NCBI GenBank assembly: GCA_028456385.1
Contig: JALNQF010000098.1
Coordinates: 62,001-126,000 of the forward strand
From: Ophiosphaerella korrae
Taxonomy: Eukaryota; Ascomycota; Dothideomycetes; Pleosporales; Phaeosphaeriaceae
Length of the DNA stretch: 64,000 nucleotides
Direction: 5' to 3'
The first letter of the stretch is position 1; each line of letters starts with the position of its first letter. This document shows, piece after piece, positions 1-64,000 of this stretch. A program made the position numbers and the translations under genes. A model generated the notes under the pieces. The model did not search any database. It was not told the origin of the DNA and was given only the letters and a program-made list of their open reading frames with translations.

Positions 1-881
1 GCAGATGCTATATTGTCAACACGGGGCGGAGGTATCGCGATGCCAGCATGAGCTCCGAAGACTGGTGGTCGAATATGGCGACGTGGCTCAGTTTGTAGAG
101 CACGAGGTTGGACTTCGAGGAACGTGTAGGATGGGCCCCCAGGGTGAAGCACAGGGTCCGTGAAGTATCCTTGTAGATGGAGCACAGGAGACTCGCGATT
201 TTGGGGCGTGGTTTGATCGAGCACTGGATGCGAGGAAGATGCAGGGGAAGACGCGTTTTCAGAGGCACCCTTTACACGGCCCTTTCTTGGCTTACCACCT
301 CCACGTAATTCCATGTAAACAGGCGAGTTGGCTCGAGATGTTTCTTCCTGTGATTCGGTAGGGTTGGCCGATTCCGTTGATTCTTTATTCAAACGCAGCG
401 AAGGGCGTGAGTGTTGTACTGTGATTCCTCTTGTGTGCTGCTCATCGGAAAGGGGTTGAGCCGCTGGGTCTGTATCACCCGGTCTAAGTCTGAGCGGAAG
501 CTGTACACTCCTTATGGGTGATGATACAGATATGTTTGGTGATTTTGTCTGCCCCTCTTGCCCATGGGGCACAGAGCTTGACACGCTATCAAACCGCTCT
601 CTGGAGCGTGGACGTTGAGGCTCAGCAGGCTCATCGAAATCTTCATCTGTAGAGTAGAAAGCGCGCAGAGGCTGGGGCCGCAGTATCGGGATTTCACCAA
701 GGGCTGTCAAAGCATCTCGAACGGCTCTCTGGGGGCCCCGACGGATGACAAGCGATGCAGGAGAAGTGTGCGATACCCCATGGCGTGGCCCTCTGGGACC
801 CGGTTTGTTTGCCATACGGCGAAACGTCTCTTCGATATCATCGGGTGTGAGGGTAAGCTCTGATGGCCTGAGGCGTAGCAT
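1..881 (-). CDS. Hypothetical Ser/Pro-rich protein, 3' end cut by window edge
   Basis: An open frame runs without a stop from the ATG at 881 to the left edge, giving at least 293 residues. It starts MLRLRPSELTLTPDDIEETF, an acidic-amphipathic N terminus of a kind I associate with unnamed fungal proteins. A long low-complexity stretch rich in Ser, Pro, Thr and Glu follows, with basic patches such as GGGKPRKGRVKG. I see no catalytic motif, membrane segment or signal peptide. The ATG is chosen because an in-frame TGA lies about 25 codons upstream and no other Met intervenes. The gene is divergent from the Pkh kinase and the two share a 0.9 kb upstream region. Function unknown; coding nature is supported by frame length and amino-acid composition only. 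Confidence 0.7.
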   Translation of the reverse strand, partial: MLRLRPSELTLTPDDIEETFRRMANKPGPRGPRHGVSHTSPASLVIRRGPQRAVRDALTALGEIPILRPQPLRAFYSTDEDFDEPAEPQRPRSRERFDSVSSSVPHGQEGQTKSPNISVSSPIRSVQLPLRLRPGDTDPAAQPLSDEQHTRGITVQHSRPSLRLNKESTESANPTESQEETSRANSPVYMELRGGGKPRKGRVKGASENASSPASSSHPVLDQTTPQNRESPVLHLQGYFTDPVLHPGGPSYTFLEVQPRALQTEPRRHIRPPVFGAHAGIAIPPPRVDNIAS

Positions 882-1785
882 GGCTTGTGAGGACACTTGA
901 GCGAATGGAATCAGGTACGAGCAGAAAAGGAATGTTATTAGCAGATGGTCTCAGATGCAGAAGTGGAGGGTTGCAGAGACCATGTCTCCGAGGCCGAGAC
1001 ATGGAGAAGCCACCTGGCGGCATGGCGGTGGCTACTGGGCTGGTGTCTGAGATGGCTGCTCTTTTTGGGAAGGGTAGTTGGTGGTTGGCATGGATGGATG
1101 GCAGGAGAAGAGCACGTGACATGGAGGGAGCTCCTGCCTCCAGCATGCGCAGAGTGGCATCAGAGTATTCTTGCCTCATTGTTTCTGGGACTGGCGAGGA
1201 CTGATGAGCACCTGGTTGCGTGTGCAAGGTGAGCAAGGCCCGTCAGCATGGTTTCTGTGGAGAAGGGTGCTGGTTGGGGAAGGGTGGTGAATGGCGCATG
1301 GCGTGAAGGGTGCGCGAGGCATTGGATATGCTGACTGTGCTGTGCTGGAGGTGCGGCTGACGCATATCTTGAATCACAATGCGAAAGAAGGCCTGGAGGA
1401 AACGAAGCGAACACAAACTGAAAGAGAGGCGAGCAGCCGGCGGTGCAGCCTCGGGGTGGTGTCGTGGTTGGTGCTGCGGCCGCCGGCTTGAGAGCGCGGC
1501 CCGTAAGCGGGCCCATCAGCCAAGACATGGACATCACCAAGCGTCTGCCCCGGTACAGACAGCCGCCTTGCCAACCTCACCGTGCGGTCATCCTGCCCTG
1601 TGAATACTCTGGCCTCTGGGCTCTCCCATGCCTTCTTTGTCTGCTGCACCCGCGCACACCCACCCCGTCGCTTTTGGCGCGCGCTGCAGGCGGTCCCCTT
1701 GCTTGCTGCCCGTCACGTTTCGCTCGTTTACCGCCCGTCGCAGCAGCAGTAGCAGCAGCGGGCTGGCTGTCCAGCGGCTGCCACG
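882..1785. promoter_or_regulatory. Divergent upstream region between hypothetical gene and Pkh kinase
   Basis: This stretch holds the 5' regions of two divergent genes. It contains several overlapping short ORFs on both strands with no recognisable product. The last 100 bp before the kinase ATG are rich in CAG/GCC triplets. I see no clear TATA box. Confidence 0.4.
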
Positions 1786-4484
1786 ATGAATGGCGACCTG
1801 AGCCTGTCGCAGTCCCTTGGCGGACTGCGCATCGCGAACCCAGACGCAGACCGCGCCTCTCCGCCGCCGGCGGCTGAGCAAGCGGCGGAGACGCAGAGCG
1901 CTGCAGCCCGGCCGTCGTCATCGCCCTCGCAAGCCTCATCGTCAGGTACCATCACCGACAAGCAGAAGCCGCCACCGCGGCCCCAGCAGACCCCCCCGCA
2001 GACGTACGCTGAACCACACACGCCGCTGGGCTCTCTAGGCATCGATGCCAATGCCTTTGGCGCCGCCTCCCCGTCCACCTCGCCGGCCGGCCGTCCCTCG
2101 CCGCTGGCCGAAAGCTCGGCGTCATCCTACTCGCCGCATCTCGTCCACCGCCAATCCATGCCCCTCGCCCAGCAGCCCCAGCAACCTCAGCAGCCCCAGA
2201 AGCACGTCGCCTATCCACCCTACGCCGCCGGCCCCATGATGCAGCCACGCAACGGCCCGCCCCCGGGCCCGCCCATGCGCGAACGCCCTGTGTCCACGAG
2301 CATGTACAACCACTCCAACCTGTCTGCCAGCTCGACAGCTGCGCCCGGCACTTACCGATACAACGACGAGACCCTTGCTGGAGACGTCAGGCGCACAAGC
2401 AGCTCTCGGGTCGCACCAGGCACCATGCCGGCGCGCGAGGCGAGCAGACGAGACCCATATCGGCAGTCGGCCCAGATGGGCGCCATCAATGGCCCCCTCC
2501 CCCCACGGCGAAGCTCGCGACGAATACCCATGGACGGCGCGCTTCCCCCCATACCAGGCCAACAGCTGTCCAGCTCACCCTACACAATCGAGGGTGGCCC
2601 ACTATCGAGCAGCGAGGAATGGAAGGACAAGGGGGCAGCCGTAAGCACACGGCAGGAGATGGATCAAAATGGCCGGCCCATCACACGCGTGGTGAAGAAG
2701 GGGGTCAAGGACTTCAATTTTGGCCGAACGCTGGGCGAGGGGTCCTACAGTACCGTCCTCGCTGCAACCGATCGCCAGACGCTGCGCGAGTATGCTATCA
2801 AGGTCCTCGACAAGCGCCACATCATCAAGGAGAAAAAGGTCAAATACGTCAACATTGAAAAGGACACGCTCAACAGATTGACAGAGCATCCCGGCATCGT
2901 TCGCTTGTACTATACTTTCCAGGACGAACGATCGTTGTACTTTGTTCTCGATTTGGCATCTGGCGGCGAATTGCTCGGATTCCTCAAGAAGATGGGCACC
3001 TTTGACGTAGAATGCACTCGCTTCTATGGTGCGCAAATACTCGACGCCATTGACTACATGCATAACAAAGGCGTGATCCACCGAGACTTGAAACCAGAGA
3101 ACGTTTTGCTTGACGACCAAATGCACGTAAAGATTACTGATTTCGGTACTGCAAAGATACTAGAACAGAAGAAACCAAACGGCCTTGGCTCCACAAGCGG
3201 TTCAATGGATGGGTCCGACTCCGATCGAGCACAGTCGTTCGTTGGAACCGCCGAATATGTTTCCCCAGAGCTACTCACGGATAAGAATGCGTGCAAAGCA
3301 AGCGATCTATGGGCATTTGGCTGCATCATATATCAATTACTTGCTGGACGCCCCCCATTCAAAGCTGGGAACGAGTATCAGACATTCCAGAAGATTGTAG
3401 GCTTAGACTACACTTTCCCTGATGGATTCCCACCCCTTGCAAAAGACCTCGTAGAGAGGCTCCTTGTGTTAGATCCCATCACGCGCCTGCCCATGGAACA
3501 TATCAAGAATCATGCTTTTTTTGATGGTGTTGCCTGGGGGAAGGGATTATGGAAACAAAAAGCTCCACGTTTGAAGGCATACAGCCCACCTCCGCAGGAG
3601 CCCATCAAGCTCAATGGTAAGTATCGTCGCCATCATACGGTCCATGCAATCATTAACAATGTAGCCACAGGTCCTTCGACGACAAATCCCACAACTCCAA
3701 GTAGCCGTCCTATGCCGCCCAAGCCAAGGTTGATCACCGAGTTGCCACCACCAAGTCAGCTGGACATTGATTGGTCTCCTGTGCTGACAAAGCGCGACGA
3801 GCGCATTCTCAAACTCGGTAACATGTTTGTCACCCAACATCCACCTGGTCATGTAGTAGGTAGTAAAGAGGAACCTACGGAACAGCCGAAAAAGTTTTCG
3901 CGCTTCTTCGGCGGCAACACAGTGAAAAAAAGGCAAAGGCTAGTAATGATCACCTCCAACGCCCGTGTCTTGATGTGTGCTGCAGGGACGAACGACAAGA
4001 AGCTCAAGGAAGAAGTCTCGCTACTATCAGCAGGTTGTGCTTGGAGATCATATCAAGATGCTAAGGGTCTCACAGCTTGGCTGGTAGAAACAGTATGTTG
4101 ATTCAGTCGCATGTTTTATATTTCCAAACTCTAACATTTCAAAAGCGAGACAAGCAGCTCTTATTCGAAGATCCGAAAAGCACAACAAATGACCCTGACG
4201 GCAGCAAGTATTCTACACAAGAATGGCTTGACAGCATCGAAAATGCACGTGAATATGCCTTGTCACAAAGTATGGCTAGTTCTTACTCCGGAGACGCGGC
4301 ACTGAACGAATTGGGCTCCAGTTTACCAAGCCCCACGAGTACAATAGGTGGCGATTCAGCATTAGAAGGAGTCAATATCCCGACTGCACGCCATCTTCGC
4401 AAGGACCATAGTGATGCCGACTCTATGAAGGGCAGGAAGCGCTTCAGCAAGCGGCACTCTAAAAACGGGCTCGCGAACTTTTGA
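1786..4484 (+). CDS. pkh1: PDK1/Pkh-type AGC protein kinase
   Basis: This is the fungal orthologue of 3-phosphoinositide-dependent kinase 1 (Pkh1/2, Ksg1), which phosphorylates the activation loops of other AGC kinases in sphingolipid and cell-wall signalling. Residues 1-300 are a Pro/Ser/Gln-rich tail. The kinase domain follows, with glycine loop GEGSYS at 317-322, ATP lysine K339, HRDLKPEN with D434, DFG at 452-454, and an activation-loop serine S484 in SFVGTAEY matching PDK1 S241. A C-terminal PH-like domain ends with the final exon. Introns are inferred at 3617-3670 (54 nt, so its retention would not shift the frame) and 4093-4145 (53 nt). The second joins ...WLVET to RDKQLLFEDP. Divergent from the gene on its left. 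Kinase identity is firm; the exact start could lie at a later Met. Confidence 0.93.
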
Positions 4485-4504
4485 GCTTTGGCGTTGAAAG
4501 CGAT

Positions 4505-4550
<46 letters not shown>
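4505..4550 (+). repeat. (ATC)15 microsatellite in the kinase 3' region
   Basis: About fifteen perfect ATC units begin 20 bp after the kinase stop codon, so the repeat probably lies in the 3' UTR. Such tracts vary in length between isolates by slippage. Confidence 0.95.
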
Positions 4551-5736
4551 GCGGGTGTTGAATATCACCAGTCTTTGCGAGTCTTTTGGCCAGATGTATG
4601 TGCAGCAACCCGTTTGGCAGCCAAGCAGCGCCGCTTTTCCCATTGGCAGTACAACCTATCCGTTGAGAAATGTCTGCAGCCAATAATAATTATGTGCGAT
4701 CACCTTGAGGTGGTACTTATGACACCCAACCCCAGTCCATTCACGCATCCATCATCCTAGTGATTGCCATACTAGGAGAAATATAAGCGGAACGAATTCT
4801 TACCAGAAGGCGGCAACAGAATTGCATGCAGTCTTCATGCAGGATCAATCACCATCCAGCAGGGTGGTCTGACCCAAGAACTGTCTTTCACGCTTGAACC
4901 ATCAGTTGAGAAAGGGGATGGTCGGTACATGGCCATCTAAAAATTAGCGCGCTCGACTACTGAAATAAACTATCGGAAGGCTATCCATGTTGTATCAGCT
5001 ACTTCATCCAAAAGCGAGCATTCCTTGAGCATCTGGCAACAAGGTCGTTCGATGCAGAGCTATCACTGACAGATTTCAGTTATCCATAAATCATATCAGA
5101 GAGTAGCACATCGTTACGATTACTTCGGGCTTATCAGCCAATGGGTTAGACCTTGCAATTTCTCTCCCTTTAAATCCGTCCCCACATCATCTCAACTCTC
5201 TTCCCCATACTCATCCAGCGATTGGCGTTTGGGCATATCACAACCTGGGTACCCATTCTCCTCCACCAAACCATCTCCTTTGTTGTTTTCTTTAGGGCAG
5301 CATCCAAGATTTCATATTCCCTGCATCTAGCGCTTCGGTTTCACACACCCTTTCCCCTGCTGTTACTTCTTTTCTTCTTCTTTGTGCACAGTTGGTTAGA
5401 AACAATTAGCGCAAGATCGACAATGGGATTGAACTTTTTTTTTTCTTGTATGTACGGCTATTCTTCGAGGAGAGGTGATTTACCTTAGATTGGGAATTTT
5501 AGGTGGCGTGCTCACTTGACGTAATTACAATAAATGGCATAGTTGGGTGTTTGGATGGAGTTGGTCCTTGTTGTGATATTGAGCTGTTGTGACATCATGA
5601 TGCTATTATCTAATACGGCTAGGGTTTTGTAATTGCCCACATCGAAACCACCACATTCACCCTATACTCATTTGCATGATTACAGCAATTAAGAAATCGC
5701 ACTGGGCATTATTCCTTCGAATATATCTGGGAATAG
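4551..5736. other. Gene-free region
   Basis: No convincing gene is seen. A pyrimidine-rich tract at about 5160-5400 with a TTTAAAT element could be a promoter, but the short ORF after it is compositionally biased and has no recognisable domain. Confidence 0.4.
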
Positions 5737-6553
5737 CTAGGCCCATGTGTCGAGACCTTTAACTAACCCAGTGGGTCCTTTGCTTGGGGCGAGAATTGTG
5801 GCACGCGCGGCCATCATGCCCAGAGCACCTACAACTTGTGCAAGCGTTGACACAAGCAAAACATGCTGTCTTCGTAGCACCTGCATCAGCGCCAGCGCGG
5901 TCCCGACTCCAACTAACATGTCAAGTATACCAAGGTATGACCAAAGAGAACGACTTAAAATCGCAGAGAAGCAGGGAGAGCGGATCACTTGCATCCTGTA
6001 ATCGAGATACCATGATATGGACCAGAAAAGCTGCGCCTAACGTAGGTGTATAATGCACGATGAAGCGAAAGAAAACATGGACAGGAGCCATTACCCATGT
6101 AAAAGAGAGATTGGCGAAAGGTCGTGTGAGGTAGATAAAGGTAAATATAGCAACAGCGACGAGAAGTCTAGTGACAAAGCTGGGAATATGCTGCAAGGCG
6201 AACAGAAAAAGCTAGGATCGGGGTGCCAGCAGTGCAGGAAGCAGATAGGATTGCACGAAGGTTGATCCAACGAAGTGTATCGGCACCGCGCGGCAAATAA
6301 GAGGCCTGTAAAACATAGGTATTGAGCCAAGTTTCTAGTGATAGAGACGAGATAGGCCATTCAAGAGCAAGCGGTAGATATTCACAAGAGAAATCCCCAC
6401 GATGCAAGCTACGATAGCAAACTAATACGACGGGGTGCCTACAGCTTTATGGCCACCAGACGCAATGGACTTCAAAATTCGGTTTCCAGAGTACCAAAGA
6501 AAAGCTTGATATCCGTACTGCAGCCCAGAAATGTACCCAGCCCACAGTATCTA
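5737..6553 (-). pseudogene. Relic of a polytopic membrane protein with in-frame TAG stops
   Basis: On the minus strand one reading frame from 6553 to about 5999 reads as a hydrophobic, membrane-protein-like sequence. Examples are FAIVACIVGISLVNIYRLLL and RLLVAVAIFTFIYLTRPF. It is interrupted by three TAG codons at 6422-6424, 6335-6337 and 6212-6214, all in the same frame. A further hydrophobic segment (LVGVGTALALMQVL) continues to a TAG at 5737 in another frame, so a frameshift or intron lies near 5995. At least four membrane segments can be seen. More stops occur upstream of 6553, so the 5' end is unclear. TAG can arise from CAG by the C-to-T change typical of RIP. I do not recognise the family. 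The main doubt is whether the frame was ever coding. Confidence 0.45.
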
Positions 6554-7041
6554 GCTTCGGTGGCCTCAGCTCCCTAGGGCCCACTATTGCCGATCCCACT
6601 TGCACCCCCCTTGTAGAATGAAAAGTGCCGACTCATACCCTTGTCACTCCCTTCCACGCCTGATCTTGTAGTAGTAGACTCTATGCTATTTTAGTCGTGA
6701 CAAGAAGGAATCTAGTGCTTTTATCTTGAGTTATGTCTACTTAGATATAAGCTTTTGTGTTTCTACAGTGTTGGCACGTGTAACTAAAAGCGGCATGTTC
6801 GGAGAACGGCATGTTTCATTCCACCGCACGCCTAGGCCTAGAAAGTCTATTATCACACTATCTACCAGACGCTTCACAAGCGTGTTAACGCCCCGCCGTG
6901 ATCCTCCGCTGCGATCATCCGCTGCTTCTCGCATGAACTTTTCGGACCGGACGAAAACCTGTCCGCACACTGCCCTTCATAACCTTGAAGCCGAGCAGAC
7001 TCGCATCCCAATAGACATTTTATACCATATATCCTCCCGAG
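6554..7041. other. Region upstream of the ApbA-like gene
   Basis: It holds the degraded 5' part of the membrane-protein relic and the presumed promoter of the next plus-strand gene. No separate gene is seen. Confidence 0.35.
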
Positions 7042-8072
7042 ATGCCAAAGCCTCAGATCCTGATCGTCGGCTGCGGGGCCGTTGGCCTCTCGGCAGGCTA
7101 TTTTCTTTCCTTTGGCGCAGACGTTACCTACCTTGTTCGGCCAGGTCGCAAATCCGCATTCGTGGGACCCAAGAAACTATACTCGTACAAGGACAATGAG
7201 CTCTACACCTTTGCCGATTACTGTGTCATCGAGGACCCATCCGAAGTTTCTGGACAGCAATTCGCATTCGTGTTCGACACGTTAGATGGACATACGGCGC
7301 GTTCGGAAGGTGGCACCAAGACGTTGAGCAAGGTTGGAGCTTTGATCAATGAGGAGCAGAATTCTGAATGTTTCGTCACATATGATGCGGTCGGTTTAGA
7401 TATCGACCAGCATTATGCGACCACCTTAGCCATATCCCCCCCACTCGGCTCATTTCCGTGGCAAGTTTACTAGCTCATCAACCCACGCCTTTGATCTCAA
7501 TTCCACCCAACGCAGATAAAACACTTGTCGAAAAGGCCGACATTCTTTACTCTCATGTCCCGAAGAATATTGGTTTGATGGTGATGAACTCGCAGCCGGC
7601 GCTGGTAAAGAAATTCAAGGACGTATATGAGAAGAATGGACGGCTCAAGATACAGACGGTACCAACCTTCTTCCAGCCGGTCCTTTTGGTTGTATTACTG
7701 CATTTAGTGACTTGGCACATCCAAGGTTGGCCCGAGTTCAAATATTTACGACAGAACAGGGAGCTATGGTCGTTGATGATGCGAGCGCAGAAAGAGATTT
7801 TTACCCTACCGAGGCATGGATGGACGGGCTGGTTGCATTCAATTATGTGGGGGTCGTGGTTGACTGTAAAACTCAACACTATGACGTCTCAAAATTCGCT
7901 GCCTATGCAGTATCACGAGTTCAACAAATTCCATCATGGCGGGAAGGTGAATAGTCAAGATGTCGACTTTATGGTGGAAATACTGGCAGATGGTGAGAAG
8001 AGTGGGCACAAGATGCCTGCCCTACAAGAGCTGATTACAAAGGCGAAAAGTGAAGGTGCTGTTAAATCCTAG
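7042..8072 (+). pseudogene. Ketopantoate reductase (ApbA/PanE)-like gene with one frameshift
   Basis: The first frame starts MPKPQILIVGCGAVGLSAGY, with the GxGxxG NADP-binding Rossmann motif, and runs to about residue 133. From near 7440 the homologous sequence continues in the -1 frame to the stop at 8072. That part contains SLLAHQPTPL, ELWSLMMRAQKE and the conserved C-terminal NKFHHGGKVNSQD. The switch falls at a run of seven C (7436-7442). One extra C there would give a continuous protein of about 343 residues resembling fungal ApbA-family proteins. No GT-AG intron with a suitable phase fits well. The gene is therefore either a young pseudogene or intact with an assembly error in the homopolymer. 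The family normally reduces 2-oxo acids such as ketopantoate, but the fungal subgroup has no settled substrate. Confidence 0.75.
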
Positions 8073-8678
8073 GATAGGTCCTACAGTGACCAAAAGGGTT
8101 GATAAATTGCCGCAGTAAGGTAGAGATGCTTGAGTTGTACGTTGACATCCAAAGGCCGGCGCTGGCGCAGGTTGCAAATTGGTACTCTTCATAAAAACAA
8201 GTTCATAGTCCCACCCGGTTATTTCTAGTGCTAAATCATACAACATAGGTGTTCGAAGGATGCTCTCACGAGAAGAAAGCTACCCGTGTGTTGGCCATGG
8301 AGCCTTCAAGATCGAAGTTTGTAGTGTAATATGTGTGTTTTCCCTTGCGTTTACTCCAAGTCGAAGTGTGTTACATGTAGTTAGTTTATCTGCTTAATCA
8401 GCGTACGGGTGGGCTAGTAATCAAATGGACAACCACTTGCAATTCTCTGCTGTTATGTATTTTTGGTCGAGGCAAACCAATTTTAGAAGCGATTGCATCG
8501 TCCACTTTCTACCTACCAATAGATTACCCAGATTCATACTACCGAGGCCCTAATTGAACGAAAGTATCGAATCATGTGTTTATCCCAGCATTTGAGCCTC
8601 AGTGGATGCCTGGTGATATCATATGATACTACATCGTCATTCCTCCAGCTGCACTTTGCTCCCGATTCTGCAGAACTC
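8073..8678. other. Gene-free region
   Basis: No gene or RNA is seen between the ApbA-like gene and the next relic. Confidence 0.4.
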
Positions 8679-9232
8679 ACGGGTCACAACAAACCCCGCC
8701 TCCAGCTCGCTCTTTACGCGCGACCAAAATACCCGGGCTCTTACCACTACGCACTCTTCGTTTCTCCGAACGGCACCAAAGGACTACCCGCCAATTCAGC
8801 GGCCAAACACCACATGAAGAACACTCTAAATCGTTTCCAGCGCGGTCACACAACCCTGGCGTTACGGAAGTCTTGCTTTTTCAGATGTCGAGGCAGGACA
8901 ACTACTACTTGTCGGCATCATCATAGCTAAAAGCCAGCGCCCCTGATAGGCTTGAAGCAGTTCTTGGAGCCGTACCCGTCTATCAGGTCGATGATTCAAA
9001 TCAGACTGAAGCCCACAAATTCAGTTGTTGAATGTGGGCTCAGCCTGCTCTGGAAGAACTGAGGAGGCACGATGTGATAACTCATTTTGAGGATCGGGAG
9101 GAGGTTCATAGGAGGGCGTTGAGTTTTGTAAATGAGAAGATGAAGGAGGGAAGATGGGGGAGTAATTGGGAATGGAGGCCGGGGGTACCGTTGTTAGATT
9201 TATGCAATAGAGAAGCGACTGTCGAGTGGTGA
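8679..9232 (+). pseudogene. Relic of a small conserved fungal protein of unknown function
   Basis: Three frames hold consecutive parts of one protein. Frame one (8691 on) reads KPRLQLALYARPKYPGSYHY. The second, from about 8836, reads PWRYGSLAFSDVEAGQLLLV. The third, from about 8930, reads APDRLEAVLGAVPVYQVDD and goes on to WAQPALEELRRHDVITHFED. An in-frame TGA at 9029-9031 interrupts the third part. The order and spacing match, from memory, a family of roughly 150-190 residue ascomycete proteins without a name. There are thus two frameshifts and one stop, and no start Met directly precedes the conserved N terminus. The junctions carry no usable GT-AG sites, so introns do not explain the shifts. 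Coding relic is likely; function unknown. Confidence 0.72.
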
Positions 9233-9876
9233 ACATGAAGCCAGTGCTGAAGCCAGTGTTTGTAGATTAGATGGCTCTAATCCTCACAAATTAAGACGTG
9301 TTGCCGTCATAGCGATCTTGCCCTCGGCGAACCCTCTAACAGGAGTTGTGGGTATTATTCTTCTTTCGCAATTGAAACAATAAATATACCTTTTCCTGTT
9401 TTTATTATCCATGAAGTACTATAAAAATACTTCAGAATTTTCCTGTTCAATCATGAATTAGTTGAAGCATTAACCCATTTCAGTCAATTTCATAATCACT
9501 ACATGTGCATCACGTCACAACACATCAAGACAAGTCATCCAGGCGTACTATATCAATTCAAACTTCGCCAATTAATCCCACTACTTCTGAAATCTAATCA
9601 CACACGGCTATATTATACACATCGTCGAATGAAATAAAGAAATACTTTTTGCACAAAAACTCCGGAAATATGCACCATCAGCGCGAACATGCCCCTTTAC
9701 ATCAATCTTGCAAGGCGTGCAGCGCGCTCCGCGATTCTGTCCATGTGTCATGCAACTCCCAATCCACTCGCTCGCGACGATCTGTGCCGTTTAAAATCAT
9801 CAGCCCACACCCAGACTGCTTGTACCTCAGCACGCCACCTGTCCTGTACTAGCGTCAATTCGGCTTGTACCTGTTC
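9233..9876. other. AT-rich gene-free region
   Basis: An AT-rich stretch lies between the relic and the 3' end of the nucleoporin gene. No gene is seen. Confidence 0.4.
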
Positions 9877-12800
9877 CTAATGGGTGCTCTTCATGACGCT
9901 GCGGTAGTACCCTGTGCTCAAGGCACATGTATGTTTGAGTCTTAAATCTTCTGTAAGGGGCAGCTTCATCACTGCCGCCCGGTTGGCACCTTGGGTCTTC
10001 GTCACCAGACCGGCTATGGTTCCTGCAATCTCCATGAGCGCAACACGTTCTTCCAAACCACATCCTGCCAATCGATCTCGCGCCGCAATCTCAAGTGCAC
10101 GTTGTAGCTTGGCCAAGAGTTCTTGGATGCGCAAGTTGAGGTCTTCGTCAACGCGATAGGTCGAGCGCTGGCCGGTGAGATCTAGCAGCTCGATGTAGTC
10201 GAAATAAATTTGACCGCCTTGAGACCATCCTGGCACGGGCTCTTTACGACGCGTGTACGAAGACGATGCGAATGATGCACGGTCACTGGTAGGGCTATTG
10301 GTTGGTGTAGGAAGAAAGCCACCAATAAGCTCGCGGAGAGGATCGTAATCACGCGAGATGATTGCGTCAGGACCAACCTTGCGACAGAGGACGTCGTGAG
10401 CTTCCTCTAGCTCCTCAGCCTTAATGAGATGTGTAGCCTGGCTCAGGGCATCACCTTCGGATTTCGCCTGGAGTGCCGCGGCGGCATGGAGCCATGTTGC
10501 TGGTACAAGCAAATCTTGTGTCAGGTAAATATATGTCGCGTCAGATTCTTCCAATGAGTAGGTACTAGAGAACTGGTTGACGAGTACTTTGATGTAGTGT
10601 TCTCGCATCGTTCGCGAAGACAGATGAGTGTATACCCAAACGGCGGTAGTCCAGTGCGTTGTGGTGTGTAGCGAGGCCGCATATGTGAGAGTGATCTTAT
10701 CACCAAGTTCAACTAGCGGATTCTCTGCTTGCGAGTCTTTATCAAAATGGGAGGCGGTCGACGACTGGAGTGACGACCGAAATTGCGCGTCGTTCTCCCC
10801 GCGAACGGTTGGCATACCTACTTTACGCTCATCTACTTCAGCCTGATCATCCAGTCGCGACTTGAAGAGTTGGAATAATTGGAAAGCCAGACGAGCGTTC
10901 AGGGGATGGCCAGATATGTTTTCGGGTGATAAAACATCTTCAATGTTTGCATCCAACTCCAGTTTCGACGATGCGTAGAGTTTCAAGATGCCCCACAGCA
11001 AATCTTCGCGATCCTCGGCATGCGGATCGTCCCAGGTCAAGTTGTCTACACCTGTCTCTACGAACCACGGCACAGGCTTGACGTCCTCTAGGCCATCTCT
11101 AATGGCATCTGCGAATTGAGCTACAGCCCACTCAATGGATTCGTTGTTCATGATGCCGTACCAGAGCCTGAGCCCAAATGCACGTCGCCAATCGAGCGCA
11201 AAGCGACTGGAGATTCCGAAGGTGGATGCGTTGTTCTCGCGACCGGACCCAGATTTGCCTTGTGACTGTGCACAGTTGCCGGAGAGCAACTCGTATAGAG
11301 CGCGATGCGAATCCTCCATCTCTGAGAGCACATCTAAGCGTCGCCACTCTTCAATCTGTACAACGAGGCTCTGGCGCATGATGGCATCACCGCCAATTTG
11401 AGCAACCATAGTTGCTAATCGTAGATTCAAACCGGAAAGAAGGGAATGACAGGCATCCGCAACATTGTTACAACTTAGATGCGCAATAGCTTTTTCTTCC
11501 GGCGAGGCGGCGTCTTGGACATGTGCCTGTGCATCATCCCAAACAAGCAATTTCCAGAATTCCGACAGCTTCTCTTTCCTGTAAAGCTTGGCGTGAGCCT
11601 GATCCACGCCATTTGGAATTTTGTCAGCCTCATCGAAGAGGAGAGAAAGCAATTGCCAAGCATGTTGCTCATGTATGCCGGCCGCTGTGTCAATGGAAAC
11701 AGCTTTAGCCATCTCAGAGAACTCAATGGGATCAGGATCAGTCTTCAAAACCGCACGAGGTACACCCTCGGCCATAGAGATCTTGGTGTATTGCTTCTGG
11801 AGGGTCAAAGTTGCTGGCGCAGCCTGCTAGGGTTAGGAAACTGTACTGTTCTAGAGAATGCCTAAACTTACATCATCAAAGCTAGGCATCTGTGTGAAGC
11901 GAATATCTTTTGTGGCACCAACGAGCGGCTCTTGGACAGTTGGGTAGATGCCACCTTCAAGGGCGGCTGTGCCTTTGCTACCATAGATGAGAACACCATT
12001 CTCACTGAAGTGGGGCTTGCTACAGCTATGAAAGTCCTTGTCAGGACCGCCGAGTTCGTTGAGGTCGTCTGCAGTTTTGGGTCGTTTCGAATAGGGTAAC
12101 TAGAGACAAGAGTTTCAGCAATCTTGTCCCATATCAATTTGTGGCTACATACATGGGCGAGCAAAGCTCGGAGCGTCAATCTATGTTTGAGAACCTGTAA
12201 GGAAACCCACCAAAGATTGCGCCAAACCCTAAGAAATCGCTAAAAGGAAAAGGGGAAGTCAAACCTCAATACCGCCACCCATGCGCTTTGGAAGCTTCTG
12301 CGTCTCCGCCTCACCGAAAAGAGATTCCATCAAATCCATAGCAGTCGTGAAGTTGCGACCATTGACTGACTGTGACATGTTTGCAACGGGGCCATTGTGC
12401 TCTCGAAGAGCGTTGCCCTGGCTCTCACGTAGAGCTTGTCGATCCTGCTTCTTGGGGCTAATCGTACGTTGAAGCTGGTTGGCCCAATCATCATCGAAGA
12501 TAGGCTGAAGGCCCTTTCCAGGTGTCCCAAAACCTGGCCTCAGAACCTGGCTAGCCTTGAGAATGGACTTTGGTTTCAAAGAACTCTTGAGCAAGTCCGA
12601 GTCCTTGGCGGTTGCTTGCTCCGTGGTCTGAAATGGCGAAGACGCAGGATCCGCCATATCCTGCTCTCCAGCCACTTCTGATTCGCCATACCTAGAATAG
12701 TCACCATCCTGCTGACCATTAAGCGAACCCACGGAGCGCTGCCCTAAAAAAGACTGGCCATGAGTATCCTCCATCTCTTCGTCTTCCTCGTAAGCAACTT

Positions 12801-15800
12801 CATCACCGAATCCACCAGGAACAGAAGCCCGCGAGCGCATGCCTTTCTTGAAATCGAATGTGTCATCGGGGCTAGATTGAGTAGGGCTAGCGAACGATTC
12901 TTCCTGGGGGGTGCTAGTCATCTGGCTTGTGCGAAGCTGGGATTGAGCTGGCGTATCGGGAGCAGGGCTTAGTTCGCTCGAGTCTTCATCGTCGCTGTAG
13001 TCATCGTCGTCCAAACCATAGGTAGAAAAGTGAGGAACAGTGAAGGTCCACTCGCCATTGGACTGGTTATACTTGATGAATGTAGTATTCTCGACGCGCT
13101 TGAGTCGCTCCAAATGCTTTACGTCTTTCTTGCCCGCCCGATTGCGAGGCCAAGAGTTAGCTAAGATGACTTCAGAAGGCTGGTTCAGGGCGGTGCCAAG
13201 AGGAGGTTTTGGCAAAGCGGAACATCCTGCACCGTAAACAGTAACATTGCGAGCGTTGAGCACAACAATGTCGCCATAAATCGCGTCGAGATTGACGTCC
13301 GACAGATCAACAGGTTTACCCATATTGAAGGATATCTGGCCAATGTTGTGACGGCCAACAATAAAGTTGGGGACACTCTTGAGTTCCTGTTTGCTCATCC
13401 TCTTTAGCTGATCCAAAGTAGGGCTTGACCAATAAGATCCAGGCTTCGGTTCCTGTTCAGGCTGGACATTGACAGATGACGAAGACCTTGGTGTGAGCGC
13501 AGAGTCTTCAGACACACGGGCCAGTTGGCTTCCATTGACCTTCTCCGACGCAGGACGAGGAGTTTCATTTCCAGTGTCACTACTAGCACCCTTGGGAGAC
13601 GCATCACCATCATCTCGCCGCACTACTAGCGCCGTCTCTCCGTTGGTCGTGCCATTCAGGCCCTCATCGCTGCCAGCGAAGCTCACGCGCTTCTGAGGCG
13701 GGTCGTCAAATAATGGGATGCGAGTCTGGAGATTGCGGTTGACGTTGAGTTTCTTCAAGCTACCATTGCCGTAGCCACGACTGCTCACAGAGAAAGCTCC
13801 AGGCGAAAGGATGCTAGTTTCCGGGTTGAAGCTATTGCGAAGGTTGCTAGTAGACAGACTTTTTCCAAGTGAACGAGACATACTGCCACCTGAGAACAAG
13901 CTACCGCCGAGCCCAGGACTACTCTGGCTTGACACACTGTTGGGAGTACCGTAAGTCGAATACGTGAACCCATATCCACCAGTCTTTTTGTTCTGAGGAG
14001 TGAGTAAACGTGTCGAGGCGGAAGGATTGAGCTTATGCTGGGGCAGAATGGCGCTCTTCTTCATTTTCTGGCTGCTAGAAAGGGGAGTAGCAAGGGGGCC
14101 GGGACTCTGGGTAGGCGTAGTAAGTCCGACGAACAAAGAATCATTACCGTACGGATTCGTGTTTATAGAAGTGTTGAGCAGAGAACTCCCAGATGCACCG
14201 AACAAACTGTTGTTGGGCTGCTGGTTCTGTTGCTGGTTATTCTGGTTGGAGAACAGTGATCCTCCCAATGCGGGCTGATTGTTATTTTGACCAATATTAC
14301 CGAACAGGGAACTGCCAGTATTGTTGTTTTGAGTAGAGCCCCCAAAGAGACCACCGGGCTTCTGTTGGTTGTTCTGGCTACCGAACAAACTGCCTCCAGT
14401 ATTCTGCTGGGTGTTTTGAGCACCAGAATTTCCGAAGAGGCCGCCTGTAGACCCAGTATTGGTGGTGTTACCACCGAAAAGGCCTCCGGTGCTAGGAGCG
14501 GCAGGCTTTTGTCCGAAAAGACTACCACCGGTGTTGTTGGCCGTAGATCCTCCAAAAAGTCCACCGGTCGGCTGCGTGGTGTTGTTCTGCTGGCCAAATA
14601 AACCTCCACTTGTGTTCGTTGTGGCCGCGCCTCCGAAAAGACCGCCTGGCTTTTGCTGGTTTTGCTGATTATTCTGACCAAAACCACCAAACAGACCTCC
14701 ACTAGCCGGCTGAGTTTGTGCTTGGTTCTGATTGTTTTGGCCGAAGGTGCTGCCTGCGTTTCCGAAAAGGCTGCCGCCTGTGTTGGTTGACGCCGTGTTT
14801 GTGCCGAAAGCAGAGGGAGTAGACGTTGCGTTGTTTTGACCAAATAGCCCTCCACCAGTGGTCGATTGACCGAAAGTGTTACTGGTATTAGTAGCTGCGC
14901 CGCCAAAACCTGTTGTAGTGGAAGCTGAGCCTCCAAAAAGACCGCCTGGCTTCTGCTGGTTCTGGTTGTTACCAAATAAGCCGCCCCCTCCAGTATTAGA
15001 AGAACCAAAACCGCCTCCGCTTCCGAACCCGCCAGTCGTTGTGGTGTTGTTTGAAGCGCCACCAAAGAGTCCGCCAGTGGTTCCGGTCGCCGGGGTGGTG
15101 GTCGAAGCTCCAAACAAGCCGGTCGTTGCAGGCTTGTTTTGGCCGAACAGACCGCCACTATTCGTGTTGTTGGAGCCAAATGTAGAGCCTGTGTTTTGGC
15201 CAAAAGTGGATGTAGCGTTGGTATTGCTGCCACCACCGAACAGGCTTCCACCAGTGTTGGTGTTTGACGCACCGAAAGCTGAAGTGGTAGCCGTGTTGTT
15301 GTTACTCCCAAACCCACCAAAGCCTGTGTTCTGACCAAATGCGCCGGCTTGGCCGTTCTGGTTGCCATACCGCCGACCTTGATTATAGTCAACCGTCCTT
15401 AGCTCTTCCAGAGAGTAGTTCGTGTAGGGTTGCTGGAAGGTGATGGTTTGGTACTGCGAGGTCTGGTTTGAGGATGCGCTATCTTTCTCGGAAAATGCTT
15501 GGAAAGGTGTACTTGCGGTGCCATTGTTGGCCTGTTGGTTGGTCTGGTTGCCAAAGCCGCCAGTGGAAGTCGTCCCAAAGCCACCCGTCGTGGTGTTGTT
15601 TGTTGTAGTAGAGCCAAATCCGCCGCCAGTGCTTCCGCCGCCAAATAACCCTCCACCAGATGATGCACCGAAGCCTGTTGCTGGTTTGTTTTGACCAAAG
15701 AGACCGCCTCCAGTGTTGCTGGTGCTACCGAAGGTTGAAGTAGTTGTAGTGTTGTTGTTAGAACCGAAACCACCAAATGTTGACCCTGAGTTGCCGCTGC

Positions 15801-16408
15801 CGAAAAGGCCTCCGCCACTTGTGGAGCTGCCGAAAGGTTTTGAGCCAAAGGTTGTATTGGTGTTGCTGTTTGAGCCGAAGCCACCTGCAAAGTAAAGTTA
15901 GTTCCTGAAAGATGTATCAACTAAGAAACTGCAGCGCGTAAGGTATGCGCATATCCACGGTAGTCCATCAGGATGGTGAGACAACAGTCGAGCAATGTTA
16001 AACAGCGAATTCGCAGTCACGGAAGCCAAAGCGACGCGCAAAAGGTTCGACATACCAGGGGTACCGCCGCCGAAGGGCGAACTCGTGTTGCCGGTGTTGC
16101 TACCGAACATGGTGCTGCCCGTGTTGGTGTTGGAGCCAAATATATTAGTGCCGGTGTTCGTGTTGGAGCCGAAGCCTGTCGTTGCGGCGAATTAGACACG
16201 GTCTGTCGAGAACCGGGTGGCGCACACAAGCAAGCGCATCGTCGAACAACGCGCGAAGGACTAAAAAAAATCAAAGCAAGAGGATGAACTTACCGCCTGA
16301 GCTATTGTTGGCGTTACTGTTCGAGCCAAAGCCACCGAAGCCGCTGCCGGACTGCTGGTTGCTGTTATTATTGGAGCCGAAGCCCCCAAAGCCGCTGCCG
16401 AAAGACAT
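9877..16408 (-). CDS. nup145: Nucleoporin Nup98-Nup96 polyprotein (Nup145/Nup189 type)
   Basis: Encodes the self-cleaving precursor of two nuclear pore proteins. Exons by splice signals: 16294-16408, 16056-16175, 12265-15884, 12153-12194, 11872-12099 and 9877-11823, giving 2023 residues. The N half has dozens of GLFG/FG repeats with a GLEBS-like segment for Gle2/Rae1 binding (TITFQQPYTNYSLEELR, coded near 15430). An autoproteolytic domain follows, with the conserved HFS at 1030-1032, so cleavage is expected between F1031 and S1032. It would release a Nup98-like FG nucleoporin and a Nup96-like scaffold protein. The C-terminal part (exon 6) matches the helical Nup96 domain. The GLFG region makes many spurious Pro/Val-rich ORFs on the opposite strand. 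Intron 3 and the 42-nt exon 4 are the least certain joins; they restore the frame exactly. Confidence 0.93.
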
Positions 16409-17437
16409 TTTGGTGTCTACGCGGCAAGTATTCGCGCGTGGGGAGGCTTATGTGTAGCAATGCGCGAAGGAATAGTGTGGTGGACGCGAAAGGTGATGCA
16501 GCTGGGGGATTGTGAGGTAGAGGAGGCGGGCGAAGCTGCGAAGGAGCTGGAGGAAAACGCGCCAAGCAAAGGTAATCGCGGGGCGCCTGCTGTGCAATAG
16601 GTGAAAGTTCAAAGGAAGGGAAGGAGCTAGCTCAGGAAAGCGAGCAGATTAAGTAGTTAAATAGCCGTCATGGAAAGAGAGAGCGACGGGAGTGAGATGG
16701 CTTAGAAGCACAGCGAGGAAACCAGAGTCGAGTACGGGGCAACGTTAGTGTGAGCCAAAGCCCTCACGTGATCGAGCAAAGCGGCAATTCCTCCTCGATT
16801 AGGCGCACGCAGTTTGGTGAAGACGAAGACTGACAGTCACTGGCGAATGATATTTGACCTAATCTAGGCGTGAAGCGTGCTCATAGCTGCCTGCACAGGT
16901 TCCTAGCGCTACCTGCTGCTGCCTTGGGGACTGGGGACTGCACTGCCTTGAGAATGCCATGACAGGTGAGAGGTGGAACATTTTGAGCTCAATAGAATAG
17001 TCTAGCCACAGATAGCGTCTCTTGCACTCTTCACTGCTAGGAGAAAAGGTCAAGTCTACGCGAGCTCCATTGCGCAGCACGGCGAGCAGCAGTGCGACAG
17101 TGGAGGGCATTTGCGCAGGTGACCTGGTCTCGTATGGGACGTGGGAGCAATGTGCCAGAACCCCTGCCCAATTATCACTCGACACGGCCGTTGTCCAAAT
17201 CACGCTAAGAATTCGCGACCGCGTCGAAAACATGGCCGAGGAAAACCACCACAACTGGTTAGTTGGCAACAAACAAAGGAACTGCAGCAAATCAACTCAT
17301 TGCCGCAACCACGCCTGCACTGAAAATCTTGCATCTTACTCTTGCATCTTATTCTTGCATCCGTTCCGCCACATAGCTCCCAAAGTCCCACCATACATCC
17401 TCCACACGGCGCACCCCACCAACCCTCCAATCCTCCC
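16409..17437. promoter_or_regulatory. Divergent upstream region between Nup98-96 and centrin
   Basis: About 1 kb between two divergent genes. A 143-codon minus-strand ORF at 16859-17290 overlaps it but has no domain features and is not accepted. C-rich sequence precedes the centrin ATG. Confidence 0.4.
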
Positions 17438-18187
17438 ATGACGACCCTAGCCAATACTCAACACATGGCAACATCATCCGCCCAACCCCCTCTGGGCACC
17501 CGCTACTCTCTCAACCGCCCAAGCCCTGCATCGACTTCACAACAGACCTCCACTTTCGCCGCTCCTTCCTTCCCCAGCGGCCCCAAAACAGCACAACGCC
17601 TCGAATCCGAGCGCCTCGACAAAGAGCGCCGCGCCCGCGAAGAACAAGCACGCATGGACACCGCAGCACAAGCCTCCCTCGCCGAGCTCAGCGAAGAACA
17701 GCGCGAAGAAATCGGCGAAGCCTTCAATCTCTTTGACCTCGACAAAGACGGCTACATCGACTACCACGAGCTCAAAGTCGCCATGAAGGCCCTGGGTTTC
17801 GATCTCCCCAAATCAGAGATTCTGGGCATCTTGAATGCGCATGGTGTTACGGCCGCAATGGGCGGCAATGGGAAGCAGCCGCAGTCTCAGCAACAGAGGC
17901 TGGCGTATCAGGCGGCTCCGAGGCGGTTGCTGAGCTTTCAGAGTTTCCAGACGCTCATGGCGCAGCGCATCTTGAGCAGAGATCCCCAGGAGGAAATTCA
18001 GCGGGCGTTCGATCTGTTCGATGAGGGTTCTAAGGGCAAGATTACGTTGCAGGATTTAACGCGGGTTGCGAGGGAGTTGGGGGAGGCCTTGAGTCATGAT
18101 GAGCTGGTGGCTATGATTGAAGAGTTTGATATGGATGGAGATAACGCGATTAGTCGAGAGGAGTTTGTGAACATTTGCTTAGGCTAG
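17438..18187 (+). CDS. cdc31: Centrin (Cdc31-like EF-hand protein)
   Basis: An intronless 249-residue calcium-binding protein of the centrin family, which acts at the spindle pole body and, with Sac3, at the nuclear pore in mRNA export. Residues 1-85 are a Ser/Thr/Pro- and charge-rich extension. The first EF loop [12 protein letters not shown] is complete (D-x-D-x-D-G then Glu at position 12). The middle hands are degenerate, with a Gly/Gln-rich insertion after the second helix. The last loop [12 protein letters not shown] is again complete. This layout, active first and fourth loops, resembles centrin more than calmodulin. The protein is longer than the usual 160-200 residues because of the tail and the insertion. 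The ATG at 17438 is the first in frame; 17465 is a possible later start. Its neighbour Nup98-96 is also linked to the pore, which may be coincidence. Confidence 0.88.
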
Positions 18188-18457
18188 TGTACGTTGACCA
18201 GGCTAGGGTTTTATATAGCGGGCGCGAGGCGTTTGGGCGCATTTGGTGCACACCAGTGGCTGCGATGTCTGCATGCAGACAGGACGCAGTGAGATACCAA
18301 TTCTACGTAATTTTCTAATTCTGGAACATTTCAGACTTTGAACTTTACTTGCACTGAAAGACTATATACAGCTCAGTTCTAAGTTCTCCATATGCCTGTC
18401 AAAAAGCTCAAACAAAAGAAACATGCATGCTACAAAACAAAACATTCCCTTGCCCGT

Positions 18458-20086
18458 CTACTGACCAGGGCTGATCAGCTCTCCCTTCTTCTGGGCATCA
18501 TGTGCCCATCCACCAGCAAGCGCGCGTCCTCCATTCTGATCTGCATAGTCCTTTATCCTCGCCTCAAGCTCTGGCCTAAAATGCCTAATGAGACCCTGTA
18601 ACGGCCACGCAAAGGCTTCTCCAAGCGCACAGATTGTGTGTCCCTCTACCTGCTTAGTCAGCTCTTGTAACATGTCAATCTCACGCTCTCTAGCCTGGCC
18701 CTTGTAAAACCTGTCCATAATTTGATGTGTCCACTTGCTACCCTCACGGCAGGGTGTGCACTGACCGCAAGACTCGTGATGGTAGAACTTGGCAAGGCGG
18801 GTGATGCAGCGCACAATATCGGTTGACTTGTCCATGACGATGACGGCGGCGGTACCGAAACCAGATTGAGAGTCCTTGAGTGCGTCGAAGTCCATGAGTT
18901 GGTCGTCGCAAATGTGCTTAGGGAGAATGGGTGTCGATGAACCACCGGGAATAACGGCTTTCAGATTGTCCCAGCCGCCACGAACACCACCACAGTGCTT
19001 ATCAATTAGTTCACGAAGGGGAATAGACATTTCTTCCTCGACAGTGCAAGGGTGGTTGACGTGCCCGGAAATGGCGAAGAGCTTAGTGCCTTGATTTCGC
19101 TCACGACCAAAACCTGCAAACCAGCTGCCGCCACGACGGCAGATGGTAGGAGCCACGGCAATAGTCTCAACGTTGGCAACAGTTGAAGGGCATCCGAAGA
19201 GACCCACGGCAGCTGGGAACGGTGGCTTCAAGCGAGGCTTGCCAGGCTTTCCCTCGAGCGATTCAATCAAAGAAGTCTCCTCGCCACAGACGTAGGCGCC
19301 CATTCCTCGATGGACGTATATGTCGAAGTCATAGCCGGAACCGCAGGCATTCTTGCCAATGAGACCCGCCTTGTATGCCTCCTGTATAGCGCGCTCGAGT
19401 ACAGTAGCTTCGTGATAAAACTCGCCTCGAATGTAAATATAAGCAGCAGTGGCATTCATTGCACGTCCAGCAACGAGACAGCCTTCGACGAGCTTGTGTG
19501 GGTCCTTGCGCATAATCTCACGGTCCTTGCAGGTTCCTGGCTCGCCCTCATCGGCATTGACAACCAGGTAACGTGGCTTGGTGTCCTTATCCCAGTCCTT
19601 GAAGTTCATAAATGACTAAGTACATGTCAGAGCCAATTGCATGCGAGTTAGCAGTTTGACGATGGTAGCATACCCATTTCAAGCCGGAGGGAAAACCAGC
19701 ACCACCTCGACCTCGTAGTCCGGAAGCCTTGATCTCGGAAATGATCTATCGAGTGTCAAAACTAATTCTGTCATGAACCCCAAGCAACATACCCAGTCGT
19801 GGCCTTTGAGCAGAATCTCCTTCGTCTTATACCAATCGCCATACTTCATGGCGCTCTTGAGATCCGCGCCATGATGGCTGTACAGGTTCTGGAAGATTCT
19901 GTCTTGGTCCTTCAAGCCCCCATACGTCCTCTTCGGGGCAGCATCGTTTACAGTAGCCAAGGCCCTTGTCTGTGTCCGCGAAGGTGTGGCAGCGGTCGAA
20001 AGGCGAGTGCATGCCGTAGCGGCGGGCAACGCTCTGTGAGCGGCTGCACTGAGCGCCGAGGCAGCGGGTGCGTGTCGAGCAAGCAT
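18458..20086 (-). CDS. nuo51: NADH:ubiquinone oxidoreductase 51 kDa subunit (NDUFV1/NUO-51)
   Basis: Complex I flavoprotein that binds NADH and FMN and carries the N3 iron-sulfur cluster in the mitochondrial matrix arm. Exons are 19793-20086, 19674-19745 and 18458-19615, with introns of 47 and 58 nt, giving 507 residues. The start [20 protein letters not shown] is a typical mitochondrial presequence (Ala, Arg, Ser rich). NADH/FMN motifs [10 protein letters not shown] and [14 protein letters not shown] are present. The cluster ligands are visible in [11 protein letters not shown] and in [12 protein letters not shown]. The second exon of 24 codons is short but essential because it codes the glycine-rich NADH motif. 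Length fits the family. It converges with centrin across a 270 bp gap. Confidence 0.96.
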
Positions 20087-20504
20087 CTTAAATGCTATAT
20101 ATATGTATTCGGGCGCAATTGATGCTCGTGCTGCCGGCGAGCGAGCGTTGTCGTTGTGGGTGTGGCGTCTTGAGGTTCGCGACGCAATCGATTCAGATGA
20201 CCTAAGGATTTCGTACCGCTTTGATTGGCTGGCGCCATATCGTTGACACCAACTCGTCGGCTGCCCATTCCTCGCGCCAATATAGTACCCATTGGTTTTA
20301 TGATGTATGCAATGTGCTAGCAATCTTCACGTCGCAAGTAACAATGCTACTTGAGCGACCAACTGACATTAAGGTCCGAGCTAGCCAGCCTGCAAATCGG
20401 GAGTCTGAAGCTTTTACGGCACCTACATAATGATAGGAACAATTCACCATTGAAAAGATGATGAGTATGGTGTGACTTATACTTTGATCCATAAATACCG
20501 TTTG
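20087..20504. other. Gap between NUO-51 and the nitrilase gene
   Basis: It contains the NUO-51 promoter, with an ATATATATG element right before the ATG, and the nitrilase 3' region. No gene is seen. Confidence 0.4.
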
Positions 20505-21563
20505 CTAGGTGAAACGAACGGGTTCTTTTCTTGACCGATCCACCTCTAGATCGAAAACATCGAGTCTTTGATAACCACCAACTACATCATGATACTGCTT
20601 GCCCTCAATACAGCTATCCATATCCATGTCTGCATACAATATGTCTTCTTCATTTTGTAATTGAGACATAGGTTGTTGCTCGTTACTACCGTTTGGATAA
20701 ACGAAACTTGGAAGCGGAGCGCCAGCTGGATCTAGAAAGAATGTTGCTGCTCGTGGCATAGCTTTCAAGGTCTCGGCTACAATCTCTGGCTGACTTGCAC
20801 CATTGATGACCGTCTCGATCGCATCTTCTCCGAGATGGCCAGAGCATGCAATACCAAAGCATTTTGCTTCAAAGCAGTGTGCCGCTGCACGAGTCCGGTT
20901 TGCCGCGAGATTATCGTAGTTGGTCGGAGTATCTGTTGGAGAACTATTGGTTGGTTCCAAGGGCTTTTTCTGTGGTGTGCGTGTTGGCCATATTGCTGGC
21001 CAGGTAGATATGTGTACTTGCTCGGCCTGCGCCATTAAAGCAAAGCGAGCAAGTGGGTTCGTATTCTCTCCACAGATGAGCCCTCCTATGCGACCGTATT
21101 TCGTGTCAGCGACTCGAAGCCCATGTCCATCACCCGGGCTCCACGTCAACTTTTCGAAGAATGTTGGCATCAATTTGCGATGATGTATGAGTATCTCACC
21201 TTCCGAGCCTATGACAAGATTGGAGTTGTATAAGCATCCATTGCTGTATTGCGACTTCTCACTGAAACCAATGCTGACTATGGAACCTGTTGATCGTGCT
21301 GCTTCGCGCACAGCCTCAATCTCATCACCATCAGCATAAACAGACTCCTTTACCATACGCTGAAATAAATCATGGTTCTCAGTTGGTGGCCGTACGCTGC
21401 TCCAAATTGGGAAGGCAGAAATGTAAGTTTCGGGAAAGACGATGAGATTTGCTTTATGTGTTGCAGCCTGCTTTATAAACGAAACCGCTTTGTCGGTCGT
21501 TTTGCGCGCATTCAGAAAAATAGGAGATACATGACACGCTGCGGCGCGTAGAAAATTGGTCAT
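20505..21563 (-). CDS. Nitrilase-family carbon-nitrogen hydrolase
   Basis: A 352-residue nitrilase branch 1 protein that hydrolyses nitriles to acids and ammonia, or cyanide to formamide in the cyanide-hydratase subgroup. The Glu-Lys-Cys triad is visible: E45 in VFPETYIS, K130 in HHRKLMPT and C164 in GGLICGENTNP. No signal peptide or membrane segment is seen. The chosen start MTNFLRAAACHVSP fits the family N terminus. An in-frame ATG at 21614 would add 17 residues. No intron is needed. Ahead of it on the other strand lies a molybdenum-cofactor oxidoreductase sharing the upstream region, so the pair may be co-regulated in nitrogen or sulfur use. Substrate cannot be told from sequence. Arylacetonitrilase-like or aliphatic activity are both possible. 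Confidence 0.9.
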   Translation of the reverse strand: MTNFLRAAACHVSPIFLNARKTTDKAVSFIKQAATHKANLIVFPETYISAFPIWSSVRPPTENHDLFQRMVKESVYADGDEIEAVREAARSTGSIVSIGFSEKSQYSNGCLYNSNLVIGSEGEILIHHRKLMPTFFEKLTWSPGDGHGLRVADTKYGRIGGLICGENTNPLARFALMAQAEQVHISTWPAIWPTRTPQKKPLEPTNSSPTDTPTNYDNLAANRTRAAAHCFEAKCFGIACSGHLGEDAIETVINGASQPEIVAETLKAMPRAATFFLDPAGAPLPSFVYPNGSNEQQPMSQLQNEEDILYADMDMDSCIEGKQYHDVVGGYQRLDVFDLEVDRSRKEPVRFT

Positions 21564-22048
21564 TCTGGTACAATTGAGATAAAAAGAATGATTGAAAGTT
21601 AAACCAGAGGCCATGCATTATGTGCTTATGACTCGCGCCTTCCCCGCCTCTTGGTGCGTTGAAATAGCCGAATATGGTTCTACCGTCCAAACACTATTAC
21701 TTATTGCAAGATCTCTCAACCTATCTAGAAAAACGATTCGGATTGCCCAACAGAGATTAATCATTATCACAGGTCGGATCTCCCTTTGTAGTATCACTAC
21801 AAGGTCAAAAACGACGTGTCGCTTGTCTAGCCGACTATCGGCTTTCTTGATACCAACAGCCCGTGCTGGGGGAGATGTCAGCCCCCAGCTTCCCAGCATT
21901 CCCTACACGAGCTCTAGTGCAGCAGAATTCCAGTCGAAACGGAGAATATTAATATCCGCATCGTATGATGTGGTATCTCTTCCACTTAATCTGCGTTCTC
22001 TGATATTGTTGAAAGCTTAGCTGCGCGTAGATCGAGCTACCCAATCCA
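21564..22048. promoter_or_regulatory. Divergent upstream region of nitrilase and Mo-oxidoreductase genes
   Basis: A compact region of about 485 bp between two divergently transcribed catabolic genes. It contains GATA motifs (for example GATAT and AGATAA nearby) that could bind a nitrogen regulator, but such motifs are common by chance. Confidence 0.35.
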
Positions 22049-23098
22049 ATGGAGTCACCAAGAAATATGGGTTCATTTCAGATAGGGAAAGAGAGGGATG
22101 CTTTCGTGCGCCTAGATCCCATTGGCTTCCAGATTCGGCACCCACCTCCACCCCACGAGCTTACCAGTTGCATTACTCCGGACGCAAGTTTATTTCACAC
22201 TATGCACATGGGTGCAACTGTGGTAGATAACTCACGGTATCGGCTGGCGATAGACGGCCTCGTCAACCAGCCAGTTGTCATTACCCTTAACGAATTAAAA
22301 CACCTACCGCAGGCCTCAATTACAGCATTTCACGAATGCTACGGAAGTCCTTTAAAACCACCAACCGAAGCTTGCTGGCGTATTGGGAACGTACGATGGA
22401 CAGGCGTTCAACTATCGTACTTACTAGGCCTCGCTGGGCTTCGGCCATCCGAGGAACAGCGCTTCGTATGGTCAGAGGGCTTGGATCGAGGAAACTTTGC
22501 CGGCGTGGAAGCGGATCGGTACCAAAAAGATTTACCGATAGCAAAGGCTCTGCAGCCAGAGGTTTTAGTGGCATACGAAATGAATGGCGAGGCCCTTAGC
22601 AAAGAGCGTGGTGGACCCGTGCGGCTTGTAGTGCCTGGTTACTTTGGAACGAATTCAACAAAGTGGCTTTGCAAGCTATCTGTACAAACAAAGCGTGCTC
22701 CAGGACCGTATACTACAACTTTCTATAACGAGGCTGATCGAACATATCCAGAGCGGTCCGTATTACAGCCAGTATGGGAAGTCGCAGTCAACTCCATGAT
22801 TGTTAAGCCAAAACCAGAGGAGGTTCTGTTGGTTCCAAGGACTTTGGTTGAGGGATGGGCGTGGAGTTATGATGGGGTCCAAAGGGTGGAAGTAAGTTGC
22901 GACGATGGCAAGGTCTGGCAGAAAGCGGCTGTTACAGATAGGTCTGAGCAGGAATGGCAGAAGTTCCAAATAACGCTCTACTTGCAGCCTGGTCTTCAAC
23001 GCCTTATAGCGAGAGCCACTTCTTTCTCAGGTGAACAACAGCCGCTTGCGGGTCGTCGAAATCATGCCCATCAAATTGTTGTGGACGTCAAAAACTAA
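22049..23098 (+). CDS. Sulfite oxidase-family molybdopterin oxidoreductase
   Basis: An intronless 349-residue protein with the two-part layout of the sulfite oxidase family: an N-terminal molybdopterin-binding domain (about 35-220) and a C-terminal dimerisation domain (about 235-345). C97 in FHECYGSPL sits where the molybdenum-ligating cysteine is expected. The downstream segment IGNVRWTGVQLSYLL matches the conserved cofactor-binding stretch. GYFGTNSTKWL corresponds to the family motif before the dimer domain. There is no cytochrome b5 domain as in animal sulfite oxidase and no NADH-binding part as in nitrate reductase, so it is a stand-alone Moco protein like plant or bacterial forms. The residues around the cysteine differ from true sulfite oxidases, which suggests another substrate. 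The divergent nitrilase neighbour hints at a shared pathway, which is inference. Confidence 0.88.
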   Translation: MESPRNMGSFQIGKERDAFVRLDPIGFQIRHPPPPHELTSCITPDASLFHTMHMGATVVDNSRYRLAIDGLVNQPVVITLNELKHLPQASITAFHECYGSPLKPPTEACWRIGNVRWTGVQLSYLLGLAGLRPSEEQRFVWSEGLDRGNFAGVEADRYQKDLPIAKALQPEVLVAYEMNGEALSKERGGPVRLVVPGYFGTNSTKWLCKLSVQTKRAPGPYTTTFYNEADRTYPERSVLQPVWEVAVNSMIVKPKPEEVLLVPRTLVEGWAWSYDGVQRVEVSCDDGKVWQKAAVTDRSEQEWQKFQITLYLQPGLQRLIARATSFSGEQQPLAGRRNHAHQIVVDVKN

Positions 23099-25215
23099 GC
23101 ATTATCTGACTAAAAGTACCATCACCGGCGAGATGTGAGCTTGGATCAAGGCTTATGAAAATATTTGTCCGGGGTATGATAGTCTCCACTTCTTATCATG
23201 CCTTAAGCTCAAGACCCACTGGAGAAGTTTTACCAGGATCCTGGGAATCCTGATTTTCGACCTCATTAAAATGTCGCCTCTAATCGAGTATGTTGCAAAA
23301 GCGGGCCGATATTCTCGCAATCGTATCTGTATTGCTGGGTAGCGTCTATCAATTGCTGTGTCATCGTCGTGATTGTGGCCGCTATTATCGACAACATGTG
23401 AAGGTATAACGACCAGCAAACGCTGGCAACTGCGGCATCAGGACATGTAAAAGATGTGCGGGTCGTGTATTTGTCTCCTGGATCCTAATATTTTTTTCAA
23501 CTCAGGTCTTCGCTTAGGTCTGCCAAAGAACACCTATCGTACTTTTCTTCGTTTCAGAGCCGGTGGATTGAACATTGCACGTACCCAGGTATGCACAATC
23601 CACGCATCGCTTGGAGAGGCCCACAATTCTTCAAGGCTGTGCTTCCACCTACCTAACCCCCCATGACCAGATTCTGGGCCAGGAGAGCTTGGCCAATCTG
23701 CCCTAAACAGCAGGTTGTTTCGTCCTTTGGATGCAGATGGAGATTTTGATAGCCTCAACTGCCCAAGGCTTGGACCTTGTCGCCCAGGCGAACTATTCTC
23801 CCACTCAAAGAATTTGTTTTCACTCTGCCAAGTATAGGAAAGCTTGCGGAACATTTTGCGACACTGCGCCAGTGTGAGAGCAAGCTGAAGGCGATGAATG
23901 TATAAAGTAGAAGTACATTCTAGTGGTACAATCGATCCGAGCCAAACGTGATGTGTCAGTATCACTGTGGCCGGTTCGTGTGACAAACTATCGAAGGCGG
24001 GTTGTGAATTCGTGTTCTTTGGGGTTGATGGTTTAGGTTCTGTGCGCTTGGCCCCTTATCATGGAGCCCATCCCCTACTATGTACATAAACCAGGGAAGA
24101 GGACACATAGGGGACACAATATCAGTTGCCGTATTGCCCGGAATGAGGTACCTAGCCCAAGGCTGAAGCTTGGTGCTGCGAGGTGAGTCTTTCATGTGAT
24201 CAAGATGCGCAGGATCTGCCTGTGCGGCGGGTAGATGCAACTCACAATAGTGATACGCGATCAGAATGGGCGACAAGGGCGCACCGCCTAACCAGAATCA
24301 GACTAGCGATTATGCGCCATCTTGACAACTTCCTACTCCAGTCATCTTTGGCTTATGCACACACTCTTACAGTTTGCACCGAATCTCGTCTCGTCAACTC
24401 GCATCACAAAGGACGCCGAACCGGTTCTGTGCCGAAGTGGCACAGTTGCGATCCTGATCGCTTCTGTCCGTCCAGGACTGATGGGGTAATGATCCGTCTC
24501 GGAGCATCTCATGGCTCATAATCCGCGTGCGTTTGTAAGCCGCATCCGCAGCTCCCCTGCATTCCTTGCTCGTTGCGGCGCGTGCTGATGTTGCTGAGCT
24601 CTAAACATGACTGTTCATGGGCATCGAGGCATGATGTTCCCGCAAAGTATGATCACCTCTCACCCACACAACCTTGCAGTGCATTACACGCATGTCAAAC
24701 ACGTTTTTCCCAGGTATAAGGAACATCGCTACAAGGTTCTTGAGTAGCTGGTCGGCATGATTACCAAGTACCGGTACCTAGACGTCATTCCACATCGCGG
24801 CCGTTACTCGGCCATCAAATTCCTCTGGTTGCGCAGCATACCCCGGTGCAACGTCCAATCAATCGAACGCAGAGTCCGTGCGAGGAGGCTTCCCCATGTC
24901 CGATTAGTCTGTGCCAGACGTCTGGCCTCCAAGCGCAACATGGTCGGCTTGGCGATTGTGAATAAGATGACCTCAGCCTTCTTCGGGAGCTCCAGGCGAT
25001 GGGCTAATTAAATTAATTGACGTTTATTCCAAGGGGAGAGCACCCCACGCGCAGCGAAACAAAACTTGCTCGGTCGTTCTTCCTTGCCAGTACGTCCTGG
25101 GGCAAACTTCCGCACGCGGTGAAGAAGAAATCCTTCCATCGCCGCAGTTATATTTCACTGCCCACCTGCCAGTTTTCTCGTTGCACTCACACTTCACCTT
25201 GTACTTCATTTCAAT
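23099..25215. other. Long gene-free region
   Basis: About 2.1 kb without a convincing gene. ORFs of 105-150 codons occur on the minus strand (23534-23986, 23962-24276) but show no domain, biased composition or start context that would support them. The last part carries the promoter of the FMN oxidase gene, including an AATTAAATTAATT stretch near 25010. Confidence 0.4.
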
Positions 25216-26373
25216 ATGCGTCTTTCAGCCTTGACATTTGCCTCCGTGGCCCTCGCTGCTCGCCCTTTCATTAACGAGCCAGATACTGGAATCGATGGCC
25301 AGCTCGGTTCACTCGTTGCTAATGGCTCCCTTCCGCCTCTAGCCAGGCTTGCTGGTCTACCAGACTTCGACTGGGCTGCTCGCCAAAAAATGAACCAAAC
25401 TGCTTACACCTACTATCGCAATGGAGCATCCGGTGAATGGTCGTATCGCAACAACCTCGAAGTGTACCAACGATTCCGTCTCCGACCTCGCGTCTTAGTT
25501 GACATCACAAACATCGACTCAACATTTGCAACTACGATGCTTGGTTATAATTTCTCAGCGCCCTTTTTTATCTCGCCATGCGCGCGAGCTGGATACGCAC
25601 ATCCGGAGGGCGAGGTTGGGCTTGTCAAGGGTGCTGCCAACGGCAGCATCCTTTATATGCCATCGCTCTATTCGAGCCGCAAGAGGCAGGATATCTATGC
25701 TGCCCGCGCCAATAGCTCTCAAGTTCTCTTTCAGCAAGTCTATCTTGATGACCCATCTTTGAATGCCACAGCAAAACTGTTCAAGGACATTGAGGCAGAT
25801 GGTGCTAAAGCCATCGTCCTAACCGTTGACTCTCCTGGCGATGGTGTTAGGCACCGTGCTGCTCGCTCTGGTGTCGGCAGCGCAAACACTGGATACAGTT
25901 TCTTCACCTGGGAGTATTACCAAACACTCCAGAGCTTAACCAAGCTGCCCCTTATCCCTAAGGGCATCCAAACTGTCGAGGATGCACGTGAGGCTGTTAA
26001 GCGGGGTTGCAAGGCCATCTTCCTCTCCAATCACGGCGGCCGCCAACTCGATGGCGCACCCTCGTCTCTCGAGATCGCCCTCGAGATTTACCAGGAGTCA
26101 CCCGAAATTTTTACTCAGACCGAAGTTTACGCTGATGGTGGTGTACGTTACGGAACTGATGCTTTGAAGCTTCTCGCTCTCGGAGTCAGAGCTGTTGGTG
26201 TCGGCCGTCCTTTCATGTACGCCAACGTCTATGGTTCCGAGGGTGTTTCACGCGCAATCGAGATGTTGAAGTATGAGCTTGCAAATGATGCAGCTAACCT
26301 TGGTGTCGGGGATCTCAAAAAGATTGGACCTCAATTTGTCAACTGGAAGAGCACAAATGCCTGGTTCTCATAA
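25216..26373 (+). CDS. Secreted FMN-dependent 2-hydroxy-acid oxidase/dehydrogenase
   Basis: A 385-residue member of the FMN-dependent alpha-hydroxy-acid dehydrogenase family (glycolate oxidase, lactate oxidase, flavocytochrome b2). Catalytic H273 lies in SNHGGRQLDGAPSS. FMN-phosphate motifs DGGVRYGTD and GVGRPFMY follow. The N terminus MRLSALTFASVALAARP is a signal peptide ending near residue 15, and NxS/T sequons are present (NQT, NFS, NGS). A secreted protein is therefore likely, which is unusual for a family usually found in peroxisomes or mitochondria. There is no cytochrome b5 domain and no peroxisomal C-terminal SKL. The substrate may be lactate, glycolate or mandelate. If oxygen is the acceptor it would produce hydrogen peroxide outside the cell, which is inference. 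No intron. Confidence 0.9.
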   Translation: MRLSALTFASVALAARPFINEPDTGIDGQLGSLVANGSLPPLARLAGLPDFDWAARQKMNQTAYTYYRNGASGEWSYRNNLEVYQRFRLRPRVLVDITNIDSTFATTMLGYNFSAPFFISPCARAGYAHPEGEVGLVKGAANGSILYMPSLYSSRKRQDIYAARANSSQVLFQQVYLDDPSLNATAKLFKDIEADGAKAIVLTVDSPGDGVRHRAARSGVGSANTGYSFFTWEYYQTLQSLTKLPLIPKGIQTVEDAREAVKRGCKAIFLSNHGGRQLDGAPSSLEIALEIYQESPEIFTQTEVYADGGVRYGTDALKLLALGVRAVGVGRPFMYANVYGSEGVSRAIEMLKYELANDAANLGVGDLKKIGPQFVNWKSTNAWFS

Positions 26374-27177
26374 GCCCGGGTCTCTCTCTAGATTATGTGG
26401 CGGACTTCGTTTCTTGTTTATACTTTTTTTTTCAAAGCATATATTGCATTTTTGGTATGGCTCAACGAGAATATGAGGAGCGTTTGACTCTAAACGGTTC
26501 CCTAGAGTTAATTCATCACTTACATCATGAACATCTTGTGCAACTTCAACTTTCCATACGGCGTGCTTTAACACAGAATGCATATGGCGCGATACAATGC
26601 TATCAGCACCTATCCAAGTCCCCTATGTTTCAATCTCCGAGCAAATATGCAGGGGTCCCTAGAAACCCCAATCAGTATTGACCAAACATTTTGTCCACGA
26701 CACAGGTATTCATGTTTTGCTCAATAATTAGGCTCCTTGCATTCTAAGACTCATTGCTGCAAACTATGAAATAACCCACAATTCACACAATTCAACACTA
26801 AAGTGACATATCTGTCCTTTGTTAAATCCTGGCCAGCGACGCAGATTTCCGCCCCACATGGATTGGTGTAGTGCGAATTTTGGCTGCTTCAGCACACGCG
26901 AGAGATGGGTGTCTCATCCCTTAAAATCCGGGGTAAGGTGTCTGAATTCTAGTTCTGTGGCGTGAGCTAATTCGGATAGTCTAGTTGGCCATAAAGTTTG
27001 TTTCACGGATACTGCAGATCAGGCCAACAACTTCTGAGTGGGTATCCGAACAGGGGCCGCACACTAGATGGCGAGAGATTTATTTGTTACATGCCATTAT
27101 AGTGTCCCTGAGTATATTCAGTACACACAAAAGTCTGATCTTTCAAACATACTTTTTTGTTGTTCTAACTGGGTATT
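26374..27177. other. Gene-free region between convergent genes
   Basis: It holds the 3' regions of the FMN oxidase and the EthD gene. No gene or structured RNA is seen. Confidence 0.4.
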
Positions 27178-28086
27178 CTAGAGGTCTTTGAACTGTGGCT
27201 GGCGCTTAGGGTCAAACTATTCGATATTTAGCCTCGCTTCCGCACGTTCTAATTAGAGAATACTTACTCTAATACCCTTACCATAATCGAAAACTAACGC
27301 TTCCTCTCCAAACACAATAAAAGAATTATGTTTATCAATAAGGTCTCCAGCTGCACTTTCAAACGCTTTCTGAGCACTCCTAAACCCAGTAACAGAAGCC
27401 TTGTCCTTGAGGTAGGCCTTGTATACAAGAGCAAACTGTGGCATATTTCCACCCCCGAAATAAGCGGCCAGGTCAAAGAACTGCGAGGCCGCCTCGACGT
27501 TAGCAATTACCTTTAACACCTCGCTCGAGGCATGTTCCTCAATTGCAGTGATGAGCAGCGGGGAGAGCTGGTTTTCTAGTTCCTCCCTAACCTTGTCGTT
27601 GTTGGGGGTTGCGAGAAAAAATGTCGCAGTAATGGACGAGCCCAACTCGAGCGGCTTACTTGAATCCAACGTGGCTGAGTTGGTCTTGAGAGCGACTTCC
27701 TTCTCGTACACCGTAAGAGAGATGGCGGTCTCGAAGTCCGCGAACAATGGCGCATCAGGCGCCACCGCCTTCCTCACGTAGTCAGAGGTGAAGTTTAATT
27801 TAACATGGTCCCAGTCCCTGAAGAACAGCTCCGAAAAATCATCACGACCCACCCAGTGCTGATTAGCATTCAATGGGCCATCTAGACGTGTACCAAAGGC
27901 CGAATCAAATATGTGGGTTTGGTAGTACTTGCTATAGTATTCGTGCGCTGTCAGTCTCTGGCAGCTTCTAAGGCAGGCTTTTGCGACCGACAGCACTCAC
28001 TGGGGTTTAATATTAGGGTCGTCTGGAGCATCAGAAATTTTGCCATGAACTTGGAATCTGTGGTGAAGATATTCCTTCCGGGTCAT
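27178..28086 (-). CDS. EthD-domain protein
   Basis: The gene has three exons: 28001-28086, 27268-27931 and 27178-27216, with introns of 69 and 51 nt, giving 262 residues. The first exon supplies MTRKEYLHHRFQVHGKIS, typical of the N-terminal strand and helix of EthD-like dimeric alpha/beta barrels. Later motifs are HWVGRDDFSELFFRDW and, in the last 13-codon exon, FDPKRQPQFKDL. Two EthD-like halves may be present. The first ATG in frame is at 28086. Family members often begin about ten residues earlier, and five more codons are open before a TAG, so a small first exon could be missing. Some EthD proteins are dehydratases in polyketide pathways, but I see no biosynthetic cluster here. Function not assignable. 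Confidence 0.8.
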
Positions 28087-28472
28087 GTTCGGCTTGCGCC
28101 GGCTACAGGCAATCTTCTAGCTGCGCTCTAGGATTAAGGTATGCCCTAGGACTAGTTAGGACTAACGCGATCAGGGAAGGCATCTCCTACGCCTGGGCAG
28201 AGTACGCCACTTGGTCTCTCAGCACAGTACGATATACTAAGCGACGGTGAATTTACGAGGAGCCTATTCAGTCCCACTTCTTTGTAACCTCGTAGGCAAA
28301 GCTAAGCGCCTTACCCATCTTTCACGAGGCCACTCAGCCCCACCCCACTCGACAGCTCCCGGCCTCTCCTATTCAAGGTCGAAGCTCGTAGCCGATGCTG
28401 TTGAACAGATTCCATTTGCTAGTCAAGGGAAAGCTGAGCCTGGGTATCTAGCCGTATAACTAGACACGACCA
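28087..28472. other. Divergent gap between EthD and HET genes
   Basis: A short region between two divergent genes. It has several CCTAGGAC-like repeats near 28130-28165 (CCTAGG, GGACTAG, GGACTAA). No gene is seen. Confidence 0.35.
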
Positions 28473-30614
28473 ATGGCGCAAGAAACGCTAGATTGGTTCC
28501 TCATACGACCATTCTGCTCGGTGTGCCAGAGTATTGACTTCGGACGCCTTTGCGCCTCGGTTGAATCAAAGGGTGAAGAATACAAGTCTACATTAGGAAC
28601 AGTCCAGGAAGTTTTGGCGCGATTCGAGTCTCGGCAATGCACCCTCTGTGCCGTTATTGGCAAGGCTGTGATTCGGCAGGAAGTCAAAGTGCCCGACATC
28701 GATGATGGGACGAGGCACTGCTATATTAGCCGTGAAATATTTGCAAAATACTCGAATCGATCGGGCGATCTCTTTAATTTTATTCGGCTCAATGTTTTGG
28801 TCAGCTCAACCTTCCCGCAGACAGTACTGTCGCTCCAGCCTTGTGCTGATCCTATTCCTCATGTGAGCGAAATACCAAACTTCTCGGCAACGCAAAGGAG
28901 GCCTTGCCCGCCTTCTGGTCGCCGTATCGGTCACTATTACGAGCCACGTTTACTCCAACAGTGGATGTCATGTTGCTATTATCGCCACGGTAGCGCATGC
29001 TGGGATCCTGAGTGGAAAACCTCTGAGGACACACAAGTTTCGAGGATTAGAGTGGTCGATGTCATTCAAGGCTGTATTGTAGATGCACCAAAAAACTGTC
29101 AGTATCTTGCACTTAGCTACGTATGGGGATCTGCAAAGCGGAACACGTTGCTTTCCTCACGCGATACCATTCAGCGTTTCTCTCTCCCTGGCCAATTAAC
29201 TAAGGAGTCCATTCCGAAAATGATTTCGGATGCTTTTGTTATTACTCGGTCGGTTGGGTTCGGGTATATATGGATTGACTCACTGTGTATTATTCAAGAC
29301 GACGATGAAGACCAGCGGCGGCAGCTCTCATACATGGATTGTGTTTACGCCAATGCATACGCCACAATTATTGCAGCCAGTGCTACTCATGCCGACATGG
29401 GAATAGCTGGAGTGAATAAGGATCTCATGCGACATCCTCAACAGACAGTGATTCCAGTTTCAAGTTCCCTATCTCTAATGCGCAGTACTCACTTGTACAC
29501 TGGGACGGCTTACGAAAATTCGCCCTGGAAACATCGCGCCTGGACAATGCAGGAGTACCTTCTTTCACGAAGAACAATAACTTTCACAGATGACGAAGTC
29601 TTCTGGTGATGCCAAAGAACCACTTGGTGTGAAAGTCTTGCACTCGAATTATGCGCTATAGGAGCTCAGGAGCCGACGATTACTTCAACACACGTATTTG
29701 GCTGTTTCGACTTAATGTAGATGCCCCAGCCTGATGCATTCATGCTGAAGAATAGCTATGAAGTTGTCATGAAATATGCCAAGCGTCGCATGACAAACCC
29801 ATCCGATGCCCTGAATGCTATCTAGGGGTACTTTAGACGACTAAAAGAGAAACATCCTTTTGCCTCCAGTTTCTGGGGCCATTTTTTTCTACTTCGATTT
29901 GACGAGTCATTGGCTTGGGAGGGTGGTGATTGTACTCGACGCGTAGCAGAGCACACCATAATTGATGCAGGCGGAGGGTTTCATCGTGCAGAGTTCCCCA
30001 GCTGGTCTTGGCTTGGATGGAACCTGGACCACAAAGGCCTTGGGCGCCTCTTCAAGTTGCCAGAACCTGTTGCCATGTTCACCCCTGAACTAGAATTTTA
30101 CAATCTCGACATCGATGGCAAAATCCGCGCTCTCATGCCACTAGAGCTCCTCAGCCGATATACTACACCGCTTGACACAAGTGCATTGGACCCGAATATT
30201 GTAGCAAGGTGGAAAGGACCAACTAAAATCGAAGTGGATGACAGTGAAGACTTTCGTGACTCGGGACGACTGATCTTTTGGACAAGCGTGGCGAAGCTCT
30301 ATGCGTTAAAAGCGCGTGCGGACCTAGGATACGACTGGGAGCTCTATGATTTACGTCCGGGACACGCAGAGGTAGGTACAATGTCTGAGCATGGATGTTC
30401 TAGCGACGTACAAAGTGGGTTCCATCATTTTATCATCATTCCCCGAGCCCATGAACAATACCCGCCGTACAAAGTACTACCGAAGTTACACGTTCTGATG
30501 GTGAAGTGGGATGAAGTGGAACACGGCGTTGCGCATCGTGTTGGCACGGGAGTTGTTGATGAAGACGCTTGGGTTATGGCTCAGATAAAATGGACAAAAG
30601 TGATCTTGAAGTAA
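28473..30614 (+). pseudogene. HET-domain (heterokaryon incompatibility) gene with three in-frame stops
   Basis: One frame of 714 codons from the ATG at 28473 to a TAA at 30612-30614 carries the whole protein. The HET domain shows YLALSYVWGSAKRNT, YIWIDSLCIIQDDDED and HRAWTMQEYLLSRRTI. The homologous sequence then continues in the same frame through three stops: TGA at 29607-29609 (after DDEVFW), TAG at 29718-29720 and TAG at 29823-29825. Beyond them come ESLAWEGG and FPSWSWLGWN, both conserved C-terminal parts of long HET proteins. No intron of plausible size removes the stops. C-to-T change could make each of them. Intact HET proteins trigger cell death after fusion of unlike strains. This copy would make only a 378-residue N-terminal fragment that retains the HET domain, so a truncated active product is conceivable. 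Confidence 0.88.
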
Positions 30615-31134
30615 CAACAAGGCTAGTTAGTGTGTGGAGTAAAGAATCTAGATTTGGAAATTTATTCACCAGTTGGCTGCCTTGGTTCTCAGCAAGACCA
30701 AAAGAAGTACATATGAAAGCGTCCTATTTTCGATAGTTGGTATATCAAGAAATGAGAAGGGTGAGTTCCGATCCTACTAGATAGGCCTTGTTACGGCGTC
30801 GAAGCATATGGGTATTCATCAAGTGCTTTCACTAACTTTTCAAGCCTAACGCAACATCATGGTCTCTCTTTCCTTAACACGTTAACGTTGGTAACATTGA
30901 CTTTCGAAAAAGTAAACACTCTTCATTTATAATAGACAAAGGCAACCACTTTGCACGAAATCACAAGGTAATGTGAAGCATTGATTAGAACTTGTTATAT
31001 TGCATTATAAGCTTGCGTAAGCAAGCGCAAAGCCTTGCACGTGGTATCATAGATTCAGGGTATAGTCATCTACATAAATCACCCTTCAAGATAAAATTTA
31101 TCCCCTGAAGAATCCCCTCGTCCCAACAAAGCTT
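30615..31134. other. Gene-free region between HET pseudogene and peptide transporter
   Basis: AT-rich stretch between the converging 3' ends. No gene is seen. Confidence 0.4.
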
Positions 31135-33131
31135 TTAAATTTTCTCGTTGGCGGGAAGTTCGCCCGCCCGTTGGCTTGCGACACTGGCACGCCTTTCGAT
31201 GTCCTCGGCTTGGGCATGTGTGCCAACATGACCAGTAGGAAGCATATTTAGTTGATCTTCCTGCTTATCCATGGTGCGGTATGTGAAATGGAAGGCAACA
31301 CCAGTTGTGAAAGAGATGATAGCAACAGCGCCGTAGTTCCAGACGAGATGAGGGTCGCTAGTCAAAGGAGTGAAAGCCTGGGCGAGGGCAGCAGAGAAAG
31401 CCGTGGTGAAAAGCTGGACAGACTGAACAAGAGAACGCATGTTCTTGGGAGCCTTGGTGAAGGCATATTCAAGTGTGGTGACGGAAGCGAAAATCTCAGA
31501 AGTGGCAATGAGGACATAAACACCGGTGACGGCCCAGACGCTGATAGGCGACTTGTAATCGGGATCCTTGGTCTGGTAATATCCAGATGACTTGTAGCTA
31601 TTAAGCACATTAGCGCTGCAAGGTTCAGAAAATCAGGTTGGTCAACTTACACGTAATGTTGGAGAACAGAAGCCCAAACCATAGCGAAAGCACCGAGGAT
31701 AAAACCAGCAGTGATCTTCTTAATGGGTGTGAATCGGATGTTGCGCCTGCGGAGAGCAGGATAAACAATGCTGTCCATAATTGGAACAATGATGATAATG
31801 GCGATGGGGTCCAAGTTGGAGAGGATATCGTTGGGAACACCACCCAAACGCATGGTTGAGCACATCTGAGTCAAGTTGGAGTCCATTTGGCGGTAGGCGA
31901 GCCAGAAGATAGGCACCCAGAAGAAAACACTGCATGCGCCGAAACCACGAGCGACCTCATCAACCCAGGCGTCATCGAAATTGTACCAGGAGGGCTTGCT
32001 GGCTCCGAGGGTAGAGGGCTTAACCTTTGTCCACATGGTGCCGTCATTCCAGTTTCTCCAAGTCCTCAGAGGGTTGGCGCTGACGCCACCACCAAGAGCC
32101 TTGAAGAACAGCTTGAAAGCAGGGCCCATGACATTACCACTTGGTGGCTTGAGGATGTAATGCTTCTTGCAAAGGTAGAGAACTGGCAGGCAGACGATGA
32201 ACATGACGGTGGGAATGAGATAGGCAAGATAGAATCCAACGTAGCGCTCGGCGTACACCATGCTGATCTGACCGACCAAAGCACCGATGTTGATGAAGAG
32301 GTAGAAGTAGTTGTAAATGCGCGTGACGGTAACAGCTGGGTCAACAATGACACGCTCGCCTTTGACGGTCACGACGCGCATCTTCTCTTCAGGGACCTGC
32401 TCAGCGATGAGGGGCGAAATATTGGGCTTGAAGGTACCGGTTCCGAGTCCCATGATAAGAATACCAAGGACAAAGACACCAAGAGCAGTGTCCGGCTTGT
32501 CAAGAACAGATGGAGCAGAGGAGGCGACGAGGATGATGTGACCGATTTCAGCGGCAATGACAGAGTAGACAATGGTCTTGAAACGACCAAGATAGGTGTC
32601 TGCGATCCAGGCTCCGAGGAGCGGGCAGCAGTAAACCCAGAAGGCGTTGAAGGTGGTCAGAGAGAAAGCAACCTGTTTGCCCATACCAAGGGCACCGGGA
32701 ACTGCTTCAGCATCGTTGGGGTGGAGAGCGGCTCCAGTGGGGGTGGGTCGCTTCTTGGCAATGAAGTTGGAATAGACGGCAATGGTACCATAGTACGACA
32801 TGCGCTCCACAAGTTCAACGAAGGCGATGGTGTAGATCTTCCATGGGATGCCAGCAGGCACACGGCGGAGAGTGGCTAGCTCATCCTCGGTGGGGAAATC
32901 GTCTGCCTCCTCGCTCAGATAAGAATCTTGGAGGCCAGCCTTGCCCTCAGAGATGAGGTAGGCTGGGGGGCCCGTCTGGTGGAATGCTGGGTCTTTGCGC
33001 TCGGGGTCACCAGAACGATCAATGAGAGCGGGGTCAAGGCCTGTGACGGCCTACGAGGCTAAGTCAGTGTATATTGCCTTGCATGGAAGGGACGGTTCAC
33101 TTACAACTTCGTCGCTGTCTCCAACAGGCAT
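31135..33131 (-). CDS. ptr2: Proton-coupled oligopeptide transporter (PTR2/POT family)
   Basis: Plasma-membrane importer of di- and tripeptides driven by protons. Exons are 33105-33131, 31651-33050 and 31135-31597, with introns of 54 and 53 nt, giving 629 residues. The first exon codes only MPVGDSDEV. The family motif ExxER appears as VELVERMSYYG in the first membrane helix. FYLFINIGALVGQ matches the PTR2 signature. About twelve hydrophobic segments and a cytoplasmic C-terminal tail ending GELPANEKI are visible. For the second intron a 35-nt version using an earlier CAG acceptor keeps the same frame, but the 53-nt version gives YVYKSSGYYQ, closer to the family and of normal intron size. The opposite strand holds a 330-codon shadow ORF. 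Confidence 0.93.
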
Positions 33132-34572
33132 GGTGGGCAAACAATTGGGACTGTTTAAGCCTGTGTAGTGTCGAAGCGGAGCAGATTAGAGCCGACGAGG
33201 AGAAAGCAAAGTCTCGTAGCGGACCAGCAAAGGGCGAGGGTGGGAGGTTAATAAAGTGAGTGCTTCATCGCGTTTGCCCGCCGCAACCCGAACAGGCAGG
33301 AGGTGGTAACACGAATAAGGCGCCATGTCTAGACATTCTTCCAGGGCCTTGTACGGATTCGCACTATTCCGCCGAGATTCAATGTCGCAGACAAGCCTCG
33401 ATAAGTTGTTTACCAAGGGGAGGACCAGCAGCCACTGGTGGCAATCGAACAAGCTGCCGCGGCCTCGGCGGCAGCGGCTGCTGTGATTTGGCGCGGTAAT
33501 GACGCCACCCAGAGCGAGAATTGCTCCTGCCCCATTGAGAATGGTGCCACCACACGAGCAATTGATAGCACCACAGATCCAACAGGTAGCCATGCTAGCA
33601 TGCTAGCATGCAAGCAGACGGCAGCACCAGGGCGAAAAGGGGGCGTTCGAGATGCCTTCGTTCGCAATTCTCGTGCGGGCAATTGGCTGCGGCGGATGCT
33701 AGCCCGTAAGCTAGGCCTGCTTGCACCGGGGTCATGGCCATGTCGAAATCCGTTGCACTGGTCCATCGCGAAGGGGAAACATGCAATGTCACAGCACGCG
33801 ACGCCGCACGCCTGGATATTCGAGCGATCGGGAAGCTCAATGCATCCCGTCCGGCTGCACACGGTTCAACAGCAAGCGTGCGCCTAGCCTTGCCGAGCCT
33901 GCGACGGCATCCTGTGCCTTCCTTCGTGTCTGCATGCTCGTTCTTGTTCGTAGTTGCTGCTAATGCTTATCTCACTCCAGCTGCTAGCATTAGCGACGGC
34001 CAGAGCGAGGTGGTGTGGGCAGATCCGGTGCCGCAATCAATTTGCGGCCAGCAGAAACTTGCTCTGGGCATATTGCCAACCACGACTCGCAGCCTATCAC
34101 GGCCCACTCGCTCTCTTCTAGAACGAAGCCGATCTTCTTCTCCAGCACTTGAACTGGCCCACTCCCTTGTGCAGCTGTGAATGGCCTGGTTCCATGCAAA
34201 TTATCGCTTCCCGAAGTCCTGCGCGAGGAAGGCGCCAATTCGGCGTCGGAGCTTATCCACGCTTCGTCACATGCCTTTGGCGCCTTGTCGTGCTTGGCCT
34301 GAACAGGAAGGAAATCGTAAACCTTTTTCCCACTGCGGCACTATATTATCAGCTATTCTTGTTGTCACGGTCCAAAATCAGCAATCCTCCTCGCTTTCGC
34401 TGCCTTCGTCAGATCACCCAACAAAAGACTCTGCACCTTTGCCCTCTAAATGACGAAAAGTCGCCCGAGCCAAAAAGGACGTAGGATCGTCGATCAACGT
34501 TGACTTAGAGGGTTGCAGTGGTGGCGCATGGCTGCAGCATTTGCCCGCTTCGGATCGAACTACCGGCCGCTA
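33132..34572. other. Gene-free region with many short overlapping ORFs
   Basis: About 1.4 kb upstream of the transporter. ORFs of 110-150 codons lie on both strands but overlap each other and carry no domains. GC content is higher than in neighbouring gaps. Contains a perfect palindrome (listed separately). Confidence 0.4.
33591..33610. repeat. Perfect 20-bp palindrome
   Basis: Two direct copies of CATGCTAG, followed by CATG, form a perfect inverted repeat of 20 bp. It could be a binding site for a dimeric factor or a cruciform-prone element upstream of the transporter gene. The role is unknown. Confidence 0.7.
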
Positions 34573-36230
34573 TCACAGCCCAAGCTTGAAGCCACCCACG
34601 CTGCCTTTCTGAAACAGACCGTTGGGATCGTACCTTTTACTGACCTCCCTCATGAACTCCACATTGTCCCGCCCATAGCTTCCCAGAGGATCCTGCCAGC
34701 TATCACAGTAGTTAATATAAAGATAACGGTGCCCTGTCTCATGCGCTTCGGCAAATGCGTCAATCTGCTCTATTGCTGCGCGCGTGATTTGCTGGGTCGT
34801 ATCATCATCCTTTGATAAGGCCCAATTCACCGTGAAGCTCACATTGACAAGCGCCTCATTGGTGCATGTATCCAATCCAAGCACATTCTGGTCGTCTTTC
34901 TGCGCCCAACTTGGAAGCATAGGCTGCAGAACGAGTGTCCAAGACATATTCTTGACGTTATACTTTCGGATACCGGCAATAGCGTCGGAATACGCCGCGT
35001 GAACTGCTTCCAATGTGGCGCGGTCATTCTTGATAGTCGTTGTCGCGAACCTCTGTCTTCGCCCTGGAGGGTTCAAGACACTCATTTCGTCACATGCTGC
35101 ACTAAGGCTCTTTTTGCTGCAAATGCTCCATAGGCGCCAAATTTTGGAAAAGCCCGAGCTTTACCAGCATGCTGGCCAACTCTTACCAGGTCCTGGGGAC
35201 TTGGTGTGGGCTAGTGCAACTGCAATAGCTTGAATACCAAGTTGCTGGAGGTAGGTAAAGCAAGCTAGCGGCCCTGCAGAAAACTCATCGAATGTGTTGT
35301 CTTTGTCATCTGTAATGCCTCTGCCGACAAATTCGTGAAACGAAGTCAGCACCTTGGAGCTTTGGGATGGTGGCATATACAGCATCCCACTCCAAATATC
35401 GCTGGAAGAAAAAGTGCAAGCTGTGAATCGAGTCACAATGCCAAAGTTGTTCGCCCCACCCTTGAGTGCGCGCCATAAGTCTGGAGACGAGGTTGCCGAA
35501 GCCACCACCACTGACCCATCTGCAAGTACAACCTGGTATTCTAGGATGTTGGAGCACATGAAACCAAAACGCGGCGAGAAGAAAGATAATCCTCCGCCCA
35601 ATGTCAACCCCCCGACGCCTACTGCCGAATTTCTTCCCCTGCAACTGCAAGGCCGTCCTTTTCGAGAGCTTTGTAAACATTCATCCACTTGCAACCAACT
35701 CCAATGACTACGCTCTTTTGGTCGGATGATGGTGTCGCCTCGCCAAAGAGGCTCAAGTCGATAAGTATGCCTCCTTGAATACTAGATGCACCGGCAACAG
35801 GAGAGTGACCACCGCTCCGGACAGCAAAAAGTCCTTGGTCATCCATACCCAGCCCACCATTAGTTTTTCTCTGCATGTCATATTCGCTCTTGATAATCTT
35901 GACGGCCTGTGCTAACTCTTCCTCATGGTTTGGCCGAACAATGTAGGTAGGTATAACCTCGCACGCCTGCTGTGCCCAGTACGCGTTCATCGACTTCCGA
36001 AAAGTGTTGGTATCGTCAGGCAAAATGACGCCATTGGGAATAGCCTCTACAAGATTATTTCTCAGCTGGCGAGCCCATTCTGAATGGTCTAGGTCAATAT
36101 CCAATTGTTTAGGTTTCTTGGCTTCTATATTTCGTTGTGTTTGAGAAAATCGAACTTGCAATAGGTTCAAGATGAAAAGCGAGGTGAGTAAAATGATGCC
36201 AGCCGACGTTAATAGTATTGATGAAGACAT
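34573..36230 (-). pseudogene. FAD-linked oxidase (BBE family) with one frameshift and one stop
   Basis: The protein starts MSSSILLTSAGIILLTSLFI, a single N-terminal membrane anchor or signal. The FAD-binding PCMH domain follows with AVRSGGHSPVAGASS, whose His would carry FAD, and later GVGGLTLGGGLSFFSPRFG. The C-terminal BBE segment YLYINYCDSWQDPLGSYG is present. Two lesions break the frame. At 35636-35639 a run of four G (coding strand) appears to lack one G, and with it the sequence would read ...AVAGGRNSAVGVGG. At 35161-35163 a TAA follows PACW, where relatives have an open codon. TAA fits CAA changed by C-to-T. After the stop the same frame continues with SSGFSKIWRLWS and NPPGRRQRF. Relatives oxidise secondary metabolites such as alkaloid- or polyketide-like compounds. 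Here the gene is probably dead. No intron explains either lesion. Confidence 0.85.
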
Positions 36231-36899
36231 TAGTTCGAGAAAGATACTTTATAGGACTTGTATGCAAACCTTTGAAGTCAAGATGATCTTGCAACTATTA
36301 CTCTGTCATATCCTTTCTTGATCGAATGCGACTGCCTTCGGTAGCGTGCGGCACAGCAACGCACGAGCCCATTCCTCCCCTCAGATCTCCACCTCGTCAT
36401 TGGTATTTGCCAGCCTTCTTTAACTCATAACCGCAGATAGTTAAAAGTGTCTTAATGGGATCGGCCTCTAATATAACGGGTTACGAGTAAGTCTGGATAA
36501 CATAACTTTTGTTTGATTCACAAGGATCATACTGTATATCTCTCCATATTGACTAAACTCACAACATTTTACAACACCAAATGATAGGTATACATTGCAT
36601 TGTGAAATTGCTCGTTCTCCTATTCAGTCTATCAGGCATGCCTCCATCCTATCCCCCTTGTAGGCATGTCTTTCATACAAACGTAAAAACCAAGCGCATT
36701 TCACTGACGCTAACTGATGAGCACATAATGTACAAGAAATTGCAAGTCAATTTCGTCGTCAGGGACTGAGAACCTCTGTGGTGCGGTTGCTAACAGAGCA
36801 AAGGAGGGGAGGGCAGCATCAAACGCCGTTCGCCTCAATATACACGCTGAACCAATTTCTTTTCAGATTGACACCACTCTTATTCCATACTCAGTAAAT
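36231..36899. other. Gene-free region
   Basis: It lies between the 5' end of the oxidase relic and the 3' end of the Yme1 gene. No gene is seen. Confidence 0.4.
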
Positions 36900-39322
36900 T
36901 CAAGTGCGTGCACCTGGCTCCGAGGATCCGTCGTTCTCGCTAGATGCTGGCGGTATGACTGCGGAGAGGGGATTACTAGGGATCTTGATTGGTGCGTCCG
37001 GCATGGACATCAACCGATCGGGAAGCTTCTCGCCCTTGACCACTTTCATAATCTCCTGTTTGTCTAATGTTTCGTACTGCACGAGCGCATTTGCTAGTAG
37101 ATCTAGCTCGGGTCGTTTTGACTTTAGCAAATCTTTGGCACTAGCTTTGGCTTCATCAATCAGCCGCCGGACTTCGTTGTCAATCAGGCGTTTTGTTTCT
37201 GGAGACACCATGTCGTAATTCGACTTGAAGTCAACATTGCCGAGCACATCTGAAAAGCCACAAGCTGTGACCATATTGTACGCTAGTTGAGTTGCTTGTT
37301 GAATATCGCCAGACGCACCGTCAGCAACATTGTCGGGGCCAAATACAATTTCTTCTGCCATTTTACCGCCCATCATCACTTGTAGTTGACGAATATACTG
37401 TTGGCGTGTGTGGTGAGACTCTTCTTGTGGCAAGAAGAAAGTGATGCCGGCAGCGTGTCCTCGTGGGAGAATAGTTGCCTTGTGGACGTCATTAAAGCCT
37501 TTAGTGTAAAGACCGACAAGAGCATGACCACCCTCATGATAAGCAGTGTGAATCTTATCCTTAAGGGGAACTGTTCGGGTCTTTTTCTCAGCACCCATGG
37601 TGATCTTGTCTTTGGCCCATTCGAGATCGGTGAGGGTAACAAACTTTGACTGGAGTTTGGAAGCACGAATGGCGGCCGAGTTTGCCAAATTCTCCAGCTC
37701 TGCGCCAGAGAAGCCAGGGGTACCGCGGGCGATAGTCGACAGATCAATGTTGGGAGTGAGGCGAATCTTCTTGGTGTGGTACTTCAAGATAGCTAGACGG
37801 CCGTTGGCATCGGGTAGCTCAACTTGGACATGCCTATCAAAGCGTCCAGGGCGGAGGAGAGCTTTGTCAAGAAGCTCTGGGTGATTGGTCGCAGCGATGA
37901 AGATAACGCCAGTACTTTGGTCGAAACCATCGAGATCGTTTAAGAGCTGGTTTAGGGTTTGGCGGTGATAGTTGGCATCTCGTGATTTTCGCTTCCCACC
38001 CACAGCATCTAATTCATCGATGAAAACGATTGCAGGGGCCTTAGATCGAGCAGCTTGGAAGAGTTCACGGACACGCTTGGCTCCAATACCAACATAGACC
38101 TCGTCAAATTCAGAACCTGACATATAGAAGAACGGAACGCCAGCTTCCCCTGCAACAGCACGGGCAAGCAGCGTCTTGCCAGTGCCGGGAGGACCAATAA
38201 GAAGCACACCCTTAGGAAGGCGGCCTCCGAGCTTGTTGTATCGTTCAGGGTGCTTGAGAAAGTCGACAACATCCAAAAGTTCCTCCTTGGCCTCATCGCA
38301 GCCATGGACGTCACTGAAGCGGGTGTTCTGGTGTTCTGGTCGTACTTCAGCGCTCGATGTTGCGCCGACTTTCTTCAGCACGCCACTAGTCTCAACGAAG
38401 AGAGTAATGAGGATTAAGGAAACATATGCTGCCAAGGCAAAGCCACAAATCCAGCGGACCCATTTGAAGATAACATTCATCAGGGACTCCTCGACAACAA
38501 CGTAGACTGGGTCACTCTTCACACCAGCACCAGAGCGAGCCTTGGCAACCTGACCACCGCCTAGATGAGCGCCAACTGACTGGCCGATGGTTTGTATCTG
38601 CTGTTGGGTGAGGCCTTGATTAGGTTGAATGTTGTTGACGTTGCCTGATTGTCCGAGCTTGTTTAGTGCATTTTGGTAGAGTCTGTCCACCATAGTGTTT
38701 GTGGCAAAGTGTCCGGAGTCATAGCGGTTGACGACGATTTGAGGCATGTTGGCGCGCAGGAGAGCGGAGTAGAAGGAGGACTGCGAGGTGGCACTGTTGG
38801 GGTTCTTGTTGGCAGCTTCCTCAAGACGAGCAAGCTGGTCTTGTGTTGGTCCACCAAAAAGCGATCGTTGCTGTACCAGACTCAAACCAACCATTCCTGG
38901 TCTTGGTAGTGTTCGGAATTGCGATAGAGGACTGGCGCGCGACATAGTAGAGTACTGCCGTCCGAAAGGTGTCATCCTGGCGGAGGGGTGGCCTAGTCCG
39001 AGTGCGCTCCATGGTGCTGAACCACATTAGTATCTCTCCTGCACCATATGGCCTTGTCTTACTGACCAGTTGATATTGTCCCGGGAAAGAAGAGTATGGA
39101 GCTCTGCGCTGCAGAAGCTGCTGGCAGAGGCTCGGCAGTCCGGGCCGTGTGCATCGACCTGGTGCTGGTGGCCGCAGATCGGAGGGCGGTCGACATGGTT
39201 GGCCATAATTGATTAGTGGTGGTCCGAAGGTTCTGTATGAGTGTAAGTTGGGTTGGCCGTCCATAACGCGGTATCGGAACTCGTGGCAAACTTACAAAGA
39301 CAGCAGGCGCGTGAAAAGCCAT
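36900..39322 (-). CDS. yme1: Mitochondrial i-AAA protease (Yme1/FtsH family)
   Basis: ATP-dependent zinc metalloprotease of the inner mitochondrial membrane, active on the intermembrane-space side in protein quality control. Exons are 39296-39322, 39067-39232 and 36900-39016, with introns of 63 and 50 nt, giving 769 residues. The N terminus [20 protein letters not shown] and following Ser/Arg/Ala-rich stretch form a mitochondrial presequence. A membrane segment lies at [19 protein letters not shown]. Walker A GPPGTGKT has K345, Walker B is IVFIDELDA, and the zinc site HEGGH is at 558-562. For exon 2 the donor GTCAGT was chosen because the downstream frame then continues as [18 protein letters not shown] four bases later would need another frame. 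Intact and full length. Confidence 0.94.
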
Positions 39323-39978
39323 GTTGGGTGTCGCAGTGCGGCAAAGGCCGCGGTAAAAGTATTATATGTATCAGATAGGCAAGGAGAAATGAAAGCGCAC
39401 AGGGTTGAACTGTGGATGTTGCGGCGAGAGGTCGCTCGACGGTCGTGGTGCACTCGTCCGTGATGCGGGAGTCCTAGGACAGGCCGATGATGAATAGACC
39501 CTAGTCAAATTAGCGTGCTGGCGTCACGTGCCCTGTGACATAACGGCTAGCCAGTTCTGCCCAGACCCAAACTTGACACATTTCTCTTTGATGGGTGATT
39601 TCAAAGAGAGATGAGTATTGTATTCGAGTGACAGAGTTTGATTGTAGACAGAAAAAGCCAACATCCACATACAAATGTCTTCTATAGCGTACTTGCGAGG
39701 ACTAGGGACTCGACACATCACTTATACTACGGCAAGTGGCATATGTTAAGATTGATCTCCAGATTATTTTATAGCAAGCCACGTCTACCGCTTTTACTAT
39801 GGCTGGTACCACAACAATAGCGGGCTAGTTGTACCTTACTAGAGAGATCTCGGATGGCGTAGGATAGCATACCTGCAGCGGCCTACCGATAGTGGGGTTG
39901 GGGCGAACTTCATGACATGATATTGAATAGCATTTGTTTAACAACATCAGTATTATCAAGCCTCCCACTAACGCCCTA
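39323..39978. promoter_or_regulatory. Divergent upstream region of Yme1 and RraA-like genes
   Basis: About 650 bp between two divergent genes. No other gene is seen. Confidence 0.35.
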
Positions 39979-40798
39979 ATGGCATCTCCAAGGTGGAAGG
40001 AATTATACAAGTATGCCGCATGCGATGTACGTCCTACCCTCCGTTGCATTGAGCCTCCAACTGAGCATCTCTAGCTGGCTGATGGATTGCTTCGTCTGAG
40101 TGTACCCGGGGCTGGTTTTATTTCTCGAGATATACGTACAACTTACCATTACGATATCGCGGCATAGAATCCCACTCTTACATCATGCAGAGCAATTGCT
40201 TCACACAGCAAGCACGCCAAAGCCTGAGTTCAAGAAGGTGCTTGCCCCAGCATCCACCTTTTTGATGATGCCAAAGACTACTAAGAGCTTCCCCAATTCA
40301 GCGCCAGCTCCTCATGATGCTCTAACATCAAATCTGGAGGACTCACGACCGTGGGCCGACTGGACTGAGAAAGACACCATAGTGGTAATCAGCCAGCCAG
40401 CTGGTCAGTCCTGCGCAGTTGTGGGCGGCATTATGGCTGCTCGCATCAAGTATATGGGCGCACAGGGTCTAGTAGTTGATGGGAGAGTACGGGATATCGT
40501 TGCACTGAACGAAACACAACTACCAATCTGGTCCCGAGGCACGAGTATAATCGGAGCAGGAGCCGAAACCAAGTTTCACGCTCGCAATGTGCCTATCAAG
40601 ATTGGTGAAGCTGTAGTCGAACCAGGAGATCTTGTCATGATTGATCCTTTTGAAAATGGGGTTGTCGCGGTGCCGCAGGGGAAGGTCGAGGAGCTGCTTG
40701 AGCTCTTACCGAAGCTGGTCGGCGCAGATGAAAAGGTCATCGAGGAGGTCGAGGCCGGTGTTAGTGTACAGGAAGCCTTCAAAAGACATCGGGGTTAG
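39979..40798 (+). CDS. RraA-like aldolase/regulator family protein
   Basis: Exons are 39979-40026, 40075-40135 and 40191-40798, with introns of 48 and 55 nt, giving 238 residues. The first exon reads MASPRWKELYKYAACD and joins LADGLLRLSVPGAGF, the expected ACD-x-xD-L start of the family. The core shows GGIMAARIKYMGAQGLVVDG followed by RVRDI, the RraA-family signature with the metal-binding Asp and catalytic Arg. Bacterial RraA inhibits RNase E. Other members are 4-hydroxy-4-methyl-2-oxoglutarate or oxaloacetate aldolases, and the fungal ones are more likely of this enzymatic kind. Without the first two exons the protein would lack its N-terminal helix, so the spliced model is preferred over the longer unspliced frame. 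Confidence 0.85.
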
Positions 40799-41040
40799 CT
40801 ATTATCGCTATTGGATGAGGGCAGCTTTCTGTTCAGCGAGATATTCCTTCATCCATTGACTTTGCGAATTGGTGAAGGGTCCAATCTGGCGCAGCGCAAA
40901 TCGAATGACAAGCACCCGCCATCCTAGTAGTCTTGGCACCGCCATTTTCGCGATGGAACCTCATCAAGCTTCAACCGCCTTATCACCGACCACAGCACCA
41001 TCCCTCTTCCCCAACACCCAATTGCCCCTCCACAGCAGCC

Positions 41041-41672
41041 ATGGGCTTTACCGACTTCTTCACTGACGTCTGGGAGACGTTCGCCCACCCCTCGCCCGAC
41101 GCCGAGGCACCCCAGGGCGGCGCCACCACCGGGTCACCCGCCTCTGGCACTGACGACGAGTCTGGTGAAGATGCTGAGGTCAACCAGCAAGACGCAAAGA
41201 AGGGAGGAGAGAGCAACGACGAGGGCGACGACGAGGAAGAGGAAGAGGAGGAGGAGACAGTGGACCCAAAGGAGCAGCTAGAGAAGGGTGAGTTTCCCTG
41301 AACTGGAATCTACATCGATCCAGCAACTGCTTGTGGCTGTTAGAATGTGTTTGGAGAGCAATTGGTCATTCTTTGATGGCCAGCACTAGAACCTCGGCCA
41401 ATGCGTGGAAGCTTCGAACATGGACTGACTCCTACACAACAGAATGCACGGAGTCTAAGCAATGTCACCCCGCAAAGCACCACTATGACGAGTGCGTTGA
41501 GCGTGTAACAGGCCAGATCGACAATGACGGCAAGGCCTCAGAGGACTGCGTGGAAGAGTGTAAGCCCTTCGCCAGCAACCACACTGGAGCGAGCTGACAT
41601 GTTTTAGTCTTCCATCTCGCTCACTGTGCGACCCAATGCGCTGCCCCCAAACTCTTTGCTCAGCTCAAGTAA
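41041..41672 (+). CDS. qcr6: Ubiquinol-cytochrome c reductase hinge protein (Qcr6)
   Basis: Small acidic subunit of mitochondrial complex III that helps cytochrome c docking to cytochrome c1. Exons are 41041-41287, 41443-41559 and 41608-41672, with introns of 155 and 48 nt, giving 142 residues. The N half carries an acidic run (DDEEEEEEEETVDPKEQLEK). The C half has the paired cysteines of the hinge fold in ECTESKQCHPAKHHYDEC, DCVEEFFHLAHCATQC and AAPKLFAQLK. All three exons are needed to build the cysteine pattern. The first intron is longer than most in this window. Its upstream neighbour is the RraA-like gene on the same strand. Confidence 0.95.
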
Positions 41673-41926
41673 ACGTTGCAATCCCAGCAACAATCCGACG
41701 TCATGTGCGTCATCGAGCCCTTGCACGATTTGACGCAAGAGGCGGGGTTTGGAATCAAAGGCTACGACAAGACACATCATGGATGATTGTAGATACCGAA
41801 GTCATGTTTAGAATATCTGTACTATTTCCTCATGCCCCATCATCACTTCGCCAACGTTCCTAGATTCATTTATGTCGCTGAACGTCGGGTGTTGTAACGT
41901 AAACTGGACCCAGCCCATATCATTAC

Positions 41927-43869
41927 TCATGGACCAACAGAGCCCTCATCTACTGTTTCCCCATAGATCTCTCTGTGCTCATCAACTGTCAGCCTGCCTT
42001 CCCCATGCGACAACCCAAGCCGCTTGATTCCTAGCATCAATGGCAACGGCAAAACCACCATTGCTACAACCGCCTGGAACACCAACGCATTGTACATGTT
42101 TCCAGGCGGTCTAGCATCCCCACTTGCCCCTCTCCCCCCCTCCCTTACTTTCTTTAGTTGAACGTCGCGTTTATCCTTGAGCTCATTCATAATGACGATA
42201 AACACGCCCCCAAAAAGTTGTCCACTAGCCCAGCAAATCGTTGAGCTGACCTCTGGACTTGCCGGATACGTAATCTCAACTAGATACTCCAGTGCAACGG
42301 GCAAAAGGGTGAAACTACTTGCACCCAGTACTGCACTCAGAACATACGGAGCGACTATGGTCCTTGTTTGTGGGGCCCAGACCATTGCTAGGTAGGCTAG
42401 CGAGATCGGCGGGGTGAGGATCTTAATACTGAATAGGTAGCCATGTGTTCGGTCGAGGATGGGCGAAACAATTGCTGCAGTTACCAAACCCACTACAATC
42501 AAGACCGCCCCGCATATCCCTGCTTCGTCTTCGCTGTAGCCGTAGGGATACAGGATCTGGTTTATCAGGGAACTGAAAGCGTTGAAGAGCCCGGTGAAGA
42601 CGCCAAACGTTAAAAAGACAATGTAAGTTGGCGGAGAACGGAGCATGTGTCCTATAGAAGAGAGAATAGGCTCCTTGGATAATCCAGATGATGCAGTTGG
42701 AGGGGTTGGAGGGGCGGCTGGAATGAAAAGGGAGGGAACACAAGCCACGGTCGATATGATGGCTACGATGAGCACTATGTTTCGCACTGAGCCAAGGAGG
42801 GGATTGATGAGCTGTGCGAGCTAGCGAGGTGTCAGAATATCATAATGGATAGCGTGTCTAGAGCTCTACTCACAGCGCCTCCCAGTGGGTTTGCTAAACT
42901 CGCCAGCGCCGTCGCGCCAACACGTCCATTTTCAGTGAACCACATATCACTATATCGCGTTGGTGCCGCAAGCACAAATGGCTGTGCCAACCCAGTCAAG
43001 ATCTGGCCAAACATAACGACCCCGAAGATTCCATCTTCAGCCATCGTGCCGGCATATCGAATCCAGTTTCCGAGTAAAAGCAGTATAGAAGCGACAATGA
43101 TGCTATCTTTAGGGCCGCGATGGAGGACGTAAATGGTCAATGGACAGGCAACAATGAAGGAAAATAGGAAGGCGGTTGATAGCCAGTTGATGGTCGATTC
43201 AGAGGTGCGGAAGTATTGGGCGCTGGTCGTGGAGACGGGAGCGAATGTGAGCCACTGGACATGTTAGTTGGATTATTCATCTGTTGATGTGATGTTCACA
43301 ACCACCTCCAGGGAGCTGGATGAGATCGCATCGAGACATGGTTTCTAGCAATACGGTAGGCACGGATGCAAATAGGTCACGGAATCGCTGCTTAGATGTT
43401 GAGATAGGCAACCGAGACTCATACTCCTAATGCCTTTTGGTTCCCAGGGTAAAGATCTAGGCCGTTTTTTTTTTTTGGGCCTCTGAGCGACCCGCTTTGC
43501 TCGTCGTCGTCAGATGCTCCGTCCGCATCGAGGTATCGCTGTTGTGACACCACGGAGCCGTCGATCTGGCCGATAGGCGAAATAGGGACCGACAATGCTC
43601 AAAGTAGAAGGTGTACTTACATCCCAACTCACAACAATGTTCAACAGGACTAATTGCGCGAGTCCAAACCACCGCCTCTTGTACACGTGAAAATGCGCAT
43701 GGCTATAACTTCTGCTCTTTCTTTGCCAAAATCTTCTTCGTCCTGTGCGTTCGCCTGCTTCCTCGTCGCCAACTCCTCCGTGCGATCCTGCGCTCGGCTC
43801 TCCAACCCGATACTCATTTTCGGCTTCAACCACTTCTGCACTTTTCGACATGTCTTCGTTGGTCTGCAT
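41927..43869 (-). CDS. MFS transporter of the FLVCR/SLC49-like group
   Basis: Exons are 43621-43869, 42874-43254 and 41927-42820, giving 507 residues with about twelve hydrophobic segments. The start of the first transmembrane helix, RWFGLAQLVLLNIVVSWD joined to WLTFAPVSTTSAQYF, and PTRYSDMWFTENGRVGATAL in the fourth to fifth helix region match fungal proteins related to animal FLVCR and DIRC2. Animal members move heme, choline or other small molecules. The fungal substrate is unknown. The N terminus is a hydrophilic cytoplasmic tail rich in Glu and Arg. The first intron is 366 nt, long for this genome, and includes a poly-T tract; the join is supported by the conserved SWD-WLTF. The second intron is 53 nt. 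Confidence 0.87.
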
Positions 43870-44359
43870 TCGTGTGATATCGCCTATTTGGATCCCAGAT
43901 TCACCGTGTTTCGTCTCAAAATGACACGTCTGTCAGTATGGAATCGAGATACCCAAAGCTAGTCGTAGACAGTGCGTGGAGGGGAGATCATGAATAGGTA
44001 AGTCGTAATGGGCATCAAGTAGACGGGCCGTGCGAGACTCTTATCATAAGGCGGCGTCTCGTAACATGCTTCACCTTGTTTGTTGGTTTCATTAGGAGGG
44101 TCTGACACCGAAGCGGCTAAACCGGGACGAAACCTGGAATTACCCCCTAGTCGCGTGGCGGTACCGACGAGTCGTGATTCGCTCGGCATCACGATCTGTG
44201 TGGGCACTGAACAGCATGTGCAAGTGCTTTGCGGGGTACGGACATGTTCCTATTCTCATACGCGAGCACGTTAGCTTCAGTACAGATTGGGTCTTTTCTT
44301 TATGAGTGGTCTCGGAGTTATCTAACTCTCACAGAGGGTAGGTACGCACGTTGTCCCCT
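43870..44359. other. Gene-free region
   Basis: It lies between the transporter 5' end and the 3' end of the first zinc-finger gene. No gene is seen. Confidence 0.4.
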
Positions 44360-45535
44360 TCACCCACCACCTATATGCATCTTCCTCGCCTTCGCTCTTC
44401 GTATCGCGAGACCACACCGATCAACGTGGCGTTTAAAATTGTCTTTGCGATTGAACACTTTGTTAGGCATAGCGCATCCCTTATTAAGGCAACGGTATCC
44501 TGCAGACGATTCATTGTGAACGGTACTCTCATGACGTTGCAGATCCGCTCGAAGGCTGAAAGCTCTTTTGCACAATCTACAAATGAAGCGGCGTTTGTGC
44601 TTGCGATTGTGGTGATGACTAGCAGCAGATGAGCAAGAATAAGAACATTAGTCTTAAGAAACATACTCTCGAAGACCAGGAGTGCGAAAGGTTTCGTTGC
44701 AGTCTGGACATACATGTTCTATAATATTTAGGGTCTCAGTATTTGCTCTCTTGAGCACAAACACCTCGCTTGGATCCACACTAGATTCGGTGTCCGCAAT
44801 ACTAGCAGCTGTTGCAGGTCGAGAACACCGAGCACTATCCGTTGAACGAGTGCGAATATCCTCGAACTGGGAAACTTGGTAGTATTCTGGGAGAATAAAG
44901 CCTTCAGAACTTTTAGTGCCGTTTATGACGATATTCTCATTGCCTCGGATGAGAAGCGAGTTGAGGTTGGTACCATATGATGCGATGGCTTCCTTGTTTG
45001 TGTGACCTATCCGTTCTTCTTCATCTGGGCAAGCCCGAAATCGAGATTTATCGGCGTCTTGGAGATGTGGGAAGATCACTGGGTTGGGACGGTATTCCAC
45101 GTTCCAAGGATTGATACCGATAGGCTGCCATGAGCAAGTGGGCACTGGATATGACCTTTTCTGTCCCAAATTTTGAGCGAAGGCAGCCTCCCCTCTCCCG
45201 CCATTGCGTGTTGGTTTGTTGTATCGGGATAATAAAGGCTTTTCAATGCTCAGAAACTGCCTCACTTGTAGACGTTGAGTTTGGAAAGACCCGTTCAGAC
45301 TCTGACTGCTAAGTGTCGGACGATGTTGCTTGAACACATACCAAATGATCATTAGAACAAGGCTGGCCAGTAGGAGAATAGCAAGTAGGCGTCTGCCATA
45401 GCCAAAGGTCGATTGGTCAAGCACTGGGATGCCACCACAGTCATTTGTCTTGGGAGATACTGCCATCATGTATGGAGAACTTAAGGAAGTTGTGGTACAA
45501 GAACGCAAGAATGACTGGAAGACAGTCTTATGCAT
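44360..45535 (-). CDS. Predicted membrane-anchored C2H2 zinc-finger protein, copy A
   Basis: Exons are 44667-45535 and 44618-44360 (intron 48 nt), giving 375 residues. A hydrophobic segment LLAILLLASLVLMIIWYVF lies near residues 50-68 and looks like a single membrane span, followed by a basic residue cluster. The middle contains INPWNVEYRPNPVIFPHL. The C-terminal 110 residues hold three zinc fingers: CPDCNETFRTPGLREHHH (finger one, split by the intron), FICRLCKRAFSLRADLQRH with a final His, and a C2HC form YRCLNKGC...NFKRHVDRC. Intron phase 2 inside finger one is shared with copy B. The start may be an ATG at 45469 (MMAVSPK) instead. A transmembrane protein with DNA-binding-type fingers suggests a membrane-tethered regulator, which is inference. 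No named family is recognised. Confidence 0.8.
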
Positions 45536-46092
45536 CTACTTCTTATGGGCTGTTACATCCTTGCACAAGGCTGAGAAAAGAGAGAGGCATACTGATTTTT
45601 GGCTTCGTATCAACTAAACATGAATGCTAACAGCCTGAACTCGTATTAGTCCCTCAAAGGTTACACCATGAAAGGCTGTGCTAAGCAAGTACGAGCTAGC
45701 GCCTGTGGTCATGCGACATAATCTGCCGTAAATATACCGAATGTCAATACTCGATATATTCCAAGGTCTTCTCTTTGATAATAAATCGAAATAGGGAGGT
45801 AGATTGAGTGTGTTCGGCTTGCTTTTAAGCTTGCTTCTCCTTTTGGTTAAATTGTTAAAGTTCATGATATTTCGTCATGCACGTATTGATTCATATCAAT
45901 ACCTAGGGTTGAGGCCCTGAGGCAGATATTAGAGGACCATAAAGAATAAATTCACTTTAGAATATTTCTGTTTATCATTTGTACTCACTACTAGGGCTAT
46001 AATGGGTCTACTAAATAAAACCAAAAACGCTTGAGAATTCCGTCCACGCCAATGAATGCAACAAAGCTCAAATGAGTAGGCTTTTTGTCAAT
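45536..46092. other. Gap between the zinc-finger paralogues
   Basis: It holds the promoter of copy A and the 3' region of copy B. No gene is seen. Confidence 0.4.
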
Positions 46093-47709
46093 TCAGCCTG
46101 CTAAAGATTTTGCCCTTGGATCGGTCTTTGCAATGGTCTTCTCACACCGCTTCACATGTTTCTTGAAATTATCTCTGCGGAAGTAGTCTTTGTGGGGGGT
46201 TGCGCATTTACTATTAGGACACCGATATATTTTTGAGATATCAGGATGAAAACTATCGCTATGCTTTGTGACTTTGTGGCGTTCAAGGTCTGCACGTAGC
46301 CCAAATGCTGTGTGGCAAATCGAGCAAGCATAGCGGAGATTATGCTTGCGGTTTTGATGATTTCTACATATGAAAGGTGAGCATGAACTAGCTTTCATGT
46401 GTGTGGTATTATCACGTACCTTCGCAAGCCTTGTGTACGGAACTTAAGATTACAACTGGGACAAGGGTATTTTGATTCATTTGTTTCACTCGTACCTGTA
46501 GTTAGTGAGGGTACCCCTTCATCCTTTGTAGTGACTTGGACGGGTCCTGGACAGCCTAGGGAGTGTTGCTGAACATGTGCAGTCCAATTTCTGTCGCCCT
46601 TGCTTGTATCGTAGGGAAGGGGAATATCTAACTTGCTGACTTGTACCTCAGGAGTAGCTGCAGCAAAGCAACCAAGCTCAACATCTTCCACCATACTCAA
46701 GGCTGGTGTTTCGTTTTTATTCTTCTCACACACATTTGTGACATTTCTCCATTCATCATCCACGGCGGTAGATACGGACATTGAGGTAGTTGAAGAATAA
46801 GCCGTATCTTCTGAACTCCACGATTCCGTTGTTTGGAGACTGACTGTGGCGTCGAACAAGTCTACTTCTATGTGCAGCTCTTCGGCAACACAGAAGGCAG
46901 GCAGAAAGGTTGCGCCGGCCATCCGGACTTCTCTAGCCTTTGCAAGCCTTTCAGGTATAGCGTTATCTTCACTGTCATAGTGAGGGCGAGTGGACAAAAC
47001 CGTGGGCCGGAACGGAATCGAAGTTGCGAGGTGCGGAAAATGGACGGGGTTGGGCCCGTACTCCACGCTCCAGGGATCCACGCCATCTTTGGTTGGAGGA
47101 TTTGTTGTGGGTAAAATTGATTCTCGATTATCATAGAAAGAGCTAATTCTCTTTTCCTTCAAAATATGGTCGAAGTTGGACGACGCTTCTGTGATCGGAA
47201 TTGGCACAGAATGGTTTGTTGGTGTAGGTAGTTTGGCCGTAAAGTGTGCAGGTGCTACCGTTAGATCAAAAGATTGATCTTCTCACTAGTCAGTCATACA
47301 TATCTCTTTAAAATGTCTTAAGTGTCCACTCACTGCGTCCGCTGGATAAGTTGGCTAAAAAGGAAACATCGTCAAGGCGTAGGATCTTCTTTAAGTTACT
47401 CGTGATTGGTGGCTTATCTTCATTAATGGCACGAATAGTGCTTGACTCAGCCGTAACGTCAATACAATAGCTGTTGTTGATTTCGTGAAGTTGTAGTTGT
47501 GCATCTTGCTCGCTTGTAGTTGCTATACATTGGGTGGGATCATGGCTGGCGGAATCTTTAGGTTGAATGTGTTGTTGGCGATGCTTGGCATCAGTTCGTA
47601 TTTTCCAAATGGCAATGATAAGAATGAGATTAACCAAGGAGGCTACGGCGATACCAATCCAAGTTGCGATTGCCTCGAGGCTCCAGCTAGGTTGTTGATA
47701 AGTAGCCAT
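46093..47709 (-). CDS. Predicted membrane-anchored C2H2 zinc-finger protein, copy B
   Basis: Exons are 47334-47709, 46420-47281 and 46093-46363, with introns of 52 and 56 nt, giving 502 residues. The N terminus MATYQQPSWSLEAIATWIGI leads into a membrane span (about residues 13-35) followed by basic residues (KIRTDAKHR). A motif VDPWSVEYGPNPVHFPHL matches copy A. Three zinc fingers close the protein: CPSCNLKFRTQGLRRNH with a later His, YACSICHTAFGLRADLERH with final His, and a C2HC finger YRCPNSKC...NFKKHVKRC. The last intron is in phase 2 at the same residue as in copy A, so the two genes come from one duplication. The first-intron acceptor (GTGAG, AG at 47282-47283) is chosen for frame. Same strand and order as copy A. 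Function unknown. Confidence 0.8.
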
Positions 47710-48362
47710 GGTGGATATGACCAAGACACTGCGATTCTTGATCCAAGATAAAATGCAAAGCTAGATCTTTAAGCAATTCTTGATAATTTGGAGGCATGCC
47801 GACCACTAATAGCCAAAATATGGGACAGGTCGCCACTGTGATGTTCGCTCAGTGACGAGGACCAGAGGCATACCATTTGTGGCTGAACTGAGGCATTTTA
47901 TGATTGGATGAATGCTGACTAGGCATTTTCTTTTAGGATCAGCTAGAGCGAATACAGTAAGCTTTCAGTGAAGAATTACGAGATACGGCATGCTCTCCTA
48001 TCAGTATGCTGATCGGTGAATGTTACCCAGTCTTGACAAAACTTTGTTTGGCTATTTTCGAGAGTGCTCTATTTATACATAAGAGAACGTAACACATGAT
48101 ACATCAAGAAACACACCAGATTTCAAGGTTGCTCGCACGTTAGAGTATTGTTGAAAGGCCGCAAATGAATGCAGTTTCAACAGTGTATTTTCAGCTAGCT
48201 TAACAAATGAAGAAGCAACTAAGAAGAACGCTGAATCTAATCCGTTGCCCCATGGATAGGAATTTTGATCACCTGCAATATGAGCCTTCGAATGAGTTTT
48301 CATTAGCCATTTGCTGTCGCTCAACGTGCCTGAGATATACTTTATATGATCCCATGAAGTTT
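47710..48362. other. Region upstream of copy B
   Basis: No complete gene is seen. AT-rich, possibly including degraded sequence that belonged to the zinc-finger relic upstream. Confidence 0.35.
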
Positions 48363-48584
48363 CTATCTTACACCCTTGTATATCCATTGAAAATTGCCTT
48401 GACCGTCAAACATATGAACAATCTTCTCATGATGCTCAAGACCTGTATTACATTTCAATTGTCTATTGCATGATGAATATACAAGACAACTCGTTTTCTT
48501 GGCGTTACGATATTCTCTTAGATGACCTAGTTTATGGAATACGCATATTATATTAGAGCAGATGGTGCAGCTGCGGCTTGACAT
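48363..48584 (-). pseudogene. Possible third zinc-finger relic
   Basis: A 73-codon open frame carries a C2H2-like layout resembling the end of copies A and B: CTIC...GHLREYRNAKK, then CLVYSSC...LEHHEKIVH. GHLRE, the spacing of the second Cys pair and the final H-x4-H align with GLRE and DLQRHESTVH of copy A. The first finger has an extra spacing and no clear His pair, there is no membrane segment nearby, and the next gene starts only 300 bp away. It is therefore best read as a decayed 3' fragment of a third tandem copy. Chance resemblance is not excluded. Confidence 0.35.
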
Positions 48585-48894
48585 ATTGTCTTATGAAATG
48601 AATGAAATTGAAGTTATGGCTGAATTAAAGGACCTATGTCATCATTGGTGTAGCTCACGAGGCAATGATCCACTCCATCATTTCGCTCTGAGATTTGATA
48701 GACCAGCCTTGCTGTTCAGAAGCGGCGTCAGATCGTATAGAAGACCTCTGGTCTATTCGTTTGACGTATTGCTCATGTTTTGACGAGACGTCATTACAGC
48801 CATTACAGCAGACGTCGCTGCTCACGTTTCTCCTTGCAAATTGACCATTGACTCCACCCTTGTCCCATGTCACCTCACACAATCTTCCTCCTCC
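48585..48894. other. Gap with no gene seen
   Basis: It holds the 3' flank of the large hypothetical gene. Nothing further is seen. Confidence 0.4.
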
Positions 48895-51084
48895 TCACTT
48901 CATCCACATAACAACCTTGCCCTCACCCTTGCCAACGGCATCCAGGAAGCCTTTGAACCTGTGTACATCGACTCTGTACCCCTCGATAAGTGGTATGTTA
49001 CCTGCCTTTCTTAACTTCACCACCTTCCTCTTCAGCGTCATTGCGCCAGGCGGAGCCATGATATGAGCTGATTTTCCCGTCTGAAGCTGCTCAACGGTGC
49101 TTGCGCTGCGTAGAGGCTGATGGAGACGGCGCTGATCTGAAGGTACTTCTTGTAGCTTCTGCTTCGAGCCGGAGCGTTGAAAGTTGCTTGAAGACAGTCC
49201 AGCAGGATTGTCAGGGCGATGGTTATCGGGATAGACGGTATGCAGGCACTGAGAAGAATCGGTCACTGCAATGATGTGCCAGGCGATCATAACGGTTGGA
49301 TTCTTTTTCCCCTCCTCACCAGGACCGAGGCGGCCTTTAATCACGACGTATGACCAGCGGCCCTCGCCTTTCTTGGCGCGTTGACGCATTGCTGTGTGAT
49401 GGGGATCTTGAGTGGATTGATTTTGTATGATACCCATTTCGCGCTTCATTTGTTCGAACCTCTTATCGTGTGCCCTAATTTCTGGGTCGATTTTGACTTC
49501 GTCGAGATAATCGAAGGTGTCGACTTCGTTGTAGCTCATTGATTCAACGTCGCCAGGGCCAATATAACGGATCTCTCTATGTTGTTCATTTGAAATGTCG
49601 TAGAAAGCTACGGACACGAGCTCCTGGTGCACAGGAGGGTTGATATGGTATGGGAAAGCGGGGTTCCTAGCGAATAGATGCGGATGTGGGAATTGCTCGT
49701 ACAGGCTCCCCAAAGTGAGAGACCAGTGAAGTAAGATCGACGTAAGTTGAAACGTGTTACCCGGAAAATTGGCTTGCCAAACCATCTTCTGATTAGCCAT
49801 GAGAATAGGTAGGCTTGTTTCTGCGTTCTGGCCTCGAGTCTTAGCTGGAGGTACAAGCTGATTTTGAGAAGTAGCTCCACGCTTCCTCGAGGTAGGCATC
49901 ATGGAAGTCGGAGGTGCTGCCCTTGCTGGCTGGTTTTCATGAGACAAGAACTGTGGGTTGGCTGATGTATCTGAATTGAAACCACTAGGCACAGATGTGT
50001 TGCTTGTCTGCTGATAGTCCCATGCCGGGTTCAGCTCTATGCTAGCAGATGGAAACAATACTAATCGATTAGGCCCTCGACGCTCATGGGGGTCGCTTGA
50101 ATTGTTCAAGTTTCGGTATGGTTGTGAAGGTGGGTATTTTACACCAAGATTGTTGAAACTCGACTGTAGTGAAAACGAATGCGCTGCTGAGCCTCCAGGG
50201 TGAGATGGATGGTTACCACCTGCAGCGGCACTAGAACTAGAGACGTTACATGGATTGAAGTCAGGGTTACCGACACTTCCCACGTCAGTATTATCGTCAC
50301 TATCAACATCATTATAGAATGAAGTTGTTGCCCAATCCGTGGACGGGGGCACGAACGCTCGACTTAGTCCTCCTACTGCTTCTTTTCCTGATACCGCTTG
50401 GTGCCCTGAACGATAAGCCGGAGGGTTGACTCTCAAGCCTGGCGCGACTTCGTTTGAACCTGTTTTTCCTGCTGTTGCTGCGACATAGGGCACGCTTTCT
50501 TCTGCAATGTTATGGAGCACACTGCTTACTAAACCTCCTCTGCCCATTGACACCATATTCTGTCCCCCCGCTTGACGTGGAGAACTCGATGTGCTACTTA
50601 CCTGCATCTTTAGATTTAGATCCGCTCCATACTCCTGCATTCCAGCCATGAATCTTGCTCGAACACTGGCTGGCATCTCTGGCGGCATGACGAAAGGCTC
50701 TGGTGCGTTGAAGTTGAGCACTTGATGTAGCATTGACGAAAGGCTGAGAGTATTCTGGTAGTGGTCTACCGGTTCAGTCCTGTTGTGCCTTCGAGCTGCT
50801 GCTTCTCGTTTGCGTTGTCGATCTGCAGCCGCATCCTCATCCGAAGGAAACATCTTGGCTGTGGTTGCTGTTGTGGTTGGGTGTGAAGATGCATCCGGGG
50901 AGGCGAGCGCAACGTTGTCGAAGGCGGCGGCTAGTGGCGTGAGATATGAAGGTGAGTAGGTGAACGATGAGGATGGGGCGGGTATGCCTAGACTTGGTAG
51001 GCAAAGAGGTGACTGCAGGTTACCACCGTATGAAGATTGAGTACTTTCACTCGTGCTCTTATCATACAATGCGCGGCGGGACAT
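48895..51084 (-). CDS. Large hypothetical protein, 729 residues
   Basis: A single uninterrupted frame that I do not recognise. It starts MSRRALYDKSTSESTQSS and is low in complexity (Ser, Pro, Asn) up to about residue 420, with a basic patch DRQRKREAAARRHNR near 90-105 that could be a nuclear signal or DNA-contact region. The C-terminal half looks folded: ILLHWSLTLGSLYEQFPHPH, VSVAFYDISNEQHREIRYIG, GRWSYVVIKGRLG and PTVMIAWHIIAVTDSSQCLH. Its end is basic (LKRKVVKLRKAG). The layout, disordered acidic/Ser-rich N part and a compact C part, would suit a regulatory protein, but that is inference only. No intron, signal peptide or membrane span. Confidence 0.8.
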   Translation of the reverse strand: MSRRALYDKSTSESTQSSYGGNLQSPLCLPSLGIPAPSSSFTYSPSYLTPLAAAFDNVALASPDASSHPTTTATTAKMFPSDEDAAADRQRKREAAARRHNRTEPVDHYQNTLSLSSMLHQVLNFNAPEPFVMPPEMPASVRARFMAGMQEYGADLNLKMQVSSTSSSPRQAGGQNMVSMGRGGLVSSVLHNIAEESVPYVAATAGKTGSNEVAPGLRVNPPAYRSGHQAVSGKEAVGGLSRAFVPPSTDWATTSFYNDVDSDDNTDVGSVGNPDFNPCNVSSSSAAAGGNHPSHPGGSAAHSFSLQSSFNNLGVKYPPSQPYRNLNNSSDPHERRGPNRLVLFPSASIELNPAWDYQQTSNTSVPSGFNSDTSANPQFLSHENQPARAAPPTSMMPTSRKRGATSQNQLVPPAKTRGQNAETSLPILMANQKMVWQANFPGNTFQLTSILLHWSLTLGSLYEQFPHPHLFARNPAFPYHINPPVHQELVSVAFYDISNEQHREIRYIGPGDVESMSYNEVDTFDYLDEVKIDPEIRAHDKRFEQMKREMGIIQNQSTQDPHHTAMRQRAKKGEGRWSYVVIKGRLGPGEEGKKNPTVMIAWHIIAVTDSSQCLHTVYPDNHRPDNPAGLSSSNFQRSGSKQKLQEVPSDQRRLHQPLRSASTVEQLQTGKSAHIMAPPGAMTLKRKVVKLRKAGNIPLIEGYRVDVHRFKGFLDAVGKGEGKVVMWMK

Positions 51085-51380
51085 GGCGCAGTGTTACAAC
51101 CCCGGCTTCTAGGTATAATGGCTGGTGAATGAAAATGATTGATTCCAATGAGGAAACGTTGTAGGAAGTGTAAATAAGGGCCCAAAGTCAACGTACACGT
51201 AATGATGCAAACAGTGTTGGAACACAAGGTGAAATTAGCTGCATTACCATTATCAAAATTGATCTAGAGGCCTAGCTAGTCTGATCCATCTACCTATTAT
51301 TGAGGTGCTTCTAGACACGGCTCAGATTGTTATAACTTTATATTTAGATCCGTAGTGGAACCGCGGATCGAGTGAGGACA

Positions 51381-52661
51381 CTACTTCGACGTAGAGAAGA
51401 CATAGTCGGCCTCAAGTGTGTAGGCTCCGGTACCAGGACCAAAGATATTCTTCTTCTCACGCTGCCATGCAGGGTTGTTGATCGAGTCAATCCAGTCTTG
51501 GACCTCCATGACCACGCAGCCGTGCTTCTGCACGAATGCGGCGCGGCCCTTGACGCCTTGAGTGGATTTGATCGGCTGGTCACCTACTCTTGAATTAGTG
51601 ACGGCTTCCATACTTCTTAACGGAGATACGTACCTTTCTGGCCAGGGCAGCTGTACATCTGGTAAGCATCCTGGTCTGAGAAGACATCAACCCTGATACC
51701 GGACCAGTTGCTCCAGAGTGAAGCGACGGGTCCACTCTTGCGCCAATCAAAGGGACCGTTCTGCGCACGGTTGACAAGCCAGCAGTTGTCATAGCCAGTG
51801 CAGTTCGTACCGCAATTTTCGAAAAGTTCGGGTGCAGTATAATTGGCACCGATCTGCTTGGGAGATGACCAGAAGTCGTTGACAGAGTACTTTTCATTAG
51901 CCAAAATAGCTCCGTCTGGAATAAGGGCGCCATCGACACTAATACGCTGACCAGAGTAAGGCAGGTGGAAGGTGTGGTTGAGGGCAAGGGGCGTATCTGG
52001 GTTGGCGAACCCGTCCAAGTTCCAGTAAGTCTAACAAGTCAGCTCTTGGTATCAATGTGGGATTGTGCAATACACGTACATGAGAGGTCAACATGATAGG
52101 CGTCTTCTTGGTAGTTGCCATAGCCATAATCTTGACCTTCCAAGTGTTGGGAGTCATAATGTACGTGACGTAGCTTACAACTTCGCCGGGGAAGCCTTGC
52201 TCACCATCTGGGTCGACAATTGAAAAGGTGATTGAATCCTTAGTATGGGAGACAATGGTGAAGTTGCGGTAATCCCAGCCATTGGGTCCACCATGTAGGG
52301 TTTGCGTGTTGTTGAGCTCGTTTCCGGGAATCTTGTACTGCTTGCCGTCAAGCTCAAAAGTGCTGTTCTTGATGCGGTTGGCGTATCGGCCGGGAACACC
52401 ACCTAGATGAGGGTGCATCTCGCCTTCGTAGTCAATGGCCTTGTCAAAGCCAAGGACAATGTCTCGCTCAACGCCATCCTTGCCCTTTATGAAAAGGTTG
52501 GAGATGGAGGCGCCGTACGGGATGAACAGACCCCGAATGCCCTCGGACGAGATCTCGTACTTGCCATTGGAGTCAGGGCCAAGCGTACCATTGCTGCCTG
52601 ATGTGGCGTATTGTGCGAGGGCAGTCGCTGCGAAAAGAGGTAGGAAGGTCGTGCTCCACAT
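51381..52661 (-). CDS. Secreted aldose 1-epimerase (mutarotase) family protein
   Basis: Exons are 52080-52661, 51634-52030 and 51381-51583, with introns of 49 and 50 nt, giving 393 residues. The N terminus MWSTTFLPLFAATALAQYAT is a signal peptide cut after about residue 16, and many NxS/T sequons follow. Mutarotase motifs are visible: PGRYANRIKNSTFELDGK, LHGGPNGWD with a catalytic-type His, and SHTYWNLDGFA across the first intron, where the second catalytic His is expected. The Glu base is probably in CVVMEVQDWIDS near the C terminus. The family interconverts alpha and beta anomers of sugars. A secreted form may act on extracellular sugars. Intact. Confidence 0.92.
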
Positions 52662-53758
52662 GGCGCTCTTGTCAACCGCAATTGAGTGGGGAAGGCGGAG
52701 GATGAGGTGGAATCCACCGCAACGGTCGACGCGATGACCGTTTATATGGGGACAAGATGGGTATGGAGCTAGCGGACCATTACCAAAATCACGGCTAGGG
52801 TTCTTTTCTGATTCTTTCACCCGTTGGTCTTACAAGTGCAATTTCATTGGAGGATGTAGGCTGTACCTGGAGGTTGGTCCAAGTTCCCCGAATGTTGTTG
52901 TCCCGCGCACCCGGCAAAAAGCTTCGTTCCTGCAAGAACCCCAGGAACACAACGCTAACGGCCTGAGGATATTGGCACAGACAAGAAGCGAGCGATGTAA
53001 TACCTTCTGGCTGGCTAGGCCTGGCTTGTGCCACGTGTGGTTACCATCCTGACTTGCACTCTTTGCTGTTTATGTGTGCTGTGGTGACACTCAGCTGGGA
53101 GAGAGCTTCGAAGCTTCAGACGTCATAGCTCCCAAGCAACGGGCAGTTCATCCTTCTTTCGATGGCCCTGCACCGGATAATAACACAAACGAGGCAAGCG
53201 ATTCGCGGAATATCTGTGCGCGCAGGATTAACGGGCGATGATCGTATGAAGGTTGAATTAGGATGCGGAGCCCCGGGTGGGGTTAGCCGGCTCATCCTTG
53301 CTCTTGGGCTCGAGCGGGCGGGGTTAAGGACGATATTCAAGGATTGGAGGTGAGGGCCATCGCGTATGGGGAAGGCATACTACAACGAGCATGGATCCCG
53401 CATGTCCTCGAGAGTTTCTTGCACATTCACCTTGGTCCAGACTCCAAGGTGCAGAACCTCGTAGCTCATTTTCACGACGAAAGCGTCCCTTCCCACCGAG
53501 GCTCAACATGTCATTTTACTTTATTAATTTTTCATTCATTGTATACACGTTCTTCACTCGTAGCCCGGATTATTGAATACGAGCTAGGATCTAGTCAAGC
53601 GCATGTGCAAGCATGGCTTTGACTTTCGAAACCCTGTCCATGGACGCCGCCTTGTGCGTGGAATATGTAGCCTCCATTTTTCCATTACATAGATATTCCG
53701 TACGCCATAAATACTACTTTTCATTTGCCTCAACGCTCTTGTGAACCACGACCACCAC
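52662..53758. other. Gene-free region
   Basis: About 1.1 kb upstream of the epimerase. Short ORFs overlap each other on both strands without domains. Confidence 0.4.
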
Positions 53759-55978
53759 TTACATCTTCAATCTCTTCACCTCTGGTTCTAGCAAGGCCGA
53801 CGATTCATCCTGACTGCGCTTGGTATGGCGACGGCGGTCAGTCGCAGCTTCATCCTGTTGCTCCACTGCGGCAATTAGGTCCTGGAAGTCAACTTTGGGT
53901 TTCGGACTCGACAATGTCGAAGGGCCATGGCCATTTCCACCTACAAGCGAAACATTTGCCATATCCATTGGACCAAATGGGACTGGACGCATCATATTGA
54001 AGCCCACGCCATAGCCAGTGGGCTCAAACTGCCGCCCATCCCCTAGGCTTTCATAGTGAGGGTGTATCGAAAATACCGATGAAGGCCTAGCTAGTTGCAA
54101 ATGACGCTCCGCGGCTGCAACCTGGGCGTCGAGGTAAGAGACAACAGATTCATTCCGAGGTTTTGCTATTGGAGCTTCCACTCTTGCTGCAACATTGACC
54201 GCTGTCAATAAGCTTTCAAAAGGGCTCGCAGGTGGCAGATTGGGGTTATTATATAGGGGTTGGCGATCTTGCTGGCATTGCGAGGGTATCAGAGGTGACC
54301 TGGGGGCTCTTGTAATACTCTGAGAAAGTTCCTGTAGGTTATGAAATCCTGGTGCCATATTGGCCTGGCTGGAAATCATCGAAGGGGCAACGGGGGCTTT
54401 ATGATCGGTGGATACAGATTTGCCCTTATTCTGATCCACTGAAACTCGGGTACGAGCTTGCTTGGCAACTGTTGTGGTCAACTTCTGTTGCATTATTTGA
54501 CAACTAGGATGGTCATCCCAGTTGACATTAGGCTTATTATGCTTAGCCCAACATCCAGTAGTTGTGTTAAGATCATTTTGCCTGTGGCCCCAGTGATGTT
54601 TCTTGACCTTCGAGCGGGCCCCAAAGCCTTTGCCACAAAGAATGTGAATATACGGACCGCCCTGATCTTGGCTCGTTCTTGGATTTGTTCTTGATGTCTT
54701 TGGTTGAGGAACGATAGCTGACCCGCCGTCACTAACACTATTTCCTGGTTCTTGAGATCTACTCTTATTTTCGTAATTTTCATCAATCTTGTTGGTTTTC
54801 AGGTTGCGCTTCTTAGGAGGTGGCATATCAATCACGAATTGATCCAGATGCACAGGGTAAGGATCTCCGAGCATGAAAGGCTGGTGAGCAATTTCATGTG
54901 ATGGCGATTCTGAAGAGCTGGCTTGTGCCTGAAACGCACTATGACTTGTCATAGAGGCTGAGCGATCGCTATGAAAATCTGCACTCTCCATATAACCAGC
55001 TCCGTAGGGTATAGGCTGCGAGAATATTGGATGGCTTGAGAAGGATTGTTCGTCTTCAAAAAACTGGCCAGATCCGTCTTCGCTCCAAATACTATGGTAG
55101 TCTACACCGGGTGTAGAGTCCAGATACTGGGCCTCTGTGGGCGTAATGGACTCGAATTGTCGCGGAGTGGTCACCGTCATATGATTTAGGTATGGATCAG
55201 ATGTTATACTGGGAATATAGCTGATATTTGGTGGACTGAGGTGATTGGACGCCGAGTCAATTGGGTGTGTCGGTGCCATAGACGATGGGTAGCCGTTACG
55301 TTCGGCCTGTGTAAGATGGGTCGAGTGTGCATCTATTTGATGAAGGCCATTGCATCCACCAAAACTGCTTGGTACTATTGAGCTTGAAGGTTGAAGAGCC
55401 TGGCTAACGGAGTCCCATGATGAGGATGTTGATAAGAGGCGTAATTGTGGCTCATGGAGAGGCTGTAAAAACCGAGGTACTGGTTGGGGGGAGAGGGCAG
55501 GTAAGTCGAAGTCTCCAGGCGCCCAACGTGCGTCTTCATGGTATAGGATTTCCATCAGATCATGTTGAAGATCGTGGTGATGACTGATGGTGTCCATGAT
55601 GAGCGAAATTGCCTCTTTCTTAGAGATCTCACTGGCTTTGAATTTTGCAAGTATTTTATAGATTTCCATTGACTCGTGTGACCGCTCCCCAAATTTGACT
55701 TTGACATTTTCTGCGAACCTCGCCGAGAGCTTACCGATAGTTGGCCGTCCCTCTACAGTTGAGTACTGGGCTCCACCACCACCGGTAAGCTGAGACCCGC
55801 CCCCGGTGACTGCAGGGCGATCTAAAGTGTCGATACAAATGGGTTTTCGCATGTGAGCTGAATGCAGGTGTGCGTAACTCATCCCGTCTTGGGGTTGTTG
55901 TTGTTGTTGTCGTTCAATTGCTCCAGAAGGAACTGGCTCGAACTGTTCCGCGCCATTCACTACAAGATCGATGGCCAT
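53759..55978 (-). CDS. Large hypothetical protein with PAH-like helix and C2H2-like segment, 739 residues
   Basis: An uninterrupted frame beginning MAIDLVVNGAEQFEPVPSGA. A Gln run (RQQQQQPQDG) lies near residue 25. At about 95-145 the segment MEIYKILAKFKASEISKKEA resembles a paired amphipathic helix (Sin3-type) with a later HHHDLQHDLMEIL. The middle is Ser/Pro/His-rich and disordered. Around residue 430 a segment CGKGFGARSKVKKHHWGHRQ looks like a C2H2 finger, with another Cys/His cluster TGCWAKHNKPNVNWDDHPSC behind it. The C terminus is acidic then basic (TDRRRHTKRSQDE). These traits suggest a transcriptional regulator, but I cannot name the family. No intron. Confidence 0.8.
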   Translation of the reverse strand: MAIDLVVNGAEQFEPVPSGAIERQQQQQPQDGMSYAHLHSAHMRKPICIDTLDRPAVTGGGSQLTGGGGAQYSTVEGRPTIGKLSARFAENVKVKFGERSHESMEIYKILAKFKASEISKKEAISLIMDTISHHHDLQHDLMEILYHEDARWAPGDFDLPALSPQPVPRFLQPLHEPQLRLLSTSSSWDSVSQALQPSSSIVPSSFGGCNGLHQIDAHSTHLTQAERNGYPSSMAPTHPIDSASNHLSPPNISYIPSITSDPYLNHMTVTTPRQFESITPTEAQYLDSTPGVDYHSIWSEDGSGQFFEDEQSFSSHPIFSQPIPYGAGYMESADFHSDRSASMTSHSAFQAQASSSESPSHEIAHQPFMLGDPYPVHLDQFVIDMPPPKKRNLKTNKIDENYENKSRSQEPGNSVSDGGSAIVPQPKTSRTNPRTSQDQGGPYIHILCGKGFGARSKVKKHHWGHRQNDLNTTTGCWAKHNKPNVNWDDHPSCQIMQQKLTTTVAKQARTRVSVDQNKGKSVSTDHKAPVAPSMISSQANMAPGFHNLQELSQSITRAPRSPLIPSQCQQDRQPLYNNPNLPPASPFESLLTAVNVAARVEAPIAKPRNESVVSYLDAQVAAAERHLQLARPSSVFSIHPHYESLGDGRQFEPTGYGVGFNMMRPVPFGPMDMANVSLVGGNGHGPSTLSSPKPKVDFQDLIAAVEQQDEAATDRRRHTKRSQDESSALLEPEVKRLKM

Positions 55979-56542
55979 CTTGCTAGGAAACGCTAAATTA
56001 CTTAATATCTTGTAAGCGGCTTGAAATGTGAGGCTGTAGCTAAATATACGCGCTCTGCTCTAGTATACTAGAAGTAGGTAGGTGGGCGACCTAGCACAAG
56101 CCCTGCATCGCTGGTCGTTGGTATAGTGGTGACTAGGCGTTTGAGGGGCGGGCCGATAGAAACCAAGTTAGTTACTGTTTGCTTTGTGGCGCAAGTTAAA
56201 GGGCGCATGCAGAGACAAATATGGCAAGAAGCCCCACTGAGGGTGAGAGGTGATTGTAGCCAACTGACGAAAATATTGCTTGCACCTTCCCTCTCTCTTA
56301 CCTATTGTTCACTACCCACAATACACAACTTCAGCCAACTCAAGATTCAATATTTATTGTGACTCTCTAAGGGTCGTTCTGTTGCTTAAGAAGAACGTAG
56401 AGAGTGCAATAGTGCATAGTGGGTGTGAGAGACAAGCTCTAGCGCCACCAAAGAGCCTCGCAACAGCGTTGTGGATTGCCCTAATCTAGTAAACCCACAA
56501 GTTGCGATATTTATGAATTATAAAACTGCAGCACAGAGCTGA
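55979..56542. other. Gene-free region
   Basis: It contains a tRNA-like A-box stretch near 56104-56130 (TGGTATAGTGGT) without a matching B box; not accepted as a gene. Otherwise nothing. Confidence 0.4.
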
Positions 56543-57978
56543 TCAAGAGCAGTTCTGAGGCTTGACCAAACAACCGCGAAAGACGGTTTGTCGAGCAGGT
56601 CCTGCATCACAAACCACCTGAAAAATGCTCTTTCTACACCGCCACCCGCTTTCCAGCGTGTCAAAAAGAACAAAATCCGCAGGTTGTCCAGATACTAGTT
56701 TCAGGTGAGATGACTCGCGGCCAATAACAGACTTCGCCCGCGACGACACGGTTTCCTGCATAGTGGCGTCAAATACAACACATGAAACGGTGAACTGGAG
56801 AAATCACTTACATAGAGCAGTTCCATGTCTTTTATCGTGCTAGCATGATAGAGGCCGACTCCAAACTGAGTTAGAGTTAATGGGTCACAGTTAGCCTGTG
56901 GCGTAAAGGCGTTGCCAACGTTGTTAATGGCGATGGCTACGTTTAAACAATACTGCTTGATAAGCTCAACAACTGGCAGCGTACCGCGCAGGTTTTCGGG
57001 TGTACGCATCATGAACAGGTCAGACGTGGGTAAGCCAATAAATGACACAGGAAGTCCGCCAATTTCTTGTTTCAACACTAGCCAATCTTTCTCCGTAAAT
57101 CGTGCCAGTCGCGTACAATGCCCTAAGGTGACATGTTTGCTTCCTCTCTCTGGCCAATCCATCTCCCTGAGCAGTCTGAGAACTTCCCAAACAAGAGGGT
57201 GCTTATCTTCTAAGAAATAATCCAAGTGGAGGTCCATATGCTTTTCGTGTCTCAGCGTCATCTGGGTTATCCAACGTATGTTCTCTTTAGATTTTTGCTC
57301 GTCCTCCTCCACATAAGGCGTACTCCCAAGCACCTCGACATGTTCAGTAGAAGCGGCAATAGCCATCAGCTTCCTTACTTGTGCGCCCTGATCGGAGCCA
57401 GAGAAGAGGGGAAGTTGCGCGAATGCACAAATTTGCAGGTCACATCTGTTCTTGTATTCGAGTTTCAATTTTAAGCCTGCGTGTAGACATTCCAACTGCA
57501 CTACACCGTCCACCTCAACAAATGCTCGCATCACAGTCACACCATACTGAATGCTTTCCTCGATGAGTTGTCTGCCCCTCCTGAGCAGGTCATCTTGGTC
57601 AAACCTTGACTTTGCTTTGGCAGTCATGTCCATGGCCTCCTTGAAATCGCCGCTTTCGATCTGCAGATCACTGTACTTGGGGTCTTGGAGCAGGAAACAT
57701 TTGTCGAGATGGATGTGTGCATGACAGAGAGATGGGGCTATTAGGCGGTTGCGTCCATCAAGGATGTCCAAAGTGTGCATATTGAGTGTGCTGTCGTGGG
57801 CGGCGATGGAGGAAATCTTTCCATGTTTGATGGTGATGTCCCAGAGTTCTGAAGAGGGCTTGCCAGGTATTCGTACACGGGCAATCTTGCTGAGCTCTGT
57901 GACCGAGTTTTGGTTCGTATCAGGTCCTCGCTCCATCTCTTTTGGTGTGTTGAAGTGATGCTGCCGGGTATGGTGCAT
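56543..57978 (-). CDS. Amidohydrolase, cytosine deaminase-like
   Basis: Exons are 56812-57978 and 56543-56755 (intron 56 nt), giving 459 residues. Metal ligands of the amidohydrolase barrel appear as HAHIHLDKCFLL (HxH), DLHLDYFLED and LGHCTRLARF. GLPTSDLFMM carries the usual Asp. The C-terminal exon ETVSSRAKSVIGRESSHLKL closes the small beta-sandwich with PADFVLFD, typical of cytosine deaminase-type enzymes. These release ammonia from cytosine, isocytosine or related heterocycles. The precise substrate is not visible. The ATG at 57978 is the first in frame; a start at METERG-like MERGPDTNQN, 14 codons later, is also possible. It is divergent from Snf12. Confidence 0.88.
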
Positions 57979-58454
57979 AGATACAGACAAACCAATATAT
58001 ATATGTATAGACGATGACGTCTAAATGCATATAGAGTGCCTAGACGGATAGGGTATACTCAGTGCCTGTGCATGGTGCGATCGCCGCCAAGGGACAGGCC
58101 CAGGCAGCGTGAAAGGGCCTGGGGCGATGCAGCATAGAATGCGGCCTGCGCCAGTAGCCCAGCGATGCTGCAAGATGAATGCATCGCTCCTCGCCAGACC
58201 CGTCGACAAGAAGCGACCAAGCAGGCAGCCAAGGGCAGATTCGCGGGGTGGGCAGCGTGCAGCAGCCCCGCGTTGGGGAATAGGAGAGGCGCGAATCAGG
58301 CCAAAGCTCCAATCAAGTGGTACCTCTGAACGCGTCTTCCCAGAAAGCCTCTCTTCACTCTTCCACCTTTCCATCTCCACCCTTGCGCCCTCATCGAGAA
58401 CGTCGCACCCGCTCCATCGTCGCCGTCGTCTACATAGTCGCGTTCCTGCCCAAC
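57979..58454. promoter_or_regulatory. Divergent upstream region of amidohydrolase and Snf12 genes
   Basis: A 476 bp region between divergent genes. It contains an ATATATATGTAT stretch near 57998, possibly a TATA region for the amidohydrolase. Confidence 0.4.
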
Positions 58455-60134
58455 ATGCAGCCGAGTTTCCGGACCAACTATAATCCGCAGCAGCAAATGG
58501 GCATGCCTGCCGGGCGAAGAGTACCTGGTAAGTACGACTGACCTTGCCTCTGCCCACCGCGCCATATTATGATTAGCAAGTCTGACCTGGCGTTTGCCTT
58601 CCGCAAAGGCGGCATTGCACCGCCCCAGCATGCTGCCGCCCAGCAATACAGCAACAACGCGGGCATACAGGCCCAGCAGCGCGCCGAAGCCGAGCGTCGC
58701 GAAAAGATGCGCCGGACCGCAAAGAACCCAACCGACAAGAACATCCCAGAGGGTGTCGAGGACGTCTGCATTGGCGATGGCGTGGCCCGCTACCGCGAGT
58801 TGCGCGAGGTGGAGCGCACGCTCGACGCAACTATGATGCGCAAAAAGCTTGATGTTATGGACTCCAAGCACCACACCAGTGCCTCGCGCTACGGCACCAT
58901 GCGTATCTGGATCTCCAACACCGTCGACAACCAGCCCTGGCAGATCGGCGGCATCGACGCCGACGCCTTTGACTTTGAGAGCGACACCAATGCCACCTAT
59001 CGCGTCAAGATCCAGGGCCGCCTGCTCGACGAACAAACTGATGAAGGGCTTGAGGACGAGGGCGACGCCGACAAGGACGCCGACAGGGATGCCGATGCCA
59101 TGGACGAAGACGGCGCCAACACCCAGGATTCCAAGCCAGCCGCCAAGCCAAAGCCCTTCTCGCAATACTTCAGCTCCATCGTCATCGACTTTGATCGTGC
59201 CAAGAGCCTACAGCCGGACAACTTCACCCAGATTGAGTGGAAGCGGCCAGAAATTCCATCTGCCAAAGACGCCAATTTCAGCGAGGTGGAGTTTGAGCGC
59301 AAGGGTGATGAGAACATCAACATCACCATAAACTTACAGCGGTTCCAGAATCCAGAGGTACGTGTACACCTGAGAGTCCACCTAGGGCAAGTCCTCTATA
59401 CTCCATTGTGCTAATACATCCATGTGTAGGTCTTTCGACTTAGCAAGCCGCTAGCTGAGCTGTTAGACACTGACGAGCAAGATCGCGCCGGTGTGTTGAT
59501 GGGAATTTGGGAGTATGCAAGGTCGCAACACCTGCAGCAAGATGACGACGAGCGCAAATTCGCTTGCGATGCCAAACTCAAAGCTCTCTTTGGCGGCCAG
59601 GATTCATTTTACTTCCCCAACCTGCCCCAGCTTATCAAACCCCACCTCGCCAGCCTGCCACCAGTCCAACTGCAATATACCATACGGGTTGACAAGGACT
59701 ACATCTCACCTGCTGCCGATTCTGGCAAAGCCCCATCAGAGCCCACCATCTATGATGTTCAGGTTGCACTCGAAGACCCAATGCAGCCATTGTTCCAGGA
59801 AATCCTCCGCAGACCTGACAGCATTCAAACCCTACAAGAAATTCAAAAAATTGACGAGCAACTAGTTCTGCTCATGGGCGCCATTGGGCAATCCAAAGCC
59901 AAACATGCCTTCTTCACCAGCATGTCCAAGGATCCCGTCACCTTTTTCAAGCGCTGGCTCTCCTCCCAGAAGCGCGATCTCGAGGTTCTGCTCGGTGAGG
60001 CTACAAGAGGCGGCGGAGAAGATGCCTCTGGCGAAGAATGGAGACGCGGAGGAGCAGATGGTGTTTGGGGCAGCGAGGTCGCAAGGGAAAGCGTGGCTCT
60101 GTGGTTGGCACGGCAAAACATCAAGACACATTAG
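58455..60134 (+). CDS. snf12: SWI/SNF complex subunit Snf12 (SMARCD/BAF60-like)
   Basis: Exons are 58455-58527, 58609-59357 and 59430-60134, with introns of 81 and 72 nt, giving 508 residues. The N terminus MQPSFRTNYNPQQQMGMPAG is followed by a Gln/Ala-rich stretch. The middle contains RYGTMRIWISNTVDNQPW, conserved in this family. The SWIB domain runs from FRLSKPLAELLDTDEQDRAG to SFYFPNLPQLIKPHL. Snf12 is a structural subunit of the chromatin remodelers SWI/SNF and, as Rsc6, RSC. For intron 1 the acceptor CAAAG (58608) was chosen because it gives the right phase and joins RRVPG to GGIAPPQH. Other nearby AGs leave a wrong frame. Intact. Confidence 0.92.
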
Positions 60135-60822
60135 AGGTCAGGTTTTGGTTATGCTCATGTCTTTAGGGGTCCTGGCGTTTTGTGAGATACCCTATCGTTG
60201 ATATCTTCGATGCGCAATGTAACAATGTCACAACAATCATATTGTTCCTGGCGTGTTCTACGAGGATGTGGAGCCTGGGCACATTTGGTAACCTAGACTA
60301 CAGTCACAAATGCCCTTGTGTTGGGGTTGCTGCGATATACGCGTCTCATCTGAGGTAGTTTGATGCGCTTGGTCAGCCAAAGTCCGTGAATCAAAACAAG
60401 AACGGTGCAAGCTAGAGAAACGCTGCGGAAGTAGACAAATTAATGGCGATGACATTTCTCATGGAATCCTAGCGGCGCACACTGATTGTTAACAGGAGCA
60501 GGAGTTCGCTATCGCTATCAGGCTACGTAGCAGACGTTACCAATTTAGCGGTCGCATTCATGTGTCTTTACTTCAATGCTTTACATTTCAACATCCAGGC
60601 ATCGTGTATCCATAGATGTGATCATGTCAGGGCGATTCACAATCGACTCACAGCCCCATGTATCCAATCAAACCAAGGCTCCACCCTGTCCCTTGCTGAA
60701 AGCCCTCGGCAAAAAACGGTGCGGTTTTCGCACTTCGCTTAGCCCGTGCGCCCTCACCATTCTCCTCCCCACCTTATTTCTTACTAATATATACCAACAA
60801 ATTTTCCAAAACAGCATCAATC
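60135..60822. other. Gene-free region before tRNA-Pro
   Basis: Nothing recognisable apart from short ORFs. Confidence 0.4.
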
Positions 60823-60858
60823 GGCCTGATGGTCTAGTGGTATGATTCCTGCTTTGGG

Positions 60859-60886
60859 TTCCACGTCTTCGGATAAATGCCTATTC
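60859..60886 (+). other. Canonical tRNA intron (between nt 37 and 38)
   Basis: 28 nt directly after G37 and before T38. It starts TTCCAC, and its CCA could pair with the TGG anticodon, as in ordinary nuclear tRNA introns cut by the tRNA splicing endonuclease. Confidence 0.85.
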
Positions 60887-60903
60887 TGCAGGAGGCCCCG
60901 GGT

Positions 60904-60955
60904 GTAAGTTGCACTCAAAATGATTCGCTAAGAATGGTTTCTAACAATCATACAG
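60904..60955 (+). other. Spliceosomal-type intron in tRNA T-loop
   Basis: 52 nt with GTAAGT at the 5' end, CTAAC branch-like motif at 60941-60945 and ACAG at the 3' end, 10 nt after the motif. Length and signals equal those of mRNA introns in this window (mostly 47-81 nt). It lies between T54 and T55 of the tRNA, so it cuts the B box (GGTTCGAATCC) in two. No tRNA-type splice structure is obvious by eye. Confidence 0.85.
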
Positions 60956-60982
60956 TCGAATCCCGGTCAGGCCCCATCTCTC

Positions 60983-61001
60983 TTTTTGCTTTTTTTTTTT
61001 T
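60983..61001 (+). terminator. Pol III terminator T-runs
   Basis: T5 then T12, 9-27 bp after the tRNA end. This is the expected RNA polymerase III stop signal. Confidence 0.85.
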
Positions 61002-61928
61002 GCACTTCCTGACGTTACGTTCAGCCTGCCAACATCGACTAGATCAATAAACACTTGAAATGCAATCATTGGTGTTATTGGATATATTAGAGGCTTGTGA
61101 TGTCTCTTCACGGAATAATTTCTTGTCTTTGGAATTTACGAGAATGTACTTTCATTTTGCGTGGGAGTTTCCATAGTTTTTGAATTGGTTAGTGTACAAG
61201 GTGATAATGCGCTTATTGCTTCCTGAAATCAACTTGAAATCGCCTGGCTACCGCTCCCATCTACTATTGCATGTATTCCACTGTTTTGCGAGTAGTCTAA
61301 GATGGACTTTACTAAGCTAACCAGGCCTGAATTTGATCTCAAAATTAGCGAGTGAGTGTTGACACAGTATGAAGCGTATTAGTGAGAGTAGTACGCGAAA
61401 TTGTAGACACATCATATGCACCTAGGTAGTTTCTGGGTGTGGCAACGCCAACGATACAAACTACGACTAGATACTTTTGAATACAGAAAAGAAGAAGCCT
61501 AACAGCAACTGCTAAACGTGAAGATGTTATCACAGAATTGGTAATTACAACAGACACTAATCGTAGTGGAGGTAGGATAACATGTCTAAAGGATGTTTGG
61601 TTTAGTGCTAGGATGTATAATCATTAGATACCCCAGTACCTCATAAATATTCCAGTCCCTTGTGTTCTGCCAGCCTTGAGAAAGCGACTTGTAAGGAAAG
61701 GTACCTGACCTGGCCGACCTCCGGACACTGTGAACTAGTAAGTGTGCCAACAAGGTACTGGCGAAGGAATTGCCAGCACAACGTATATTTTGCATACAAT
61801 ATCATGGTTTCACCAGATTGCTGTTGGAATTATTAGGTTCCTTTTACTGGATGTTGGACAAGAAAACCGCGCCTACAAGCGCACATATCAAAGAACCCCA
61901 AAAACAGCCACTTTTTTTTTTATTTTTT
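61002..61928. other. Gene-free region between the tRNA genes
   Basis: AT-rich, no gene seen. The two tRNAs converge here. Confidence 0.4.
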
Positions 61929-61937
61929 AAAAAAAAA
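61929..61937 (-). terminator. Pol III terminator T9 (minus strand)
   Basis: Nine T on the coding strand, about 10 bp after the end of the second tRNA gene. Confidence 0.8.
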
Positions 61938-61982
61938 GGAACTTCTGGGCCGAGCACGGATTTGAACCATGGACCTCCTGCA

Positions 61983-61996
61983 TTTCGATTGTAGAA
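61983..61996 (-). other. Canonical tRNA intron (between nt 37 and 38), 14 nt
   Basis: It begins TTCTAC, similar to TTCCAC in the first tRNA, and lies at the same position. The CTA can pair with the anticodon TGG by one wobble. Confidence 0.8.
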
Positions 61997-61999
61997 CCC

Positions 62000-62049
62000 C
62001 TATGTTGGTTAGACAGTGTGCCTTGAGTGTAGTGGTTGATATGACTTAC
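62000..62049 (-). other. Spliceosomal-type intron splitting the anticodon
   Basis: 50 nt beginning GTAAGT and ending CATAG, with CTAAC 8 nt ahead of the final AG. It sits between T34 and G35 of the anticodon. The unspliced gene would not encode Pro. Confidence 0.85.
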
Positions 62050-62082
62050 AAAGCAGGAATCATACGACTAGACCACACGGCC

Positions 62083-62512
62083 GGTGTTACTTGATAAATT
62101 AGGAATCAATTATTTGATATATATAATACATGATAATTAAGAGTGAATAAAGAGAATAAAAAGGATTGTGGGCGTGATTGTACGAAGCGGGGCGGTGTGG
62201 AGACAGCGCAGAAACCGCGTTTGCAAACGCGGTGGTCTAAACGAACGAGGAACTGAACACTAAATTTGCTCAGAGTAGAGCGGACGAACTTCAAGCACAA
62301 CCGTTTGCTCTTGATATCAAGTTTGATTGGTAATAGCGAGAATGAAAGTCGTCATTGAGAGGTATCATATCCATCCATACCTGCCCACCAAACTCCAAAT
62401 ACACAAAACCAAACGTGCATAATCACATACAATCCAACCTGACCACTCAGAGGTCTACGCAGATACCTTTGCGTACGCAAACCCTCGCTATGTGCTCATC
62501 AAACATACTCAT
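62083..62512. other. Gene-free region
   Basis: Upstream of the second tRNA and 3' of the right-edge gene. Nothing seen. Confidence 0.4.
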
Positions 62513-64000
62513 TCACTGTGGCCAATGCACCTCTAGTCCCTTTCTCCTGTCAATCTTCACACCTCGTTTCTCATCTGCTCTCACTTCTTCGCCTAATACC
62601 ACGGTTGCCAGACGCCTCATGACTTCCTCCGCTTCAATAGCTTCGCCGGTCCTACCAGGCAAGCAATCACCCATTTCAATCTCCCTGCCCTTCAACGTCC
62701 GGTATGCCTCAATGCTATCTAGGCTCATCAACTCGCAAAATACTTGGCACAATACGACTAGTTCCTCAGTCACGTCGAACTCGTAGCCCCATGCGCTGAA
62801 GATAGCGCCGACGTAGGATTTCTTGTTTGCGGCGAGGAACTTGTTGAGGAGATGAGCGTTGATTTGTGACAAGGGAGTAGCAGGAGTGATAGAAGGCGAG
62901 AAGAGGGTTTGATGCTTCTGACTGATGTTGAAGAGCCTGTCGAGGGTCTTGTAGTGCGTTTTGGTCCAGGGTTCTACCTTGGGTAGTGGGGTAAGCTTCG
63001 CAAGAATAGGGTGTGGCACTGGTTTCGTTGATTCCGGTGTGACAATAACAGCAGGCTTGGAGACTGCAGACCACAAGGTGGATGTCATGCGGGTTAGAAG
63101 ACCAGAGGGCCGCTGTGGTAGTTGTTCAACAGGTGGCTCAGCGCTGGTACTGTGTTGCTGAAGTGAATCTGTGGTGATTTCACTCCTCCCATGGTCATTC
63201 TTTGTAGGAGGCTTCAAAACCATAGGTGGCGGAGCACCAGGTTTCTCAGGCGTATTTTGGAAGAGTGGAACGCGTCTGCGGACAGGCGAAAGTATCTTCA
63301 TAGGTGGTGGGCTCGACGCGGCCATGCTCGTATCCTTGTGCCATGTCCTGCTGGGTTCTGTTACTTCCTCTATCCAGTCCAAGCTACGTTCTTGGGGCTC
63401 GTATGCTTCAAGGTATTCATTTGCCTTATTGCGCAAGTGGCGAATGCTGGAGTCTGTCGCTCCTTCCATTTCCATCTGCAACTGACGTTGGTCGGGTGCT
63501 ACAGAGACCTTGCTCTCGCCATCAACGAAAGTATGAAATGGTGAACTTTGCGGGAGTGGGAGGGAAGATTCCTCTTGGAAGCGTGATTGAGCCTCCGATG
63601 AGATATCTGAGCTGTGTAATTCTCGTCGAAGGGGACTTCTCTTCTGTGGCGAGCTTGGGATGTTAGGGAAACGAGGTGGTGTATTGAGAAACGGATGGTT
63701 CTTTGTTGTAGAAGAGGAATTTTTGGCAATGACTGGAGGGGATGACTCTGGAGCCAAGCTTTCGCCCTCGTTCATAAGCAGGGTAAGATCTAACTTGTCT
63801 GCTTTCTTCTGTTTGAGGTCGCGGGAATGCCTCTTGCTGAATATGCTAGGCATGTTTGACTGAAAGAACATTCCGGTGTCGTCGCTTGCTTCACTATCAA
63901 CACCATCGTCGTCTGCTAGCTCTTCACTGTCAATATCGGTGTTGACCACAGTAGCTGAATCTGCATGGTTAAGTTGTTGGGGAGATTCTGCCTCGTCACT
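62513..64000 (-). CDS. Hypothetical protein, 5' end cut by window edge
   Basis: The frame is open from the right edge to the TGA at 62513-62515, at least 495 residues, so the true start lies outside the window (the first in-window Met is not necessarily the start). The N part is acidic and disordered (SEELADDDGVDSEASDDTG). Basic SPQKRSPLRRELHSSD and many Ser/Pro sites follow. The C-terminal 130 residues look folded: LNKFLAANKKSYVGAIFSAW, YEFDVTEELVVLCQVFCELM and EEVMRRLATVVLGEEVRADE. Ends KGLEVHWPQ. I do not recognise the family; the Ser/Pro and Lys/Arg pattern suits a nuclear protein under kinase control, which is inference. Confidence 0.8.
   Translation of the reverse strand, partial: SDEAESPQQLNHADSATVVNTDIDSEELADDDGVDSEASDDTGMFFQSNMPSIFSKRHSRDLKQKKADKLDLTLLMNEGESLAPESSPPVIAKNSSSTTKNHPFLNTPPRFPNIPSSPQKRSPLRRELHSSDISSEAQSRFQEESSLPLPQSSPFHTFVDGESKVSVAPDQRQLQMEMEGATDSSIRHLRNKANEYLEAYEPQERSLDWIEEVTEPSRTWHKDTSMAASSPPPMKILSPVRRRVPLFQNTPEKPGAPPPMVLKPPTKNDHGRSEITTDSLQQHSTSAEPPVEQLPQRPSGLLTRMTSTLWSAVSKPAVIVTPESTKPVPHPILAKLTPLPKVEPWTKTHYKTLDRLFNISQKHQTLFSPSITPATPLSQINAHLLNKFLAANKKSYVGAIFSAWGYEFDVTEELVVLCQVFCELMSLDSIEAYRTLKGREIEMGDCLPGRTGEAIEAEEVMRRLATVVLGEEVRADEKRGVKIDRRKGLEVHWPQ

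Follow-up and report, generated by a model that had tools for sequence, protein, structure and literature searches.

Introns of tRNA genes lie, as a rule, directly after base 37 and are cut out by a protein endonuclease, and spliceosomal introns are a feature of polymerase II transcripts, although exceptions are known, rRNA and U6 among them. A tRNA-Pro(UGG) gene in a stretch of 64,000 nucleotides of the Ophiosphaerella korrae genome (the whole stretch is called the window below) raises the question of how both kinds of splicing could act on the same RNA, given that its anticodon is split by an insert with the ends GT and AG and that an ordinary tRNA intron follows. The answer proposed here, which is very likely on the sequence evidence, is that this gene (gene B) belongs to a set of at least 19 nuclear tRNA genes with U2-type spliceosomal introns, and that the spliceosome would process its transcript before the endonuclease does.

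The two tRNA-Pro(UGG) genes of the window

Gene B and a second gene for the same tRNA, gene A, are found approximately 1 kb apart (Table 1). Gene B is matched by the Rfam tRNA model RF00005 with 40.2 bits (E 5e-05), in an alignment that leaves out 66 nt of the anticodon region. A preliminary description of this gene placed a 50-nt insert of the form GTAAGT...CTAAC...ATAG at 34/35 and an ordinary intron of 14 nt after nucleotide 37, and both are borne out by the sequence: the insert is present at 62000-62049, where it reads GTAAGT...GTCTAACCAACATAG, its excision joins TTT to GGG, and the removal of both introns leaves the described Pro tRNA of 72 nt with the anticodon UGG. The boundary of the insert is ambiguous by one base on sequence alone, as one G fits on either side, and it has been set at 34|35 because the GT-AG rule selects this position.

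Table 1. Positions of the features of the two tRNA-Pro(UGG) genes, counted from the first base of the window
Feature	Position	Strand	Basis or remark
tRNA-Pro(UGG) gene A	60823..60974	+	152 nt; D-arm pattern search, layout
Gene A ordinary tRNA intron, 28 nt, after base 37	60859..60886	+	layout, ARAGORN
Gene A GT-AG insert, 52 nt, T loop between T54 and T55	60904..60955	+	GTAAGT, TTCTAAC, ACAG
Run of 5 T downstream of gene A	60983..60987	+	sequence
Gene A run of 12 T, downstream, likely terminator	60990..61001	+	sequence
Gene B run of 9 T, downstream, likely RNA polymerase III terminator	61929..61937	-	sequence
tRNA-Pro(UGG) gene B	61947..62082	-	136 nt between mature ends; RF00005 40.2 bits, sequence, layout
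Gene B 3' exon, bases 38-73	61947..61982	-	layout
Gene B ordinary tRNA intron, 14 nt, after base 37	61983..61996	-	sequence TTCTACAATCGAAA
Gene B middle exon GGG, 3 nt, bases 35-37	61997..61999	-	completes anticodon; sequence
Gene B GT-AG insert, 50 nt, between bases 34 and 35	62000..62049	-	5' GTAAGT, branch site GTCTAAC, 3' ATAG
Gene B 5' exon, bases 1-34	62050..62082	-	C replaces G18
Gene B TATA-like stretch, ~40 bases upstream	62117..62125	-	sequence

The anticodon UGG depends on the ordinary intron being set after base 37, and ARAGORN, which places this intron differently, for that reason calls it Leu(taa) whether the insert is present or removed. Another reading, which concerns gene B alone, assumes a single ordinary intron of 64 nt after base 37, and thus the anticodon UGU (Thr) in a Pro-like body. 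When single deletions are compared by the tRNA structure that they leave, those of 64 nt over both introns score 23.1 and the GT-AG deletion 22.8, and ARAGORN (introns of up to 200 nt) also proposes one intron of 64 nt, but with the anticodon taa. The removal of the GT-AG insert, however, restores, across the junction, 22 consecutive nt that are the same in gene A, the body of the gene is like that of Pro genes and the insert shows the same signals as the 19 others, and a single long intron is considered extremely unlikely.

Once spliced in silico, gene B has paired acceptor, anticodon and T stems, except for a U-U at 6:67, and both the A box and the B box are present by sequence, in addition to the terminator of nine T. 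Position 18 is C, as opposed to the G18 of the neighbouring Pro gene and of both Pro(AGG) genes, and the conserved G18-G19 of the D loop is lacking. The preliminary description had named mismatches in the acceptor stem and the D loop as the marks of a dead copy. The acceptor and T stems do pair, apart from the U-U, and of the 72 positions at which genes A and B can be compared 13 differ, with paired changes at 5:68, 7:66, 50:64 and 51:63, which speaks against a dead copy; the change in the D loop speaks for it. Given the C in place of G18 and the U-U at 6:67, gene B is possibly a weak copy, or one in decay.

The insert of gene A splits the B box. In its unspliced form this gene is missed by both Rfam and ARAGORN, and when spliced in silico it is recognized by ARAGORN as Pro(tgg). 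Its insert is the sole best among 3841 single deletions in the structure-only search, so that its boundaries are unique. With the B box cut, gene A would presumably need its TATA-like element or a weak box to be transcribed. The mature Pro sequence of 72 nt, used as a query, matched only gene B, and the other Pro genes were found instead by a pattern for the D arm.

GT-AG inserts in nuclear tRNA genes of the genome

The genome to which the window belongs was surveyed (63.0 Mb in 974 contigs), and among the 58 nuclear tRNA genes seen at least 19, of the isotypes Pro, Lys, His, Glu, Asp, Leu, Gly and Ile, carry a total of 20 GT-AG inserts. Besides genes A and B, the set comprises a Lys(UUU) gene with an insert in the D loop at 14|15; two His(GUG) genes, on contigs C135 and C279 (loci L085 and L086), each with an insert in the T loop, the C279 copy having an extra one at 25|26; and genes for Glu(CUC) (three), Asp(GUC) (three), Leu(CAA), Leu(AAG) (two), Leu(UAA), Leu(UAG), Gly(GCC) (two) and Ile(UAU). 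The sites, assigned by hand, are 58|59 for 13 inserts, 53|54 for two, and 54|55, 34|35, 14|15, 25|26 and the variable arm for one each. None of the 20 lies after base 37, the place of the ordinary intron in genes A and B and in many other tRNA genes of this genome. The remaining 39 nuclear genes have no GT-AG insert (a hand count in which some isotypes, such as those of L036, L046 and L058, are assigned against ARAGORN).

The way in which the genes were found determines how these numbers should be read. Eleven of the 19 genes, with 12 inserts, come from searches that did not ask for splice signals (gene B itself, the Rfam search, the D-arm patterns and a B-box pattern), and for this reason their signals constitute an independent result; the other eight were found by a pattern that contains splice signals, which are therefore not independent evidence in those genes, and the proportion of 19 in 58 should not be taken as an unbiased rate. 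The census is also incomplete, as only the best candidates were scored, and Gln and Phe genes of 50-56 bits, for example, were missing from the first list.

Several groups of matches were left out of the count of 19 in 58. Contig C92 contributed nineteen such matches and C2 one, all taken as mitochondrial or of mitochondrial origin; C92 (88 kb, with four Val copies) is probably the mitochondrial genome, and the Val tRNA on C2 (L004, G000:C2:113942) is similar to those of C92. Also left out were five AT-rich tRNA-like loci, some of them alike (L037, L038, L050, L052 and L083, on C35, C171, C477, C656 and C769), which are perhaps a tRNA-derived repeat eroded by C-to-T mutation, a truncated Ala-like stretch (L091) and two unclear loci. 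One of the latter, L084 (G000:C1:74077, the place of L069), is a tRNA-like gene with a long insert that has no GT-AG signals, and is read by ARAGORN as Ser(tga) with an intron of 55 nt; the other, L118 (G000:C274:29388), is a short sequence that resembles a tRNA and has a perfect B box, a T run and no recognizable anticodon arm.

All the His and Pro(UGG) genes found carry an insert, in a census that is incomplete and could have missed a copy without one. No His gene free of inserts was found with an 18-nt pattern that allowed up to three mismatches, and the four of its 27 inexact matches that have two mismatches, checked by ARAGORN, gave no tRNA. Likewise, no other Pro(UGG) gene and no Pro(CGG) gene was found, with 17 of the 49 one-mismatch near-matches checked: 16 gave no tRNA by ARAGORN, and the match in L099 is not a tRNA gene either. 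Among the 16 D-arm matches with up to two mismatches, eight loci (L060-L062 and L064-L068) gave no tRNA with ARAGORN and lack a B box in their vicinity.

Most of these genes escape the usual tools. When introns of up to 60 nt are allowed, ARAGORN recognizes none of the 19 genes with the insert and all 19 without it, as well as all 26 loci that have no GT-AG insert; when up to 200 nt are allowed, it reports two of the 19 insert-bearing forms, one being gene B, read as Leu(taa), and the other L120, read as Leu(caa). In spliced form 17 of the 19 give the assigned anticodon, and the exceptions are gene B, again Leu(taa), and Leu(CAA), called Val(cac) because ARAGORN places the ordinary intron elsewhere. 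Rfam at its curated threshold finds three of the 19 (gene B, L051 and L120). It also misses four genes that have no GT-AG insert (L053, L054, L055 and L121), so that a miss by Rfam is no proof of an insert.

A test that takes no account of splice signals leads, for most of the inserts, to the same boundaries. In the structure-only search, which covers all single deletions of 30-75 nt, the GT-AG deletion is first or tied first for 18 of the 20 inserts, although for Leu(CAA) it ties with 229 others (230-fold) and the test says nothing on that gene. The two exceptions, in which another deletion scores slightly above the GT-AG one, are gene B (the 64-nt deletion over both introns) and the D-arm insert of the His gene L086 (a deletion of 67 nt). 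The latter case is settled by a natural pair, since the C135 copy does not have the D-arm insert of the C279 copy and the two are identical after its exact removal.

Splice signals and signs of function

All 20 inserts are 48-54 nt long, begin with GTANGY, and thus agree with the 5' consensus GTRNGY, contain CTRAY and end in YAG. The distance from the branch-site A of CTRAY to the 3' end is 9-14 nt in 19 inserts and 24 nt in one. A rule built on these features (GTANGY, CTRAY at 8-25 nt and a final AG), which was written after the inserts had been seen, is passed by two of 400,000 random window segments of equal lengths. A second pattern, GTAAGTN{20,50}CTAACN{4,18}YAG, has four matches at three places in the 64-kb window: two of the places are the inserts of both Pro genes, and the third, 11824-11871, borders an open reading frame; in dinucleotide shuffles the same pattern has on average 0.13 matches and none of 100 shuffles reaches four. 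In the genome, the T-loop pattern GGTTCRAGTANGTN{20,45}CTAAY, which itself asks for splice signals, has 13 matches, 11 of them in tRNA genes, compared to one for the reversed control. Three motif matches in the genome (L126, L130 and L133) were rejected, as their flanks rule out tRNA genes. The T-loop pattern has no match in viral contigs, and its one match in bacterial and archaeal contigs, in a Polynucleobacter MAG, has no tRNA-like surroundings and was taken as chance.

The lengths of the inserts fall in a range similar to that of likely protein-gene introns between open frames of the window (47, 48, 52 and 53 nt), which were selected visually out of 40 candidates, certainly including spurious ones, offered by a finder that itself demands GT-AG and a branch site. 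The intron of 47 nt sits in a gene that we take, by eye, to be NADH dehydrogenase flavoprotein 1, and that of 48 nt opens a Nup96 frame. Among the named hits listed for it, the Nup96 protein is most similar to those of Neocucurbitaria cava (76%), Epicoccum nigrum (69%) and Lindgomyces ingoldianus (65%), all members of Pleosporales, in keeping with an origin in this order or a close relation of it. The spliceosomal-type reading of the gene B insert, put forward in the preliminary description, is thus well supported, as the same class of intron is found in 19 tRNA genes and resembles the protein-gene introns of the window.

A different enzyme has to be considered, since non-canonical tRNA introns are known in archaea (25/26, 53/54), in nucleomorphs (D and T arms) and in Cyanidioschyzon merolae, according to a review (PMC4090602). 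In this case the inserts would be ectopic introns of the archaeal or red-algal type, in which the tRNA splicing endonuclease cuts at bulge-helix-bulge motifs, and two Asp inserts do have three of four central pairs and three of three outer pairs of such a motif. In the strict form of the motif, three of four pairs are reached by three inserts (the two Asp and Leu(UAA)), but the full central helix of 4 bp occurs at none of the 20 junctions, a weak test in that two ordinary introns scored zero and three of four. Moreover, the endonuclease would not require the GTANGY, CTRAY and YAG that all 20 inserts have in common, and its action on them is judged highly unlikely.

The question of whether the interrupted genes work can be approached through their duplicates. 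In seven comparisons of paralogues, the exons together with the ordinary intron are identical at 102/102 (His), 99/99 (Leu), 80/80, 79/80 and 79/80 (Glu), 86/89 (Asp) and 81/86 (Gly) positions, and the differences outside the inserts fall, as judged by eye, in the ordinary intron. The inserts in the same comparisons are between 65% (37/57) and 86% (44/51) identical. A T run is found within 45 nt downstream of all 19 genes and a TATA-like stretch upstream of 16 of them, both as uncontrolled counts. These observations bear on the notion that the genes are pseudogenes hit by insertions, which never yield a tRNA. The loss of G18 in gene B agrees with that notion, but exons that are 100% or nearly identical on either side of diverged inserts, the paired changes between genes A and B, the T runs and TATA-like stretches (with the same reservation) and the fact that no further His gene was found among the matches checked all go against it, and it is regarded as very improbable.

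From the T runs, the TATA-like stretches and the A and B boxes we infer that these genes are transcribed by polymerase III, and the inserts would be U2-type spliceosomal introns within polymerase III tRNA genes, an identity that is drawn, like their splicing, from sequence features.

As for their origin, the interiors of inserts from different isoacceptors reach z above 3 in six of 178 pairs, four of which are His versus Glu. The T-loop insert interiors of His (L085, L086) and Glu (L106, L107, L131) are alike, with z up to 4.9. This likeness hints at one intron having spread between tRNA genes, and is too weak to claim it.

Proposed processing and its relation to known systems

In the processing proposed for gene B, the spliceosome would remove the GT-AG insert first and the tRNA splicing endonuclease would remove the ordinary intron second, because the anticodon stem is predicted to remain unformed until the insert has left: its mean pairing probability in silico rises from 0.02 to 1.0 when the insert is taken out. 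Only this value has been used, as the same calculation put the ordinary intron wrongly in several genes (17 instead of 31 nt in His, for example) and gave D-stem values near zero throughout. The order, which the preliminary description had put forward, can be considered a reasonable inference. In yeast, the tRNA splicing endonuclease is found outside the nucleus, on mitochondria, and such a location would favour the same order. At the most common site, 58|59, an insert would be tolerated in that the GGTTCRA of the B box stays intact, and this sparing may explain why the site is a hot spot of the T loop.

The GT-AG inserts differ from the ordinary eukaryotic tRNA intron, found after base 37, in both site and signals. 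Extra tRNA introns off the usual site, in the D and T arms and sometimes several per gene, are shared with C. merolae, with the nucleomorphs of cryptophytes and chlorarachniophytes and with archaea; in archaea and C. merolae, unlike here, they rest on the bulge-helix-bulge and the endonuclease, and in Guillardia they measure 3-24 nt and their removal is not understood, as stated in the review (PMC4090602). The string "spliceosom" is absent from the text of that review.

Other non-coding RNAs offer a likeness as well. The spliceosomal introns of lichen rDNA are reportedly the subject of a study by Bhattacharya et al. from the year 2000. In lichen-forming ascomycetes, according to a later source, the nuclear rDNA contains short spliceosomal introns (57 bp in one that was tested), and yeast spliced a lichen intron from rRNA (PMC8527467). 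Both there and here, a short intron of spliceosomal type interrupts a non-coding RNA that is not a product of polymerase II; the lichen case differs in that the rRNA is made by polymerase I, that group I introns occur as well and that no tRNA-type splicing acts on the same RNA (PMC8527467). The U6 snRNA of fission yeast likewise has an mRNA-type intron in a polymerase III transcript, explained by reverse splicing near the catalytic nucleotides; it differs in being a component of the spliceosome and a single gene, as opposed to the many tRNA isotypes described here (PMC10484740).

The sole U6 snRNA gene found in the present genome (G000:C185, 41983-42081) has an intact core and, near its 3' end, a stretch of 53 nt that reads GTTCGT...GCTAAC...ACAG (L135:1576-1628). 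This stretch is followed by ATCAAAGAGAAGCTACCA, which is similar to the yeast U6 tail, and a long T run appears for the first time beyond ATCAAAGAGAAGCTACCA. The 5' site is off consensus and the Rfam alignment runs through the stretch; U6 may carry a similar intron here.

Spliceosomal introns in nuclear tRNA genes were the object of a full-text literature search, judged by titles and the beginnings of abstracts and conducted mostly without subscription journals and without preprints, in which no report was found. The portions available of four related sources (PMC2586383, PMC11782384, PMC12730881 and PMC10245619) report no such intron either.

If the reading of the inserts as spliceosomal introns is true, the spliceosome can work routinely on very short and highly structured polymerase III transcripts that have neither a cap nor a poly(A) tail, gene B is a case of ordered splicing of one RNA by two enzymes, and the His genes are a natural pair with and without an intron. 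With 13 of the 20 inserts at a single site where the B box is spared, the way in which tRNA genes acquire introns becomes a question of its own. Such genes may also go unnoticed in other fungal genomes, considering that Rfam, at its curated threshold, finds three of the 19 and ARAGORN at most two.

For the organism itself, translation probably depends on the spliceosome: 19 of the 58 tRNA genes seen, including every His and Pro(UGG) gene found, would need the mRNA splicing machinery to act on an RNA polymerase III transcript, and in gene B the spliceosome would assemble the anticodon and gate the ordinary splicing. If the absences noted for His, Pro(UGG) and Pro(CGG) genes hold, CCG and the His codons would, by an argument that rests on wobble, be readable only by means of a spliced tRNA.
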